This document shows, piece by piece, positions 1-64,000 of a DNA stretch of 64,000 bases. Both the position numbers and the translations under genes were made by a program. How positions within the stretch are numbered: the first letter of the stretch is position 1; every line of letters starts with the position of its first letter. Under the pieces are notes generated by a model. That model searched no databases. It had not been told where the DNA came from and was given only the letters and a program-made list of their open reading frames with translations. Origin of the DNA: a bacterium BMS3Bbin13 (GTDB lineage Bacteria > Pseudomonadota > Gammaproteobacteria > 21-64-14); NCBI GenBank assembly GCA_002897735.1, contig BDTW01000008.1:1-64000 (forward strand), read 5' to 3'.

Positions 1-44
1 GGGTATCCACTGACTCGGGGTTTCAGAACTTCCTGAATTTTAAC

Positions 45-68
45 GAAAAAGCCGCCATAGGGCGGCTT
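45..68 (-). terminator. Rho-independent terminator of tRNA-fMet
   Basis: Read on the minus strand, 8-bp arms AAGCCGCC and GGCGGCTT enclose a 4-nt loop and run into a T-tract (the A-run at 46-50 on the plus strand). It lies 12 nt beyond the 3' CCA of the tRNA and therefore closes a monocistronic tRNA unit. Confidence 0.85.
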
Positions 69-80
69 CGAGTATTGTAC

Positions 81-157
<77 letters not shown>

Positions 158-169
158 CCAGAGAGCGGC

Positions 170-198
170 ATTCTACCGGCGACGGGACCGGTTTTCAA
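170..198 (-). promoter_or_regulatory. sigma70 promoter of tRNA-fMet
   Basis: On the minus strand a -35 TTGAAA (193-198) and a -10 TAGAAT (170-175) are separated by exactly 17 bp. The expected start is near 163, about 6 nt before the mature tRNA 5' end, and a GC-rich stretch follows the -10, as is common for stable RNA genes. Confidence 0.8.
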
Positions 199-233
199 GC
201 TCCTGCTCCGTCCTGATGATGCCGTGAGGCCGG

Positions 234-2363
234 CTAGAAGCGATAGATATACCCAAGGCTGAGGTATGTCCGACGGTAGCCCGCCGACGAGACACCGGCC
301 AACTGCTTGGAGTCGGTCCGCCCGACCACGAGACGCAGTCCCCCGGCGCCTCCGAGGTCGCGCCCGATACTCGCCCGCCAGAAGTAGAGCCAGTCCGAAC
401 TGCCCGGGTCCTCCGTCAGGCGCCCCATGCCGCCCCGCGCCGCGAGCGCGAAGCCGTGCCAGCGGGTCGAGAAACCGAACGTGGCCCGGTGCTCCCAGTA
501 GGCGCCGGGATTGTAGTAGCCCACCTGCACGTTGGGATTGGAGTCGTTGAAGTAGAGGAAGCTCCACTCGGCAAAGATCCGCGGGTGGAGATGGAACACG
601 CCAAGGACGTGGCTGCGGAAACGCCGGCGGATATTCCGATCGCCGGGGAGGTCATCGAAGATGCCGGCGCCGGCGCCGATGCCGAGATTGAGACGCGGCA
701 GCACCTGCCAGCTCACGTCCGCGTCCAAAGACCGGAAGGTGGCCCGGTTCCGGATCGAGCGGATGTTCTCGATCACCTCGTTGCCCGAGTAGAGGTCTAC
801 GCGCCATAGGTCCGTAGGGATCCACTTGGCGTTGGCCCGCCAGGCGAAGGTCTGCCAATTCGAGTAGTTGCGCACGCCCAGCGCGACCGACGGCCACACC
901 GTACCCCACGGGGTATCGAGGCTGCCGATACGCTGTCCGCCGCTGACCAGCACCTCGTGCCCGTATAGGCGGTTGTCGGCCCGGATCGCAGGATTGTTCT
1001 GTTGCAGTCGCGCCACGCGGTAGGCAAGGCCCAGCCAGCGCGTCGCGCCGAAGTGATATTGCGAGTTGAGTGTCATAGCGACGATGTGCAGCCGATCACT
1101 GTCGGTCGAACCATCCAGGGATGCCGAGACGGTCGGCGCAAGTTCGTGCCGGATATGGCGGCGCAGAACGACATCGGCGCGGGTCCGTGATCCGTCCAGG
1201 GTGGTGAGGGCCAGATCGTCGAAACCCGACCAGTACTGCGCGGTCGCCAGATCGTGGCGCAGGCCGGTGCGCCCGGCGTGTGCGCGCAGCAGCGCGGACA
1301 GGGTCCGCGCCGCCGCGCGGTTGCGCCCGCCCCAATTCTCGAGCCTCGCCAATCCGGCCTGCGCCGCGACATCGCCCGGGTGCCGCCGCAACACCTCGCG
1401 ATAGACCCGCTCGGCCGCGCCGTAGCGCCCCATCCAACCGAGCACCCGTGCCGCACCGTACTGGGCATTACGCCGGTTCGGGCGATGCGCCAGGACCGCC
1501 CGGTACTGGATCAGCGCCTGCCCGGGACGACCGGCATCGGCCAGGGCATCACCGAGCCCGACCCGTGCCCGGACATCCCGTGGGTGACTCGCAAGATATT
1601 CGCGGAACAACGCGATTGCGCGCTCCGCATTCCCCGACCAGGTGAGCTGCCACGCAAGCGGCAGGATCAACGCGCCGCGCCGTTGCGGAGCGACCCGGAT
1701 CGCCCGTTCGTAGAGCGCCGCCGAGCGCGCGTTCCGGTTGTTCCAGCCGGAGACGCGTGCGACCTCGACCAACAGATCCGCATCGTCTGGGCGCACCGCC
1801 AGCAGCTTGCGGTATTCCGCGAGCGCCGGTACATAACGCCGCTCGCGAACCAGCATCCGCGCCACACCGAGGCGCGCACGGGCGTTTCCCGGCTCCCTCG
1901 CGAGCACGGCCCGATAGGCCTGTAACGCAGCGCTTGTGCGCCCGGATGCGGCGCGCGCTTCCGCCAGGCCCAGGCGGGCCTGAAGGGCCCGAGGATGCGC
2001 GCGAAGATATTCATCGAAAAATTCCGCCGCCCGAGCCGGCCGCTTCGCCCAGAGCAATTGCCACGCCAACGACCTCAGGACGTCTCTACGGCGCGCGGGC
2101 GCCACACGCAGGACCCTCTCATACAGCTTCGCCGCCTGCGCGTTCTCGTCGTTCCAGCCGTAGACGCGGGCCGTTTCGATGAGCAGATCCGCATCGCCCG
2201 GCGCTCGTTTCAGGAGGGCCCGGTAGATCGCGAGCGCCGGCCCGTAGTGCCTCTGCTCAACCAGGGCGCGCGCCCGCCGCAGGGGGGCGGCGGGCGCGGC
2301 CTGCACCAGCCCCGTCGCCACGACGGCCCAGACCACGAATCCCGCTACAAGCGCACGCCTCAC
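234..2363 (-). CDS. PgaA-like outer-membrane TPR/beta-barrel exporter
   Basis: A 709-aa protein with a signal peptide (about residues 1-23, ending near AQAAPA), then a long series of TPR-like helical repeats (about 28-370, with recurring NAxARxGxAR and YxxVLRRHPGD patterns), then a C-terminal region rich in alternating aromatic strands that ends in Tyr-Arg-Phe, the terminal Phe typical of outer-membrane barrels. This is the architecture of PgaA (TPR periplasmic domain plus 16-strand porin), which exports poly-N-acetylglucosamine; E. coli PgaA is longer (807 aa). Its start overlaps the stop of the glycosyltransferase gene by 4 nt (ATGA), so the two are translationally coupled. That it exports the polymer made by the upstream synthase is inferred; the polymer itself is not proven. 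Confidence 0.75.
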   Translation of the reverse strand: MRRALVAGFVVWAVVATGLVQAAPAAPLRRARALVEQRHYGPALAIYRALLKRAPGDADLLIETARVYGWNDENAQAAKLYERVLRVAPARRRDVLRSLAWQLLWAKRPARAAEFFDEYLRAHPRALQARLGLAEARAASGRTSAALQAYRAVLAREPGNARARLGVARMLVRERRYVPALAEYRKLLAVRPDDADLLVEVARVSGWNNRNARSAALYERAIRVAPQRRGALILPLAWQLTWSGNAERAIALFREYLASHPRDVRARVGLGDALADAGRPGQALIQYRAVLAHRPNRRNAQYGAARVLGWMGRYGAAERVYREVLRRHPGDVAAQAGLARLENWGGRNRAAARTLSALLRAHAGRTGLRHDLATAQYWSGFDDLALTTLDGSRTRADVVLRRHIRHELAPTVSASLDGSTDSDRLHIVAMTLNSQYHFGATRWLGLAYRVARLQQNNPAIRADNRLYGHEVLVSGGQRIGSLDTPWGTVWPSVALGVRNYSNWQTFAWRANAKWIPTDLWRVDLYSGNEVIENIRSIRNRATFRSLDADVSWQVLPRLNLGIGAGAGIFDDLPGDRNIRRRFRSHVLGVFHLHPRIFAEWSFLYFNDSNPNVQVGYYNPGAYWEHRATFGFSTRWHGFALAARGGMGRLTEDPGSSDWLYFWRASIGRDLGGAGGLRLVVGRTDSKQLAGVSSAGYRRTYLSLGYIYRF

Positions 2364-3631
2364 GGCCCTTCACCCCGTATCGAATCGCGTTCCGTATCCC
2401 AGCGCACGGGCCTGCGGGCCGGGTGCCGGAAGAGCGCCGGAAGAGCGATCACCGTGGTGATCGACATGATCATCCAGTAAATAATGGGATAGAAGACCGC
2501 ATAGGGGTAGTAGTGCAGCGTCTCCGGATCGTAGCGCCGGTCCATCAGGGTCCCGATGAGGATCTGGATCAATGCGAAGGTGGCGATCAACATGCCCCAG
2601 AGATTCGGGATCGGGTGTGCGCCCACCGGCGGATAACCGACGCTGTAGGAGACGATCCACAGGATGGTCAGTATCACGAAGCACACCGCCCAGATCGTGG
2701 ACAGCACCGCCTCGATGAACACCGGCCACAGCCGCCGGTAGCGCCAGCCCAGGATCACGTCGTGATGGCGGCGCAACACCTGCATCAATCCATGGGCCCA
2801 GCGCAGACGCTGTTTCACCAAACCGCGGAACGTGGAAGGAACGCGCATCAACAGGACCGCGTTGGGTTCGTAGCGCACGTCCCAGAATCGCTTCTGGAGC
2901 TTCCAGGTCAGGTCGATGTCTTCGGTAGGCATGTCGGGACTGAAACCGCCGACGTCCGTCAATGCGGACTTTCGGAATGCGGTCACGACTCCCGACACCG
3001 TCAGAATCCGGCCCCAGACGCGCTGCGAACGCCGCAGCAGGCTCACGATGGAAGTGAATTCGATGAGTTGCAGACGACACAGCAGCGAGCCCACGTTGTA
3101 CACGCGCGGATTGCCGGTCACCGCGGCGACGCGCGGGCTTTCGAAGTGCGGAACCATGTAGCGCAGGGACTGGGGTTGCGGTTCGGCATCCGCATCCATG
3201 ATCAGCACGATCTCCCCGTTGAGGCACGGCAGGGCGTCATTGAGCGCCAGGGCCTTGCCCTCGTTCTCCTCCTTACGGATCAGGCGCGCGCGCCCGCGCC
3301 CTACGTATTCGCGCACGACGGCGGCGGTCGCATCGGTGGAACCGTCGTCGACGACCACCACCTCCAGGGCCGGGTAATCGAGCGTACACGCGGCCTCCAG
3401 AGCGCGTCCGATCACGTCTTCCTCGTTGTGCGCGGCGATGAGCACGGAGACCATCGGAGTACGGTTCAATGGGAGCGGTTCGGAGTCTTTCTCGCGACGA
3501 AACCAGAAGAAGGACGAGGTCGTCATCCAGACGACGCTGGTAAAGATGGGGTACACGGCGAAGAACACCAGCGTGACAATGTAGAAATCAGTGTGCTGGA
3601 CCGCCGCAAGGAACCGCACGGTTTCGTTCAT
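2360..3631 (-). CDS. PgaC-like processive GT2 glycosyltransferase
   Basis: A 423-aa inner-membrane synthase. It has one or two N-terminal membrane segments (about 15-40), a GT-A domain with VVVDDGSTD (nucleotide binding), MDADAE (DxD, metal), TEDIDLTW (catalytic base) and QRLRWAHG (the QxxRW motif of processive synthases), then several C-terminal membrane helices. These are the marks of PgaC/IcaA poly-beta-1,6-GlcNAc synthases (E. coli PgaC 441 aa). The start at 3631 is preferred over a longer frame: it gives the family N-terminus, has GGAAGG upstream and overlaps the stop of the preceding gene as TGATG. In E. coli PgaC works with PgaD under c-di-GMP control; the adjacent PgaD-like gene supports the same arrangement here. 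Confidence 0.85.
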   Translation of the reverse strand: MNETVRFLAAVQHTDFYIVTLVFFAVYPIFTSVVWMTTSSFFWFRREKDSEPLPLNRTPMVSVLIAAHNEEDVIGRALEAACTLDYPALEVVVVDDGSTDATAAVVREYVGRGRARLIRKEENEGKALALNDALPCLNGEIVLIMDADAEPQPQSLRYMVPHFESPRVAAVTGNPRVYNVGSLLCRLQLIEFTSIVSLLRRSQRVWGRILTVSGVVTAFRKSALTDVGGFSPDMPTEDIDLTWKLQKRFWDVRYEPNAVLLMRVPSTFRGLVKQRLRWAHGLMQVLRRHHDVILGWRYRRLWPVFIEAVLSTIWAVCFVILTILWIVSYSVGYPPVGAHPIPNLWGMLIATFALIQILIGTLMDRRYDPETLHYYPYAVFYPIIYWMIMSITTVIALPALFRHPARRPVRWDTERDSIRGEGP

Positions 3632-4014
3632 CAGGAGGCCCTTCCCGCCGCGGGCGGCCCGTAGCGCTTCACATCGCCTTCGGAGCGGATGCCGACCTCG
3701 GCGGCACCCCGTGCCCATTCCCAGTCCGCCTCGATCCGTCGTCCCTCCCAGTCCGTGTCATACCGGGTGGAGGCCTGCAGAGAGGTGCGCCGGGCGTTTC
3801 TGGCCCGATACAAGTGCAAATTGTGCAGGATCCAGAACAAGGTGACCGCCGGGACGACGATCACGATGATCGGAATGACCACGAACAGCGGTCCAAGGCC
3901 GGTCGGTCCCCTGAGGACTTTCCACCAAAAGCCGAAGTACACGACCCATCCCAGCAGCACGAGCAGCACATGCCACAGGCGCCGCCAAACGGGACGCAGG
4001 GGTTCACGCTTCAT
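3631..4014 (-). CDS. PgaD-like small membrane partner of the synthase
   Basis: A 127-aa protein with two membrane helices (about residues 12-31 and 42-65), a WILHN motif after the second helix and a hydrophilic C-terminal tail. Size, topology and position immediately before the PgaC-like gene match PgaD (137 aa in E. coli), the accessory subunit that forms a c-di-GMP-sensing complex with PgaC. The start at 4014 is chosen because GGGAG lies about 8 nt upstream. It is the first gene of the operon. Sequence similarity is weak, as is usual for PgaD, so the call leans on context. Confidence 0.7.
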   Translation of the reverse strand: MKREPLRPVWRRLWHVLLVLLGWVVYFGFWWKVLRGPTGLGPLFVVIPIIVIVVPAVTLFWILHNLHLYRARNARRTSLQASTRYDTDWEGRRIEADWEWARGAAEVGIRSEGDVKRYGPPAAGRAS

Positions 4015-4801
4015 GACGATCTCCCGGTACGAGCGACAGTCGGCCGGAACGCGGACGGCCACGGGCCGTGCGAGACCCCCCGGCGTGCAGTCGGGCGGGC
4101 ACCCAGTGTCGGGAGGACAAGCGGATTCATGATGATCAGCCTGTTGTTATTCTTGCCGGGCCGACGGACCCGAAGAACCATGATCCGACACCGGCACGGC
4201 CGCTGTACAGTCCCGATGGAGACCGTCCAGGGACACGATCCGGGATTCTGCGCGCGCACCCGTCAGCGAAAACGGTATCGCGTCATCGGCCGGCACACCA
4301 AAATTGTACGCCGGTACTGCGCACATCCCTGTAGTCCGACGGGTGCTCTGCGTAGCTGCGCCGGTATGCCTGTAGCCGACTACCTGTGGGGGCGCCGCCC
4401 CGATAAAGAGCGACGGCGGGCAATCCGCACCATACTTCGCATCGAACCACGCCTTTGTGTGGTTGCCCCCGCCGATCCGAAGCACTCCGGACCGAGTGTG
4501 CATGGAGACCTACCCATCCGAGCGCCGGCTCGTTCGCCCCGTCTTCGCGGGGATGCGGGGATATTGAAGCGATTTCAGCTTACGCCGAATTCCCGTCATG
4601 GGCAAAATTCTTGTGGAAAAATTCCGTAATACCCTGTTTCATAACTTTTAGGGTACATTTTTCGGGTATACGAAGACGAATGCGCGTAGAACCCGGGCGG
4701 GTGAGGAACCGCCGGAAGGTCCGTCGTCAGACCGGAAACCATGAAAATTTCAACGGGCGCCCCGCGCCGGCGGCGTGGGGCCCACCCAGGGCCGCAGGGC
4801 G
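4015..4801. other. 787-bp gene-free region between nuoN and the pga-like operon
   Basis: No convincing protein gene is present; the open frames have no family resemblance. On the minus strand, which would be the 5' leader of the pgaD-like gene, segments can fold: CGGCGGG near 4480 can pair with CCCGCCG near 4417 around an inner hairpin (CCAC/GTGG). An AT-rich stretch (about 4600-4680) that could hold the promoter contains a 6-bp inverted repeat TACCCT (4630-4635) / AGGGTA (4650-4655). I could not match the leader to a known riboswitch class. Confidence 0.4.
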
Positions 4802-6253
4802 CTACCGCAGAGCGGCGATACACCAACCCATAAGCAGACTCGGATAGAGCCCGAGGCCCAGGAGCAGCAGGCCGTTGGCGCTCAGGACGAGGCGCATGTC
4901 GAGGCCCGCCGAGATCGGCTCCCGATCGACGGGCGAATCGAAGTACATCAGCTTGACGACCCGCAGGTAGTAAAAAGCGCCGATCAGGGAGAAGAACACC
5001 GCCACCACCGCCAGCCAGGTCTGGTGGATGTCGACCACCGCCGCCAGGACCGCCAGCTTGGCATAGAACCCGGCGGTCGGCGGCACACCCGCCATCGAGA
5101 ACATGACGAGCAGCATCATGAAGGCAAACCAGGGGCTTCGCTCGTTGAGCCCCTTGAAGTCGTCCAGGCGCTCGGCCTCGAATCCGGAACGACTCAACAG
5201 GATAACGATGCCAAAGGCGGCCAGCGACATCAGTGCATAGATCACGGCATAGAACATGGCGGCGGAGTACCCGGCCCGGGTACCGGCCAGGAGCCCCAGG
5301 AGCAGGAACCCCATGTGCGAGATCGTCGAATAGGCCAGCATCCGTTTGATATTGGTCTGCGCGATGGCGATGACGTTCCCGACCGCCAGCGACAACACCG
5401 CGAGCACCATGAGCATCGGCCCCCAACTCACCTGCAGCGGCCCCAGGGTATCGACCAGAAGCCGCATGGCCATCGCGAAGGCCGCGATCTTGGGCGCGGC
5501 GCCCAGATACAGGGTCACCGGCGTCGGTGCACCGTGGTAGACATCGGGAATCCACATGTGGAACGGCGCCGCCCCGAACTTGAAGGCCACCCCCACCAGG
5601 ACGAAGGCCAGCGCGAACACCAGCGCCTTGTTCTCCCCGAGGTGGTGGCGGGCGAAGTCCGCCACCTGCGCCATATTGAGGGTCCCCGTAAGCCCGTACA
5701 ACAGCGACAACCCGTAGAGCAGGATTCCCGATGCCAGGGCGCTCAGGACGAAATACTTCATGGCCGCCTCGGAGGCCTGCAGCGAATCCCGGTTAAAGGC
5801 CACCATCGTATACAGTGAGAGCGAGAACAGCTCCAACCCGAGGTAGATGGTCAACAGGCTGTGCGCCGAGACGATGACCATCATGCCCAACATGCCGAAC
5901 AGCCCCAGGACGTAATACTCGCCCTTGAGCAGCCCCCGCTCCTGTAGATAACCGCGCGAATACAGGAACACCACGCCGGTCAAAACGTATATGGGGAGCT
6001 TGAGGAAATTCCCCAACGGATCGCTGATGAAGGATCCGCCGAAGGTCAAATGCGACCCCGCCGGTTCCAGCCACAAGGTCAGGGCGAACGCGCCGATCAC
6101 CGTCACCTGCGCGAGGAAGTAGCTGAACCCGCGTCGCTCCTCGTCCAGGAACAAGTCGACAATCAAGATCAAGCAGGCCATGCCCAAGACGAACATCTCG
6201 GGCACCACCAGCAGGAAGTTCGGCGACTCCAACGTCATTTCCGTTTCCGCCAC
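4802..6253 (-). CDS. nuoN: NADH-quinone oxidoreductase subunit N
   Basis: A 483-aa antiporter-like membrane subunit of respiratory complex I, last gene of the nuo operon. It has about 14 hydrophobic helices, the conserved broken-helix region near LSLYTMVAF, and the lysine-containing [10 protein letters not shown] and [15 protein letters not shown] motifs shared by NuoL/M/N that belong to the proton path. The length equals that of E. coli NuoN (about 485 aa). It is 25 bp downstream of nuoM. Confidence 0.97.
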
Positions 6254-6278
6254 CGGTTCATTTGTGCAGCCCCCGCGA

Positions 6279-7793
6279 TCAAAGCTTCGAAATCATGATG
6301 TGGCTAAGCAGATTCTGGACCGACATATGCGTCACGTCGATCAGCGGCGCCGGCCAAACTCCGAGAGCGAGCACCGCGACCGCCAGCAGGCCCAGCACCA
6401 GGAACTCCCGGCCGTCCAGATCCTGGAGTGCGTCGACGCGCTCGTTGGCCACGGCGCCGAAGATCACCCGCTTGACCATCCAAAGGGTATAGGCGGCACC
6501 CGTCACCAATGCGGTCGCCAGCAGCACCGCGTACCAGATGTCGGCCCTGACACTCGCCAGGATGATCATGAACTCGCCCACGAAGCCCGACGTCCCCGGA
6601 AGGCCGGAGTTGGCCATGGCGAAGAAGACGGCCAGAGCGGCGAACACCGGCATCCTGTTGACCACCCCGCCGTAGTCGGCGATCGCTCGACTGTGCATCC
6701 GCTCGTACAACACCCCCACACTCAGGAACAGCGCCCCCGAGATGAACCCATGGGAGACCATCTGCACGATCCCGCCTTCGACCGCCAAGACCGCCCCGTT
6801 GAGAGACTTGGTGCTCGCATAGATCGCGAACGGGATGAAGAAGGCGAGCGTCACAAAGCCCATATGGGCGATCGACGAGTACGCAATGAGCTTCTTCATG
6901 TCCTTCTGCACCATGGCGACGAGGCTGATGTACACCACCGCCACCAGCGACAGTGCGATCATCAACCACGCCAGCCGATGGCTGGCGTCCGGCGTGATCG
7001 GAAGGCTGAAACGCAGGAAGCCGTAGGCGCCGATCTTCAGCATGATCGCCGCCAGGATGACCGACCCACCCGTCGGCGCTTCCACGTGTGCGTCCGGCAA
7101 CCAGGTATGGACCGGCCACATCGGCACCTTCACTGCGAACGCCAGCAGGAAGGCGATGAAGATCAACAATTGCTCGTTCATCGTGAGCTTGAGCGTCTGG
7201 AAGTCGAGGATCGAGAAACTGCCGCTCCGAAAGTGCAGGTAGATCAGCGCGACGAGCATGAGCACCGATCCGAGGAAGGTGTACAAAAAGAACTTGATGG
7301 TCGCATAGACACGCCGCGGCCCGCCCCAGATCCCGATGATCAGGAACATCGGGATGAGCATGCTCTCCCAGAACACATAGAACAGGATCGCATCCAGGGC
7401 CGAGAACACCCCGATTATCACCCCCTCCATGATCAGGAACGCCGCCATATACTGCGCGACCCGCTTCTGGATCGAAACCCACCCGACGATCACGACCAGC
7501 ACAGTCATGAAACTGGTCAGCAGGATCAACGGCATCGAAATGCCGTCCACGCCGAGCGAGTAGTAGATGTTGAAGGCCGGGATCCACGGCAAGTGCTCCC
7601 GGAACTGCATCTGCGCCGTAGTGACATCGAACCCGATATACAGCGGGAGCGTCAGCAGGAATGTGACAAGCGCGAAGAGCACGGCGATCCGCCGCGCGCC
7701 GTCCGGCGCCTTGTCCCCGGAGAGCAGCACCAGCACGCCGCCGACGATGGGCGTCCAGATCGCCAGACTCAGCCAGGGGATATGATAAAACAC
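6279..7793 (-). CDS. nuoM: NADH-quinone oxidoreductase subunit M
   Basis: A 504-aa antiporter-like proton-pumping subunit of complex I. Visible family motifs are [29 protein letters not shown] with the conserved Lys and Asp, and [17 protein letters not shown]. About 14 membrane helices. It lies between nuoL (18-bp gap) and nuoN. Length is standard for the family. Confidence 0.97.
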
Positions 7794-7811
7794 CGATTCG
7801 TTCCTTTCCCG

Positions 7812-9764
7812 TCAGCGGATCACGAACCAGCTCAGAAGCAGCAGCAGGCCGACGAGCATCGTGAATGCATAGTGATACAGAAAACCGGTCTGGATACGCC
7901 GCGAGACCGATGCCCAGCGCCCCACGAGCCACGCGCTGCCGTTGACCATCAACCCGTCGATCAACCGCACGTCGCCGATGCGCCACAGCGCCCGACCAAC
8001 CCCCCTGCCCCCCGCGGCCACGACCTTCTCGTTGAAGTCATCGAACCAGTACTTGTGCTCCAGCACGTAGTACAGCGGGGCAAGCGCCCGGCGCAGGACC
8101 CCGGCCAGCGCCGGGCGCAGCCAGTACACCACCCACATCAGGAAGATGCCGCCGACGGCGAGCCAGAACGCCGGGGTGTGAATGGAGTCCCCCGCCATGG
8201 CCCCCGCCCCGTGGAACTCCCGCCCGACCTTCGCCAGCACGTCGTGCGCGGGCAGGACCTGGATGGAATTGCCGAAATAGTTGCCGAAGAGGATCGGCTT
8301 GATGGTGAACCAACCCACGAGCGCGGAAGGGATCGCGAGCATGATCAAGGGAATGGTAATCACCGCGGGGGACTCCCGCAGATGTTTGCGTGTAGGTTCG
8401 TCCATGCGCTCCTTGCCGTGGAAGACCAGGAAAAACATGCGGAAGGTATAGAGCGCCGTGACGAACACCCCCCCCAAGACGCAATAGTACGCGAACTCCG
8501 CACCCGGCAACTGCGAGGCCTGCACCGCCGCGATGATCGAATCCTTGGAAAAGAACCCGGCGAAGGGCGGAATCCCGCACAGGGCCAGCGCCCCGATCAG
8601 AAACGTAATATAGGTGATGGGCATGTACTTGCGCAGCCCGCCCATGTTCCGCATGTCCTGGTCGTGGTGCATCGCGATGATCACGGAACCCGCGCCGAGG
8701 AACAACAGCGCCTTGAAGAAGGCATGGGTCATCAGGTGGAAGATGGCCGCCGCATACGCCGAGGCACCCAGCGCCGCGGTCATGTATCCGAGCTGCGAGA
8801 TCGTCGAATAGGCGATCACCCGTTTGATGTCGGTCTGCACTATGCCGACCAACCCCATGAAGAACGCCGTCGCACCGCCCAGGACCAGCACGACGTTGAG
8901 GGCCGTCGCCGAATGCTCGAACAGGGGCGAGAGTCGCGCCACCATGAAGATCCCGGCGGTCACCATGGTCGCGGCGTGGATCAGTGCGGAGATCGGTGTC
9001 GGGCCCTCCATGGAATCGGGGAGCCAGACGTGCAGCGGGATCTGTGCGGACTTGGCCGTCGCGCCCACGAACAACAACAGGCAAATCAGCGTGACGACCG
9101 ACCAACTCGTCCCCGGAATCACATGTATGCTCAGATCGGCGACCAGCGGGGCGGCACGGAAGACCGATTCGTAGTTCAGCGTATTGAAATACATCACCAC
9201 CAGCGCGATTCCGAGCACGAATGCGAAGTCCCCGACCCGATTGACCAGGAACGCCTTGAGCGCCGCGAAGTTCGCCGACTCCCGCTCGTACCAGAACCCG
9301 ATCAGCAGATAGGAGACCAGCCCCACCCCTTCCCAGCCGAAGAAGAGCTGCAGGAAGTTGTTGGCCATCACGAGCATCAGCATCGCGAAAGTGAAAAGCG
9401 CGATATAGCTGAAAAACCGCTTGTAGCCGGGGTCGCCGCGCAGATAGCCGATGGTGTAGATGTGGACCGCCAGGGACACGAAGGTCACCACGGTGATCAT
9501 CAACGCCGTCAGCCGGTCCACGAGAAAGCCGATCTCGAAGTGGATGCCGCCCGCGACCATCCATGTATAGATCGAGCCGTCGAAAGGCGGCGCACCGTCG
9601 AACAGGACGTGCTTGAGGACGAGCAGCGACAGGAGAAACGAAACCGCAACGCTCAGAGTGGCGACCCAGTGCGCACCGCTGCGTCCGACCCAGCGCCCGA
9701 ACAGGCCCGCGATCACGGCTCCGGCGAGCGGAGCCAGCACGATCGCCAAATAGATATTCTCCAT
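7812..9764 (-). CDS. nuoL: NADH-quinone oxidoreductase subunit L
   Basis: A 650-aa subunit, the largest antiporter-like protein of complex I, with the long C-terminal lateral helix (about residues 520-570) followed by a last membrane helix. Family motifs include FFGWEGVGLVSYLLIGFW, KSAQIPLHVWLPDSMEGPTP and DIKRVIAYSTISQLGYM. The start is set at the ATG 9764, with GAAGGAC 9 nt upstream. A GTG nine bases earlier (9773) directly abuts this Shine-Dalgarno sequence and is less likely. Confidence 0.96.
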   Translation of the reverse strand: MENIYLAIVLAPLAGAVIAGLFGRWVGRSGAHWVATLSVAVSFLLSLLVLKHVLFDGAPPFDGSIYTWMVAGGIHFEIGFLVDRLTALMITVVTFVSLAVHIYTIGYLRGDPGYKRFFSYIALFTFAMLMLVMANNFLQLFFGWEGVGLVSYLLIGFWYERESANFAALKAFLVNRVGDFAFVLGIALVVMYFNTLNYESVFRAAPLVADLSIHVIPGTSWSVVTLICLLLFVGATAKSAQIPLHVWLPDSMEGPTPISALIHAATMVTAGIFMVARLSPLFEHSATALNVVLVLGGATAFFMGLVGIVQTDIKRVIAYSTISQLGYMTAALGASAYAAAIFHLMTHAFFKALLFLGAGSVIIAMHHDQDMRNMGGLRKYMPITYITFLIGALALCGIPPFAGFFSKDSIIAAVQASQLPGAEFAYYCVLGGVFVTALYTFRMFFLVFHGKERMDEPTRKHLRESPAVITIPLIMLAIPSALVGWFTIKPILFGNYFGNSIQVLPAHDVLAKVGREFHGAGAMAGDSIHTPAFWLAVGGIFLMWVVYWLRPALAGVLRRALAPLYYVLEHKYWFDDFNEKVVAAGGRGVGRALWRIGDVRLIDGLMVNGSAWLVGRWASVSRRIQTGFLYHYAFTMLVGLLLLLSWFVIR

Positions 9765-9792
9765 GCCCGACACGTCCTTCGTTGCCCCCCGG

Positions 9793-10098
9793 TCAGCCCT
9801 TCAGCGAATCGATGTCTTCGACGTTGATCGACCGGCGGTTACGGAACAGCACCACCAGAATGGCGAGGCCGATCGCCGACTCGGCGGCGGCCACGGTGAG
9901 GATGAAGAGTACGAAGATCTGTCCCGCGGCGTTGCCCAAGAAATGCGAGAAGGCGATGAAATTCATATTGGCCGCGAGCAACATCAGCTCGATCGACATC
10001 AGCAGCACGATCACGTTCTTGCGGTTGATGAAGATCCCCGCCACCCCGATACAGAAGAGCACGGCCCCCAACACCAGATACTCCTGCAGCGTGATCAT
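9793..10098 (-). CDS. nuoK: NADH-quinone oxidoreductase subunit K
   Basis: A 101-aa subunit with three membrane helices and the conserved glutamates of the E-channel (in SIELML and [10 protein letters not shown]). The start at 10098 gives the universal family N-terminus ([11 protein letters not shown]) and the standard length; a longer in-frame extension to 10149 is rejected. Confidence 0.96.
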
Positions 10099-10180
10099 GA
10101 GCGACACGCGCCCCCCGCCGCCGGCACCGTACCCGACCCGCCGCCCCACGTCCGGCCGCCGCCGTGATCCACGAGTCCCA

Positions 10181-10786
10181 TCACGGCGTCTTCTTCTCCG
10201 CGTCCATCTTGACGATACGGATCCGGTCCCGGCGCCGCACGCGGACTTGGCGGGCGGGATCCTGGTGTTTGGTATCCGGCCGACGGCGCAGGGTCAGCAC
10301 GATGGCCGCGATGATCGCCACCAGGAGGATCGCGGCGGCGATCTCGAACGAATAGACATAGTGGGTATAGAGCACATCCCCCAGCATGCGGGTGTTGCTG
10401 TAGTCCGCGGGGAGCTGTTTCGGCGCGGCGCCGGCCGGCAGCGCGAAATACCGGATCAGGACCAGCGCCATCTCCACGACGATCGCCAACCCGACGAACA
10501 CCCCGACCGGCACATAGCGGGTGAATCCCTCGCGCAACACCGCGATGTCGATATCGAGCATCATTATCACGAACAGGAACAGCACCATCACCGCGCCGAC
10601 GTAGACCAGCACCAGCACCAGCGCCAGGAATTCCGCCTCCAGCAGCAGCCACAGGGCGGCGCTGGAGAAAAACGCCAACACCAGGAACAGTACGGCGTGC
10701 ACCGGATTGCGCACCGTGACGACCCGCAACGCCGCGAATACCAGCAGCGCCGCGAATACGTAGAAAATGAATTGCTCGAAGCCCAT
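10181..10786 (-). CDS. nuoJ: NADH-quinone oxidoreductase subunit J
   Basis: A 201-aa subunit with five membrane helices and a basic, Arg-rich C-terminus. The third-helix motif [17 protein letters not shown], which carries the pi-bulge region of complex I, is visible. The start at 10786 gives the typical MGFEQFIFY beginning; the frame is open further upstream but that extension overlaps nuoI and has no family resemblance. Confidence 0.96.
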
Positions 10787-10824
10787 TGTTCCCTTGAAGC
10801 CGTCCGTACCCGGGTGCCCGCACC

Positions 10825-11313
10825 CTATCGGTAACGTGCGTCCTGCGCGCGATCCTCGGCGATCCGTGCCTCGTAACGCTCGCCGTTGGCGAGCAATTGC
10901 TGCTTGGTGATGATCTGCCCGCCACGGTCCTCGTAGTGATACTCGTAGACCCGTGTCTCCACGATCGAGTCGACGGGACAGGACTCTTCGCAAAACCCGC
11001 AAAATATACACTTAAATAGGTCGATGTCATAGCGGGTGGTACGACGCGTGCCGTCCGCACGCCGTTCGGACTCGATGGTGATCGCCAGTGTCGGACACGC
11101 CGCCTCGCAGAGTTTGCATGCGATACAACGCTCTTCCCCGTTGGGATAGCGGCGCAGGGCGTGCAGGCCGCGGAAGCGGGGCGACTGCGGCGTCTTCTCC
11201 TCCGGGTACATCAGCGTCACTTTGCGCGTGAACAGATAACGCCCGGTGACGCGTAGCCCGAGGAACAGTTCCCACTGGAACAGGCTCTTGATGTAGTTTC
11301 GGATCGCGGGCAT
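10825..11313 (-). CDS. nuoI: NADH-quinone oxidoreductase subunit I (2x[4Fe-4S])
   Basis: A 162-aa ferredoxin-like subunit of the connecting arm of complex I. It binds clusters N6a and N6b through two CxxCxxCxxxCP motifs: C63/C66/C69/C73 and C102/C105/C108/C112. The start at 11313 gives the family N-terminus and has GTGAGG upstream. It follows nuoH by 11 bp. Confidence 0.97.
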
Positions 11314-11324
11314 GGTCGGGGGCC

Positions 11325-12380
11325 TCACGCAAACCAGGGCTGCAGGTGGAACAGGATCGCCGCGCCTTCCACGAACAGCCACACGATGGTGATCGGAATA
11401 AACACCTTCCATCCCAACCGCATGATCTGATCATAGCGATATCTCGGGAACGTGGCCCGGAACCACAGGAACAGGAACAGGAACCCGACGGTCTTGATCA
11501 ACAACCAGGCCGTGCCGGGCACCCAGGCCAGGTAGCCTTGCAGGATGGTGCCCTCGAAAGGCGAGAGCCAGCCTCCGAGGAACAGCACCGCCGCCAGGGT
11601 CGAGATCAGGATCATGTTGGCGTACTCGGCCAGAAAGAATATGGCGAAGGCCATACCGGAGTACTCCACATGGAAGCCGGCGACGATCTCCGACTCGCCT
11701 TCCGCCACATCGAACGGCGCGCGATTCGTCTCCGCGACACCCGAAATGAAATAGATGAAGAACAGCGGCAACAGCGGCAACCAGAACCAGTGCAGAATCC
11801 CACCCTGTTGCGCAAGCACGATCTTTCCGAGGTTGAGGCTGCCGCTGGCCATCAGCACACCGACCAGGGCGAAGCCCATGGCGATCTCGTAGGCGACCAT
11901 CTGCGCCGCGGAGCGCATGGCCCCCAAAAAGGCATACTTGGAGTTCGACGCCCAGCCGGCGATGAGCACGCCGTAGATGCCCATGGAGGTCAGCGCCAAC
12001 AGAAACAACAGCCCCGCATCGACATTCGCCAGCGTCATGCCGCGCCCGAAGGGTATGACGGCCCATGCCGCCAGGGCGGGACCGATGCTCAGGACCGGTG
12101 CCAGCAGAAACAGGAAACGGTTCGCCTTTCCGGGAATGACGATCTCTTTGAGCAGCAGCTTGAGCGTATCGGCGATCGGCTGCAGCCAGCCGTGGGGTCC
12201 GACGCGCTGCGGCCCGATCCGCAACTGCATGTAGCCGATGATCTTGCGCTCGGCGAAGGTCAGATAGGCCACCGAGAGCAGCAAGGGCACCAGGATCACC
12301 ACGATCTTGGCGATGATGAGCGCCGGGATCTGCACGTCCTGCGGCAGCCCGCTCCAGATTGTGAACAGAGTATTCACCAT
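11325..12380 (-). CDS. nuoH: NADH-quinone oxidoreductase subunit H
   Basis: A 351-aa subunit with eight membrane helices that forms part of the quinone chamber. Conserved features include [20 protein letters not shown] after the first helix, the loop [21 protein letters not shown] with the acidic cluster linked to proton coupling, and [11 protein letters not shown] near the C-terminus. Length is as in E. coli (325 aa) plus a slightly longer N-terminus. Confidence 0.97.
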
Positions 12381-12419
12381 GCCCCTAACGCCCGTGTGCC
12401 CGGGAAGACCGGCGCCGCA

Positions 12420-14825
12420 TCATGACGCCACCCGCAACGTAACGGGCCCGATGGACGGCCCCAGCCCCGCGCTCCCCGGCAGCGCCGCGGAGATCCACGC
12501 GCATCCGTCCGGGACCCGATCGTCCACGACCAGGGGCAACACGGCGCGCGCATCCCCCTGCATCACCTCGACCCGGGCCGCCTCCGCCAGACCCAGGCGC
12601 TGCGCCAGCGCCGCCCGGATACGAACCGTCGCGTCACGCCCATGTTCGGTCTGCTGCAACGCCGTGGCGCGCCGCACCAGCGCATCGGTACCGTAGATCG
12701 GGACATCCCCGATTCGAACAAGACCCGCGCCGGCATCCGGCAACTCGACCGTATCCGGCCATGCGCTCCGGTTGTCCGGGGCCAATGTGCCGGCCTTCCC
12801 ATGCAGCTCGTCGCGCACCTGCTCCGCACTTGTATACTCGAAACCCGCGAGCCCGAGGAGATTACCCAACACGCGCAGGACTTTCCAACCCGGGCGCGCC
12901 GCGCCGTACGGCGCGCAGGCCCCGCGGAAACCCTGCCAGCGGCCCTCGGCGTTGACGAAGGTCCCCGAGGTCTCGGCGAACGCGGCGATCGGCAGCAACA
13001 CATCGGCGTAGTCGCGTGCCGCATCGCCGGCGTAGGGACTCATCACCACCGTGAAACCGGCCGCCCCGGCCGCCCGGCGCGCCTTGGCCGGGTCCCAGCA
13101 GTCGAACTCCGGCTCCACGCCGAACAGGATCAGGGCGTCGGGCGGAGACTCCAGCATGGCCGCCGCATCCAGCCCTCCGGCACCCGGCGCCACCGCGACC
13201 GCCCCCGCATCGCGATGCGGAACCGCCCCCGCGATCCACGCGCCGGCGCTGTTGGCCGCTTCGGGCAGGTAGCCCAACGTCGCCCCGCTCGCCTCTGCAA
13301 TCCAACCGGCGAGCGCCTGCAACACGGAGAACCCGGGATGCGCCGTCGCCAGATTCCCGAGCAATACGGTGCTGCGCACGCCGTCGCGCAGGGCCTGTGC
13401 GATCTCGCGTTCGGCCTGGTCGGGGTTGACGTTCTTGAAGAACTCCCGAACCTGCGGCACCTCGCCGTCACCACCGGCGCCGAGCGCCTTGGCGATCCCC
13501 GCGAGCGATCGCACCATGCCGGCGGGACCGGCGACGATTTTATGCGCGACCGGGAAATGGAAGTCGAAATCGACGGGATTGACGAATGCGATCGCCGCGC
13601 CCCGTAGCGCCGCCTTGCGCAGCCGGTGCGCGGCGATCGGCTGCTCGTGGCGCACATTCGAGCCGACGATGAGCGCCGCGTCGAGATTCTCCAGGTCTTC
13701 GATCGACTGGCCGAGCCACGGAAACGGCGGGGCCCGATCCTGATCGCGGAAGTCCGCCTGACGCAAGCGATGGTCGATGTTGGCGCCGCCCAGGCCGCGC
13801 ACCAGCCGATTCGCCAGATAGAGTTCCTCGAGGGTCGCAGTGGGCGAAATCAGGGTCCCGATCCCGGCCGGCCCGCGCTCATCGAGCGCACGGTGCAAGC
13901 CGTCGACGACGAATTCCAGTGCGACGTCCCATTCCACTTCTTCCCAGTGGTCGCCACGCCGGATCATCGGGGACTTGAGCCGGTCGGCGGCATAGAGTCC
14001 CTGATAGGCGAACCGATCCCGGTCGGAGAGCCATACCTCGTTGATCGACTCGTTCTCGCGCGGAACGACGCGCATCACGCGCCCACGCCGCGTATGCAGG
14101 GCGAGGTTCGAGCCCATGGAATCGTGCGGAGCGATCGCCGGGAACTCCCGCAGTTCCCAGGCGCGCGCGGTGAACTGGAACGGCTTGGAGGTCAGGGCCC
14201 CGACCGGGCAGACGTCGATCACGTTGCCGGACATCTCCGAGCGCAGGCTGCGCTCCACATAGGTGTCGATCCGCATATGCTCGCCGCGCCCGATCCCACC
14301 GAGTTCCTTCCGTCCGGCGATCACCTCGAGGAAACGAATGCAGCGGGTACAATGGATGCAGCGCGTCATATCCGTGGCGATGAGCGGACCGAGGTCGTGA
14401 TCGACCACCACGCGCTTCTTCTCCGCGAACCGCGATACGCTCGAACCAAAACCGAGCGACAGGTCCTGCAGCTCGCACTCCCCTCCCTGGTCGCAGATCG
14501 GGCAATCCAGGGGATGGTTGATCAGCAGGAACTCCATCACCGCCTTCTGCGCCGCGATGGCGCGCACCGAGCGGGTGAAGACCTTCATACCGTCCGTGAC
14601 CGGCGTAGCGCAGGCCGGCAGCGGCTTGGGCGCCCGCTCCACCTCCACCAGACACATCCGGCAGCTGGCGGCGATCGGCAGTTTCGTGTGGTAGCAGAAC
14701 CGCGGAATGGTCACGCCGGCGGCATCCGCGACCTGGATGATCATCTCGCCCTTGCGGGCGCGGTAGGCGGTGCCGTCGATCTCGACGGTGATCAGATCCT
14801 CCGGAACGTCGGGCTTCGCGCTCAC
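12420..14825 (-). CDS. nuoG: NADH-quinone oxidoreductase subunit G
   Basis: An 801-aa peripheral-arm subunit of complex I. The N-terminal [2Fe-2S] domain shows [15 protein letters not shown] and a fourth Cys in PLPAC. It is followed by the His/Cys cluster motif [14 protein letters not shown] and a CIHCTRC [4Fe-4S] motif, then a molybdopterin-oxidoreductase-like domain (about 220-690) that is structural in complex I. It overlaps the stop of nuoF by 4 nt, which implies translational coupling. Confidence 0.97.
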
Positions 14826-16126
14826 GCCGCCGCCCCCCTGTCCGCGACGCCGTCCGCACCGACGAGGCAGCGCTTGTGCTCGATGTGGTACTCGAACTCT
14901 TCACGAAAATGCTGTACGAAACTCTGCACCGGCCAGGCCGCCGCATCGCCGAACGCGCAGATCGTATGGCCCTCGATCTGATCCGCCGCGCTCACCAGCA
15001 GGTCCACGTCTTCCGGGCGTCCTTGGCCGTTCTCGATGCGCGAGAGCATCCGGTAGAGCCAACCGCAGCCCTCGCGGCACGGCACGCACTGGCCGCACGA
15101 CTCGGCGTAGTAGAAGCGCGAGATACGCATCAGGGCGCGGACCATGCATGTGCTGTCGTCCATCACGATGACGCCCCCGGAGCCGAGCCCCGACCCCGCC
15201 TTCTGCAGCGAGTCATAGTCCATGTCCGTTTCCATGATGACATGCGCGGGCAGCACCTTCATGGACGATCCGCCCGGGATCACGGCCTTCAGCACATGGG
15301 CGTGGCGCACCCCGCCGGCGAGTGCCAGGAGTTCCCTGAACGACGTGCCGAGCGGGATCTCGTAGTTCCCGGGCCGGTTGATATGACCGGAGACCGAGAA
15401 CACCTTTACACCGCCGTTGTTCGGCCGCCCCAGGTTCAGGAACCACTCCGGCCCGTTGCGAATGATGGACGGAACCGAGGCCAGGGTCTCGGTATTGTTG
15501 ACGGTCGTCGGGCGCCCGTACAGACCGAAATTGGCCGGGAACGGGGGCTTGAATCGCGGCTGGCCCTTCTTGCCCTCCAGCGACTCGAGCAGGGCGGTCT
15601 CCTCGCCGCAGATGTAGGCACCGGCGCCGAGATGGGCGTGCGCCTCGAACTCGACCCCGGAGCCCAGAATATCCCGGCCGAGGAGACCGGCGGCGCGTGC
15701 CTCGTGCAATGCCCCCTCGAAGCGCTCATAGGGCTCGTGATGAAACTCCCCGCGCAGGTAGTTGTAGCCGACGCTCGCGCCCATCGCGTATCCGGCGATG
15801 GCCATGCCCTCGACCACCGAGTGCGGATTGAATCTCAGGATGTCACGATCCTTGCAGGAGCCGGGCTCGCTTTCGTCGGAGTTGCACACGATGTACTTCT
15901 GAACAGGCGCGCTGCGCGGCATGAAACTCCACTTCAGTCCGGTCGGAAATCCGGCCCCGCCGCGCCCTCGCAGGGCCGATTTCTTGACCATTTCGATGAC
16001 CCGCTCCGGCGGAATCTTCTCGCGCAGAATCTTCTCCCACGCCTCATAGCCCCCGACCTTGCGATAGTTCTCCAGAGTCCATGGCTCGTCGAATTTCCGG
16101 GTCGCAAAACAGATCTCGTCCGCCAT
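14822..16126 (-). CDS. nuoF: NADH-quinone oxidoreductase subunit F (NADH/FMN site)
   Basis: A 434-aa subunit that binds NADH, FMN and cluster N3. It shows the FMN/NADH glycine-rich motif [13 protein letters not shown] near residue 60, [21 protein letters not shown], and the [4Fe-4S] ligands in [11 protein letters not shown] plus the distal Cys in HTICAFG. The start at 16126 is preferred: it begins MADEICFAT, has GGAG about 11 nt upstream and follows the nuoE stop by 4 nt. The ATG at 16156 lies inside nuoE. Confidence 0.96.
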
Positions 16127-16130
16127 CACC

Positions 16131-16649
16131 TCACTCCAACCCGTCGAGGATGGCATCGACCTTCTCGGGCGTCAGATGCTCGTAGTAACGGCCGTCCACC
16201 GTCATCATGGGCGCACCGACACAGGCCGCGAGACATTCCTCCTCCACCTTGAGAGTGATGCGCCCGTCCGACGTCGTCTCCCCGAGCCGGATACCGAGCT
16301 TGCCCTCCACGTACCGGACGATCTCCTCACCTCCGCAAAGCATGCACGAGATGTTGTTGCAGATCGAAACCTTGTGCCGTCCCACCGGGCGGACGTCCAG
16401 CATGGAATAGAAACTCGCCACCTCGTAGACCGACACACGCTCCATGTCCAGGTAGGCCGCGACCGCGTCCATCAACTCGGTCGTCAGCCAGCCGCCGTTC
16501 TGCTCCTGGGCGGCCGTCAGTGCCGCGATCACCGCCGAGCGTCGTTGATCCTCGGGGTACTTGGCCACCCGGAGGTCGATCGCCTTGCGCGATTCCGGGC
16601 TCAGCAGCTCCGCCCCGTCCCGCCCGTCCTGATTCTCGAACTGCGCCAT
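16131..16649 (-). CDS. nuoE: NADH-quinone oxidoreductase subunit E ([2Fe-2S])
   Basis: A 172-aa thioredoxin-fold subunit carrying cluster N1a. The four ligands appear as C-x4-C in [10 protein letters not shown] and C-x3-C in [10 protein letters not shown]. An N-terminal helical bundle precedes the domain. It lies between nuoD (30-bp gap) and nuoF. Confidence 0.96.
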
Positions 16650-16679
16650 TTCCGATAGGTTCCCAGTCGCCGCCCGCGA

Positions 16680-17933
16680 TCAGCGGTCGACATCTCCGAA
16701 GACGATGTCCAATGTGCCGATCAGCGCCACGCAGTCCGCCAGCATGTGCCCGCGTCCCATCTCGTCGAGCGCCCCCAGGTGTACGAACGCGGGGGGACGA
16801 ATCTTGAGCCGGTAGGGCTTGTTGGCCCCGTCCGACACCAAGTAGATACCGAACTCGCCTTTCGGGTGCTCGATCGCCGCGTAGGCTTCGCCCTCGGGAA
16901 TGCAAAACCCTTCGGTAAACAATTTGAAATGGTGGATCAGCGCTTCCATGTCCGCCTTCATTTCCTCGCGTGGAGGCGGTGTGACCTTGTGGTCCTGAAG
17001 CACCACCGGCCCCGGGTTGCGGCGCAGCCAGTCGACACACTGGCGCACGATGCGGTTGGACTGGCGCATCTCCTCGACACGGACCAGGTAACGGTCGTAG
17101 CAGTCGCCGTTCACCCCCACCGGGATGTCGAAATCCACCCTGTCGTAGACCTCGTAGGGCTGTTTCTTGCGCAGGTCCCACTCGATCCCGGAGCCGCGCA
17201 GCATCGGACCGGTGAATGCAAGCTGCCGGGCCCGTTCCGGCGAAACCACACCGATACCGACCGTGCGCTGCTTCCAGATCCGGTTGTCGGTGAGCAGCGT
17301 CTCGTATTCGTCGATGTACCCGGGGAAACGCTCGGTGAAGTCCTCGATGAAGTCCAGCAGGGATCCCTGGCGGGCCCGATTCATACGCTTCAGATCCCGG
17401 GCGCTGCGCCACTGCGAGGGATGGTGCTGCGGCATCCGATCGGGGAGATCCCGATACACCCCGCCCGGCCGATAGTAGGACGTGTGCATACGCGCCCCCG
17501 AGACCGCTTCATAGCAATCGAAGAGATCTTCGCGCTCGCGGAAGCAATACAGGAAAACGGTCATGGCGCCCACGTCGATGGCGTGGGTGGCCAGCCACAT
17601 GAGGTGGTTGAGGAGGCGCGTAATCTCGTCGAACATCACGCGAATGTACTGCGCCCGCAGCGGCGGCTCGACCCCCAGCAGGCGCTCTATGGCGAGCACG
17701 TAGGCGTGCTCGTTGCACATCATGGACATGTAGTCGAGCCGGTCCATGTAGCCGATGCTCTGATTGTACGGCTTGCTCTCGGCCAACTTCTCGGTCGCCC
17801 GGTGCAGCAGGCCGATGTGCGGGTCCGCACGCACGATCACTTCGCCGTCCATCTCCAGCACCAGGCGCAACACGCCGTGGGCGGCCGGATGCTGGGGGCC
17901 GAAGTTCATCGTGAAGTTGCGAATTTCAGGCAT
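16680..17933 (-). CDS. nuoD: NADH-quinone oxidoreductase subunit D
   Basis: A 417-aa, 49-kDa-type subunit forming the quinone site with NuoB. It has the conserved N-terminal loop [15 protein letters not shown] with the quinone-contacting His, and the family C-terminus ending in [14 protein letters not shown]. It is separate from nuoC, as in most bacteria other than E. coli, where the two are fused. Confidence 0.97.
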
Positions 17934-18002
17934 ACCGATTCCGCCTCGAACCCATTTACTCGAAGCCCGCCCGGTCGATGGGGGGCACCACGATCCGGAA
18001 CA

Positions 18003-18731
18003 CTACCGGGGGGTCGTCGCCGACTCCCGGTCCTCTTTCCGCTCGTCGACCCGGTCCACCTCGTAGCGGTGGTCGTGACGAATCACCCGCGGCACGAGGA
18101 CCCGGGGCTGCATGCTCACCGGCTCGTAGACCACGCGACCGCGCTCGGGATCGTAGCGCACCTCCACCGTGCCGCCCAGCGGGAAATCCTTGCGAAACGG
18201 GTGTCCCACGAACCCGTAGTCGGTGAGGATACGGCGCAGGTCCGGATGACCCTCGAAGATGATGCCGAACAGATCGAAGGCCTCGCGCTCGAACCAGTTG
18301 GCGCTGTTCCACACGCCCATCACCGAGGGCAGCACCGGGAAGTCCTCGTCCGCGGCGTAGGCACGCACGCGCAAGCGCCGATTGTGCGGCAACGACAACA
18401 GATGGTAGACCGCGGCGAAACGCGGCGTCTCAGGGCGCGACGTCTCGTGCAACCGTTCGCCCGGACCACGGACGCCGCGGCTGAACCCCCGGTCGGTGGC
18501 CTCTCCGGCGACCCATTCCGCCTCGCCGTACTTCGCATAGTCGACGCCGCACAGGTCGATCAACTCGTCGAAGCCCAGTTCGGCTTCCTCATGCAGGGCG
18601 GTGCAGACCTCCAACAAACGCGCGGGGGGAACCTCGATCGTGCATTCGCCGTGGGCGACCGTACAGGTCTCCAGAAAACCTTCAAGCCGTTCCTGAAGGC
18701 GTTGTGCAAATGTCTCGATCGTCTCTGCCAT
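18003..18731 (-). CDS. nuoC: NADH-quinone oxidoreductase subunit C
   Basis: A 242-aa, 30-kDa-type subunit. The family signature [24 protein letters not shown] (split here as two adjacent blocks near residues 140-165) and [12 protein letters not shown] are present. It is separated from nuoD by 69 bp and starts 10 bp after nuoB. The region near residues 80-100 ([17 protein letters not shown]) is a Gly/Arg-rich insertion that looks lineage-specific. Confidence 0.95.
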
Positions 18732-18741
18732 GGTGTGATCG

Positions 18742-19233
18742 TCAGCGGGCGATCGTGTTGCAGCGGCGGATCTTGTTGTGCAACTGCAGGATGCCGTAGA
18801 TCAGGGCCTCCGCGGTGGGGGGACATCCGGGAATGTAGATATCCACCGGCACGACCCGATCGCAGCCGCGCACCACCGAGTAGGAATAGTAATAATAACC
18901 GCCGCCGTTGGCGCACGAACCCATGGAGATGACCCACTTGGGCTCCGCCATCTGGTCGTAGACCTTGCGCAACGCAGGCGCCATCTTGTTCACGAGCGTC
19001 CCGGCGACGATCATCACGTCCGACTGGCGGGGACTGGGGCGGAAGATCATACCGAAGCGGTCCATATCGTAGCGCGCCGCCGCGGCGTGCATCATTTCTA
19101 TCGCGCAGCAGGCGAGCCCGAAGGTCACGGGCCACATCGAGCCGGTCCGCGCCCAGTTGACCAGCCGGTCGACCGAGGTGGTCATCCAGCCGCGTTCCTG
19201 CAGGAGCGGCAACGGCGACTCCGCTACTCCCAT
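18742..19233 (-). CDS. nuoB: NADH-quinone oxidoreductase subunit B (cluster N2)
   Basis: A 163-aa subunit that holds the terminal cluster N2. The four ligands are C42 and C43 (tandem Cys in LACCAIEMM), C107 (GSCANGGG) and C137 (IPGCPPT). The start at 19233 gives a normal N-terminus and overlaps nuoA by 10 nt. A much longer in-frame extension to 19680 runs through nuoA and is rejected. Confidence 0.96.
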
Positions 19234-19580
19234 TCCAGCGCCCCTTTCTTCCACTCGTAGAGGAATCCGACCACCAGGATCCCCAGGAACAGGGCCATCG
19301 CCGCCAAACCGAACACCCCGATATGGTGCAACGATACGGCCCAGGGAAACAGGAACGCGATTTCCAGGTCGAAGATGATGAACAGGATCGCGACCAGGTA
19401 GTAGCGGACGTCGAACTTCGTGCGCGAGTCTTCGAAGGCCTCGAAGCCGCATTCGTAGGGGGAGAGCTTCGCGGGACTCGGCCGGCGGGAGCCGAGAAAG
19501 TATCCGGCCGTGATCGCAGCGGTGCCGACGAACAGGCCGACCCCGATGAAGATCAGTATCGGCAAGTAATTTCCCAACAT
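19224..19580 (-). CDS. nuoA: NADH-quinone oxidoreductase subunit A
   Basis: A 118-aa subunit with three membrane helices and the family motifs [20 protein letters not shown] and [11 protein letters not shown]. It is the first gene of the nuo operon. The start at 19580 ([11 protein letters not shown]) fits the family; an ATG at 19616 is possible but adds an atypical N-terminus. A consensus-like promoter lies about 60 bp upstream. Confidence 0.95.
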
Positions 19581-19637
19581 GCTCCCACCCTTGAGAAAAC
19601 CGATGATCCCGCGCACGCCATACAGCGTAGCGCGAGC

Positions 19638-19667
19638 AGTCTAGGCCAGACACAGAAGAGGTGTCAA
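19638..19667 (-). promoter_or_regulatory. sigma70 promoter of the nuo operon
   Basis: On the minus strand a perfect -35 TTGACA (19662-19667) and a -10 TAGACT (19638-19643) are separated by 18 bp. The expected start is near 19631, about 50 nt before nuoA. The promoter stands between the tRNA-Leu gene and nuoA, so nuo can be transcribed independently of secG/tRNA-Leu. Confidence 0.8.
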
Positions 19668-19779
19668 GCAACAACCTCAAAAGATCTTATTTCCGATCAA
19701 ACGGTTAAGTTAATCGAACAGGCCGGCGATGGAAGCACGTTGACCACGGGTGGTCGTGCCGCCTCGCGGATTTCACAGT

Positions 19780-19865
19780 TGGTGCCGACGGCCGGACTCG
19801 AACCGGCACGGCTTTCGCCACCGCCCCCTCAAGACGGCGTGTCTACCAAGTTCCACCACGTCGGC
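19780..19865 (-). tRNA. tRNA-Leu (GAG)
   Basis: An 86-nt class II tRNA with anticodon GAG, a long variable arm, acceptor stem GCCGACG/CGTCGGC and encoded CCA (19780-19782). It sits between secG and nuoA, the usual place for this tRNA in the secG-tRNA-Leu neighbourhood of gammaproteobacteria. Confidence 0.96.
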
Positions 19866-19893
19866 GAGATCGACCGGCGCTGCCGGCGGCGGG

Positions 19894-20259
19894 CTATTTC
19901 CCTCCCTTGGGAGTCTTGGGCGCCGCGGGCGGCAAATCCGACGGTACCGTGCCCCTGGCCGGTACTGCGGGAGCACTTTGGGTCGGGACCGGCGGGAGGT
20001 TCTGTTCGGCGATGCTCTTGCGCTCGATCTTCTGGCCGGAGAGGTAGGCCAGGGTCAGGCTGGTGATGAAAAAGAACGTCGCCAGCACCGCCGTAGTCCG
20101 GGAGAGGAACGATGCCGACCCACGCGAGCCGAACACGGTCCCCGAGGCGCCCGCGCCGAAGGCGGCGCCCGCATCGGCCCCCTTCCCGTGCTGCAACAGG
20201 ATCAGAACGACCAGTGTGATCGCCAACAGGAAATGAAACATCAACAACAAGACGTGCAT
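19894..20259 (-). CDS. secG: protein-export membrane protein SecG
   Basis: A 121-aa subunit of the SecYEG translocon: two membrane helices (about 4-20 and 54-72) flanking the conserved [22 protein letters not shown] loop (given here only in part), then a Pro/Ala/Lys-rich tail. It lies between tpiA and tRNA-Leu, the standard context. Confidence 0.95.
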
Positions 20260-20332
20260 GCGATGCCGTCAACCGTTTTCCGAATTGAAATTACGCGACG
20301 CCCGCGGAAACCCTCCGCGACCCGGTGGGAGA

Positions 20333-21085
20333 TCAGCTCGCGGCGCGGCAGATGGTGAGAAACTCCTCGGCCTTCAGCGACGCGCCGCCGATGAGCCCGC
20401 CGTCGACATCCTCCATTGCGAACAGCTCCGCAGCGTTGGAACCCTTGACGCTGCCGCCGTGAAGGATGCGGATCCGCTCCGCGATTGTACCATCCCGCGC
20501 CGCAATCCGGGCACGGATGAATGCATGGACTTCCTGGGCCTGCTCCGGCCCCCCGGTCCTGCCGGTCCCGATGGCCCACACCGGCTCGTAGGCGATCACC
20601 GAACCGGCGAGTCCGGTTTCACCGGCCGCCTCCAGCACCGCGTCGAGCTGACGCCCGACGACCTGCTCGGTGATCCCGCTTTCCCGCTCATCGAGCAACT
20701 CGCCGACACACAGGATGGGAATCAGGCCCGCGCGCCGCGCGGCGAGGAACTTGCGCGCCACCAGGGCGTCGTCCTCACCGTACAGGATGCGCCGCTCCGA
20801 GTGGCCCACGATGGCATAGCGGCAACCCAGCTCGACCAGCATCGGTGCCGCCACTTCCCCGGTGTAGGCGCCCTCGTCCTGATCGCTCACGTCCTGGGCG
20901 CCCCAGGCGACCGACGTATCGGCGAGCAACCCGGCCACCTTTGGAATGTGGACGAAGGTCGGGCAAACCACGATGTCCGCCGCGCTCACCGTCTGCGCCC
21001 CGGCGCGGATCCCCTCCGCCAAGCGCTCGACACCGGCCAGCGTCCCGTTCAACTTCCAGTTCCCGGCCACCAGCTTGCGTCGCAT
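20333..21085 (-). CDS. tpiA: triosephosphate isomerase
   Basis: A 250-aa glycolytic TIM-barrel enzyme interconverting dihydroxyacetone phosphate and glyceraldehyde 3-phosphate. Catalytic elements are visible: Lys11 in GNWKLNG, His in VGHSERR (about residue 95), Glu in AYEPVWAIGTG (about 168), and phosphate-binding GGSVKGSNA. The start at 21085 (MRRKLVAGNWK) has GAGGTG upstream and gives family length; a start 21 nt earlier is less likely. Confidence 0.97.
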   Translation of the reverse strand: MRRKLVAGNWKLNGTLAGVERLAEGIRAGAQTVSAADIVVCPTFVHIPKVAGLLADTSVAWGAQDVSDQDEGAYTGEVAAPMLVELGCRYAIVGHSERRILYGEDDALVARKFLAARRAGLIPILCVGELLDERESGITEQVVGRQLDAVLEAAGETGLAGSVIAYEPVWAIGTGRTGGPEQAQEVHAFIRARIAARDGTIAERIRILHGGSVKGSNAAELFAMEDVDGGLIGGASLKAEEFLTICRAAS

Positions 21086-21176
21086 CCCGCACCTCGTTTC
21101 GTTCAACCGCCTGCCAGAGAGCGCCCGCCAGCTTAGCGGGGGATGCCTGGAAAATCAAACGGAATCCGGCCCGAAC

Positions 21177-22544
21177 TCACCCGGCGGCGGGACCGGCGGC
21201 CAGCGCCGCCTCCACGACCCCCGCCAGTTCCTGCGCCAGCCGCTCGACTTGGTCGGCATCGACTCCTTCGACCATCACCCGGATCAGCGGTTCGGTCCCG
21301 GAGGGTCGCAGCAGCACCCGCCCGCGGCCGTTGAGCCGGACCTCGACGGCGCGCACCGCATCCTCGATCCCCGGCGGAACGACCGTTGGACCCCCGTTTT
21401 GGCGCGCACGGACGTTGATCATGCACTGCGGATACTTGGTCATCCCGGCGCGCAACTCGTGCAGTGTCCGCCCGGTCTCGCACATTGCCCACAAGACCTG
21501 AAGGGCGGTGACGATGCCGTCGCCGCTGCGCGAGCGATCCAGGCAGATGATATGGCCCGAGGACTCCCCCCCGAGGGTCCATCCGCGCTCGAGCAACACC
21601 TCCATGATGTAGCGGTCGCCCACCGGCGTGCGATGAAAGTCGATGTCGCACGCACGCAGCGCGTGCTCCAGGCCGAGATTGCTCATCACGGTGCCGACCA
21701 CCGCGCCATCGAGCATGTCACGCTCCTTGCGGAAGCGGGCAAGGATATAGAGCACCTCGTCCCCGTCCACCAGGTCGCCGTTCGCGTCCACCAGGACCGC
21801 CCGATCGCCGTCGCCGTCGAGCGCAATGCCCAGATCGGCGCCGTGCTCGCGCACCGCCGCCTGCAGCGCCCCCGGCGAGGTGGAGCCGCAACCGGCATTG
21901 ATGTTGAGCCCATCCGGGTCCACGCCGATCCCGATCACCTCCGCACCCAATTCATCGAGCACGCTGGGCGCCACGTGATAGCTCGCACCGTTGGCGCAGT
22001 CCACAACCAGCTTCAAACCCCGCAGGTGAACACTGTGCGGGATCGTACTCTTGCAGAACTCGATGTAGCGCCCGGCGGCGTCGGCCACCCGCTCCGCTTT
22101 GCCCAGTCGCGCCGGGTCCACGGTCTCCATGTCCTGCTCCAAGACCGCCTCGATCTCCGCCTCCAGTTCATCGGGGAACTTGTTGCCGTCGGCCGCGAAG
22201 AACTTGATGCCGTTGTCGTAGTACGGATTGTGCGAGGCGCTGACCACGATCCCGGCGCAGGCGTGCAGCGTGCGGGTAAGGTAGGCCACGGCCGGCGTCG
22301 GCATCGGACCGGAGAGCAGGACATCCACACCGGCGGCGGACAGGCCCGCCTCCAGCGCCGACTCGAACATATACCCGGAGATTCGGGTATCTTTTCCGAT
22401 CAGGACCTTGCCCCCGCATCCGTGAGCCAGGACCCGGCCCACGGCCCACCCCAGCTTGAGCACGAACTCCACGGTGGCGGGAAATTCCCCGACGCGGCCG
22501 CGGATACCGTCGGTCCCGAAATAGCGCTTGGTCACAACCCCCAT
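21177..22544 (-). CDS. glmM: phosphoglucosamine mutase
   Basis: A 455-aa enzyme converting glucosamine-6-P to glucosamine-1-P for UDP-GlcNAc synthesis (peptidoglycan, LPS and possibly the PGA-like polymer of this window). The phosphoserine loop SASHNP (active Ser about 104), metal loop [11 protein letters not shown] and sugar loop GGESSGH are present. It sits downstream of folP, as in many proteobacteria. Confidence 0.97.
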
Positions 22545-22598
22545 CGCATTCTCCCCTCAATTCGGCGACCGGCCGGCCGCGCCGATCGTATGGGAATA

Positions 22599-23468
22599 CT
22601 ACCCCCGGGTCCTGCCGCCCGCACCGTCGGCGATCGGCGCCCGGGCCTCGCGCACCGCCGCCGCCCAGCGCACCGCGTCCACGGTCGCCGCGACGTCGTG
22701 GGCACGAACCAGCGACGCGCCCTGCCAGACCGCCAGGGCGGCGGCCGCGACACCGCCCGCCAGCCGTTCACCCACGGCGCGCCCCAGCACCCGCCCGAAG
22801 ACCGATTTGCGCGACAGGCCCACGAGAATCGGCCGCCCCAGCACCTGCAACGTGTTCAGATGTCGCAGCAGGAGCAGGTTGTGCCCGGTGGATTTCCCGA
22901 ATCCGAAACCCGGGTCCACGATCACCCGCTCCGGCGCGATACCCGCCGACACACACGCGGCCAGGCGCCCGGCCAGGAACTCGCGCACTTCCCGCACCAC
23001 GTCCCCGTAGCGGGGCGTCTCCTGCATCGTGCGCGGCTCGCCCTGCAGGTGCATCAGGCACACCGGGACCTCCAGCCCGGCGACCGCCTCCAGGGCCCCG
23101 GGCAGGCGCAGGGCCCGGACGTCATTGATCATCCCGGCACCGGCTGCAACCGCCGCACGCATGACCTCGGGCTTGCCGGTATCCACAGAGATCGGCACGG
23201 ACAGCCCGGAACTCAAGGCCCGGATCACGGGCACCAGCCGTGTGATCTCTTCCCCGGCGGTCACCGGCGCCGCACCCGGGCGCGTGGACTCGGCGCCGAC
23301 GTCGATCAGCGCGGCGCCCTCGGCGACCATCGCATGGGCGTGCGCGACGGCCGCCTCCGGGTCGAGGAAGCGCCCGCCGTCGGAGAAGGAATCGGGTGTG
23401 ACGTTGAGCACCCCCATGACCCGGGGAGAGCCGAGATCCAGGGATTTACCGGCGCAGTCCAGGATCAT
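22599..23468 (-). CDS. folP: dihydropteroate synthase
   Basis: A 289-aa TIM-barrel enzyme condensing dihydropterin pyrophosphate with p-aminobenzoate in folate synthesis. Both signatures are visible: GVLNVTPDSFSDGG (residues 19-32) and IDVGAESTRPGA. DPGFGFGKSTGHN and the GLSRKS substrate loop follow. Located between ftsH and glmM, the classic ftsH-folP-glmM order. Confidence 0.97.
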   Translation of the reverse strand: MILDCAGKSLDLGSPRVMGVLNVTPDSFSDGGRFLDPEAAVAHAHAMVAEGAALIDVGAESTRPGAAPVTAGEEITRLVPVIRALSSGLSVPISVDTGKPEVMRAAVAAGAGMINDVRALRLPGALEAVAGLEVPVCLMHLQGEPRTMQETPRYGDVVREVREFLAGRLAACVSAGIAPERVIVDPGFGFGKSTGHNLLLLRHLNTLQVLGRPILVGLSRKSVFGRVLGRAVGERLAGGVAAAALAVWQGASLVRAHDVAATVDAVRWAAAVREARAPIADGAGGRTRG

Positions 23469-23707
23469 GGGGGAGGCATACGGGGATCATCGGGGACCGC
23501 GGGAGGCAACGCGTGCGCGACGCGCCGCCCCGCGGGATCGGGCGAACCGATCCGCCGGACGCTCCGACTCGTTCGACGAGCCCGACCGGTCGGTCGATAC
23601 CCGCCACTGCGTACACACGACATCGGGATACCTGAAAACACCCGCACGGCCCCGCCGACCATCCGCGAGCGCAACGAGCCGCGCCGAAACGACCTGCGGA
23701 TGCGCCC

Positions 23708-25645
<1,938 letters not shown>

Positions 25646-25716
25646 AACACCACCTCCGGTACAGCGTCTGCGGAACCGGACGCACCGGAACCCGCCAAGC
25701 CGTTGACTTCACCATA

Positions 25717-26337
25717 CTATACCTTCAAACCCCGGGCCAAGAGGTAGACCTCGGCGCTACGCGCCCGGGACGCATCCGGCTTACGAACCAGGACCTTGGT
25801 GAATCCCATTCGCAACTCCTTCAGCAGCGGGTCGAACCCCGCCCCCTGGAACATCTTCACCAGCAGATCACCGCCCGGGTGCAGCACCTCGCGGGCCCAT
25901 TCCACGGCCAGTTCCGCCAGATAGACCGTCCGCGGCTGGTCGACCGCCCGTATCCCACTGGTATTGGGGGCCATGTCCGACATTACAAGGTCCGCGCGGC
26001 GCGCCCCGAGCCGTGCGCGCAACGCCTCCAGGGGTTGCAGCTCGCGGAAATCCCCCTGGATGAAGTCCACCCCAGGTAGCGGCTCCATCGCCAAAATATC
26101 GAGCGCGATGACCACCCCGCCGGGTACGACCCGACGGGCGGCGAACTGGGACCAGCCCCCCGGGGCCGCGCCGAGATCGACCACGACCGACCCCGGGCGC
26201 AGAATCCGATCACGGTTCTGGATCTCTTGAAGTTTATAGACCGCGCGCGAGCGAAATCCCTCCCTGCGGGCGCGCTGCACATAGGGATCCTCACGATGTT
26301 CGCGTAACCAGCGTTGGCTGCTCTTGGTGCGCGCCAT
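25717..26337 (-). CDS. rlmE: 23S rRNA (uridine-2'-O)-methyltransferase RlmE (FtsJ/RrmJ)
   Basis: A 206-aa methyltransferase that modifies U2552 of 23S rRNA. It shows the SAM motif [13 protein letters not shown], the catalytic K-D-K-E set (Lys in RAVYKLQEI, Asp in VMSDMAPN, Lys in LLVKMFQG, Glu near the C-terminus) and [10 protein letters not shown]. The start at 26337 begins [10 protein letters not shown] as in the family. Located upstream of ftsH as in E. coli. Confidence 0.96.
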
Positions 26338-26360
26338 GGGCGGGGGGCCGGGACCGCGCC

Positions 26361-26633
26361 TCAGCGCCGGCGTGTATCGTCCCGCCCGCGCGTCTCCCGG
26401 CGCAGCACGCGGCGGGTGCGGAGCAATATCCATAACATCCCCGCCACCCCGTAGCCCCCGAGCAGCGCAAATTGCGCCGGCGCACCGCCGGCGAGGCGCT
26501 CATGCAGCGCCGCCAGGAGCCCCCCGGCGACGAGGATCACACCGAGTTCGAGCTTCACGCCGTTGAAGGGGCTCGGCTCGACGCTGAACCGGCGACGCGG
26601 GCGTGCTATCTTGAGAGAAGATTCGTCCTGCAT
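26361..26633 (-). CDS. small two-helix membrane protein, function unknown
   Basis: A 90-aa protein with two hydrophobic segments (about residues 27-44 and 51-70) and very basic ends (RPRRRF near the N-terminus; [19 protein letters not shown] at the end). Not recognised as a named family. It starts 24 bp from, and divergent to, yhbY and ends 23 bp before rlmE, so it could be the first gene of the rlmE-ftsH transcription unit. Positive-inside charge pattern supports a real membrane protein, but coding status is not certain. Confidence 0.5.
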
Positions 26634-26657
26634 AGCGCTCGAGGTACTCCAAACCCT

Positions 26658-26951
26658 ATGGATCTGACGGGAAAACAGCGACGCGTGCTGCGCGCCCGCG
26701 CGCAACGCCTCAAGCCGCTGGTCATCGTCGGCGAGGCCGGTGTCGGCGACGGCGTGCTGGAAGAGATCCGGCGCTGCCTGGCCCACCATCAATTGATCAA
26801 GGTCCGGGTCAACGCCGCCGACCGCGCACAGCGCGAGGCGCTCATCGAGCGCATCCGAACCGCGACCGACGCCGAACTCATCGCCCGCGTCGGACACGTC
26901 GCCACGCTGTTCCGCGCCAATCCGAAGCGCCCGCCGATCCCGCTCGGCTAG
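26658..26951 (+). CDS. yhbY: YhbY-type CRM-domain ribosome assembly protein
   Basis: A 97-aa RNA-binding protein of the CRM family associated with pre-50S subunits. The GxxG-type loop and family pattern are visible (LRARAQRLKPLVIVGEAGVG, then LIKVRV, and the C-terminal VGHVATLFRANPK). The start at 26658 begins MDLTGKQRR, the typical beginning. It is the only plus-strand gene in this part of the window and is divergent from the small membrane gene and rlmE, as in E. coli. Confidence 0.93.
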   Translation: MDLTGKQRRVLRARAQRLKPLVIVGEAGVGDGVLEEIRRCLAHHQLIKVRVNAADRAQREALIERIRTATDAELIARVGHVATLFRANPKRPPIPLG

Positions 26952-26971
26952 GAGTTTCAAGGAGGCGGGAT

Positions 26972-27444
26972 TCAGACGTAGCGCACTTCGAGAATCTCGA
27001 ATTCCCTGATCCCGCTCGGGGCGTGCACCGTGACCACCTCGCCCTCCTCGTGCCCGATCAGGGCCCGGGCCATCGGCGAGGTCACCGAGATCATACCCAC
27101 CTGGATGTCGGCCTCGTCCTCACCGACGATTTGATAGGTCACCTTGGCTTCGTTCGCCGATTCCAGCAACGAGACCGTGGCGCCGAACACGACCTTGCCG
27201 TTGGCGTTGACCGTCGACAAATCGATGATGTGCGCGTACGCAAGCTTCGTCTCGAGGTCGGCGATGCGTCCCTCGATGAAACTCTGCTGCTCGCGTGCGG
27301 CATGATACTCCGCGTTCTCCTTGAGGTCGCCGTGGGCACGGGCCTCGCTGATCGCGCGGATCACCTCCGGGCGTTTCACGCTTTTCAGGCGCCGGAGTTC
27401 CTCGCGCAGCCGCTGCGCGCCGCGCACCGTCAATGGAACCTTTT

Positions 27445-27448
<4 letters not shown>
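26972..27448 (-). CDS. greA: transcription elongation factor GreA
   Basis: A 158-aa factor that rescues backtracked RNA polymerase by stimulating transcript cleavage. The N-terminal coiled coil (about 10-75) bears the tip acidic region within [16 protein letters not shown]; the C-terminal FKBP-like domain includes [14 protein letters not shown]. Its start overlaps the carB stop by 4 nt (ATGA), placing it at the end of the carAB unit. Confidence 0.97.
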
Positions 27449-30669
<3,221 letters not shown>

Positions 30670-30725
30670 CTGCGCTCACTCGTCCCCGATGCCGCGACCG
30701 GTGCGTGCGCCCGCCGCGACACCGC

Positions 30726-31871
30726 TCATCGATGCGTCCGCCGCATCAGGTCGATGAAATGATCGAACAGGGGCGCCACGTCGTGCGGCCCGGGACTCGC
30801 CTCGGGGTGGCCCTGGAACCCGAACGCCGGGCGCCCGGTATGGTGGATCCCCTGGAGCGAGCCGTCGAACAAGGAGCGGTGCGTGGGGCGCAAGACCCCC
30901 GGCAGGCCCGCCTCCTCGACCATGAATCCGTGGTTCTGGCTGCTGATCATCACACGCCCGCTGTCCAGTTCGAGCACCGGATGATTGGCGCCGTGGTGGC
31001 CGAACTTCATCTTGACCGTGCGCGCCCCGCAGGCCAGGCCCAGGAGTTGATGCCCCAGGCAGACGCCGAAGGTCGGCACGCCGGCGTCGATGATCGCGCG
31101 GATCGCCTCGACGGCGTAATCGCAGGGCTCCGGGTCGCCGGGCCCGTTCGACAAGAATACCCCGTCGGGCGCAAGCCCCAGGATCTCCGCGGCCGGGGTC
31201 TGCGCCGCGACCACCGACACGCGGCAGCCGCGATCGACGAGCATCCGCAGTATGTTGCGCTTCACACCGTAGTCGACGACGACGACGTGGTGGGGCGACG
31301 CCTCGTCCGCCGCATTCCCCGATCCCGGCGGCCCGCCCGCGGGGCGCCACTCGCCCCGGGTCCATGTGTAGGGCTGCTCGGTGGTCACCTCGCGCGCGAG
31401 GTCCATCCCCTTGAGGCCCGGGAACTCCCGCGCCGCGGCGAGCGCGGCCGTCTCGTCGAGCCCCTCCCCGGCCTGGACGCAGCCGCTCTGTGCACCGTGC
31501 TCGCGCAGTATGCGCGTCAGGCGGCGGGTATCGATGCCGCCGATCGCCACCAGCCCGTGCGCGCGCAGGTACTCGGGCAGGGGCCGCGTGCTGCGCCAAC
31601 TGCTGGGACGTGCCGGCACGTCGCGCACCACCAGGCCGCTCGCGAAGATGCGCCGCGACTCCTCGTCCTCGGCGTTGGTGCCGACGTTGCCGATGTGGGG
31701 ATAGGTGAGGGTGACGATCTGCCGGCAATAGGACGGATCGGTGAGGATCTCCTGATAGCCGGTCATCGCGGTGTTGAACACCACCTCGCCGACGCTCTGG
31801 CCGACGGCACCGATGGCTTCTCCGCGAAACAGGCTGCCATCCTCCAATGCCAGCAGGGCCGGTGTGCGCAA
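30726..31871 (-). CDS. carA: carbamoyl-phosphate synthase small subunit (glutaminase)
   Basis: A 381-aa class I glutamine amidotransferase that supplies ammonia to CarB. The nucleophile Cys is in [13 protein letters not shown] and the His-Glu pair in [10 protein letters not shown]. The frame is open far upstream, but the start is taken as TTG at 31871: it has GGAGGAGG at ideal spacing and gives [12 protein letters not shown], the family N-terminus, and a length equal to E. coli CarA (382). TTG initiation may help limit expression. Confidence 0.94.
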
Positions 31872-32206
31872 GGTTCCTCCTCCGGGCCGGCGCGCACCGC
31901 ACACGCCGTCATCGCCGGGGCCGTAAGGGTTCGGGGGACCGCGGGCGGCGCACGCAGCCGCACGAAGCGGGTAAGAGGCCTCGCCCCTTTCCCGCCCCTT
32001 CGACACCCGCAGTGCCTGCTACGACGTCCCCGTGGAAATCGGACGAATTCTACTGGATAGGACGGGGGGGTGTCCATGCGCCGGGCGGCGCGGAACCCGG
32101 CCTCGCGGGACCGATCTACGGCACGCGCCGCCCGATCTCGGCGCCCGGCCGGCCGCCTGTCCGCCTGTTCCGGGACGCCGCCGGACGACGCCCGTACCCC
32201 GCACCC
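31872..32206. other. 335-bp carA leader and dapB-carA intergenic region
   Basis: No protein gene is seen. It holds a strong-looking promoter (separate entry) and about 170 nt of GC-rich carA leader with several possible hairpins. I recognise no PyrR-type anti-terminator or leader peptide and no arginine-repressor (ARG box) sequence that I would defend. Confidence 0.4.
32047..32076 (-). promoter_or_regulatory. probable sigma70 promoter of carAB
   Basis: Minus strand: -35 TGGACA (32071-32076, 5/6 match) and -10 TAGAAT (32047-32052, 5/6 match) with an 18-bp spacer filled by a C-run. The predicted start is near 32040, leaving a leader of about 170 nt before carA. Confidence 0.6.
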
Positions 32207-34290
<2,084 letters not shown>

Positions 34291-34447
34291 CGTAATGTAT
34301 TTCTCGCAAGGCCCATCGCGGGCGCGCCGGAACGCAACCGGGCGCGCACGACCGACGCCCGGGGCACCGGTCCGCGCCGGACCGGTGCCCCGAATGGTCG
34401 GCCGCCTTCGCGCCGGCGCGCCCGGGCGTTACCCGAAGTGTCGTCGG

Positions 34448-36412
34448 TTACTTGTGGTCTTCCTTGACTTCCTCGAACTCGGCGTCCACCACGTCCTCGC
34501 CGCCGGCCTTGGCACGGGCCTGCCCGGACTCCGCTCCGGCGGCGGCATCCGGGGATTCGCCGCCCGCCCCCGCCTGCGCCGCGCCCTCCTGCTGCCCCTT
34601 CTGATACAGCCGCTCGGCGAATTTTCCCGAGATCTCGGCGAGGTGCTGCGTCTTGGCCTCGATATCGGCCTTGTCCTCGCCCTTCATGGCGTCCTGCAAC
34701 GCGCTCACCGCCTCTTCGATCTCCTTCTTCTCCGCGTCCGTGGCCTTCTCGCCCAGTTCCTTGAGCGACTTGTTCGCCGTGTGGATCAGATTATCGGCGT
34801 GGTTGCGCACCTCCACCAGTTCGTGGAACTTGCGGTCCTCGTCGGCGTGGGCCTCCGCGTCCTTGACCATCTTCCGGATCTCGTCCTCGTCCAGGCCGCT
34901 GGAGGCCTTGATGACGATGGACTGCTCCTTGCCGGTGGCCTTGTCCTTGGCCGAGACGTGCAGGATGCCGTTGGCGTCGATGTCGAAGGTGACCTCGATC
35001 TGCGGCGCACCGCGCGGCGCCGCCGGGAGCCCGGTCAGATCGAACTTGCCGAGCGACTTGTTGGCCGAGGCCATTTCGCGCTCACCCTGCAGCACGTGAA
35101 CGGTGACCGCGGTCTGATTGTCATCGGCGGTGGAAAATACCTGGTTGGCCCGCGTGGGGATGGTGGTGTTCTTCTCGATGAGCTTGGTCATCACGCCGCC
35201 GAGGGTCTCGATGCCGAGCGACAGGGGCGTGACATCGAGCAGCAGCACGTCCTTTACCTCGCCGGTGAGGACCGCCGCCTGCACCGCGGCACCCACCGCC
35301 ACCGCCTCGTCCGGGTTGACGTCCTTGCGCGGCTCCTTGCCGAAGAACGACTTCACCGTCTCCTGAACCTTGGGCATGCGCGTCTGGCCGCCCACGAGGA
35401 TCACCTCGTCGACGTCGTCGATGCTGAGCCCGGCGTCCGTGAGGGCGGTCTTGCAGGGCTCGATCGTACGCGCGATCAGCCCCTCTACCAGGGCCTCGAG
35501 CTTGGCCCGGGTCACCTTGTAGTTCATGTGCTTGGGACCCGCCTGGTCGGCCGTGATGTACGGCAGGTTGATCTCGGTCTGCTGCGTGGAGGAGAGTTCG
35601 ATCTTGGCCTTCTCGGCGGTCTCCTTGAGACGCTGCATGGCCAGCGGATCGCCGCGCAGGTCGATACCCTGGTCCTTCTTGAACTCGTCGACCAGGTAGT
35701 CCATCAGCCGGTTGTCGAAATCCTCGCCGCCGAGGAAGGTATCGCCGTTGGTGGCCAACACCTCGAACTGGTGCTCGCCGTCCACCTCGGCGATCTCGAT
35801 GATGGAGATATCGAAGGTCCCGCCGCCCAGGTCGTAAACGGCCACCTTCTGATCGCCCCTGGCCTTGTCGAGGCCGTAGGCGAGCGCCGCGGCGGTCGGC
35901 TCGTTGATGATGCGTCTGACCTCCAGGCCGGCGATACGCCCGGCATCCTTGGTCGCCTGGCGCTGGGAGTCGTTGAAGTAGGCGGGCACGGTGATCACCG
36001 CCTCCTTGACCTCCTCACCCAGATAGGCCTCGGCATCCTTCTTGAGCTTCATCAGCACACGCGCGGAGATCTCCGGCGGGGCCATGCGCTTGCCGCGCAC
36101 CTCGACCCACGCGTCGCCGTTGTCGGCCTTGACGATCTTGTACGGCATCAGCTTGATGTCACGCTGCACGACGTCCTCGTCGAAGCGCCGGCCGATCAGG
36201 CGTTTGATGGCGTACAGGGTGTTGTGCGGGTTGGTCACCGCCTGACGCTTGGCCGGCTGGCCCACCAGGACCTCTCCGTCCTCCGCATACGCCACCACCG
36301 ACGGGGTGGTACGCGCGCCCTCGCTGTTCTCGATGACCTTCGGCTTGCCGGCCTCCATCACCGCCACACACGAATTGGTGGTCCCGAGATCGATTCCGAT
36401 CGTCTTTGCCAT
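34448..36412 (-). CDS. dnaK: chaperone protein DnaK
   Basis: A 654-aa Hsp70. The ATPase domain begins [18 protein letters not shown] and carries [12 protein letters not shown] and the linker-proximal [15 protein letters not shown]; the substrate domain and C-terminal lid follow, ending in the acidic EEVKEDHK tail. The ATG at 36412 is chosen (GGAGAG 8 nt upstream); a GTG three codons earlier is unlikely. Confidence 0.97.
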
Positions 36413-36512
36413 AGTTCGCACTCTCCAGGATGCCCGAATTTCTCGATTTCACCCGCCGGCGCACGGGACCGCCGCGGCATTATTCCTTACGTGGAGGTCG
36501 GGAATCGCAATT

Positions 36513-37166
36513 TCAACCCGCCCCCGCTCCGCCCTGCGCACCGCCGGCGGAACCTTTGGACACGATCACCATCGCCGGGCGGATCAACCGGCCGTTCAGG
36601 GTGTAGCCCTTCTGGACCACGTTGAGGACCGTATTGGGCTCCACATCGGCGCGCTCCTGCATGGCCACCGCCTCATGGTAGGCCGGGTCGAAGCGCTTGC
36701 CGCCGGGGTCGATCTCGTGGATTCCGAACTTCTCGAACACCTGCCCGAGCAGCTTGAGCGTCAGTTCGCCGCCCTCGCGCAACTTGTCGATGTCGACGGA
36801 AGCCTCGCGCATCGCGTTCAGGCCCATCTCCAGGCTGTCGCGCACCCCGAGCAGTTCGATCGCGAACTTCTCCACCCCGTACTTGTGGGCGTTCTCCAGC
36901 TCGCGTTCGCTGCGCCGGCGGAAGTTCTCCATCTCCGCCTTCAGGCGCAGGAACCGGTTCCAGTGCTCCTCGGCCTGCGCCCGTGCCTCGCGAACGAAAC
37001 CGGCGAGTTCCTCGACGGAAAACTCCTCGAGCGGGCGCTCCTCCAGTTCCATCCCGGGCGCCGCCCCCCCCGGTTGCCCACCCGTCCGTCCGTCCGTATT
37101 CCCGGACGCCGCGCCGGCCTCCGGCCGTTCATTCTCGGTCTGCGTCATCGGTTCCTCGTTCTCCAT
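36513..37166 (-). CDS. grpE: nucleotide exchange factor GrpE
   Basis: A 217-aa DnaK nucleotide exchange factor. A disordered Gly/Glu-rich N-terminus (about 1-45) precedes the long dimerisation helix (about 50-105) and the beta-domain with the family pattern LNVVQKGYTLNGRLIRPAMV (last part). The start at 37166 has GGAG 7 nt upstream. A sigma32-type promoter lies 142 bp upstream. Confidence 0.95.
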   Translation of the reverse strand: MENEEPMTQTENERPEAGAASGNTDGRTGGQPGGAAPGMELEERPLEEFSVEELAGFVREARAQAEEHWNRFLRLKAEMENFRRRSERELENAHKYGVEKFAIELLGVRDSLEMGLNAMREASVDIDKLREGGELTLKLLGQVFEKFGIHEIDPGGKRFDPAYHEAVAMQERADVEPNTVLNVVQKGYTLNGRLIRPAMVIVSKGSAGGAQGGAGAG

Positions 37167-37307
37167 GCCCGTACTCCATGGTCCAATCCGACGCGCCCGG
37201 CCGGGGCGTCCCCGCACGCCCCGGCGCACGGTGTAGGACTGTGCCGTCCCCGGGCGCGTTACAAAGACAAAGGCACAACCCCACTACGCCTTTCCAGCCA
37301 CCCTGGT

Positions 37308-37336
37308 AGATGGGGCGCCCTCAACGCGGATTCAAG
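37308..37336 (-). promoter_or_regulatory. sigma32 (heat-shock) promoter of grpE-dnaK-dnaJ
   Basis: Minus strand: -35 CTTGAAT (37330-37336) and -10 CCCCATCT (37308-37315), separated by 14 bp. This closely matches the sigma32 pattern CTTGAAA - 11 to 16 bp - CCCCATnT. The -35 lies inside the last codons of hrcA. It would allow grpE-dnaK-dnaJ to be induced by sigma32 independently of the HrcA-controlled promoter upstream of hrcA. Confidence 0.75.
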
Positions 37337-38379
37337 GCCGCGCCCAACAACCGCGCCGTCGCGTCCACGATGGGGATCACCCGTTCATAGGCCATCCGCG
37401 TGGGGCCGATCACCCCCAACACCCCCAGGACCCGCCCGTCCAGGGAATAGGGTGCGGTCACCACGCTGCACCCGTCGAGGACCTCGTAGCCGGACTCCTC
37501 GCCGATGAAGATCTGCACCCCTTGAGCGTCGGCACACTGATCCAACAGGTGCAGGAGTTCGCGCTTTTGATTGAAAGCGTCGAAAAGCAGCCGCAGCCGC
37601 TCGACGCTCCCGGCCAGATCGCGGAAATCCATCAGATTGGTCTGCCCGGCCAGCACATAGTCCCCGGCGTCGGGGACCGGGCCGAAGGACTTCTCCGCCA
37701 TATCGACGGCCGCCAGCATGATCCGGTCCATGTGCTCCCGGGCCTCGCGCATCTCGTGCACGAGCCGGCGCCGCACGTCCTCCAGGCCCTTGCCGGCGAA
37801 GTGCCGGTTCAAATAGTTGCCCGCCTGTTCCAGTTCGGCGGCGCTGTACTCGCGCGCCGTGTGGATGATGCGGTTCTCGACGTGCTCCTCGTTGACCACC
37901 AGGATCGCCAGCACACGTTTTCCGCTGAGCGGCAGGAACTCGACGTGGCGCAGGGAATCTTCACGCGAGCGCGGCAGGGTGACCACCCCGGCCATACGCG
38001 TAACGGCCGAGAGCAGGTCGGAGGCGCCCTCGAGCACCTCCTGGGTGCTGCCACCGGGTGCGAACGAGCGACGCAGCCGCGTCAGTTCGCCTTCTTCCAA
38101 GGGCTGGACCGTCAACAGCGAGTCCACGAAGAAGCGGTAGCCCCGTACCGTCGGCACCCGCCCCGCGGAGGTATGCGGCGACTGGATGTAGCCGAGTTCC
38201 TCCAGGTCGGACATGACGTTACGGATCGTGGCCGGGCTCAGGTCCAGCTCGCGGTCGCGCGACAGGGTGCGTGACCCGACCGGCTCCCCGGCCTCGATAT
38301 AATGTTCCACCAGCACCTTCAGCAGATGCCGGGCACGTACTCCAAGACAGGCATCGGGATCCGGGACCGACTTCGACAT
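37321..38379 (-). CDS. hrcA: heat-inducible transcription repressor HrcA
   Basis: A 352-aa repressor of chaperone genes that binds CIRCE. The N-terminal winged helix contains SRTLSRDRELDLSPATIRNVMSDLEELGY (in two overlapping blocks near 36-66), followed by the SAGRVPTVRGYRFFVD segment and the GAF-like dimerisation domain. A CIRCE element lies 29 bp upstream of its start, implying autoregulation. Length is typical (about 340-350 aa). Confidence 0.96.
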   Translation of the reverse strand: MSKSVPDPDACLGVRARHLLKVLVEHYIEAGEPVGSRTLSRDRELDLSPATIRNVMSDLEELGYIQSPHTSAGRVPTVRGYRFFVDSLLTVQPLEEGELTRLRRSFAPGGSTQEVLEGASDLLSAVTRMAGVVTLPRSREDSLRHVEFLPLSGKRVLAILVVNEEHVENRIIHTAREYSAAELEQAGNYLNRHFAGKGLEDVRRRLVHEMREAREHMDRIMLAAVDMAEKSFGPVPDAGDYVLAGQTNLMDFRDLAGSVERLRLLFDAFNQKRELLHLLDQCADAQGVQIFIGEESGYEVLDGCSVVTAPYSLDGRVLGVLGVIGPTRMAYERVIPIVDATARLLGAALNPR

Positions 38380-38407
38380 GGGCGGGGCTGCTCGCGTAAC
38401 ACGGTGA

Positions 38408-38448
38408 TTGGCACTCTCCAGGGTAGAGTGCTAAAGTTCCGGTGTCAA
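38408..38448 (-). promoter_or_regulatory. CIRCE operator overlapping the hrcA promoter
   Basis: The inverted repeat TTGGCACTC (38408-38416) - 9 nt - GAGTGCTAA (38426-38434) matches the CIRCE consensus TTAGCACTC-N9-GAGTGCTAA at 17 of 18 positions. On the minus strand a perfect -35 TTGACA (38443-38448) lies 17 bp from a -10-like TACCCT (38420-38425) that sits in the CIRCE loop. Bound HrcA would cover the -10 region. Confidence 0.93.
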
Positions 38449-38552
38449 CTATTGGACACGCACTCGGGGCCGGCCCGCTCAGTCCTTGGCCGTTCCGGCG
38501 GGTGCATGATACCGTTCCTACGCCGTCCCACGCCCGAGGCCGACCGCACCCC

Positions 38553-39434
38553 GTGGTACAACGCTTCCCCACCATCGGACTGATCGGAAAGCAGGGCGAC
38601 CCCGGCGTCGCCGGAACCGCGGGTGCGCTGCGCGCGTTGCTCGAGGAACGGGGACACACGGTCCTGTTCGACGAGGGCTTCGCCGATTCACCCGGCGCCA
38701 CGGCCACGCACGGGCGGGACGAGTTGGCGCAGCGCGCCGACCTCATCGTGGTAATCGGCGGCGACGGCACCCTGCTCAGCGCCGCGCGGAGCCTCGCCGG
38801 CCACGACGTGCCGATGGTAGGCGTCAACCTGGGACGACTCGGCTTCCTGGTGGACATCTCCCCGCGCGAGATCACCGAGCGGATCGGTGAGATCCTCGCC
38901 GGGCACTACGTGGAGGAGCGCCGTTTCCTGCTGCGTATGGAGGTGGTGCGCGCGGGGGCCCCGATCATGCAGAGCGACGCCCTCAATGACGTGGTGCTGC
39001 ACAAGGGCTGCGTGGCGCGCATGCTCGAGTTCGACACGCGGGTGGACGGCCGCGACCTCTACACGCAGCGATCCGACGGTCTCATCGTCGCCACACCGAC
39101 CGGGTCCACCGCCTACGCCCTCTCCGGCGGCGGCCCGATCCTGCATCCGGCCCTGGACGCCATCGTGCTCGTACCGATCTGCCCCCACACCCTGAGCAAC
39201 CGGCCGATCGTCGTGAGCGCCTCGAGCGAGATCCGCATCGTGGTCCGGGACGGGCACCCGGTACCGGCGCAGATCACCTGCGACGGGCAAATCAGCGTCG
39301 AGCTGCGCAACGGCGACGAGGTGGTCATACGCCGCCGGCCGCACCCGATCCGCCTGCTGCACACCGAACAGCATGACTACTTCGGCCTCCTGCGGGCCAA
39401 ACTCGGCTGGGGACACACCCCGAAGAACCGCTAG
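38553..39434 (+). CDS. nadK: NAD kinase
   Basis: A 293-aa enzyme phosphorylating NAD to NADP. It shows the catalytic GGDGTLL motif, GVNLGRLGFLVD, and the NE/D-type loop SDALNDVVLHKG, then PTGSTAYALSGGGPI. No ATG is available near the expected N-terminus. GTG at 38553 is chosen because it gives the length of E. coli NadK (292) and begins just before PTIGLIGK; a GTG at 38442, inside the hrcA promoter, is an alternative. Divergent from hrcA. Confidence 0.93.
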   Translation: MVQRFPTIGLIGKQGDPGVAGTAGALRALLEERGHTVLFDEGFADSPGATATHGRDELAQRADLIVVIGGDGTLLSAARSLAGHDVPMVGVNLGRLGFLVDISPREITERIGEILAGHYVEERRFLLRMEVVRAGAPIMQSDALNDVVLHKGCVARMLEFDTRVDGRDLYTQRSDGLIVATPTGSTAYALSGGGPILHPALDAIVLVPICPHTLSNRPIVVSASSEIRIVVRDGHPVPAQITCDGQISVELRNGDEVVIRRRPHPIRLLHTEQHDYFGLLRAKLGWGHTPKNR

Positions 39435-39533
39435 GAAGGTGCGGCGAACCATGATGCAGATCCGTTCCCGGTGCGTACGACGACGTCGCCGCGACGGGGC
39501 GCGCACCGTCTCCCCGCGCATGGAAACGACGGC

Positions 39534-41201
39534 GTGCTGACGCAGCTACAGATCCGCGATTTCGCGATCGTCGAATCCCTGGACCTCGAACTGGAGGCCG
39601 GCATGACCGTGCTCACCGGCGAGACCGGAGCGGGCAAATCGATCCTGGTGGGCGCCGTCGGTCTGGTGCTCGGCGACCGGGCCGATGCGGACGCGGTGCG
39701 CCACGGCGCCGAGCGTGCCGAGGTCTCCGCGGGGTTCGACCTCGCGACGAATCCGGCGGCGCAGGCTTGGCTGTGCGCACAGGAACTGGACGCCGACGAG
39801 GAGTGCGTGCTGCGCCGCACGCTCTCGCGCGAGGGACGTTCGCGCGCGTACGTAAACGGGCGACCCGTCCCCTTGCAGGCGCTCAAGGCCGTCGGCACGC
39901 TCCTGGTCGACATTCACGGCCAGCACGAGCACCAGTCGCTGCTGCGCCCGGAGGTACAGCGCCACTGGCTGGACGCCTGCGGCGGCCACCTCGAACTGGC
40001 GCGGGAGGTGGAGCGGGCGTGGCGGCGCTGGAAGGGGCTGGAACGCGAGCACGCCGCGCTGCTGGCGGACGCGAGCGACGGCGCGGCGCGCACGGAGTTG
40101 CTCACTTATCAACTCCGCGAGTTGGAGGCCCTGGGATTGACGGAAGACGAACTACCGCTCCTGGAGGAGGAGCACCGGCGCCTGGCCAACGCCGAACGCC
40201 TGATCGGGACCGCGCAGGAGACCCTCGCGGCGCTCTACGAAGACGACGAGCGCTCGGTCGCCGCCGTGCTCGGCGGGGCGCTGGCCGCGGTGCAGGGGTT
40301 GCAGGAACTGGACCCCAGGCTTGCGGGCATCGGGGAGTACCTCGAGAACGCCCGCATCCAGGTGGACGAGGCCGCCGACGAGTTGCGCACCTACCTGGAC
40401 CGACTGGACCTCGACCCCGAGCGACTGCGCCGGATCGAGGAACGCCTGTCCACGATCCACGATCTGGCCCGCAAACACCGGGTGGCGCCCGCGGAGCTGC
40501 CGGCACGGCGCCTCGCACTGGAAGAGGAGTTGCACGCCCTGACACAGGTCGATGTCCGCCGCACCGACCTCGAATCCGTGCGCGCCGCGGCGCACCGCGC
40601 GTTCGAGGACGCGGCCGGGCAACTGGGCACGCGCCGAAAGCGGGCCGCGGCGCGGCTCTCGCGCCGCATCACCGAGGCCATGCAGGACCTGGGTATGCCC
40701 GGCGGACGTTTCGAGGTGGGCCTGCGCACCGCGACGGAAGGCGGCCCCGGCGGGCACGAGGGCGTAGAGTTCCTGGTCAGTGCCAACCCGGGTCAGCCGC
40801 CGCGCCCGCTACGCAAAGTCGCCTCCGGCGGCGAACTCTCCCGCATCAGCCTCGCCGTGCAGATCACCTCACTCGGGGAGGAGGCGCTTCCGAGTCTGAT
40901 CTTCGATGAGGTGGACAGCGGCATCGGCGGCGCGGTGGCCGAGACGGTGGGGCGACACCTGCGCAGCCTGGGCGGGCGCCATCAGGTGCTGTGCGTCACC
41001 CATCTGCCCCAGGTCGCCTCGCTCGCCCACCACCACCTGCAGGTCGACAAGCACACCCGCCGCGGCACGACCCGCACGCGGATCCGGGTTCTGGATCCCG
41101 GCGAGCGGGTCGGCGAAGTGGCGCGCATGCTCGGCGGGCTGGAGATCACCCCCCAGACCCTCGCGCACGCCGAGGAGATGGTACAGCGGGGCCGGGGCTG
41201 A
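39534..41201 (+). CDS. recN: DNA repair protein RecN
   Basis: A 555-aa SMC-like ATPase for double-strand break repair. N-terminal Walker A GETGAGKS near residue 32, central coiled coils with long Leu/Glu/Arg-rich helices (about 155-365), C-terminal ABC signature ASGGELSRISLA and Walker B LIFDEVDSGIGG. The GTG at 39534 is used: it starts LTQLQIRDFAIV as in the family and has GGAAAC upstream. Follows nadK, as in many gammaproteobacteria. Confidence 0.96.
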   Translation: MLTQLQIRDFAIVESLDLELEAGMTVLTGETGAGKSILVGAVGLVLGDRADADAVRHGAERAEVSAGFDLATNPAAQAWLCAQELDADEECVLRRTLSREGRSRAYVNGRPVPLQALKAVGTLLVDIHGQHEHQSLLRPEVQRHWLDACGGHLELAREVERAWRRWKGLEREHAALLADASDGAARTELLTYQLRELEALGLTEDELPLLEEEHRRLANAERLIGTAQETLAALYEDDERSVAAVLGGALAAVQGLQELDPRLAGIGEYLENARIQVDEAADELRTYLDRLDLDPERLRRIEERLSTIHDLARKHRVAPAELPARRLALEEELHALTQVDVRRTDLESVRAAAHRAFEDAAGQLGTRRKRAAARLSRRITEAMQDLGMPGGRFEVGLRTATEGGPGGHEGVEFLVSANPGQPPRPLRKVASGGELSRISLAVQITSLGEEALPSLIFDEVDSGIGGAVAETVGRHLRSLGGRHQVLCVTHLPQVASLAHHHLQVDKHTRRGTTRTRIRVLDPGERVGEVARMLGGLEITPQTLAHAEEMVQRGRG

Positions 41202-41359
41202 GAGGGTCCCCGCCCCGGGACGCCGGCCGCTCATCCCTGAAGCAGGCTGCGCAGCCGCCAGGCGGCTTTTCATGGTGCCGCTTCCACGGCCAAGTCGTCG
41301 ACGTCCGCGCGGCGGTCGCGACGCGCAACCCGGCCCGCACCCGGCCCCTCAGGGGACCG

Positions 41360-42010
41360 TCAGGGCGTCGCGCCGTGCGTGACGCCTGACGGGGACGGGG
41401 ACAGCCCGGCGACCCAGCGCGCGAGCGCCGCGGCGAACGTGCGCACCACGGCGCGGGCGGCGTGCACGCCGCCCGCCGCATCCGGCGTCGGCGCCGATTG
41501 CCGATAGCGGAACGCCCGTTGCGCGAGCACGCGCCCGCCCGCGCCGTCGGTGACCGTCACCCGTGCCGCCAGCACCGCGGCGCTCGTGCGCGGACCGGTG
41601 AACGCCTGGCACAGATCCAGCAACCGGACCCGCACGGTGAACGCGGCGGGAACGTCGTCCCCCGGGCCGATGACGGCGCGCCAGCGGCGACTCGCGGCCA
41701 GGGCGTCCTGCACCGCCTGGTCGAGCATCGCGGACACCGGCGCGGCCCACACCGAGTCGCCGTAGCGGGCGAGCTGCGCGGAGTCGTGGTAGGTCAGCCG
41801 ATAGCAGATGCCGCGCCCCTGCAGCCAAGCCGGCGCGCGTACCGGCGCCACGCGCAGCACCCCGCGTGCGACCGGCGCCGCGGCACGATCGGCGACCGCC
41901 GGTACGCCCGCCACCAGGGTGTATTGATCCGGCACCGGCGGCGGGGTCGTCGCGCAAGCGCCGAGCAGCACCGCGACGGCGAGTCCCGCCGTGAGCCGTG
42001 CGGCCTTCAT
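41360..42010 (-). CDS. ABC-type transport auxiliary lipoprotein (PqiC/YmbA-like)
   Basis: A 216-aa lipoprotein: signal peptide ending in the lipobox LLGAC with the lipidated Cys at 19, then a soluble domain beginning YTLVAGVP and containing LRVAPVRAPAWLQGR and YRLTYHDSAQLARYGDSVWA (in part), the pattern of the ABC_trans_aux family. Such lipoproteins accompany MCE-type lipid transporters. Last gene of the operon, overlapping the MCE gene by 4 nt. Confidence 0.82.
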   Translation of the reverse strand: MKAARLTAGLAVAVLLGACATTPPPVPDQYTLVAGVPAVADRAAAPVARGVLRVAPVRAPAWLQGRGICYRLTYHDSAQLARYGDSVWAAPVSAMLDQAVQDALAASRRWRAVIGPGDDVPAAFTVRVRLLDLCQAFTGPRTSAAVLAARVTVTDGAGGRVLAQRAFRYRQSAPTPDAAGGVHAARAVVRTFAAALARWVAGLSPSPSGVTHGATP

Positions 42011-42915
42011 CGGGTGCCACCGGCCGCGGGCGCGCGAAAGCCGGGCTCCCCCGGCCCCGGACGCGGCACCGGAGCGCCGAAGAGCAGCGCACCGGGATCG
42101 GCGCGCAACTCGCGGGTCAGCCTGTCGACCTGGGTCGCCGTGCGGTTCAGTGTCCCGGTGAGGGCGCCGATGCGCGGCAACGTGTCGTAGCGCAGGGTGC
42201 GCGCCGTCCCCACGGCCGCCCCGCCGACGGCGTGCAGCGTCTCGGCGTCGCGTTGCAGGGTGGTGAGCAGATCACGGGCCTGGGTGGTCATCCGGTGGGT
42301 CTCCTCGGTGAGTTTCGCAAGCCCGCGCAGCGTCGGCAATGCGGCATCCTCCAGGGTGATCAGGCGTCGCGTGGCGCCGTCCAGGTTGGCGAGGATATTC
42401 CCCACGTGGGCGCGGTTGCGGGCGTTGAGGAGTTCCCCGAGCCGCTTGCTCACCACGTCGGTCTGATGGAGCAGCGCCTTGCCGGACTGCTCGAGTTTCG
42501 GGAGCAGTCCGCGGTGGATCGGGATGCGTGCGGGGTGCGCCGGCGAGGTCGGCAGCGGTGTCCGGTCCCCGGGCCCCTCATTGAGCGCGATGTAGCTCAT
42601 GCCGGTGATTCCCTGGCTGCTCAGCTCCGCGTAGGTGGCGCGGGTGACCGGGGCGTCGGCGACCAGGGAGATGCGGATGAGTATGTCGCGCGGGTTCCCG
42701 GGGTCGAGTTTCACCGACTGGACGCTGCCGACGCCCACGCCCTTGTACTGGACCGGCGCGTCGGCGGACAACCCCGAGACGCTGTACGGCGAGACGATAT
42801 CGTAGATCTTCACTTGCGGGGTGCCCGCCTGCATCCACCAAGCGACGAAGCCGGCACCCAGTCCGATCAGGATCAGGAAGGTAACCGCAACGATTGCGTG
42901 CGCCTTGTCTTCCAT
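42007..42915 (-). CDS. MCE-domain (MlaD-family) lipid transport protein
   Basis: A 302-aa inner-membrane-anchored periplasmic protein. One N-terminal helix (about 8-27), then the MCE domain (about 38-115) with VQYKGVGVGSVQSV, then a long helical tail (about 150-280) rich in Leu/Thr/Arg. E. coli MlaD is much shorter (183 aa). The family forms hexameric rings that carry phospholipids between membranes. Between the ATPase and lipoprotein genes. Confidence 0.88.
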   Translation of the reverse strand: MEDKAHAIVAVTFLILIGLGAGFVAWWMQAGTPQVKIYDIVSPYSVSGLSADAPVQYKGVGVGSVQSVKLDPGNPRDILIRISLVADAPVTRATYAELSSQGITGMSYIALNEGPGDRTPLPTSPAHPARIPIHRGLLPKLEQSGKALLHQTDVVSKRLGELLNARNRAHVGNILANLDGATRRLITLEDAALPTLRGLAKLTEETHRMTTQARDLLTTLQRDAETLHAVGGAAVGTARTLRYDTLPRIGALTGTLNRTATQVDRLTRELRADPGALLFGAPVPRPGPGEPGFRAPAAGGTR

Positions 42916-42924
42916 CGCTCCCTC

Positions 42925-43704
42925 TCAGCCGGCCCGCAGCAGCGCCTCGCCACGCACACCGTGGAAGAAACGCCGGATGAAGGGGTGGTCATAGGCGGCG
43001 ACTTCCGCCAGCGTGCCGGTAATCAGCACGCGGCCTTCGGCGAGCACGGCGATGCGGTCGCTGACCGCCGCCATGCTGTTGAGGTCGTGTGTGATCATCA
43101 GTGCGCTCAGATTAAGTTCCCGGTGCAGTGCATCGAGCAGGCGATCCAATTCACTCGCGGAATTCGGGTCCAGACCGCTGGTCGGCTCGTCCAGGAACAG
43201 CACTTCCGCCTCCAGGGCCAGGGCACGGGCCAGTGCCGCACGCTTGATCATGCCGCCGGAGAGTTCCGCGGGCAGCTTCCAGGCATCCTCCGGGTTCAGG
43301 CCAACCATCTTGAGCTTGAGCATCACCAAGTCGTGGATCATGTCCTCGCCCAGTTCGTGGCCGCTCACCCACAACTCGCGTAGCGGAAAAGCGATGTTCT
43401 CGAAGACGCTCAGCGAGGTGAACAGCGCGCCCTGCTGGAACAACACCCCCCATTGTACGCGGGCCGCCGTGCGCCCTCCGTAGACCGGCCGACCCAGGAC
43501 CTCGATCCGCCCGGTCGCGGGCCGTGTCAGGCCGATGATCTCGCGCATGAGGGTCGTCTTGCCGCCGCCGGTCTCGCCCACCAACGCCAGGATCTCGCCC
43601 CGGTAGAGGGTCAGGTCCAGGTCGCGGTGCACCCAGTGGCCGCCGAACTGTGTACCCAACCCGCGTACGCGAACGACCGCCTCGCGCTCTGCCTCGGTCC
43701 CCAT
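42925..43704 (-). CDS. MlaF-like ABC transporter ATPase
   Basis: A 259-aa ATPase with Walker A GETGGGKTT, signature LSGGMIKRAALARAL, Walker B VLFLDEPTSGLDP and the switch His in MITHDLNSM. The signature with MIKR is the form found in MlaF/Ttg2A-type lipid transporters. It abuts the permease gene (1-nt spacing). Confidence 0.92.
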   Translation of the reverse strand: MGTEAEREAVVRVRGLGTQFGGHWVHRDLDLTLYRGEILALVGETGGGKTTLMREIIGLTRPATGRIEVLGRPVYGGRTAARVQWGVLFQQGALFTSLSVFENIAFPLRELWVSGHELGEDMIHDLVMLKLKMVGLNPEDAWKLPAELSGGMIKRAALARALALEAEVLFLDEPTSGLDPNSASELDRLLDALHRELNLSALMITHDLNSMAAVSDRIAVLAEGRVLITGTLAEVAAYDHPFIRRFFHGVRGEALLRAG

Positions 43705-44829
43705 TCAACCAAGCCCCACGTTGGAGAGCAGGATACCGAGTACCCCGTCGATGGCGATGACCAGGGCGGTCCCGACCACGACCGCGCGCGTGGTCTGCTC
43801 GGTGAGACTGCGCGTATTTGGCTCGGCCTTCAGCCCATAGTAACTCGAGACCAGCCCGATCAGGGCACCGAAGAGGATCCCCTTGGCGAAACCGATGAAG
43901 TAGTTCGACCAGGGGACGGCGCCCGGGAACTGATCGATCCACATGCGATAATCGACCCCCATGTCCGTCTGCGAGACGTAGATCGCCCCGATCATCCCCC
44001 AGAAATCCGTCCAGATCACCAGCAGCGGGGTCGCCAGGGTCAGGCCCGCGACCTTCGGAAACACCACCCGCAGCGTCGGTGAGACACCGAAGGCGCGCAA
44101 CGCGTCGAGTTCCTCGGTCACGCGCATCGCGCCGATGCCCGCGGCGAACGACGACCCCGAGCGCCCGACCAGGATCAACGCGGTGAGAAACGGCCCCAGC
44201 TCACGCATGAACGCGAGGCCCACAACGCCGATGATGGCGGAATTGGCCCCGAACTGTTCGAGCTGCCCCGACATCTGATAGGCCAGCACCACACCGACCA
44301 GTGCACCGATGAAGGCCAGGAGCAGCAGGGACTGCGCTCCGGCCCGGTATACGCTGGCGGAGACCCCGCGCCACGGGAACGCGCGCGGATGGCGCAGGCA
44401 GTAGAGAAAATCGATGATGAGCTGGCCGAGCAACAGCAGGATCCCGCCGCTGTCGGTGGACAGACGGCCGATCGCACCGCCGAGCCGCACCAGCGCGTCA
44501 CGGACGCGCAACCGCGGCGGCGCCTTGACGGGAGGCAGCTCCGCGAGGTGGCGGAACCACGGGTGCTGCTCCTCGCGCCAGTGCAGGTGCTCCGGGTAGC
44601 GGCTGCCCCAGGTGCGCCACAGGAACAGCGCCCCCGCGCTGTCCAGGGCCGTCACGTCCTCCAGGCTCCACCGATCGGTGGGGCGCGCGCCGAGATCCCC
44701 GAACCGGCGCGTGAAATCGCGCCCGGCCCGGGAGATGGCGAGCAGATTCCACGCGCCGTGCAGCCGGATCTCCCGGCGCCCGTCGGCGTCGCGCACTTCC
44801 CAGCCGGGCCTGCGATCTGCTCCGGTCAT
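43705..44829 (-). CDS. MlaE-like permease with N-terminal STAS-like domain
   Basis: A 374-aa protein. Residues about 8-95 resemble a STAS domain (LEDVTALDSAGALFLW), and about 125-374 form the MlaE permease with GVVLAYQMSGQLEQFGAN, ELGPFLTALILVGRSGSSFAAGIGAM (in two blocks) and EELDALRAFGVSP. In E. coli the STAS protein MlaB is separate, so the fusion replaces mlaB. The start at 44829 (MTGADRRPG) is preferred over a GC-rich extension. First gene of the operon. Confidence 0.9.
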   Translation of the reverse strand: MTGADRRPGWEVRDADGRREIRLHGAWNLLAISRAGRDFTRRFGDLGARPTDRWSLEDVTALDSAGALFLWRTWGSRYPEHLHWREEQHPWFRHLAELPPVKAPPRLRVRDALVRLGGAIGRLSTDSGGILLLLGQLIIDFLYCLRHPRAFPWRGVSASVYRAGAQSLLLLAFIGALVGVVLAYQMSGQLEQFGANSAIIGVVGLAFMRELGPFLTALILVGRSGSSFAAGIGAMRVTEELDALRAFGVSPTLRVVFPKVAGLTLATPLLVIWTDFWGMIGAIYVSQTDMGVDYRMWIDQFPGAVPWSNYFIGFAKGILFGALIGLVSSYYGLKAEPNTRSLTEQTTRAVVVGTALVIAIDGVLGILLSNVGLG

Positions 44830-44952
44830 CGCGGATATACCATTGCCGGCGGGTTCCGGGGCCGCCGGCGCTCCCGGGCGCCCGGGAGCGGGCGGACGGT
44901 GGCCCACCCGCAATCGGGCTGCGCGAACCGTTTCCGGCGCGGGCGCGAACGA

Positions 44953-45372
44953 TCAGGCATGCCCGTTGCGGCAGTTGCGACAGATCCCGTAGATATACAG
45001 GCAATGGTCGGTCATATCGTAACCGGCCTGCTCCGCGATCGCCTGCTGGCGCTCCTCAACCGCCTTGTCCACGAACTCGTCCACCCGCCCGCAACGCACG
45101 CACAGGATGTGATCGTGATGGCGACCCTCATCGAGTTCGAAGACAGAATGCACGCCCTCGAAGCGGTGGCGCGTGACCAGCCCCGCGGTCTCGAACTGGG
45201 TCAGCACCCGATAGACCGTGGCAAGCCCGATCTCCTCCCCCCCATCGAGCAACACCTTGTAGACATCCTCGGCGGTGACGTGGCGGTTCTCGGCGCGCTC
45301 CAGGATCTCGAGGATCTTGACCCGCGGCAACGTCACCTTGAGACCGGCCTTCTTGATGTCCTGGCTTTCCAT
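44953..45372 (-). CDS. fur: ferric uptake regulator Fur
   Basis: A 139-aa iron-responsive repressor: winged-helix domain with the recognition segment GLATVYRVLTQFETAG, the metal site HHDHILC and two structural CxxC pairs (C91/C94 and C131/C134). Divergent from bamE, as commonly seen in gammaproteobacteria. I see no clear 19-bp Fur box in the intergenic region. Confidence 0.96.
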   Translation of the reverse strand: MESQDIKKAGLKVTLPRVKILEILERAENRHVTAEDVYKVLLDGGEEIGLATVYRVLTQFETAGLVTRHRFEGVHSVFELDEGRHHDHILCVRCGRVDEFVDKAVEERQQAIAEQAGYDMTDHCLYIYGICRNCRNGHA

Positions 45373-45482
45373 GATTCGGGTCCCGACCCGCCGACGGTCG
45401 TGTCAAGCGGGATGATTTCCGCTATGATCAGGCGCCGGGCGGTACCGGCGACTCCCCAGACGCAGACCAAGCGCCAATCCAG

Positions 45483-45926
45483 ATGCAAAAGCTTCTCATT
45501 TCTATCCTGTGCAGCGCAACCCTCGTGCTGGGCGCCTGTTCGCTGAACCGGTTTCCCTGGGTGCACCGGATCGACATTCCGCAGGGGAACATCGTCACCC
45601 AGCTCATGGTGAACCGCCTCAAGCCGGGTATGACCGAGGCCCAGGTACGCTTCATCCTCGGTACGCCGCTGCTGGTCGACTCATTCCGTCCCGACCGCTG
45701 GGACTACGTCTACCGTAACCAGCATCCCGACGGGAAAGTCGACGAGTCCCGGGTGAGCGTGTACTTCCACGATCAACGCCTCGCCCGGATCACCGGCACC
45801 CTGCAACCGAAACCCAAAGCGACCCCGACGCAGCCTCCGGAACAACTCGTCGAGGTCCCGCCCCGGGAGATCGTCCACCGCGGTGTCCTCGAGAAGCTCT
45901 GGGCCTGGATCAAACGCGAGAAGTAG
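45483..45926 (+). CDS. bamE: outer membrane assembly lipoprotein BamE
   Basis: A 147-aa lipoprotein of the BAM complex: lipobox LVLGAC with Cys19, then the SmpA/OmlA domain with MVNRLKPGMTEAQVRFILGTP (in part) and RWDYVYR. A Lys/Pro-rich tail extends beyond the domain. Divergent from fur. Confidence 0.95.
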   Translation: MQKLLISILCSATLVLGACSLNRFPWVHRIDIPQGNIVTQLMVNRLKPGMTEAQVRFILGTPLLVDSFRPDRWDYVYRNQHPDGKVDESRVSVYFHDQRLARITGTLQPKPKATPTQPPEQLVEVPPREIVHRGVLEKLWAWIKREK

Positions 45927-45948
45927 GGCGGGGCTTGCCCCGCCCTAC
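45923..45948. repeat. 26-bp perfect palindrome at the bamE stop
   Basis: GTAGGGCGGGGC-TT-GCCCCGCCCTAC: two 12-bp arms around a 2-nt centre, beginning inside the bamE stop codon. It has no T-tract. It stands between convergent bamE and rnfH and may act as a bidirectional transcription barrier; the sequence type resembles common GC-rich dispersed palindromes. Confidence 0.6.
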
Positions 45949-45969
45949 GCGATCCGGGATGCGGCCCCC

Positions 45970-46260
45970 TCACCCGTCGCGCGGGTGCGCGGCGCGGGCG
46001 GCGGCACGACGGCGCCGCGCCTCCTTCGGATCGATGCGTAGCGAGCGATAGATCTCGACCCGCTCGCCCGGCGCAAGCGGTGCGTCGAGGTCACGCAGCC
46101 GGCCGAACACCCCGACGCGGTACTCCGCGAGATCGATTTCCGGGAAACGTCCAAGGAGTCCCGAGCACCGGATCGCCTCGCGCACCGATGCCCCGCGCAC
46201 CACCCGCACCGCCTGTACCACCTGCAGGTCCGCGCGCGCGTAGGCGACCTCCACCGTCAT
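45970..46260 (-). CDS. RnfH-family ubiquitin-like protein
   Basis: A 96-aa protein with the beta-grasp pattern [48 protein letters not shown] of the RnfH/YfjF family (UPF0125), and a basic Arg/Ala-rich C-terminus. Its biochemical role is unknown. It follows ratA by 4 bp, the standard ratA-rnfH pair opposite smpB. Confidence 0.88.
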
Positions 46261-46264
46261 CGTT

Positions 46265-46702
46265 TCAGCGTTTCCCATAGATTTGTACGGCACGCCGGCT
46301 GAACGAATCCACCAGACTGTTGGAGATCTGGCTGAACACCGGCCCGATCATCATACTCAACAGCCGTGTGGCGAACTCGAACTGCATGTCCAGGGATATC
46401 TTGCAGGCTTGCTCCCCCAATCCCTGAAAGCGCCAGAAGCCCTCGAGACAACGGAACGGACCCTCCAGGAGCCGGATATGAATGAGCTTGTCCTTCTGCA
46501 TCCGGTTGCAGGTGGTGAACGATTTCTGGATACCGTGCCAAGCCAGTTCGAGCGCCGCCCGGACCTCATCGTCCGTGCGCGAGATCACCCGCGCCGAGCG
46601 GCACCAGGGGAGGAATTCCGGGTAGGCCTCGAAGCCGTTCACCAACGCGAACATCTCCGCGGGGGAATACGGCACCACGGCACTCCTGTTGATACTGGTC
46701 AC
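46265..46702 (-). CDS. ratA: RatA-like START-domain protein (ribosome association/Coq10 family)
   Basis: A 145-aa START/polyketide-cyclase fold protein beginning [18 protein letters not shown], with YPEFLPWC and VDSFSRRA, the signature regions of the RatA/YfjG family. In E. coli RatA was described as a 50S-binding toxin; related Coq10 proteins bind ubiquinone, so a quinone role is equally possible. Divergent from smpB, as usual. Confidence 0.9.
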
Positions 46703-46990
46703 CTTGCCTCCGTTACCGTTGCGCCGAGTTCCCCGGCGCCCGAATTCCGCGCCGTCCCCCCACCCGCGAGTACGCGGATGAGCCGCCCACCGCGGAGCGG
46801 CATCCCATTCAAGCCCGGAGAATCCATGATATCGAACACGCCCTTCCCGGTGAAACCGGGCGCTACGGCGAGCGGAGACACCTGCGCCCGGGGATTGCGC
46901 CGCGTCCCCATCCCCTCCGCGGCATTCTGGGCGAATTTCCCGGGTGCCTCAACCGGCCCGCCCGATCGACCGCTCGGGTATACTCGCCGC

Positions 46991-47479
46991 ATGGCCACCA
47001 GGAAGAAATCCAAGCCCGCCGCCGGCGCGGGCAGTCGCACCATCGCCCTCAACAAGAAGGCGCGCCATGACTACGCCCTGGAGGAACGCCTCGAGGCCGG
47101 GCTCGCCCTGGAGGGATGGGAGGTCAAGAGCCTGCGCGCCGGCCGCGTCCAGTTGCGCGAGAGCTACGTGCTCATCAAGGACGCCGAGGCGTGGCTGTTC
47201 GGTACCCACATCTCCCCGCTGACGAGCGCCTCCACGCACGTCCATCCCGACCCCACCCGCACCCGCAAACTGCTGCTGCACCGCACCGAACTCAACAAAC
47301 TCATCGGCGCGGTCGAGCGCAAGGGCTACGCCCTCGTACCACTCGCCATGTACTGGAAACGCGGGCGCGCCAAGCTCGAGATCGCGCTGGCCAAGGGCAA
47401 GAAGGCGCACGACAAGCGCGCCACCGAGAAGGAGCGCGACTGGCAGCGCGAGAAACAACGCCTGCTGCGCCGCGCCTGA
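46991..47479 (+). CDS. smpB: SsrA-binding protein SmpB
   Basis: A 162-aa partner of tmRNA in trans-translation. OB-fold core with [27 protein letters not shown], HTHPxRxRKLLLH-type segment (here [15 protein letters not shown]), and a basic C-terminal tail ([15 protein letters not shown]) needed in the decoding centre. The start at 46991 gives the family length; the frame is open far upstream but that part has no family resemblance. The tmRNA gene follows 94 bp downstream. Confidence 0.96.
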
Positions 47480-47543
47480 GCCGCCGAGCGACCCCGGGAA
47501 TCCCGCCGGAAGGACCCCCTCTTCCCACGCGCGGCCGCGATCA

Positions 47544-47552
47544 TGCTAAAAT
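47544..47552 (+). promoter_or_regulatory. extended -10 promoter of ssrA
   Basis: TGC-TAAAAT (TG 47544-47545, hexamer 47547-47552) is an extended -10 element about 21 nt before the mature tmRNA 5' end; no good -35 is visible. The primary transcript would start near 47559 and be trimmed to 47574. Confidence 0.6.
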
Positions 47553-47573
47553 AGCTCGCGAATCGAATGAAAC

Positions 47574-47937
47574 GGGGGCGACCTGGCTTCGACGCGGGTT
47601 ACAAAACCGGAGGTGCATGCCGAGGATGCAGATATCCTCGTAAATCCATCTGCAAAACCATAGTTGCCAACGACAGCAACTTCGCACTCGCTGCTTAAAA
47701 ACCAGTAGAGTGTCGTCGGACTGGAGCCGTGCCTGTGCGTTCAGATTCCCGGCGTCATCTCTCACAGGATCGCGGTGACGCTCTCCCAGGGCGGATCCGC
47801 TAAAAACCCACTGGGATCGCTCACGGTTTCCCCCGCCCGTCGGGTGGCCATGAGTTAAATCAATAGGCGCGGACAAGCATGTAGAGCCAAGGGCGGAGAA
47901 CTTGCGGACGGGGGTTCGATTCCCCCCGCCTCCACCA
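47574..47937 (+). ncRNA. ssrA: transfer-messenger RNA (tmRNA)
   Basis: A 364-nt one-piece tmRNA. The 5' GGGGGCG pairs with 3' CGCCTCC (one G:U) to form the acceptor stem; the 3' end has the TTCGATTC T-loop and encoded CCA (47935-47937). The tag reading frame starts at the resume codon GCC (47666) and runs to TAA (47696-47698), encoding ANDSNFALAA. The E. coli tag is ANDENYALAA, so Glu4 is Ser and Tyr6 is Phe, while the ALAA degradation end is kept. Confidence 0.98.
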
Positions 47938-47942
47938 ATACC

Positions 47943-47973
47943 AAAAGGCCAACCCGTCCGGGTTGGCCTTTTT
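47943..47973 (+). terminator. Rho-independent terminator of ssrA
   Basis: A 12-bp stem (AAAAGGCCAACC with GGTTGGCCTTTT) with a 6-nt loop, running into a T-stretch (47969-47973), starts 5 nt after the tmRNA CCA end. Confidence 0.9.
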
Positions 47974-48225
47974 CGTTAGGAAAGGCTTTGTATTCCCGCG
48001 GGTTCCCGCGGAAAGCCGTGGACTTCGAGCGCCGCCCTTCCACCTTCTCCAGCCCGGGATTTCTCTCTGATAGCGCCGATCCTCTCTGTTTTTTAGAGGA
48101 TGAGCATGTGGCGAAGTCCGGAAGTTACCAACCATTTGTTCTTTTGAATTCAGCACCTTGGCGCCGGACTAATGGAGGAGGTTAAATCGGTTGAATCGGC
48201 ATGCGATTCGATAAATCGACCTACC

Positions 48226-48654
48226 TTAAAGGCCTTTCTTGTGGCCTTTGTCCTTGCGCGAGGACTTCTTTCTCGTTGGTGTTGCCTTCGACGCAGTTGC
48301 CCCCACGTCATCTGGCAAAACGGACTGTGCGAACAAATGAACTTTTCCTTCGACAGCCAACCGCGCTAACAGATAGACTGTGCTCTCTTCCGACAACTCC
48401 AGTCGCCTGGCCAGATCAGCCGCATCATGCGAGTTACCGTCATACAATAAATCCGCTACCGCCTCTTCCTTTCCGGCAAGCCAGTCCCCGAACAGGCCCT
48501 GCAACTCAGGGGTCGCGAAGGCAGCCAGCGCCGTGGTCTTCTGCAGGGCGGCCAGCATCTCCTTGCACATCTGCATGGGACCGCCTTCACCACCGCCCAT
48601 CATCTTCTTCATCATCTCCATCCCCATCTGGGGGTTCATGCCTGGTTTGTCCAT
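48226..48654 (-). CDS. Met-rich N-terminus / helix-turn-helix-like / Lys-rich tail protein, function unknown
   Basis: A 142-aa protein not recognised as a named family. Residues 1-33 contain 11 methionines (MNPQMGMEMMKKMMGG, then MQMCKEM). The middle (about 45-115) is helical with a segment resembling a winged-helix/HTH (DAADLARRLELSEESTVYLL). The last 25 residues are Lys/Arg-rich. Third gene of an operon with a second Met-rich protein and a methyltransferase. Clustered Met can bind Cu(I)/Ag(I) or act as an oxidant sink; neither is shown here. Confidence 0.72.
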   Translation of the reverse strand: MDKPGMNPQMGMEMMKKMMGGGEGGPMQMCKEMLAALQKTTALAAFATPELQGLFGDWLAGKEEAVADLLYDGNSHDAADLARRLELSEESTVYLLARLAVEGKVHLFAQSVLPDDVGATASKATPTRKKSSRKDKGHKKGL

Positions 48655-48674
48655 GTGATTGTCCTCTTGTCGCT

Positions 48675-48938
48675 TCAGTTGCTTGCCTGGGCTTTCAGCC
48701 CATCCATCATGCGCTCCAGCATGGCTTGGGCAAGATCCTTCCTATCGGCCGGTTCCAGCGCGGAAAACATCATGTTCATGCAGCGTGGCATCATGTTCTG
48801 CATGAATTCCATGCGGTCTTCAGGGCGCATTTCCTTGAACACGCTGTCCATCATGGACTCCATCATGCGAGGCATGTCCTCCGGCCTCATCATCCCTGAC
48901 ATCATCTTTTCCATAATCTTCTGCATTGTTTCTTTCAT
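48675..48938 (-). CDS. Met-rich small protein, function unknown
   Basis: An 87-aa, apparently soluble, mostly helical protein with 23 methionines (about 26%), many as MM pairs spaced 3-4 residues apart (KIMEKMMSGMMRPEDM, PRMMESMMDS), and a single Cys (PRCMN). There is no signal peptide. GAGGTG lies upstream of the start. It is 5 bp downstream of the methyltransferase gene and 20 bp upstream of the next Met-rich gene, so the three form an operon. Met spacing on helices suggests a hydrophobic or metal-binding face. Confidence 0.75.
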   Translation of the reverse strand: MKETMQKIMEKMMSGMMRPEDMPRMMESMMDSVFKEMRPEDRMEFMQNMMPRCMNMMFSALEPADRKDLAQAMLERMMDGLKAQASN

Positions 48939-48943
48939 GCTTG

Positions 48944-49552
48944 TTACACCTCATTTGTCTGTTTATTGAAGACCGCGCCATAGTGGTAGGGGCCGACCTC
49001 GACCACCTTCTCCAATGAAAAGCCGGCTGGCTCGGCCACCTGCTGCATGTCTTCTGGCTCCATGCGCAATTCCGTGTCAGGGCCACGTGGCTGCCCCAGC
49101 ACAGTGGTTTCTTCACGGGGGAGCCGGTGCCAGTTGACCACGACGAAACGGCCACCGGGCTTGAGCGCCTGATACACCGACCGGGCAAGCCCGGTCTTGT
49201 CTGGCACGCCATGGAAGGTGTTGGCGATGAACACCAGATCCACGAGCCCGGAGATCTGTTTGGGCAATTCCCGGGCGTCGCTCAGGACGGCATGGAAATT
49301 GGGGTGTCCGTCGCAGGCCTTTTTCGCCCGTTCGAGCAGCGCCTCGTCCAGGTCCACCGCCCATATCTTGCCGGGATGGACCAGCTCACACATGGGCCGG
49401 GTGAAGTGGCCGTCGCCACAGCACAGATCGACAACGGTCATCCCGGGTTGCATGCCGACGGTCCGCAGCACGGCTTCCGGGTCGGGCCACAGGGCTTCCC
49501 ACCAATCCTTGTCCGGCATCAGGGTCGAGGGAAATCGGGTATCTTGATTCAT
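48944..49552 (-). CDS. class I SAM-dependent methyltransferase
   Basis: A 202-aa methyltransferase. Motif I is VVDLCCGDGHFTRP (about 40-53) with an unusual tandem Cys; then IWAVDLDEALLE (motif II), LVDLVFIANTFHGVPDK (motif IV region) and ALKPGGRFVVVNWH (motif VI). Closest in style to small-molecule methyltransferases of the UbiE/thiopurine type; the substrate is unknown. First gene of the Met-rich operon, reading away from a promoter region with three CATATG-type boxes shared with the divergent GST-like gene. Confidence 0.85.
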   Translation of the reverse strand: MNQDTRFPSTLMPDKDWWEALWPDPEAVLRTVGMQPGMTVVDLCCGDGHFTRPMCELVHPGKIWAVDLDEALLERAKKACDGHPNFHAVLSDARELPKQISGLVDLVFIANTFHGVPDKTGLARSVYQALKPGGRFVVVNWHRLPREETTVLGQPRGPDTELRMEPEDMQQVAEPAGFSLEKVVEVGPYHYGAVFNKQTNEV

Positions 49553-49589
49553 GGGGGCTCCGTTTGACTTTCAGGCGGGACTCGCGGAA

Positions 49590-49627
49590 TATATGCGCAT
49601 CGACTCATATGCGAGCGTACACATATG
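49590..49627. promoter_or_regulatory. triple CATATG operator array A (methyltransferase / GST)
   Basis: Boxes TATATG (49590-49595), CATATG (49606-49611) and CATATG (49622-49627) are spaced exactly 16 bp apart in the 118-bp gap between divergent genes. A -35-like TTGACT (49564-49569) faces the GST gene, and TATATT at 49588-49593 (minus strand) could be the -10 of the methyltransferase operon. The same array, same period, precedes the ArsR-family gene (50667-50704), which is therefore the likely binder. Confidence 0.7.
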
Positions 49628-49670
49628 AACGACACCGGGTCAACCGGTTTGTTCCCGAGGGAAACCAGCC

Positions 49671-50330
49671 ATGCCCCAGATCCAGTTCTTCTACAATGAC
49701 GTCTGCCCCTTCGCCTACCGCGTACGCCTGGCCTTGGCGGAAAAGGGGATCGCGCACGAGGCCCGGGTGATCGACCTGCAGAACATCCCGGACTGGTATG
49801 CCGAGATCTCCCCCACGGGCAAGGTCCCCCTGCTCAAGGTGGACGACGCCGTGGTCTGGGAGAGCACCGTCATCAACGAGTTCCTCGAGGATCTGTTTCC
49901 GGAACCGCCGCTGCTGCCCCGCGAGCCGGTCGCCCGGGCGCACGCCCGCATCTGGATCGAATACTGCAACGGCACCTTCCAGCCCAACTGCTGCGGACTG
50001 GTGTTCGAACTGGACGAGAGCCGACACGCGGGCATCCGTGAGGCGCTCCTCGACAGCCTGCAGACCATTGAGGAGGCGCTGGCCGCGACCGCCGGCCCCT
50101 ACTGGCTGGGCGAGAAAGTCGGCCTGGTGGACCTCACCTACTATCCTTTCTTCGAGCACATGCCGACATTGAGCGAATACCGGGGATTCGAACTGCCCGA
50201 CAACCTGCCCAACGTGCACCGCTGGCTTTCCGCGATGCGGGAGCGTCCGTCGGTCCAGGTCAACCGCCAGCCGGCCGAGTTCTACATCGAGGCATACCGG
50301 CCTTATGTCGAAGGGCGTTACGGGAAATAG
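49671..50330 (+). CDS. glutathione S-transferase-like protein
   Basis: A 219-aa protein with an N-terminal thioredoxin-fold domain (FFYNDVCPFAYRVRLALAEKGI; the Cys at about 12 sits at the catalytic N-terminal helix as in omega-class/GrxC-like GSTs), the cis-Pro segment GKVPLLKVDD and the glutathione gamma-Glu binding ESTVINEFLED, then a helical C-terminal domain with a vicinal NCCGL Cys pair (about residue 107). It probably binds glutathione to reduce or conjugate thiol/electrophile substrates. It is divergent from the methyltransferase operon across operator array A. Confidence 0.85.
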   Translation: MPQIQFFYNDVCPFAYRVRLALAEKGIAHEARVIDLQNIPDWYAEISPTGKVPLLKVDDAVVWESTVINEFLEDLFPEPPLLPREPVARAHARIWIEYCNGTFQPNCCGLVFELDESRHAGIREALLDSLQTIEEALAATAGPYWLGEKVGLVDLTYYPFFEHMPTLSEYRGFELPDNLPNVHRWLSAMRERPSVQVNRQPAEFYIEAYRPYVEGRYGK

Positions 50331-50347
50331 GCCGGGTGTACCGAAAT

Positions 50348-50375
50348 GGGTGCCTGGCCCGGGGGTCAGGCACCC
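50348..50375. terminator. hairpin between convergent GST and Met-rich genes
   Basis: A 9-bp stem GGGTGCCTG (50348-50356) / CAGGCACCC (50367-50375), extendable by inner GC pairing, occupies most of the 51-bp gap between the GST stop and the stop of the small Met-rich gene. There is no T-tract; it may end transcription from both sides. Confidence 0.45.
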
Positions 50376-50381
50376 GTCGGC

Positions 50382-50564
50382 TCAGGATTCGTGGGACGAA
50401 TCCTCCGCCTTTGCCGCCACGGCCCGGTCGGGCGTCGTTTCCGACGATTCCCCGGTCTTGGAACCGTTCATTATCGCCATGCATCCCTGCATCACTCCCA
50501 TGCCTTTTTCCATCATGCCGGCGGGATTCATGTTACTCATCATGTTGCTGCACTTCTTCATCAT
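50382..50564 (-). CDS. 60-aa Met-rich peptide, function unknown
   Basis: Residues 1-32 hold 11 Met and two Cys (MMKKCSNMMSNMNPAGMMEK, then GMGVMQGCMAIM); the rest is a polar Ser/Glu/Ala tail. The Met-rich head resembles the N-terminus of the 142-aa protein encoded at 48226-48654 (both have MNPxxMM-type spacing). AGAGGA lies 7 nt upstream of the ATG at 50564. It is divergent from the ArsR-family gene across operator array B. Too short for most gene finders to call with confidence, but the ribosome binding site and the homology-like composition support it. Confidence 0.65.
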   Translation of the reverse strand: MMKKCSNMMSNMNPAGMMEKGMGVMQGCMAIMNGSKTGESSETTPDRAVAAKAEDSSHES

Positions 50565-50666
50565 GGCGCGTTCCTCTAATGATCGGGTTTCGCGGGATTG
50601 CTCCGGGCAACGGCGCTTTGACAACCTGCCCGGGATTGCGGAACATGCTGAGAGTGAGCCTATACA

Positions 50667-50704
50667 CATATGAGCGTGCCCGCATATGAGTAGTAACGCA
50701 TATG
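50667..50704. promoter_or_regulatory. triple CATATG operator array B (Met-rich peptide / ArsR)
   Basis: Three perfect CATATG boxes at 50667-50672, 50683-50688 and 50699-50704 are spaced exactly 16 bp apart. The second contains the ATG start codon of the ArsR-family gene and the third lies inside its coding sequence, so a bound repressor would also block its own translation start region. A perfect TTGACA is at 50618-50623 on the plus strand, with a poor -10 (GAACAT) 17 bp on. Array A between the methyltransferase and GST genes has the same form. Confidence 0.75.
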
Positions 50705-51024
50705 ATTGCGGGTCTGTCAAGACCCTGAGTGGATTGTTTAAGCTGCTGGCCGAGCCCAACCGCCTGCGCATCCTGTGCAGCCTGGGCCTGGAATGCCGAC
50801 CGGTCTCGGACATCGTCGAGGCCACGGGTCTGAGTCAGACCAACGTCTCCTTCCACTTGCGGGCCCTGCGCGAGGCGGGCCTGGTGCGGCCGGAGCGGCG
50901 CGGACCCTACATCTATTACTGCCTCCCGGATCCCGCCCTGCTCAAGCTGCTGGACGACTTTCGCCACTGGCACGACCAGCGAACAGCCAACGGGGCATCC
51001 CCACCTTCCACAGGGCGACGATAA
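50686..51024 (+). CDS. ArsR/SmtB-family winged-helix transcription regulator
   Basis: A 112-aa regulator with the ArsR fold: LFKLLAEPNRLRILCSLGLE, recognition helix GLSQTNVSFHLRALREAGLV (both at family positions), and the wing RPERRGPYIYYCLPDP. Cysteines are at 8, 31, 37 and 79. The canonical ArsR metalloid site (CVC in helix 3) is absent; only C37 lies near it, so the inducer cannot be read off. It probably represses both divergent units through the CATATG arrays. Confidence 0.9.
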   Translation: MSSNAYDCGSVKTLSGLFKLLAEPNRLRILCSLGLECRPVSDIVEATGLSQTNVSFHLRALREAGLVRPERRGPYIYYCLPDPALLKLLDDFRHWHDQRTANGASPPSTGRR

Positions 51025-51027
51025 TCC

Positions 51028-51809
51028 AAAAAGGGGTCAGTACCCTTTCTCTTCCTTCCGCGGCCTTCCTCGTCTGGCCTGCCCCACCTTACGCCCGATG
51101 GTCCGTTCTATCTCGCCCCGAAACCGATCATTGCCCAGCGGCGTCCCGCTCTGAACCGCGGCCTGAATGTTGTGTACCTGATCCGGCTCGAGCGCATTAC
51201 GAAACAGTTCCCGATAAGCAAATTGCCGGGAACCGGGATCCCGCCCGAGCTCGCGGTACAGGGCGTGGCCCGTCACCACTAAGTCGCGATGCCCCGTTGC
51301 GTTGGTGCGGTAACTGGACCAACGATAGTCGATCGGCTTACCGACCATCCCGGCACGCACGGGATTGAGCTCGATGTATCGCATGCAGGCGAGCAAATAG
51401 TCGTCCGACGCAATGATAGAGCCTTTATGCCTCCCCTCCCACAATGTGCCTGTCTTGCCGTACGTATGATTGATATAGGGCACGTAATGGCGTCCGACAT
51501 ACTGAATGGTCCAGCTGATGGCCCCGGGAACGTCCGGCGTGACGAGAAGATGGACGTGATTGGTCATCAGACAATAAGCATGGACCTTGCAACCATGTCT
51601 ATTGGCACCCTCGGCCAAGCGCTTCAGGTAAACTCCGTAATCTCCAGCGTCAAAAAACACCGCTTGCCGGCAGTTCCCGCGCTGGATTACATGCGCAGCA
51701 ATGCCCGGGAAATAGAATCGGGGCTTGCGAGGCATACGAACATCCTTGTTCAATCCGCATCTGCTGGAAGCTTAACAGGGTGATACGCTAAAGGGTACTG
51801 ACCCCTTTT
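51028..51809. mobile_element. RAYT/IS200-like element bounded by 20-bp inverted repeats
   Basis: The sequence at 51029-51048 (AAAAGGGGTCAGTACCCTTT) is the exact reverse complement of 51790-51809. The two copies enclose one transposase gene with little else (about 780 bp in all). Each copy also contains an internal palindrome-like GGGTCAGTACCC core. IS200/REP-type transposases act on hairpin ends and not classical inverted repeats, so these may be REP-type recognition sequences flanking a domesticated gene. Confidence 0.75.
51037..51753 (-). CDS. REP-associated tyrosine transposase (RAYT, Y1-Tnp family)
   Basis: A 238-aa HUH-type transposase: FPGIAAHVIQRGNCRQAVFF at the N-terminus, the HUH motif TNHVHLLVTP, the catalytic Tyr region QYVGRHYVPYIN, LWEGRHKGSII and RYIELNPVRAGMV, all RAYT features. 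C-terminal basic tail GRPRKEEKGY. The last two codons and the stop TGA fall inside the left inverted repeat (51037-51045). The ATG at 51735 (MPRKPRFYF) is the more family-like start; 51753 is the longer alternative. Confidence 0.9.
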   Translation of the reverse strand: MNKDVRMPRKPRFYFPGIAAHVIQRGNCRQAVFFDAGDYGVYLKRLAEGANRHGCKVHAYCLMTNHVHLLVTPDVPGAISWTIQYVGRHYVPYINHTYGKTGTLWEGRHKGSIIASDDYLLACMRYIELNPVRAGMVGKPIDYRWSSYRTNATGHRDLVVTGHALYRELGRDPGSRQFAYRELFRNALEPDQVHNIQAAVQSGTPLGNDRFRGEIERTIGRKVGQARRGRPRKEEKGY

Positions 51810-52008
51810 CCCCCTTCTCGACCGCTGCAATCCACACTCAACGACCGGTGGACCCGACGTGTCATCGAGGATAGCGGCAACCCGAAAAACGCGGGTATTG
51901 GACAACGAAAGGCGAAAAACGCAGAATAGCGGAGATTACAGGGTCCGGTACCCGGCGGGCATACGTGCGGATGCCGGGTTTATGTGTCCAAGCAAAGTGG
52001 AGTACCGA

Positions 52009-52416
52009 ATGGCAAAGAAAGCTGTGAAGAGAGCAATGACCAAGAAAACGGGCCGAAAGAAAAAGGCTTCTACGGTTTCGGCCTCCGTCGGACCCGCCGT
52101 GAGGGGTAAGGCGTGGACCCAGGCGCAGACGATACGGCACTTGGCGGAAACCTCCGGGCTGCCCGCCACACAGGCCAAGGCCCTGTTCGCCGAACTCAGC
52201 GTCGTCGCGGAACGGCATTTGAAGAAGGGATCGGTCGGGACGTTCACCATCCCGGGCCTGGCGCGGTTGCGGGTGACCATGCGGCCGAAAAGCAAGGCCC
52301 GCCAGGGCCGTAATCCGTTCACGGGCGAGGAGATCACCATCCCGGCGAAGCCCGCACGGAGGGCGTTGCGCGCCCGGCCGGTCAAGGCGATCAAGGACAA
52401 GGTGGAAGGGAAGTAA
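52009..52416 (+). CDS. HU/histone-like DNA-binding protein with basic tails
   Basis: A 135-aa protein: a Lys/Arg-rich N-terminal tail (about 1-35, KKAVKRAMTKKTGRKKK), then an HU/IHF-type domain (about 38-115) with GSVGTFTIPGLARLRVTMRP and the arm segment KARQGRNPFTGEEITIPAKP, then a basic C-terminus. The start at 52009 has GGAG 7 nt upstream. Resembles histone-like HU-family proteins with eukaryote-H1-like tails. Alone between the RAYT element and the aldolase gene. Confidence 0.85.
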   Translation: MAKKAVKRAMTKKTGRKKKASTVSASVGPAVRGKAWTQAQTIRHLAETSGLPATQAKALFAELSVVAERHLKKGSVGTFTIPGLARLRVTMRPKSKARQGRNPFTGEEITIPAKPARRALRARPVKAIKDKVEGK

Positions 52417-52745
52417 GAAAGGCACGGCATGGGGGGATATCGCCCCCCCGCCGTGTATACGGCGAACAAGAGCCGGTGGCACGAAGACAGGGGGATTCTT
52501 TGGTTTCGCCCCCCCCATCCCATCCTTCTCCCGGTGGGAGAAGGAACCACCGATTCGGATTAGTGGGAAATCCATAGGGTTCCGGTACCCCGGTGCGGTG
52601 CCGTGCCCGGCATGCGAAATGGGACATCCAAGTCCCATTTCGTCTTGCGCCCGGCGACAAGCACTCGCCCCCCTCCCGCCGTTCTGCGTTCGTCTCCGCT
52701 CGAAAGATAGCGCTACCGTCGAGTCGCGCTTGTTCCCGCCTGTTA
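52417..52745. other. 329-bp intergenic region with two hairpins
   Basis: No gene is seen. A 9-bp hairpin CCTTCTCCC-GGT-GGGAGAAGG (52524-52544), of a type common as dispersed repeats, and a 10-bp hairpin GAAATGGGAC-ATCCAA-GTCCCATTTC (52616-52641) lie between the convergent HU-like and aldolase genes. Neither has a strong T-tract; the second may end transcription on either strand. Confidence 0.5.
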
Positions 52746-54719
52746 CTAGATCACCCGTTCGTTGCCCCCGTCGATGGGGATCTGGGCACCGGTGGTCTTG
52801 GCGAACAACGGACCGCACATCTCGGCGGCGAGTTCGGCCACGTCGCGGCTGGTGACCTCGACGCCCAGCACGTTGCGACGCTTGTATTCCTCGACACCGA
52901 GGCCGTAACGGGCGGCGCGCGAGGCCAGGACCTCGGGCGTCCAGATGCCGGTATCGAACACGGCGTTGGGATGCAGGACGTTGACGCGGATCCCTTCGCC
53001 CCCCCACTCCAGCGCGGCGACCCGCGCGAGTTGGTTGAGCGCCGCCTTGGAGGCCGAGTAGGCGGCCGCGCCGGGACCCGGCGCCGGAACGTTCTTCGAA
53101 CCGATCACCACCACCCGTCCGCGGCGCGGTGCCAAGCGCAGCAGCGGCCAAGCGCCGCGCAGGAGTTCGAGGTTCGCATCGAGGTTGACCGACATGACCC
53201 GGCGCCACTCCTCCATCGGTAACTCGGCGATGGAACGGCTCTCCGGGAACACGCCGGCATTGAGGATCAGCATGTCGATCCCGCCGAAGGCGCGCACGCC
53301 GCATTCGAACGCGGCGGCCACCTGCGCGGGATCGGCGACGTCGCAACGGACCCCGCAGTAGCCCGGGCGCGGGTACAACGCCTCCACGCGCGGGTCGATG
53401 TCCAGGCCGAGCACCGCCGCGCCGCGCGCGCGCAACGCGTCCACGCACGCCCGCCCGATGCCCGAGGCGGCGCCGGTAACCAGCGCCGCCTCGCCCGCGA
53501 ACCTCGGGGGCGACCCGCCGCGGCGCAGCTTGGCCTGTTCCAGTTCCCAGTACTCGACTTCGAAGATCTCGCGCGCCGGCAGTGCCCGGTGCCCGCCCAG
53601 GGCCGTGGCGCGCAGGATCACTCCGATGGTGTGCTCGTAGAGGTCGCGCACGACCGCCGCGTCGGCGGCACTGCGGCCCACGGTGCACAGGCCCAGATCC
53701 GGGTCCAGGATGACGCGCGGCGCCGGATCGAGCATCGTCTTGCGCGTGGGGGACCGCGGTTCGTACGTCTCGAAGTAGGCGCGGTATTCGCGGGCATAGG
53801 CCCCGACGTCGCGACCCAGCATCGGCACGCGCTTGGTGCGGATCACGTGGTCCGGCGTCGCCGGTCCCTGCTGCGAGATCGTCGCGAGGTCGGGGCGGCG
53901 GGCAAAGGCGAGGAATTCCGGTTCGGGGGCGCAGTGCAGGATCATCGGAGCCCCCGCCGCCTCCGAGATCGCGCGGCGCAGATTCGCGATTTCCTCCGGC
54001 GCCGTCGCAGGGACCTCGACCGGCACCGGGGCCGGCAACGACCAGGCGCGGTGTTTCGCCAGATAGGCCTCGGCGCACGAGACCAGCTCGATCATCCGCT
54101 CGTAGGACTCGCGCGCCGTCTCCCCGAACGAGAAGATGCCGTGATTCATCAGCACCATGCCCTCGGTCCGCTCCCCGGCCCCGGCCGGGAAGCGCTCCGC
54201 GCACAGCCGAGCCAGATCGAAACCGGGCATCACGTAGGGGATGATCACGACCCGCTCGCCGTAGACTTCGCGGATGCGCTCCGCCCCATCCGCGGTATTG
54301 GTGATCGTGACCACCGCGTCGGCGTGGGTATGATCCACGTACCGGTAGGGAAGGATCGCGTGCAGGATCGCCTCGATCGACGGCGTGGGCGCCGAGGCGC
54401 GTGTCATGTGCGTCTTGAGTTCGTTCACCATCTCCGTATCGGAGAGGGCCGGCAGCGCCGAGAGCGCCGTCAGGTGATCGAGACGCACCGGGGCGAAGCC
54501 GGCCTCGTCGATCGACTCGAGGTCCCAACCGCTGCCCTTCACGTACAGCAGCGTCTCCTCCTCCGCGAGCAGGTTGCGCTCCGCGATCTTGACCGAGGTA
54601 TTCCCGCCGCCGTGCAACACGAGCGCGGGCTCGCGGCCCAACAGCCGCGAGGAATACACCCGCAGGCCGAGATCGCCGGGGAACCCGGCCGCTTCATCAT
54701 CGTTCCAGAGACTCTTCAC
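52746..54719 (-). CDS. bifunctional class II aldolase / short-chain dehydrogenase
   Basis: A 657-aa fusion. The N-terminal half (about 1-370) is a class II (L-fuculose/rhamnulose phosphate-type) aldolase with LHGGGNTSVK, the zinc ligand motif YVDHTHADAV and MNHGIFSFGE. The C-terminal half (about 400-657) is an SDR dehydrogenase with TGAASGIGRA (NAD binding), SKN and the catalytic YSASK. This architecture is known in rhamnose degradation (RhaD-type fusion making dihydroxyacetone phosphate and lactate). No other sugar genes lie nearby, so the substrate is uncertain. Confidence 0.88.
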   Translation of the reverse strand: MKSLWNDDEAAGFPGDLGLRVYSSRLLGREPALVLHGGGNTSVKIAERNLLAEEETLLYVKGSGWDLESIDEAGFAPVRLDHLTALSALPALSDTEMVNELKTHMTRASAPTPSIEAILHAILPYRYVDHTHADAVVTITNTADGAERIREVYGERVVIIPYVMPGFDLARLCAERFPAGAGERTEGMVLMNHGIFSFGETARESYERMIELVSCAEAYLAKHRAWSLPAPVPVEVPATAPEEIANLRRAISEAAGAPMILHCAPEPEFLAFARRPDLATISQQGPATPDHVIRTKRVPMLGRDVGAYAREYRAYFETYEPRSPTRKTMLDPAPRVILDPDLGLCTVGRSAADAAVVRDLYEHTIGVILRATALGGHRALPAREIFEVEYWELEQAKLRRGGSPPRFAGEAALVTGAASGIGRACVDALRARGAAVLGLDIDPRVEALYPRPGYCGVRCDVADPAQVAAAFECGVRAFGGIDMLILNAGVFPESRSIAELPMEEWRRVMSVNLDANLELLRGAWPLLRLAPRRGRVVVIGSKNVPAPGPGAAAYSASKAALNQLARVAALEWGGEGIRVNVLHPNAVFDTGIWTPEVLASRAARYGLGVEEYKRRNVLGVEVTSRDVAELAAEMCGPLFAKTTGAQIPIDGGNERVI

Positions 54720-54874
54720 ATGCGCGGACCAGATCGGGGGGGCGTACCCGGAGCGGCGCCCGGGCGGAAAGCTAGTCGATCACGGCCGGGGACGCAAGGG
54801 GCGCGGGCGGCTTGATCGCGGGCGCCGGATTGCCTACCTTAGCAACCGCAGATCCGGCAACGAACGGTGAAATC

Positions 54875-55159
54875 ATGGCATCCGACATCGACGAACTCTC
54901 CGTGGACTACACGGAGGACGGCATCCAGGTAGTGAAACAGCTCGACAAGGTGGTCCTGTCGCGCGGCGCATGGAGCACCATTCTCTACCGCTACCAGGAA
55001 TGGGATCGAAAGAAGGGCGCCTACGGCCCGGACAAGTTCACCATCCGCCGCTACCAGAAGCGCGGCGGCGAGTACCAGCAGAAGTCGAAGTTCACCATCT
55101 CCAGCAAGGACCAGGCGCGCGCCATCATCGAGGCGCTGTCGGGATGGACCAGCGACTGA
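54875..55159 (+). CDS. small protein, possibly PC4-like
   Basis: A 94-aa protein with LDKVVLSRGAWSTILYRYQE, then KFTIRRYQKRGGEYQQKSKF, then SSKDQARAIIEALSGW: alternating beta-strands followed by a helix, a layout resembling the PC4/p15 single-strand-binding fold. The similarity is judged by eye only. The ATG at 54875 starts MASDIDELSVD. It converges with the NYN-domain gene, 11 bp away. Function not established. Confidence 0.72.
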   Translation: MASDIDELSVDYTEDGIQVVKQLDKVVLSRGAWSTILYRYQEWDRKKGAYGPDKFTIRRYQKRGGEYQQKSKFTISSKDQARAIIEALSGWTSD

Positions 55160-55170
55160 CCCGGCGCCGG

Positions 55171-56016
55171 TCACTCCTCGTGATTGAAGCTCTTGACGAT
55201 GTAGCCGCCTGACTTCTCGTCACGTTCCAGCTCGAGGAGGCCGCGCTCCTGGGCCTCCTCGAGCAGTTTGCTGAAGCTGCGGAACCCGTAATAGGACTCG
55301 CTGAACCCGGGCTTGCGCCGCTTCAGGGTCTGCTTGACCATCGATCCCCAGATCTTCTCCTCCTCGCCGCGCTCCGAGAACAGCGCCTCCACGGTCTCGA
55401 CCACGAGGTCGACGGCGTCCTGTTTCTTGTCGCCCTCGGTCTTCTCCACTCCGCCCTTGGCCGCAACGTCCTCGGCGCTCTTGTCCGTGGTCTTGGCCGG
55501 GGGCTTGCGACGCGCGCGCCGGCGCCCTTCCTTCTCGCGCACCAGGTCGTCGTAGAATATGAACTCGTCGCAGTTCGCGATCAGCAGGTCGGAGGTGGCG
55601 TTCTTGACTCCGATGCCGATCACGACCTTGTTGTTCTCGCGCAGCTTGCTCACCAGCGGCGAGAAATCCGAGTCCCCGCTAATGATGGCGAAGGTATCGA
55701 CGTGCGCCTTGGTATAGCACAGGTCCAGGGCGTCGACGACCATGCGGATGTCGGCGGAATTCTTTCCGGACTGGCGCACGTGCGGGATCTCGATCAGCTC
55801 GAAGGACGCCTCGTGCATGGCGCGCTTGAACTCCTTGTAGCGCTCCCAGTCGCAATAGGCCTTCTTGACGACGATGTTGCCCTTGAGCAGCAGGCGCTCC
55901 AGGACCTTGGTGATGTCGAAGTGTGCGTACTTGGCATCGCGCACGCCGAGTGCGATATTCTCGAAATCGCAGAACATCGCTATGCTCTGGGTCTGGATCT
56001 GGGACGACTCGGACAC
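55171..56016 (-). CDS. NYN-domain putative RNase with C-terminal OST-HTH (LOTUS) domain
   Basis: A 281-aa protein. The PIN-like NYN domain (about 12-145) keeps its acidic residues: MFCDFENIALG, DIRMVVDALDLCY and the ISGDSDFSPLV motif. A charged, Lys/Glu-rich linker (about 148-195) leads to an OST-HTH/LOTUS domain (about 205-275; WGSMVKQTLKRRKPGFSES, then GGYIVK). NYN proteins are candidate RNases. The GTG at 56016 is used: GGAGGAG lies 6-7 nt upstream and the family begins near MFCDFEN; the longer frame is GC-rich filler. Confidence 0.88.
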   Translation of the reverse strand: MSESSQIQTQSIAMFCDFENIALGVRDAKYAHFDITKVLERLLLKGNIVVKKAYCDWERYKEFKRAMHEASFELIEIPHVRQSGKNSADIRMVVDALDLCYTKAHVDTFAIISGDSDFSPLVSKLRENNKVVIGIGVKNATSDLLIANCDEFIFYDDLVREKEGRRRARRKPPAKTTDKSAEDVAAKGGVEKTEGDKKQDAVDLVVETVEALFSERGEEEKIWGSMVKQTLKRRKPGFSESYYGFRSFSKLLEEAQERGLLELERDEKSGGYIVKSFNHEE

Positions 56017-56172
56017 TCGATTCTCCTCCGGGTGATCGCCCCCGGTGTGCCGGCACATTAGACCACGCGGCGCACGGCGGGTAAACGACGCGCCCCGGGC
56101 GGGAGCGCCACGCCCGCGCCGCGCCCCGGCCGCGCATGGTACAGTGGGGCCGTACCCGGCCGGAGCAGGCCC

Positions 56173-56706
56173 TTGAAAACGACCCGCCCCTTCTCCAAGC
56201 GCGAACTCAATCTGGCGGGCCTGCTCGCCTGCGCGGGGTTGTTGGGTTACGCCGGCTACGCCCAGTTTTACCTGCACCTCGATCCCTGTCCGCTGTGCAT
56301 CCTCGAGCGCCTCGGCGTGGCGGGGCTGGGGTTGGTCTTCCTGCTCGCCGCCGTACACGACCCCGGGCGCACGGGCGCCCGCATCTACGCCGTGCTGATC
56401 GCGGCACTCGCCCTGGTCGGTGCGGGTATCGCCGCCCGCCACGTCTGGATCCAGCACCTGCCCGCAGACCGAGTCCCCTCGTGCGGCCCCGGGTTGAACT
56501 ACCTGCTGGAGACCTTCCCCCTGACCAAGACCCTGCGCGTGGTACTCACCGGCTCCGGCGAGTGTGCCCGGGTCTTATGGCGTTTCCTCGGCCTGAGCAT
56601 GCCCGAGTGGGTGTTGGTGTGGTTCGTGGCGTTCGGGGTCGCGGGGTTTGCGAACAACTGGCGCCGAAACGAAGATCGCGGCGGGGTGCGGGATCGGGGC
56701 CCGTGA
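56173..56706 (+). CDS. dsbB: disulfide bond formation protein B
   Basis: A 177-aa, four-helix inner-membrane protein that reoxidises DsbA with quinone. Both Cys pairs are seen: C39/C42 (DPCPLC) and C104/C131 (SCGPGL and SGEC), positions nearly identical to E. coli DsbB. The start is TTG at 56173, with GGAG 7 nt upstream. Converges with gshA (stops 1 bp apart). Confidence 0.94.
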   Translation: MKTTRPFSKRELNLAGLLACAGLLGYAGYAQFYLHLDPCPLCILERLGVAGLGLVFLLAAVHDPGRTGARIYAVLIAALALVGAGIAARHVWIQHLPADRVPSCGPGLNYLLETFPLTKTLRVVLTGSGECARVLWRFLGLSMPEWVLVWFVAFGVAGFANNWRRNEDRGGVRDRGP

Positions 56707-56707
56707 T

Positions 56708-58285
56708 TCAGCTCCCCTGCGCGAAGTAGCGCCGCAGGTATTCGTCGAAGGGCACGTCGTCGGCCGCCTCCAGGGCCGCCTGACGTTCCAGCGACCGGCG
56801 GGCGAGTTCCCGGAACCGGGCGGTCTTCTCCGGGTCCTCCGGCAGGGACTGGAAGTAGCGCTGGTGCTCGAGCGACATGCGTCGCGCAAAGTGGTGGAAG
56901 CCCTCGCCGGTCTCACGCATCTGCGCAAGCATCCGCGCCGAGGGGGTGCGATCCGGGTCGCGGACCGCCTCCTTCTGGGCGGCGAGACTCGCCACGTACA
57001 CGCCGCCGCCCGTAGTGGCGTCCAGCAGCTCGCAGACGCCCTCCATCGCCTCGCAGACTTCCTCCGCCCACTCCCGCAGCGCCACGTCGCGCCCGGCGCG
57101 CCGCAGGTGCAACTGCGGATCGCGCCCGCGGTGGGCGGCGGCCAGCTCGTTGTAGTCGATCTCCCCGCGTTCGATCGCGCTGATCGGCGGGCTGTCCTGA
57201 AGCAGGCAGAACACCATGAGCGCCTCGAGAAAGCGCAGTTGATCCTCGTGGACCCCGAGCGGGTCGAATGCGTTCACGTCCAGCGAGCGCAATTCTACGT
57301 AGCGCACGCCGCGCCGCCCGAGCGCCAGGATCGGTTTCTCGTTGCCTTCCAGGATCTGCTTGGGGCGCACCGTACTATAATATTCGTTTTCGATCTGCAG
57401 GATGTTCGCGTTGAGCTGGCGATACTCGCCGTCGACCACCACGCCGATTTTTTCGTATCCGGGATAGGGCGTGGAGATCGCGTAGGCAAGGCTCGCGATA
57501 TACGCATCGAGATCGTCGTAGTTCGCCTTGATGCCGGTCTCGCTCTCGCGGTTGTTCTGGTAGCCGATGTCCCCCATGCGCAGCGACGTCCCGAAGGGCT
57601 CGTAATAGGTGTTCTCGTTGAACTCCGAGAGGGTCGTGGGCTTGCCGTTGAGGAACGACTTACACACCGCCGGTGAGGCGCCGAACAGGTACGGGACCAG
57701 CCAGCCGAGGCGCTGAAGGTTGCGCAGCACCCCGAAGTAACGCTCGTCCTTGTAGCGACGCAGCGCCCGTCGATCGCCCTCGAGTTCCCGCAGCGCCGGC
57801 CACAATGCATCGTCGAACGAATAGTTGAAGTGCACGCCCGCGATCACCTGCATCACGCACCCGTAGCGATATCCCAGACCGCGGCGGTAGACCGTCTTCA
57901 TGGCCCCGGCGTTGGAGGTCCCGTAGCGGGCGATGGGGATGCCGGTCTCCCCGGCGACCACACAGGGCATGCTGGTGGCCCACAGGATCTCATCGTGCAA
58001 CTGCGAATAGACGAAGCGCTGTGTATCGCGCAGGAACTCCAGCGCCGCGGTGATATCCGCCAGCGGCGGCGTGATCAGCTCCAGGAGCGCTTCCGAGTAG
58101 TCGGTGGTGATGTAGGGATGGGTGAGCGCGGCGCCCAACCCGGTCGGGTGGGGGGTCTGGGCGATACCCCCGTCCGGGGACACCCGTAGCGCCTCCTTCT
58201 CCACCCCGACCCGGCCACCGCGCAGCAGCATGGGGATGCCGCCTTGGGTCAGGCGCGCGAGCCGTTGTTCGGCGAAACGGTACAA
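56708..58285 (-). CDS. gshA: glutamate-cysteine ligase
   Basis: A 525-aa enzyme for the first step of glutathione synthesis. Family motifs include GVEKEALRVSPDG near the N-terminus, THPYITTDYSEALLELITPP, and VRYVELRSLDVNAFDPLGV. Length matches E. coli GshA (518). Glutathione from this pathway is the expected co-substrate of the GST-like protein encoded at 49671-50330. Confidence 0.96.
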   Translation of the reverse strand: MYRFAEQRLARLTQGGIPMLLRGGRVGVEKEALRVSPDGGIAQTPHPTGLGAALTHPYITTDYSEALLELITPPLADITAALEFLRDTQRFVYSQLHDEILWATSMPCVVAGETGIPIARYGTSNAGAMKTVYRRGLGYRYGCVMQVIAGVHFNYSFDDALWPALRELEGDRRALRRYKDERYFGVLRNLQRLGWLVPYLFGASPAVCKSFLNGKPTTLSEFNENTYYEPFGTSLRMGDIGYQNNRESETGIKANYDDLDAYIASLAYAISTPYPGYEKIGVVVDGEYRQLNANILQIENEYYSTVRPKQILEGNEKPILALGRRGVRYVELRSLDVNAFDPLGVHEDQLRFLEALMVFCLLQDSPPISAIERGEIDYNELAAAHRGRDPQLHLRRAGRDVALREWAEEVCEAMEGVCELLDATTGGGVYVASLAAQKEAVRDPDRTPSARMLAQMRETGEGFHHFARRMSLEHQRYFQSLPEDPEKTARFRELARRSLERQAALEAADDVPFDEYLRRYFAQGS

Positions 58286-58673
58286 ATCGGTTTCCTGTCC
58301 TCAAGACGTTCGTGCGCCGACATAGCGCCGGCCCGCGACACGGCGCACGGGGCCGAACGGGAATCCCATGCGCGGCGCCATGATAGCAGGGCGTCTTCTC
58401 CGCCCGCCACAATCCCGGCGGGCGCGTAGTCATCTGCCCGACGCACCGTGGATGCCGCCTATGCACGCGTTCAGCCGATCGGCCGGCGGCGGATACGCAA
58501 ATGCGGATAACGGCGCCGGGAACACGCCGCGGGATTCGCGACCGACCGCTTTATGGTACTGTCGGGCGCGTAGTGTGGGCCGTCCGCGCCCGCCGGGATG
58601 CCCCCGGGATCCACGGTCGGGGAGATCTTCTCGACCCCGGCGGCCCCGGCGATCCGATCCGGGGGGAATCGCA
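58286..58673. other. 388-bp intergenic region between divergent gshA and the DUF2914 gene
   Basis: No gene is seen. A -10-like TATCAT lies at 58380-58385 (minus strand) about 100 bp upstream of gshA, without a good -35. Several GC-rich self-complementary stretches are present but nothing I can assign. Confidence 0.35.
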
Positions 58674-59186
58674 ATGAAAGTCGTGACCGGCGGTGTGCTC
58701 GTTCTGGCCCTGGCGTTCTCCGGCGCGGCCCGTTCCGCACCGCCGGGCGAACCCATCACGCCCATGCCCGCGACGACCGGTGCCGGCGCCCCGGAGTCCG
58801 CTGCGGCGGAGCCCGCCCCTGCGGCGCCCGCCGGCGAGGTCGCCCGGGCACAGTTCACCACCGCGATTCGCAATCGCGAGCCCGTCGACGAGATCCACAC
58901 CCTGACGGGGACGGCGCGCCGGGTGTACTTTTTCACCGAACTGCGCGGCATGACCGGCGGCATGGTCATCCACCGCTGGATCCATGACGGGCGGGTGATG
59001 GCAAGCGTGCCGTTTCAGATCCACGGTCCCCGCTGGCGGGTCTGGTCGAGCAAGCACCTGTCGCCGCGCTGGGCGGGGATCTGGACGGTGCAGGTCCTCA
59101 ACGGTGCGGGGAAGGTGCTGGATCGGGCGCAACTGCGCTACACGCCGGCGGCGAGCCCGACACCGCACCGTGCACCCGTCCGTTAG
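58674..59186 (+). CDS. DUF2914-domain secreted protein
   Basis: A 170-aa protein with a signal peptide (about 1-22, cleavage after ARSA), an Ala/Pro-rich linker (about 25-58), then a DUF2914 domain: QFTTAIRNREPVDEIHTL, VYFFTELRGMTGG, HRWIHDGRVM, GPRWRVWSSKHL and GIWTVQVLN. The function of the family is unknown. An Asn/Arg/Glu-Pro motif (NREP) is a family hallmark. Confidence 0.85.
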   Translation: MKVVTGGVLVLALAFSGAARSAPPGEPITPMPATTGAGAPESAAAEPAPAAPAGEVARAQFTTAIRNREPVDEIHTLTGTARRVYFFTELRGMTGGMVIHRWIHDGRVMASVPFQIHGPRWRVWSSKHLSPRWAGIWTVQVLNGAGKVLDRAQLRYTPAASPTPHRAPVR

Positions 59187-59352
59187 GCCACTGCGCCGAC
59201 GGCAACGCGCCCGTCAAGCGCGACCCGGCGCACCGCTCTTGAAAGGCGGTGCACCGCCGATTTCTCCGGTTTTTTTGGAGCGCGCGTGAGATCGTGCGCC
59301 CGCCTGTCCTTCTGCACTTCGCGAGGTTACCGCGTGCGCGGGGCACGCCGCC

Positions 59353-59538
59353 TCAGCGGGTCTCGTTGCGCGTGGCGCCGCAACGGGCGCATCGGTACAC
59401 AGTGACCAACCGCCCCCGCTTCACGTCGAATTTCTGCTCCTGCCAGACTTCCCACTTGTGAAAGCCGTTCTTGCACAGAGTCACCCCCTTGTTGCGCTCG
59501 ACGAGCGGGGGCTTGCGGAAAGGAATCACGTCACCCAT
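59353..59538 (-). CDS. small zinc-ribbon protein, function unknown
   Basis: A 61-aa protein starting MGDVIPFRKPP, with Cys/His pairs in TLCKNGFHKWEV and YRCARCGATR that could form a zinc ribbon. A GAGAG sequence lies about 8 nt upstream of the chosen ATG; a longer frame to 59640 has no resemblance to anything. I do not know its role. Confidence 0.72.
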   Translation of the reverse strand: MGDVIPFRKPPLVERNKGVTLCKNGFHKWEVWQEQKFDVKRGRLVTVYRCARCGATRNETR

Positions 59539-59803
59539 GGGCGCGCTCTCAAGCGGATCGACACGGCCGGATTTCCGCCGCCGATCCGGACCCCGGGCCG
59601 GCGACATCCGCAGGACGGGTCCATTGTACTCCTCGCGCAACGCCGCGCACCGATCCCCTCAAAGCAGGCCGCCGCCGCGGGACCCGGTTGCCGAATCGGG
59701 CGCCCGGCGATCCCCGCCCGCCGCCCGCGGGGTCGATCCCCCCGTTCGATACGCGGCATCCGCCCGACCCCCGGACCGCCCACGATGGTTCTCCCGGCGC
59801 CGC

Positions 59804-60169
59804 TCAGAGCGCACCGCGCGGCGGCAGCTCCGGTCGCCACTGCGGGAGACGGCCGCCGGTGCGGCGCAACAGGCGCTGGAGATCACGCCGCCCGCGCGAG
59901 TCCAGCGTCATGAAGGTCACGCCGATCCCCTCGCCCAGACGCCGCGCGACCCAGCCCGGCACCCGGCACTTGCGCACCTCGTCGTTATCCTCCAGGTCGA
60001 ACTCGACCTCCACGAAGCTGCGTTCGGGCAACTCGTTCGGTGCAGAAGTGGAAATAAACATGCCGCTGGTACCGACGTTGCGCGTCACCCCGGTGAGGAC
60101 CGGGACCTTGTTGCGGTAGACGAGAACCTCGAGTGCCGCCGGGTGTCGCTCTGTGAGTCGCTGTTCCAT
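59804..60169 (-). CDS. PilZ-domain protein
   Basis: A 121-aa single-domain protein. The c-di-GMP-binding signatures are present: R-x3-R (RLTER at residues 4-8) and N-x2-TSG-type loop (TRNVGTSGMFI), then the barrel to about residue 100. The start could be the ATG at 60169 (used) or 60184, five codons earlier. Likely a c-di-GMP receptor; target unknown. Confidence 0.85.
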   Translation of the reverse strand: MEQRLTERHPAALEVLVYRNKVPVLTGVTRNVGTSGMFISTSAPNELPERSFVEVEFDLEDNDEVRKCRVPGWVARRLGEGIGVTFMTLDSRGRRDLQRLLRRTGGRLPQWRPELPPRGAL

Positions 60170-60329
60170 GACAATGCGCTCCATGTGCCTGATCGCGCCC
60201 GATGAGACGCGTACGAACCACCGCCGCGGACCCCTCGCCGCACAGGGGGTGCCCCTGTCTTTGAGCCTACCACCGCACGATGAACGGCGGATGACACCCG
60301 CCTCCCCTCCGCGCCCGAAAACCCGGCGA

Positions 60330-60343
60330 CAACAGTCCTGTTG
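60330..60343. repeat. CAACAG-TC-CTGTTG inverted repeat
   Basis: Perfect 6-bp arms around 2 nt, 160 bp upstream of the PilZ gene start in a 285-bp gene-free stretch. It could be an operator; no family is assigned. Confidence 0.35.
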
Positions 60344-60453
60344 AAAGTCTAGTCCGGATTTTCCGCCGGCGCCGCGCGGGGCCAGGGCCCGGAAGGCGGA
60401 GCGCAGGAGAGGTGCTCAAGTCGTGTGCAGCGGCTCGCTACGCGGCACGCCGA

Positions 60454-60828
60454 TCAATCGGCTTCGCGGTTCGCTTGGTATTCCGTGTACTTGCGCGCAC
60501 TGCCGCGCACGCGCTCGGCGGGGTAGCGCTGCTCGTTGATCTCGATCTTGCGCGCAGCGGCGCCGAGCAGATCGACGCTCATCCGATCGGCGAGGCGCAC
60601 GAGGTAGATCAGCACGTCGGCCATCTCCAATTCCACCTCCGCACGCCGCTCCGGCGACAGGGCCTCGCTCTGTTCCGGGGTCAGCCACTGGAAGTGTTCC
60701 ACGAGTTCGGCCGCTTCGGCGATCAGCGCCATGGCCAGGTTCTTCGGGGTATGAAAGCGATCCCAGTCGCGCTCGGCCGCGAATCGGCGCAACCGTTCGG
60801 TGAGTGCCTGCAATCGATCGGGGGTCAT
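60454..60828 (-). CDS. MazG-like nucleotide pyrophosphohydrolase
   Basis: A 124-aa protein of the all-alpha NTP pyrophosphatase superfamily. The metal-binding EAAELVEHFQW (ExxE) and ELEMADVLIYLVRLAD (ExxD) motifs are present. Members hydrolyse (d)NTPs, often house-cleaning of modified nucleotides. The start at 60828 (MTPDRLQAL) has GGAG 7 nt upstream. Confidence 0.9.
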   Translation of the reverse strand: MTPDRLQALTERLRRFAAERDWDRFHTPKNLAMALIAEAAELVEHFQWLTPEQSEALSPERRAEVELEMADVLIYLVRLADRMSVDLLGAAARKIEINEQRYPAERVRGSARKYTEYQANREAD

Positions 60829-60957
60829 CTCGATACTCCGGTCTCCGGCGCGCTCGGCCGTCCTCCATTCCGGCCGACCTGCGACGAAATGCAACGCGAC
60901 CCCGCGAGGGCGCGAAATGTGCCACAATTGCATGCCTCACTCTGCGGAATCCGAGAC

Positions 60958-61257
60958 ATGACCGACGAAGAACCCTCCAAGGAGGAGCAGATCCTGCATA
61001 TCATGCGCCAAGTGCTCACCAGCGTCGCCAAGGACACCTATGCCCGCCCCGGTTATCGGCACCCCCTCTCGGAAGCCACCATACAGGGCATCCGCGACTG
61101 CCTGGCACTGATCAGCGCACGCGAACGGGAACTCTCACTGGCCGCCGGTCGGCCCTCCAAGGCGCGACCGCGATTTGTGGACGAGCCATCGGGCGGCGTG
61201 GTGGTCACGCTGGAACCCCACACCCAAGCCCCCCCGAAGGGCCACGATCCCGACTGA
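60958..61257 (+). CDS. conserved small protein, function unknown
   Basis: A 99-aa hydrophilic protein starting MTDEEPSKEEQIL, with a helical first half (HIMRQVLTSVAKDTYA), a HPLSEATIQGIRDCLALISARE segment (in part) and a Pro-rich C-terminus. I cannot assign a function. It is divergent from the MazG-like gene; the composition and codon use look coding. Confidence 0.68.
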   Translation: MTDEEPSKEEQILHIMRQVLTSVAKDTYARPGYRHPLSEATIQGIRDCLALISARERELSLAAGRPSKARPRFVDEPSGGVVVTLEPHTQAPPKGHDPD

Positions 61258-61462
61258 AGCCGCCCTGCCCCCCCCAGCGCAGGCAGGGCCGGACGCGCCC
61301 GGACTGTGGGCGGCTCACGCCGGCGCGGGATCTCCATAACCGCTCCCCGGGCCGGTGCACCGCCGACCGCACGCCCGAACTCGCGAATCGCGCACCGCAA
61401 GCCGTTCCGACGCCCGCCCGGGCGGGCGTCGGGCGGGCCGCGCACCGGTCCCCGTTCGGTCG

Positions 61463-61813
61463 TCAGTGCACCTGCCGTTCCAGCGCCGGCACCGCCGGGG
61501 CGTGATAGACCAGTTCTTCGATCGAGCGGAACGCCTCCTGATCGAAGACCAGAAACATCACCCCGAATCCCCGCTCCGAGCGGTGCATCACCACCGCCGG
61601 CAACCGGCGCCGTATGACCTCTCCGTTGCGCGGCACCAGAAACTCCACCTCCACACGGACACCCTTATCAAACCGCGGGAGCTGCATATCCAGGAACGCC
61701 CCCTCCAGCCCGATGTCGCGCGTCCAGCAACGCTCCACCGGCAATCCCTGATGCACTACCACGGCCTCCAATCTCCTATGGCTCCGATCGCTCCATCTGC
61801 GCTCCATGGTCAT
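61463..61813 (-). CDS. PilZ-domain protein
   Basis: A 116-aa single-domain protein with R-x3-R (RSHRR) and the loop TRDIGLEGAFLD, corresponding to the (D/N)xSxxG element with Gly/Glu variation. AGGAGG precedes the ATG at 61813 at good spacing. It may bind c-di-GMP, though the second motif is degenerate. It is 236 bp from a perfect FNR-type box (62049-62062) that points the other way. Confidence 0.82.
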   Translation of the reverse strand: MTMERRWSDRSHRRLEAVVVHQGLPVERCWTRDIGLEGAFLDMQLPRFDKGVRVEVEFLVPRNGEVIRRRLPAVVMHRSERGFGVMFLVFDQEAFRSIEELVYHAPAVPALERQVH

Positions 61814-62048
61814 GCCACACCTCCTGATCGCCTGTGTTCCGCCTGCACGTCCGCCGCTCGGCCTCCCCACACCTGCGAGCCGACCCGCACGCTCCGGGGT
61901 CCGTCCATTACGGCCGGCATGCGGCCGACGCGGGCATAATCTCCCACCCTTTCATTTCCTGACCCGCCCACGCCGCGAACGTTCCCCGCATGCCTTCCCA
62001 CGTCTTCACTATAGTCGATCGGGAATGGTCCGGAACGGCGCCGGCGGT

Positions 62049-62062
62049 TTGATCCGCATCAA
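62049..62062 (+). promoter_or_regulatory. perfect FNR/ANR box of a class II promoter
   Basis: TTGAT-CCGC-ATCAA is a full match to the FNR/ANR/CRP-FNR consensus TTGAT-N4-ATCAA. A -10-like TATGCT follows at 62085-62090, leaving exactly 22 bp between box and hexamer. The box centre is therefore at -41.5 relative to a start near 62097, the classic FNR-activated geometry in which the activator replaces the -35. Confidence 0.78.
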
Positions 62063-62096
62063 TACTTGCGGCTTATGCGGGACCTATGCTGATTTG

Positions 62097-62194
62097 TGCG
62101 CAAAATGGAATAGCGTGAGGTTGGACACGATCGACATCCTCCTCTCCCGGAGTCCGACAGGCTCCCGGCCCCGACCCCGTGCGGGGTTTTTTTT
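62097..62194 (+). ncRNA. putative FNR-activated small RNA
   Basis: A transcript of about 98 nt is predicted from the FNR-type promoter start (near 62097) to the end of a strong intrinsic terminator (ACCCC-GTGC-GGGGT at 62174-62187, followed by eight T). No open reading frame with a ribosome binding site is seen within it. The middle holds a CU-rich, probably unpaired segment (CATCCTCCTCTCCC, about 62138-62151) complementary to Shine-Dalgarno sequences, the usual seed type of Hfq-dependent sRNAs. The function resembles FnrS/PhrS-type anaerobic riboregulators by inference only. Confidence 0.6.
62174..62194 (+). terminator. Rho-independent terminator of the putative sRNA
   Basis: A 5-bp stem ACCCC/GGGGT with a GTGC loop (62174-62187) is followed immediately by an eight-T tract (62187-62194). 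No annotated gene ends just upstream, so it must serve a non-coding transcript. Confidence 0.85.
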
Positions 62195-62687
62195 CGCCGC
62201 CGGCGCGTGAATCCTGCGCAACGACCGCCTGCGCCTTTGCGCCGCGCGCGCACCGCGCATCCTCCGCCCGGCGCACGCCGGATCGGGGCCGGACACGGAA
62301 ACAGGTCGCCTCACACCGGGCACCGCTATATCATTCAGGCGACGATCAAACCCGGTCGGTTCAACACCGCCGCCGCGGCCTGCGGGCGCACGAGCCCGCG
62401 CCGTCGATCGGAACCCGACGGCGGATTGCGGGTCATAACCACCGAACGCGCGGGCGCACACCGGGGAAAGGCCGTGGCAGACACCCCGGATGAGGCGCGA
62501 AAAACAACGGAATCGATCTGTTTTCCGGCGGCTTCCAGCTTCTCCACAAACCCATACCCGCGGTCGGGGTATGTTGGGTGGGGCACGGGGTGACACCGGG
62601 ACGCCGCCACACGGCGCCGGGCCTCGGATGGCAGGCCGGCACGGTACATCAGGCTTCCGTCAACGAACCATTGCACGAGGTGGATTC
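62195..62687. other. 493-bp gene-free region upstream of the protease gene
   Basis: No protein gene is seen. A 7-bp inverted repeat CATACCC-N7-GGGTATG (62553-62573) lies 115 bp before the protease start and may be a regulatory site. I find no clear sigma70 or sigmaE promoter for the protease. Confidence 0.4.
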
Positions 62688-64000
62688 ATGATCAGATCTG
62701 CGAAACGGGCGGCGCCGGGTTGGGTCATGCTGCTGGCGATGCTGCTGACCACGGTGGGCACCGTCCAGGCCGACGGTCTCCCGAACTTTACGAAGCTGGT
62801 AAAAGAGAATCGGGCGGCGGTAGTCAACATCAGCAACACCATGCGGCTCCCCAAGGGAGGCTCCTTGGATTCCCAGCAATTCCTCCCGCAACTCCCTCAG
62901 AACAGCCCATTCAATGAACTCTTCAAGCGATTCTTCGGCCAGATGCCGCAGCGTCCGCACGAATTCCACGAAAAATCGTTGGGTTCCGGTTTCGTCATCT
63001 CCTCCGACGGCTACATCCTCACCGCCGCACACGTGGTCGCCAACGCCGAGCGCATCGTGGTGAGCCTCGCCGACCATCGCGTCTTCCCCGCCAAGATCGT
63101 CGGCTCCGACAAACTCTCCGACGTGGCGCTGCTCAAGATCGACGCCCACGACCTGCCGACGGTCAAGATCGGCAATTCGACCAAACTCCAGGTCGGCCAG
63201 TGGGTACTGGCGATCGGCTCCCCGTTCGGCCTGCAGTACACCGCGACCCACGGCATCATCAGCGCCCTCGGACGCAACCTGCCAAGCGACATCTACGTGC
63301 CGTTCATCCAGACCGACGTACCGGTCAACCCCGGAAACTCGGGGGGCCCGCTCATCGACATGAAGGGCGACGTGATCGGTATCAACGACCAGATCTACAC
63401 CAACACGGGTGGCTATATGGGGCTTTCATTCTCCATCCCCATCAAGGTCGCCATGAGCGTCGTCCACCAGATCAAGACCAAGGGCTACGTCAGCCGCGGC
63501 TGGCTCGGCGTGATGATCCAACCGGTCACCGATCAACTGGCCAAGTCCTTCGGATTGAAGCGCCCGATCGGGGCCCTGGTCACCCAGGTCATAGCGAACA
63601 GCCCCGCCAAGCGTGCCGGGCTGAAGCCGGGCGACATCATTCTGCAGTACAACGGCCGGGACGTGGTCGATGCCGCTCATCTGCCGCCGATGGTGGGTAA
63701 CACGCCGCTCGAAAAGGAGGTGCCGGTCAAGATCCTGCGCAACCGCCGCGAGGTCGTCCTGCGGGTGAAGATCGCCCAGTTGCCGAAGAACGAGCAGCTT
63801 GCAACGCGGGGGCCGTCAACGCCGCAGCACCAGGGACGGCTGAAGATCGTCGTCAGCGATCTCACCAAGGCACAGCGCGCCAAGGCGGGCATCGGCGAGG
63901 TCGGAGTCCTGGTCAAGGAGGTCGCGGAAGGCCCCGCGGCGCGCGCCGGAATCCGACCGGGCGACGTCATCCTGCGCATCGGCAGCCACGACGTCCGGGA
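62688..64000 (+). CDS. DegP/Do-family periplasmic serine protease (3' end outside the window)
   Basis: 437 residues are visible; the gene continues past base 64000. A signal peptide (about 1-29, ending TVQA-DG) precedes a trypsin-like domain with the triad His115 (TAAHVV), Asp145 (SDVALLKI) and Ser218 (GNSGGPL), then a first PDZ domain (about 270-365) and the start of a second (about 395 on, GPAARAGIRPGD). This is the DegP/DegQ/MucD layout for quality control of envelope proteins. GAGGTG is 6 nt upstream of the ATG at 62688. Confidence 0.95.
   Translation, partial: MIRSAKRAAPGWVMLLAMLLTTVGTVQADGLPNFTKLVKENRAAVVNISNTMRLPKGGSLDSQQFLPQLPQNSPFNELFKRFFGQMPQRPHEFHEKSLGSGFVISSDGYILTAAHVVANAERIVVSLADHRVFPAKIVGSDKLSDVALLKIDAHDLPTVKIGNSTKLQVGQWVLAIGSPFGLQYTATHGIISALGRNLPSDIYVPFIQTDVPVNPGNSGGPLIDMKGDVIGINDQIYTNTGGYMGLSFSIPIKVAMSVVHQIKTKGYVSRGWLGVMIQPVTDQLAKSFGLKRPIGALVTQVIANSPAKRAGLKPGDIILQYNGRDVVDAAHLPPMVGNTPLEKEVPVKILRNRREVVLRVKIAQLPKNEQLATRGPSTPQHQGRLKIVVSDLTKAQRAKAGIGEVGVLVKEVAEGPAARAGIRPGDVILRIGSHDVR

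Follow-up and report, generated by a model that had tools for sequence, protein, structure and literature searches.

Two triple CATATG arrays as predicted pairs of overlapping operators for an ArsR-family regulator in the gammaproteobacterium BMS3Bbin13

Why would the two divergent promoter regions around a GST-like gene each carry three near-identical hexamers at an invariant spacing, one set of them running into the start of an ArsR-family gene? The locus lies in the window, the stretch of 64,000 nucleotides of contig BDTW01000008.1 (positions 1 to 64,000) that was analysed here. Array 1, between the methyltransferase and GST genes, consists of TATATG at 49590 and CATATG at 49606 and 49622; array 2, over the arsR start, has CATATG at 50667, 50683 and 50699, and the pitch is 16 bp in both. 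A sequence-only reading had given these positions, the 16-bp spacing and a single TATATG among the six boxes, all of which are exact in the sequence, as is its overlap of array 2 with the start codon: the ATG at 50686 is inside the box at 50683, and the box at 50699 is coding sequence of arsR (GCA TAT GAT). The comparisons set out below suggest that the arrays are probably pairs of overlapping repressor operators with a common middle box, serving the product of the adjacent arsR gene (Table 1).

Table 1. Genes, promoter-like hexamer and candidate operators around the two arrays (window coordinates).
Feature	Position	Strand	Remarks
Met2, Met-rich protein, TsoA-like C-terminal domain	48226..48654	-	NF045695 54.2 bits, cut-off 170
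Met1, small Met-rich protein	48675..48938	-	after methyltransferase in 7 related loci
Class I SAM-dependent methyltransferase	48944..49552	-	divergent from GST gene
TTGACT, -35-like hexamer	49564..49569	+	20 nt before box 1; inferred from conservation
Candidate operator O1a	49590..49611	.	TATATGCG-CATCGA-CTCATATG; array 1 boxes 1+2; one mismatch to CATATGMG-N6-CKCATATG
Candidate operator O1b	49606..49627	.	CATATGCG-AGCGTA-CACATATG; array 1 boxes 2+3; box 49606-49611 common with O1a
Cys-type GST, CPF active-site motif	49671..50330	+	nearest in PDB: pyrimidodiazepine synthase, DHAR (dehydroascorbate reductases), omega-class GSTs
Met3, small Met-rich ORF	50382..50564	-	divergent from arsR across array 2
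Candidate operator O2a	50667..50688	.	CATATGAG-CGTGCC-CGCATATG; array 2 boxes 1+2; perfect half-site model match
Candidate operator O2b	50683..50704	.	CATATGAG-TAGTAA-CGCATATG; array 2 boxes 2+3; box 50683-50688 common with O2a; overlaps arsR start codon
ArsR/SmtB-family regulator, 112 aa	50686..51024	+	NF033788 78.8 bits (cut-off 55), PF01022 53.5 (22)

The signal is the spacing of the boxes and not the frequency of CATATG, which on its own occurs in the window about as often as expected (8 times against 6.8). The pair YATATG-N10-YATATG, with up to one mismatch and on both strands, matches 10 times there, where dinucleotide shuffles predict 0.07. Its sole match outside the arrays (14258-14279) falls in an apparent coding region and was rejected as a further operator. 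The assembly measures 2.69 Mb in 62 contigs and is 97% complete; in all of it, the exact pair CATATG-N10-CATATG is confined to the two arrays, and by a simple composition model a triple YATATG array should occur about 6e-6 times. The spacer sequences are unlike one another, thus the arrays are not a simple tandem repeat. Pattern scans do also catch simple tandem repeats containing CATATG (L032, L038, L092), but with about 6e-6 arrays expected per genome, diverging spacers and a spacing kept in relatives whose spacers have changed, an origin by chance or from low-complexity sequence is hardly credible. A tandem-repeat artefact at the window locus was rejected on the same differing spacers and conserved spacing.

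The genes around the arrays likely form one regulon, made up of the methyltransferase, the Met-rich proteins, the Cys-type GST and ArsR. Homologues of Met2 adjoin ArsR in Desulfobulbia-class loci, and profile searches with Met3 gave no family match. The presumed regulon holds three small Met-rich, apparently cytosolic proteins (48226-48938 and 50382-50564), for which no described function was found. TTGACA stands at the same 20-nt distance before box 1 in the related loci L132, L150, L151 and L152, which brings TTGAC(A/T) 20 nt 5' of box 1 to five of five array-1 regions, the window included; at this fixed distance box 1 would overlap the -10 element of a rightward promoter. A generic sigma-70 scan called no promoter and did not score the TTGACT hexamer, and a generic terminator scan found nothing. 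Downstream of arsR, on the minus strand, lies a gene resembling REP-associated tyrosine transposases (51037-51753; 57.1 bits in NCBIfam, cut-off 80), with copies of AAAGGGTACTGACCCCTTTT in inverted orientation on either side of it, at 51028 and 51790 (region 51028-51810).

Is the spacing maintained in relatives? An exact-pattern search of 369 gammaproteobacterial genomes returned the genome of the window only, as the boxes of relatives hold at least one mismatch. The relatives were located by protein homology, through the methyltransferase or ArsR, and not by the box pattern. Methyltransferase homology yielded 13 further genomes among the 369 sampled Gammaproteobacteria, a congener (L132) included, and ArsR homology led to a plasmid gene of Ideonella dechloratans adjoining chlorate reductase (L163). 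Three boxes at 16 bp stand beside ArsR in L132 (CATATG/CATATG/CATATT), L150, L151 and L152 (both regions), L156, L158 (CACATG/CATATG/CACATG) and L163 (AATATG/TATATG/AATATG), and the array of L153 is weak. The spacers have diverged among these relatives while the 16-bp spacing was kept: when spacings from 8 to 26 are compared, 13 of the 15 good arrays fit 16 bp best, and the shuffle p does not exceed 0.002 for any of the 15. No array was seen at the four methyltransferase orthologues that have no ArsR neighbor (L154, L155, L157, L159; p 0.07-1). The sequence-only reading had looked to the spacing in related genomes for support, and at the ArsR-bearing orthologous loci found by homology it is conserved, which favors its proposal of a small ArsR regulon with putative operators in both divergent regions.

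The arrays are not equally intact everywhere. On the methyltransferase/GST side, the third box is degenerate in L150, L151 and L152, therefore two dimers may not always be needed, and in the congener 5 mismatches have eroded the array over arsR. Box 3 of array 2 also writes a conserved N-terminal peptide of the regulator, M-x-x-N-A-Y (50683-50710 in the window; also L151, L152, L156, L132 and L150). In L132 and L150, where the arsR-side array is eroded, this peptide is kept as TAY/TTY, as if it were an operator relic.

The Ideonella array is at 6800-7060 of NZ_CP088082.1, with the 16-bp pitch and TTGACA 19 nt before box 1. It is a candidate autoregulatory site of the ArsR encoded beside the chlorate reductase; in the chlorate reductase composite transposon of Ideonella dechloratans, the gene for that ArsR is the sole regulator gene reported (PMC7349173).

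Where does a dimer sit on such an array? The hexamer CATATG is itself perfectly palindromic, and the middle box is flanked symmetrically (CK-CATATG-MG), as expected if every hexamer were a dimer site with its dyad at the hexamer center and each array held three dimers, which the sequence-only reading had implied. The flanks of the end boxes bear on this. The register was fixed from the hexamers only and the flanks were inspected afterwards, in 15 arrays (two from the window, nine from gamma/beta relatives and four from Desulfobulbia-class relatives) that are not fully independent, L151 and L152 being near relatives. On the inner sides, MG follows box 1 in 13/15 and box 2 in 11/15, and CK precedes box 2 in 12/15 and box 3 in 8/15. 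On the outer sides, CK precedes box 1 in none of the 15 and MG follows box 3 in two. The inner flanks thus fit MG/CK in 44/60 cases against 2/30 for the outer flanks (Fisher p=8e-10, with arrays that are partly non-independent). Since the inner but not the outer flanks fit, the half-site would be CATATGMG, with the dyad in the spacer. The binding unit is best read as a 22-bp palindrome, CATATGMG-N6-CKCATATG, with dyads between the boxes and not on the hexamers. With up to two mismatches, this extended motif occurs assembly-wide at the arrays and at 14258 only.

The same unit can be written as a 12-2-12 repeat, nnCATATGMGNN-NN-NNCKCATATGnn, in the same frame as published ArsR/SmtB repeats such as AATACCTGAACA-GA-TGTTCAAGTATT (PMC8790569). 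In this family one homodimer binds per 12-2-12 repeat, and smt has two repeats (PMC6555750). The inverted repeat that marks ArsR/SmtB operators, TGNN-N6-NNCA next to the regulator gene, is present in both arrays and in the relatives. Dimer sites centered on the hexamers are unlikely, as the end boxes have no symmetric outer flank and the between-box reading reproduces the known TGAA-N6-TTCA geometry of ArsR/SmtB operators. With dyads between the boxes, three boxes make two overlapping operators with a common middle box, and each array is best read as two predicted operators for two dimers, their centers 16 bp apart. The idea of an array for several dimers is thereby retained, and the hexamer gives way as its unit: flank symmetry argues for two sites, not three.

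Classical 12-2-12 operators include smt S2/S1 and S4/S3, ziaA, czrA, cadC and Anabaena nmtA with AzuR, with a single repeat or two at each promoter (PMC8790569, PMC6555750). The arrays resemble them in having inverted TG-core half-sites at a distance of one helical turn, in lying close to the transcription start or across it, and in adjoining an ArsR-family gene. They differ in that the repeats overlap, with a common outer CATATG arm and a fixed 16-bp pitch, and in their core, TGMG-N6-CKCA instead of TGAA-N6-TTCA.

The genome of the window is no special case: the three-box architecture recurs in several phyla. In the genome collection, CATATG-N10-CATATG-N10-CATATG occurs at 118 loci at least; among the matches listed, 65 of 118 have an array-facing ArsR gene no more than 500 bp away, and at four the nearest ArsR gene is further off. 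The sequence-only reading had regarded three-box arrays as unusual for ArsR, a view contradicted by these 65 or more other loci with an ArsR gene facing the array. Among the matches listed, the array-bearing ArsR loci are mostly from Clostridia and lactobacilli, together with Campylobacterota and a few archaeal contigs, and four boxes (L019, L021) or five (L065) at the 16-bp pitch also stand upstream of ArsR genes. Their downstream genes, judged from sequences read by eye with no family search, look like heavy-metal-binding domain proteins, P-type ATPases and cation transporters, and also like CadD-like and ArsA-like proteins and small methyltransferases. The Firmicutes half-site is CATATGAA; at the left outer flank the mirror TT is found in 17% against 33-40% inside, an asymmetry clear on the left only, the right outer flank being confounded by the ribosome-binding site. 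A search of gaps from 4 to 24 in 148 genomes of the G372 class (Clostridia) gave five loci with 10/10 gaps, two of them already known, and other matches scattered over other gap pairs, several of which are tandem repeats.

Some Firmicutes arrays have no adjacent ArsR gene (L025, L034, L113, L116, L123; L020, L077) and precede genes for small methyltransferase-like proteins or ArsA-like ATPases, which suggests a wider regulon. Such arrays would also be expected if the boxes were read by another regulator, with the ArsR gene merely one of its targets, and the binding of ArsR to the arrays is a prediction from sequence. This alternative is very unlikely, as the array accompanies ArsR genes in lineages that are unrelated, and methyltransferase orthologues with no ArsR neighbor lack it. 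The ArsR encoded at 50686-51024 is the presumed array binder and autorepressor; among the three ArsR matches below 1e-12 in the genome, it alone adjoins such sites.

To what would this regulator respond? It has four cysteines (Cys8, Cys31, Cys37 and Cys78). A canonical CVC-type metal site had been described as lacking, and the alignment with SmtB confirms this, with Pro39 at the position of the alpha3 cysteine (LECRPVSDI). A CVC-type site would mark an As/Cd-sensing ArsR or CadC (alpha3/alpha3N site). The alpha5 zinc ligands of SmtB/CzrA are Asp104/His106 and His117/Glu120 (SmtB numbering). In the regulator, Asp81 aligns with Asp104, Ala83 replaces His106, and the alignment ends before the C-terminal ligand pair. 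With Pro39 at the alpha3 cysteine and Ala83 at His106, the known metal sites are absent. The sulfide or sulfite sensors BigR and SqrR use a cysteine pair in alpha2 and alpha5; the presumed alpha5 of the regulator has no cysteine, and Cys31 is missing in L153, L156 and L158. Scores on curated equivalog models fall short for TsoR (NF045707; 73.2 bits, cut-off 115) and BigR (38.2 against 155), and far short for CmtR (41.5 against 150). Throughout the gamma/beta branch Cys37 and Cys78 are kept without exception, and the Desulfobulbia-class relatives lack them. Because of this conservation and of the Cys-type GST among the targets, a thiol-reactive metal(loid), chalcogen or electrophile sensed via Cys37/Cys78 is tentatively suggested as the signal, on grounds of conservation and context. 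A SahR-like regulator of SAH, whose motif is a 20-bp palindrome (PMC4239095), was set aside, as no SAM-cycle gene was seen in the module.

In NCBIfam, TsoR and TsoA rank among the closest relatives of the window ArsR and of Met2, and both window proteins stay below the curated cut-offs. Tso is a three-selenoprotein operon described with no stated function (PMC13188914). A TsoA assignment takes an equivalog score of at least 170 and the selenocysteine motif LULAXC; Met2 reaches 54.2 bits of 170 and aligns with profile positions 66-143 only. In the Desulfobulbia class, similar but more degenerate arrays accompany sub-threshold TsoR-like ArsR genes beside TsoA-like genes (L194, L196, L197), and an MbdU-like protein is encoded nearby (332 bits in L196, cut-off 600). 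TsoR over its cut-off has a pair of boxes in only 2 of 30 fetched loci, and in L195 an array is upstream of such a TsoR. TsoR proper was rejected as the array owner on this low count, and because the L194/L166 array adjoins a second, sub-threshold ArsR. By curated thresholds, the window module is a relative of the Tso neighborhood and not a member of it.

How might two dimers share one array? One ArsR dimer would recognize the 22-bp palindrome, and the middle box of each array would be the common half-site of two palindromes. With centers 16 bp (about 1.5 turns) apart, the two dimers could lie on roughly opposite DNA faces and bind together. Between the methyltransferase and GST genes, array 1 would cover the presumed -10 region, and array 2 lies over the start of arsR. 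As long as no signal is present, the dimers would block all promoters on the methyltransferase, GST and arsR sides; the signal would release them, inducing the methyltransferase, the Met-rich proteins, GST and arsR.

CmtR of Mycobacterium tuberculosis reportedly binds cooperatively to multiple operator sites (an observation ascribed to Chauhan et al. in 2009, cited in PMC5116461). Like the window ArsR in its predicted role, it is an ArsR-family autorepressor with several operator sites, although the window protein scores low on the CmtR model. For CodY, a solved structure has two winged-helix dimers on overlapping palindromes with a common half-site (PMC10415144); its protein family, sequence and spacing are other than those of the window arrays, and the analogy is mechanistic only. 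CmtR cooperativity and the CodY half-site together make the two-dimer model plausible, not proven. No paper describing half-site sharing for ArsR was found in a literature search that was not exhaustive, which leaves the novelty provisional.

Alternatively, one palindrome could be occupied at a time, through exclusive binding or because the other is a relic, so that the array would raise local site density without cooperative binding of two dimers. The third boxes are indeed degenerate in several orthologues, and two dimers on a common box may clash at its AT-rich center. But the two window arrays, like those of several relatives, have each palindrome intact, arrays of four and five boxes exist, and the CodY structure offers a precedent by analogy; single occupancy is rather doubtful, though a serious contender. 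A more general rule is conceivable, and it is quite possible, if somewhat short of probable, that ArsR repressors in several phyla use a modular code. In such a code, n+1 CATATG boxes at a 16-bp pitch would make n overlapping palindromes, and dimers would be added one per box on alternating faces, forming a short cooperative array. The number of boxes would set the strength and steepness of repression, with the two three-box arrays of the window and the four to five boxes of Firmicutes as different settings.

The arrays are best read as a compact, widespread version of the known ArsR switch rather than a new type of switch. For a large set of ArsR proteins they yield an operator rule exact enough to search with, by which regulators can be linked to targets without experiments, and in Ideonella dechloratans they point to a site through which the ArsR gene next to chlorate reductase may regulate itself. 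They also group the methyltransferase, the Met-rich proteins and the Cys-type GST as parts of a single presumed stress module that would be inducible and is akin to the Tso neighborhood. Finally, they raise a structural question for the family: can two ArsR dimers use one half-site, and does the number of boxes tune the response?
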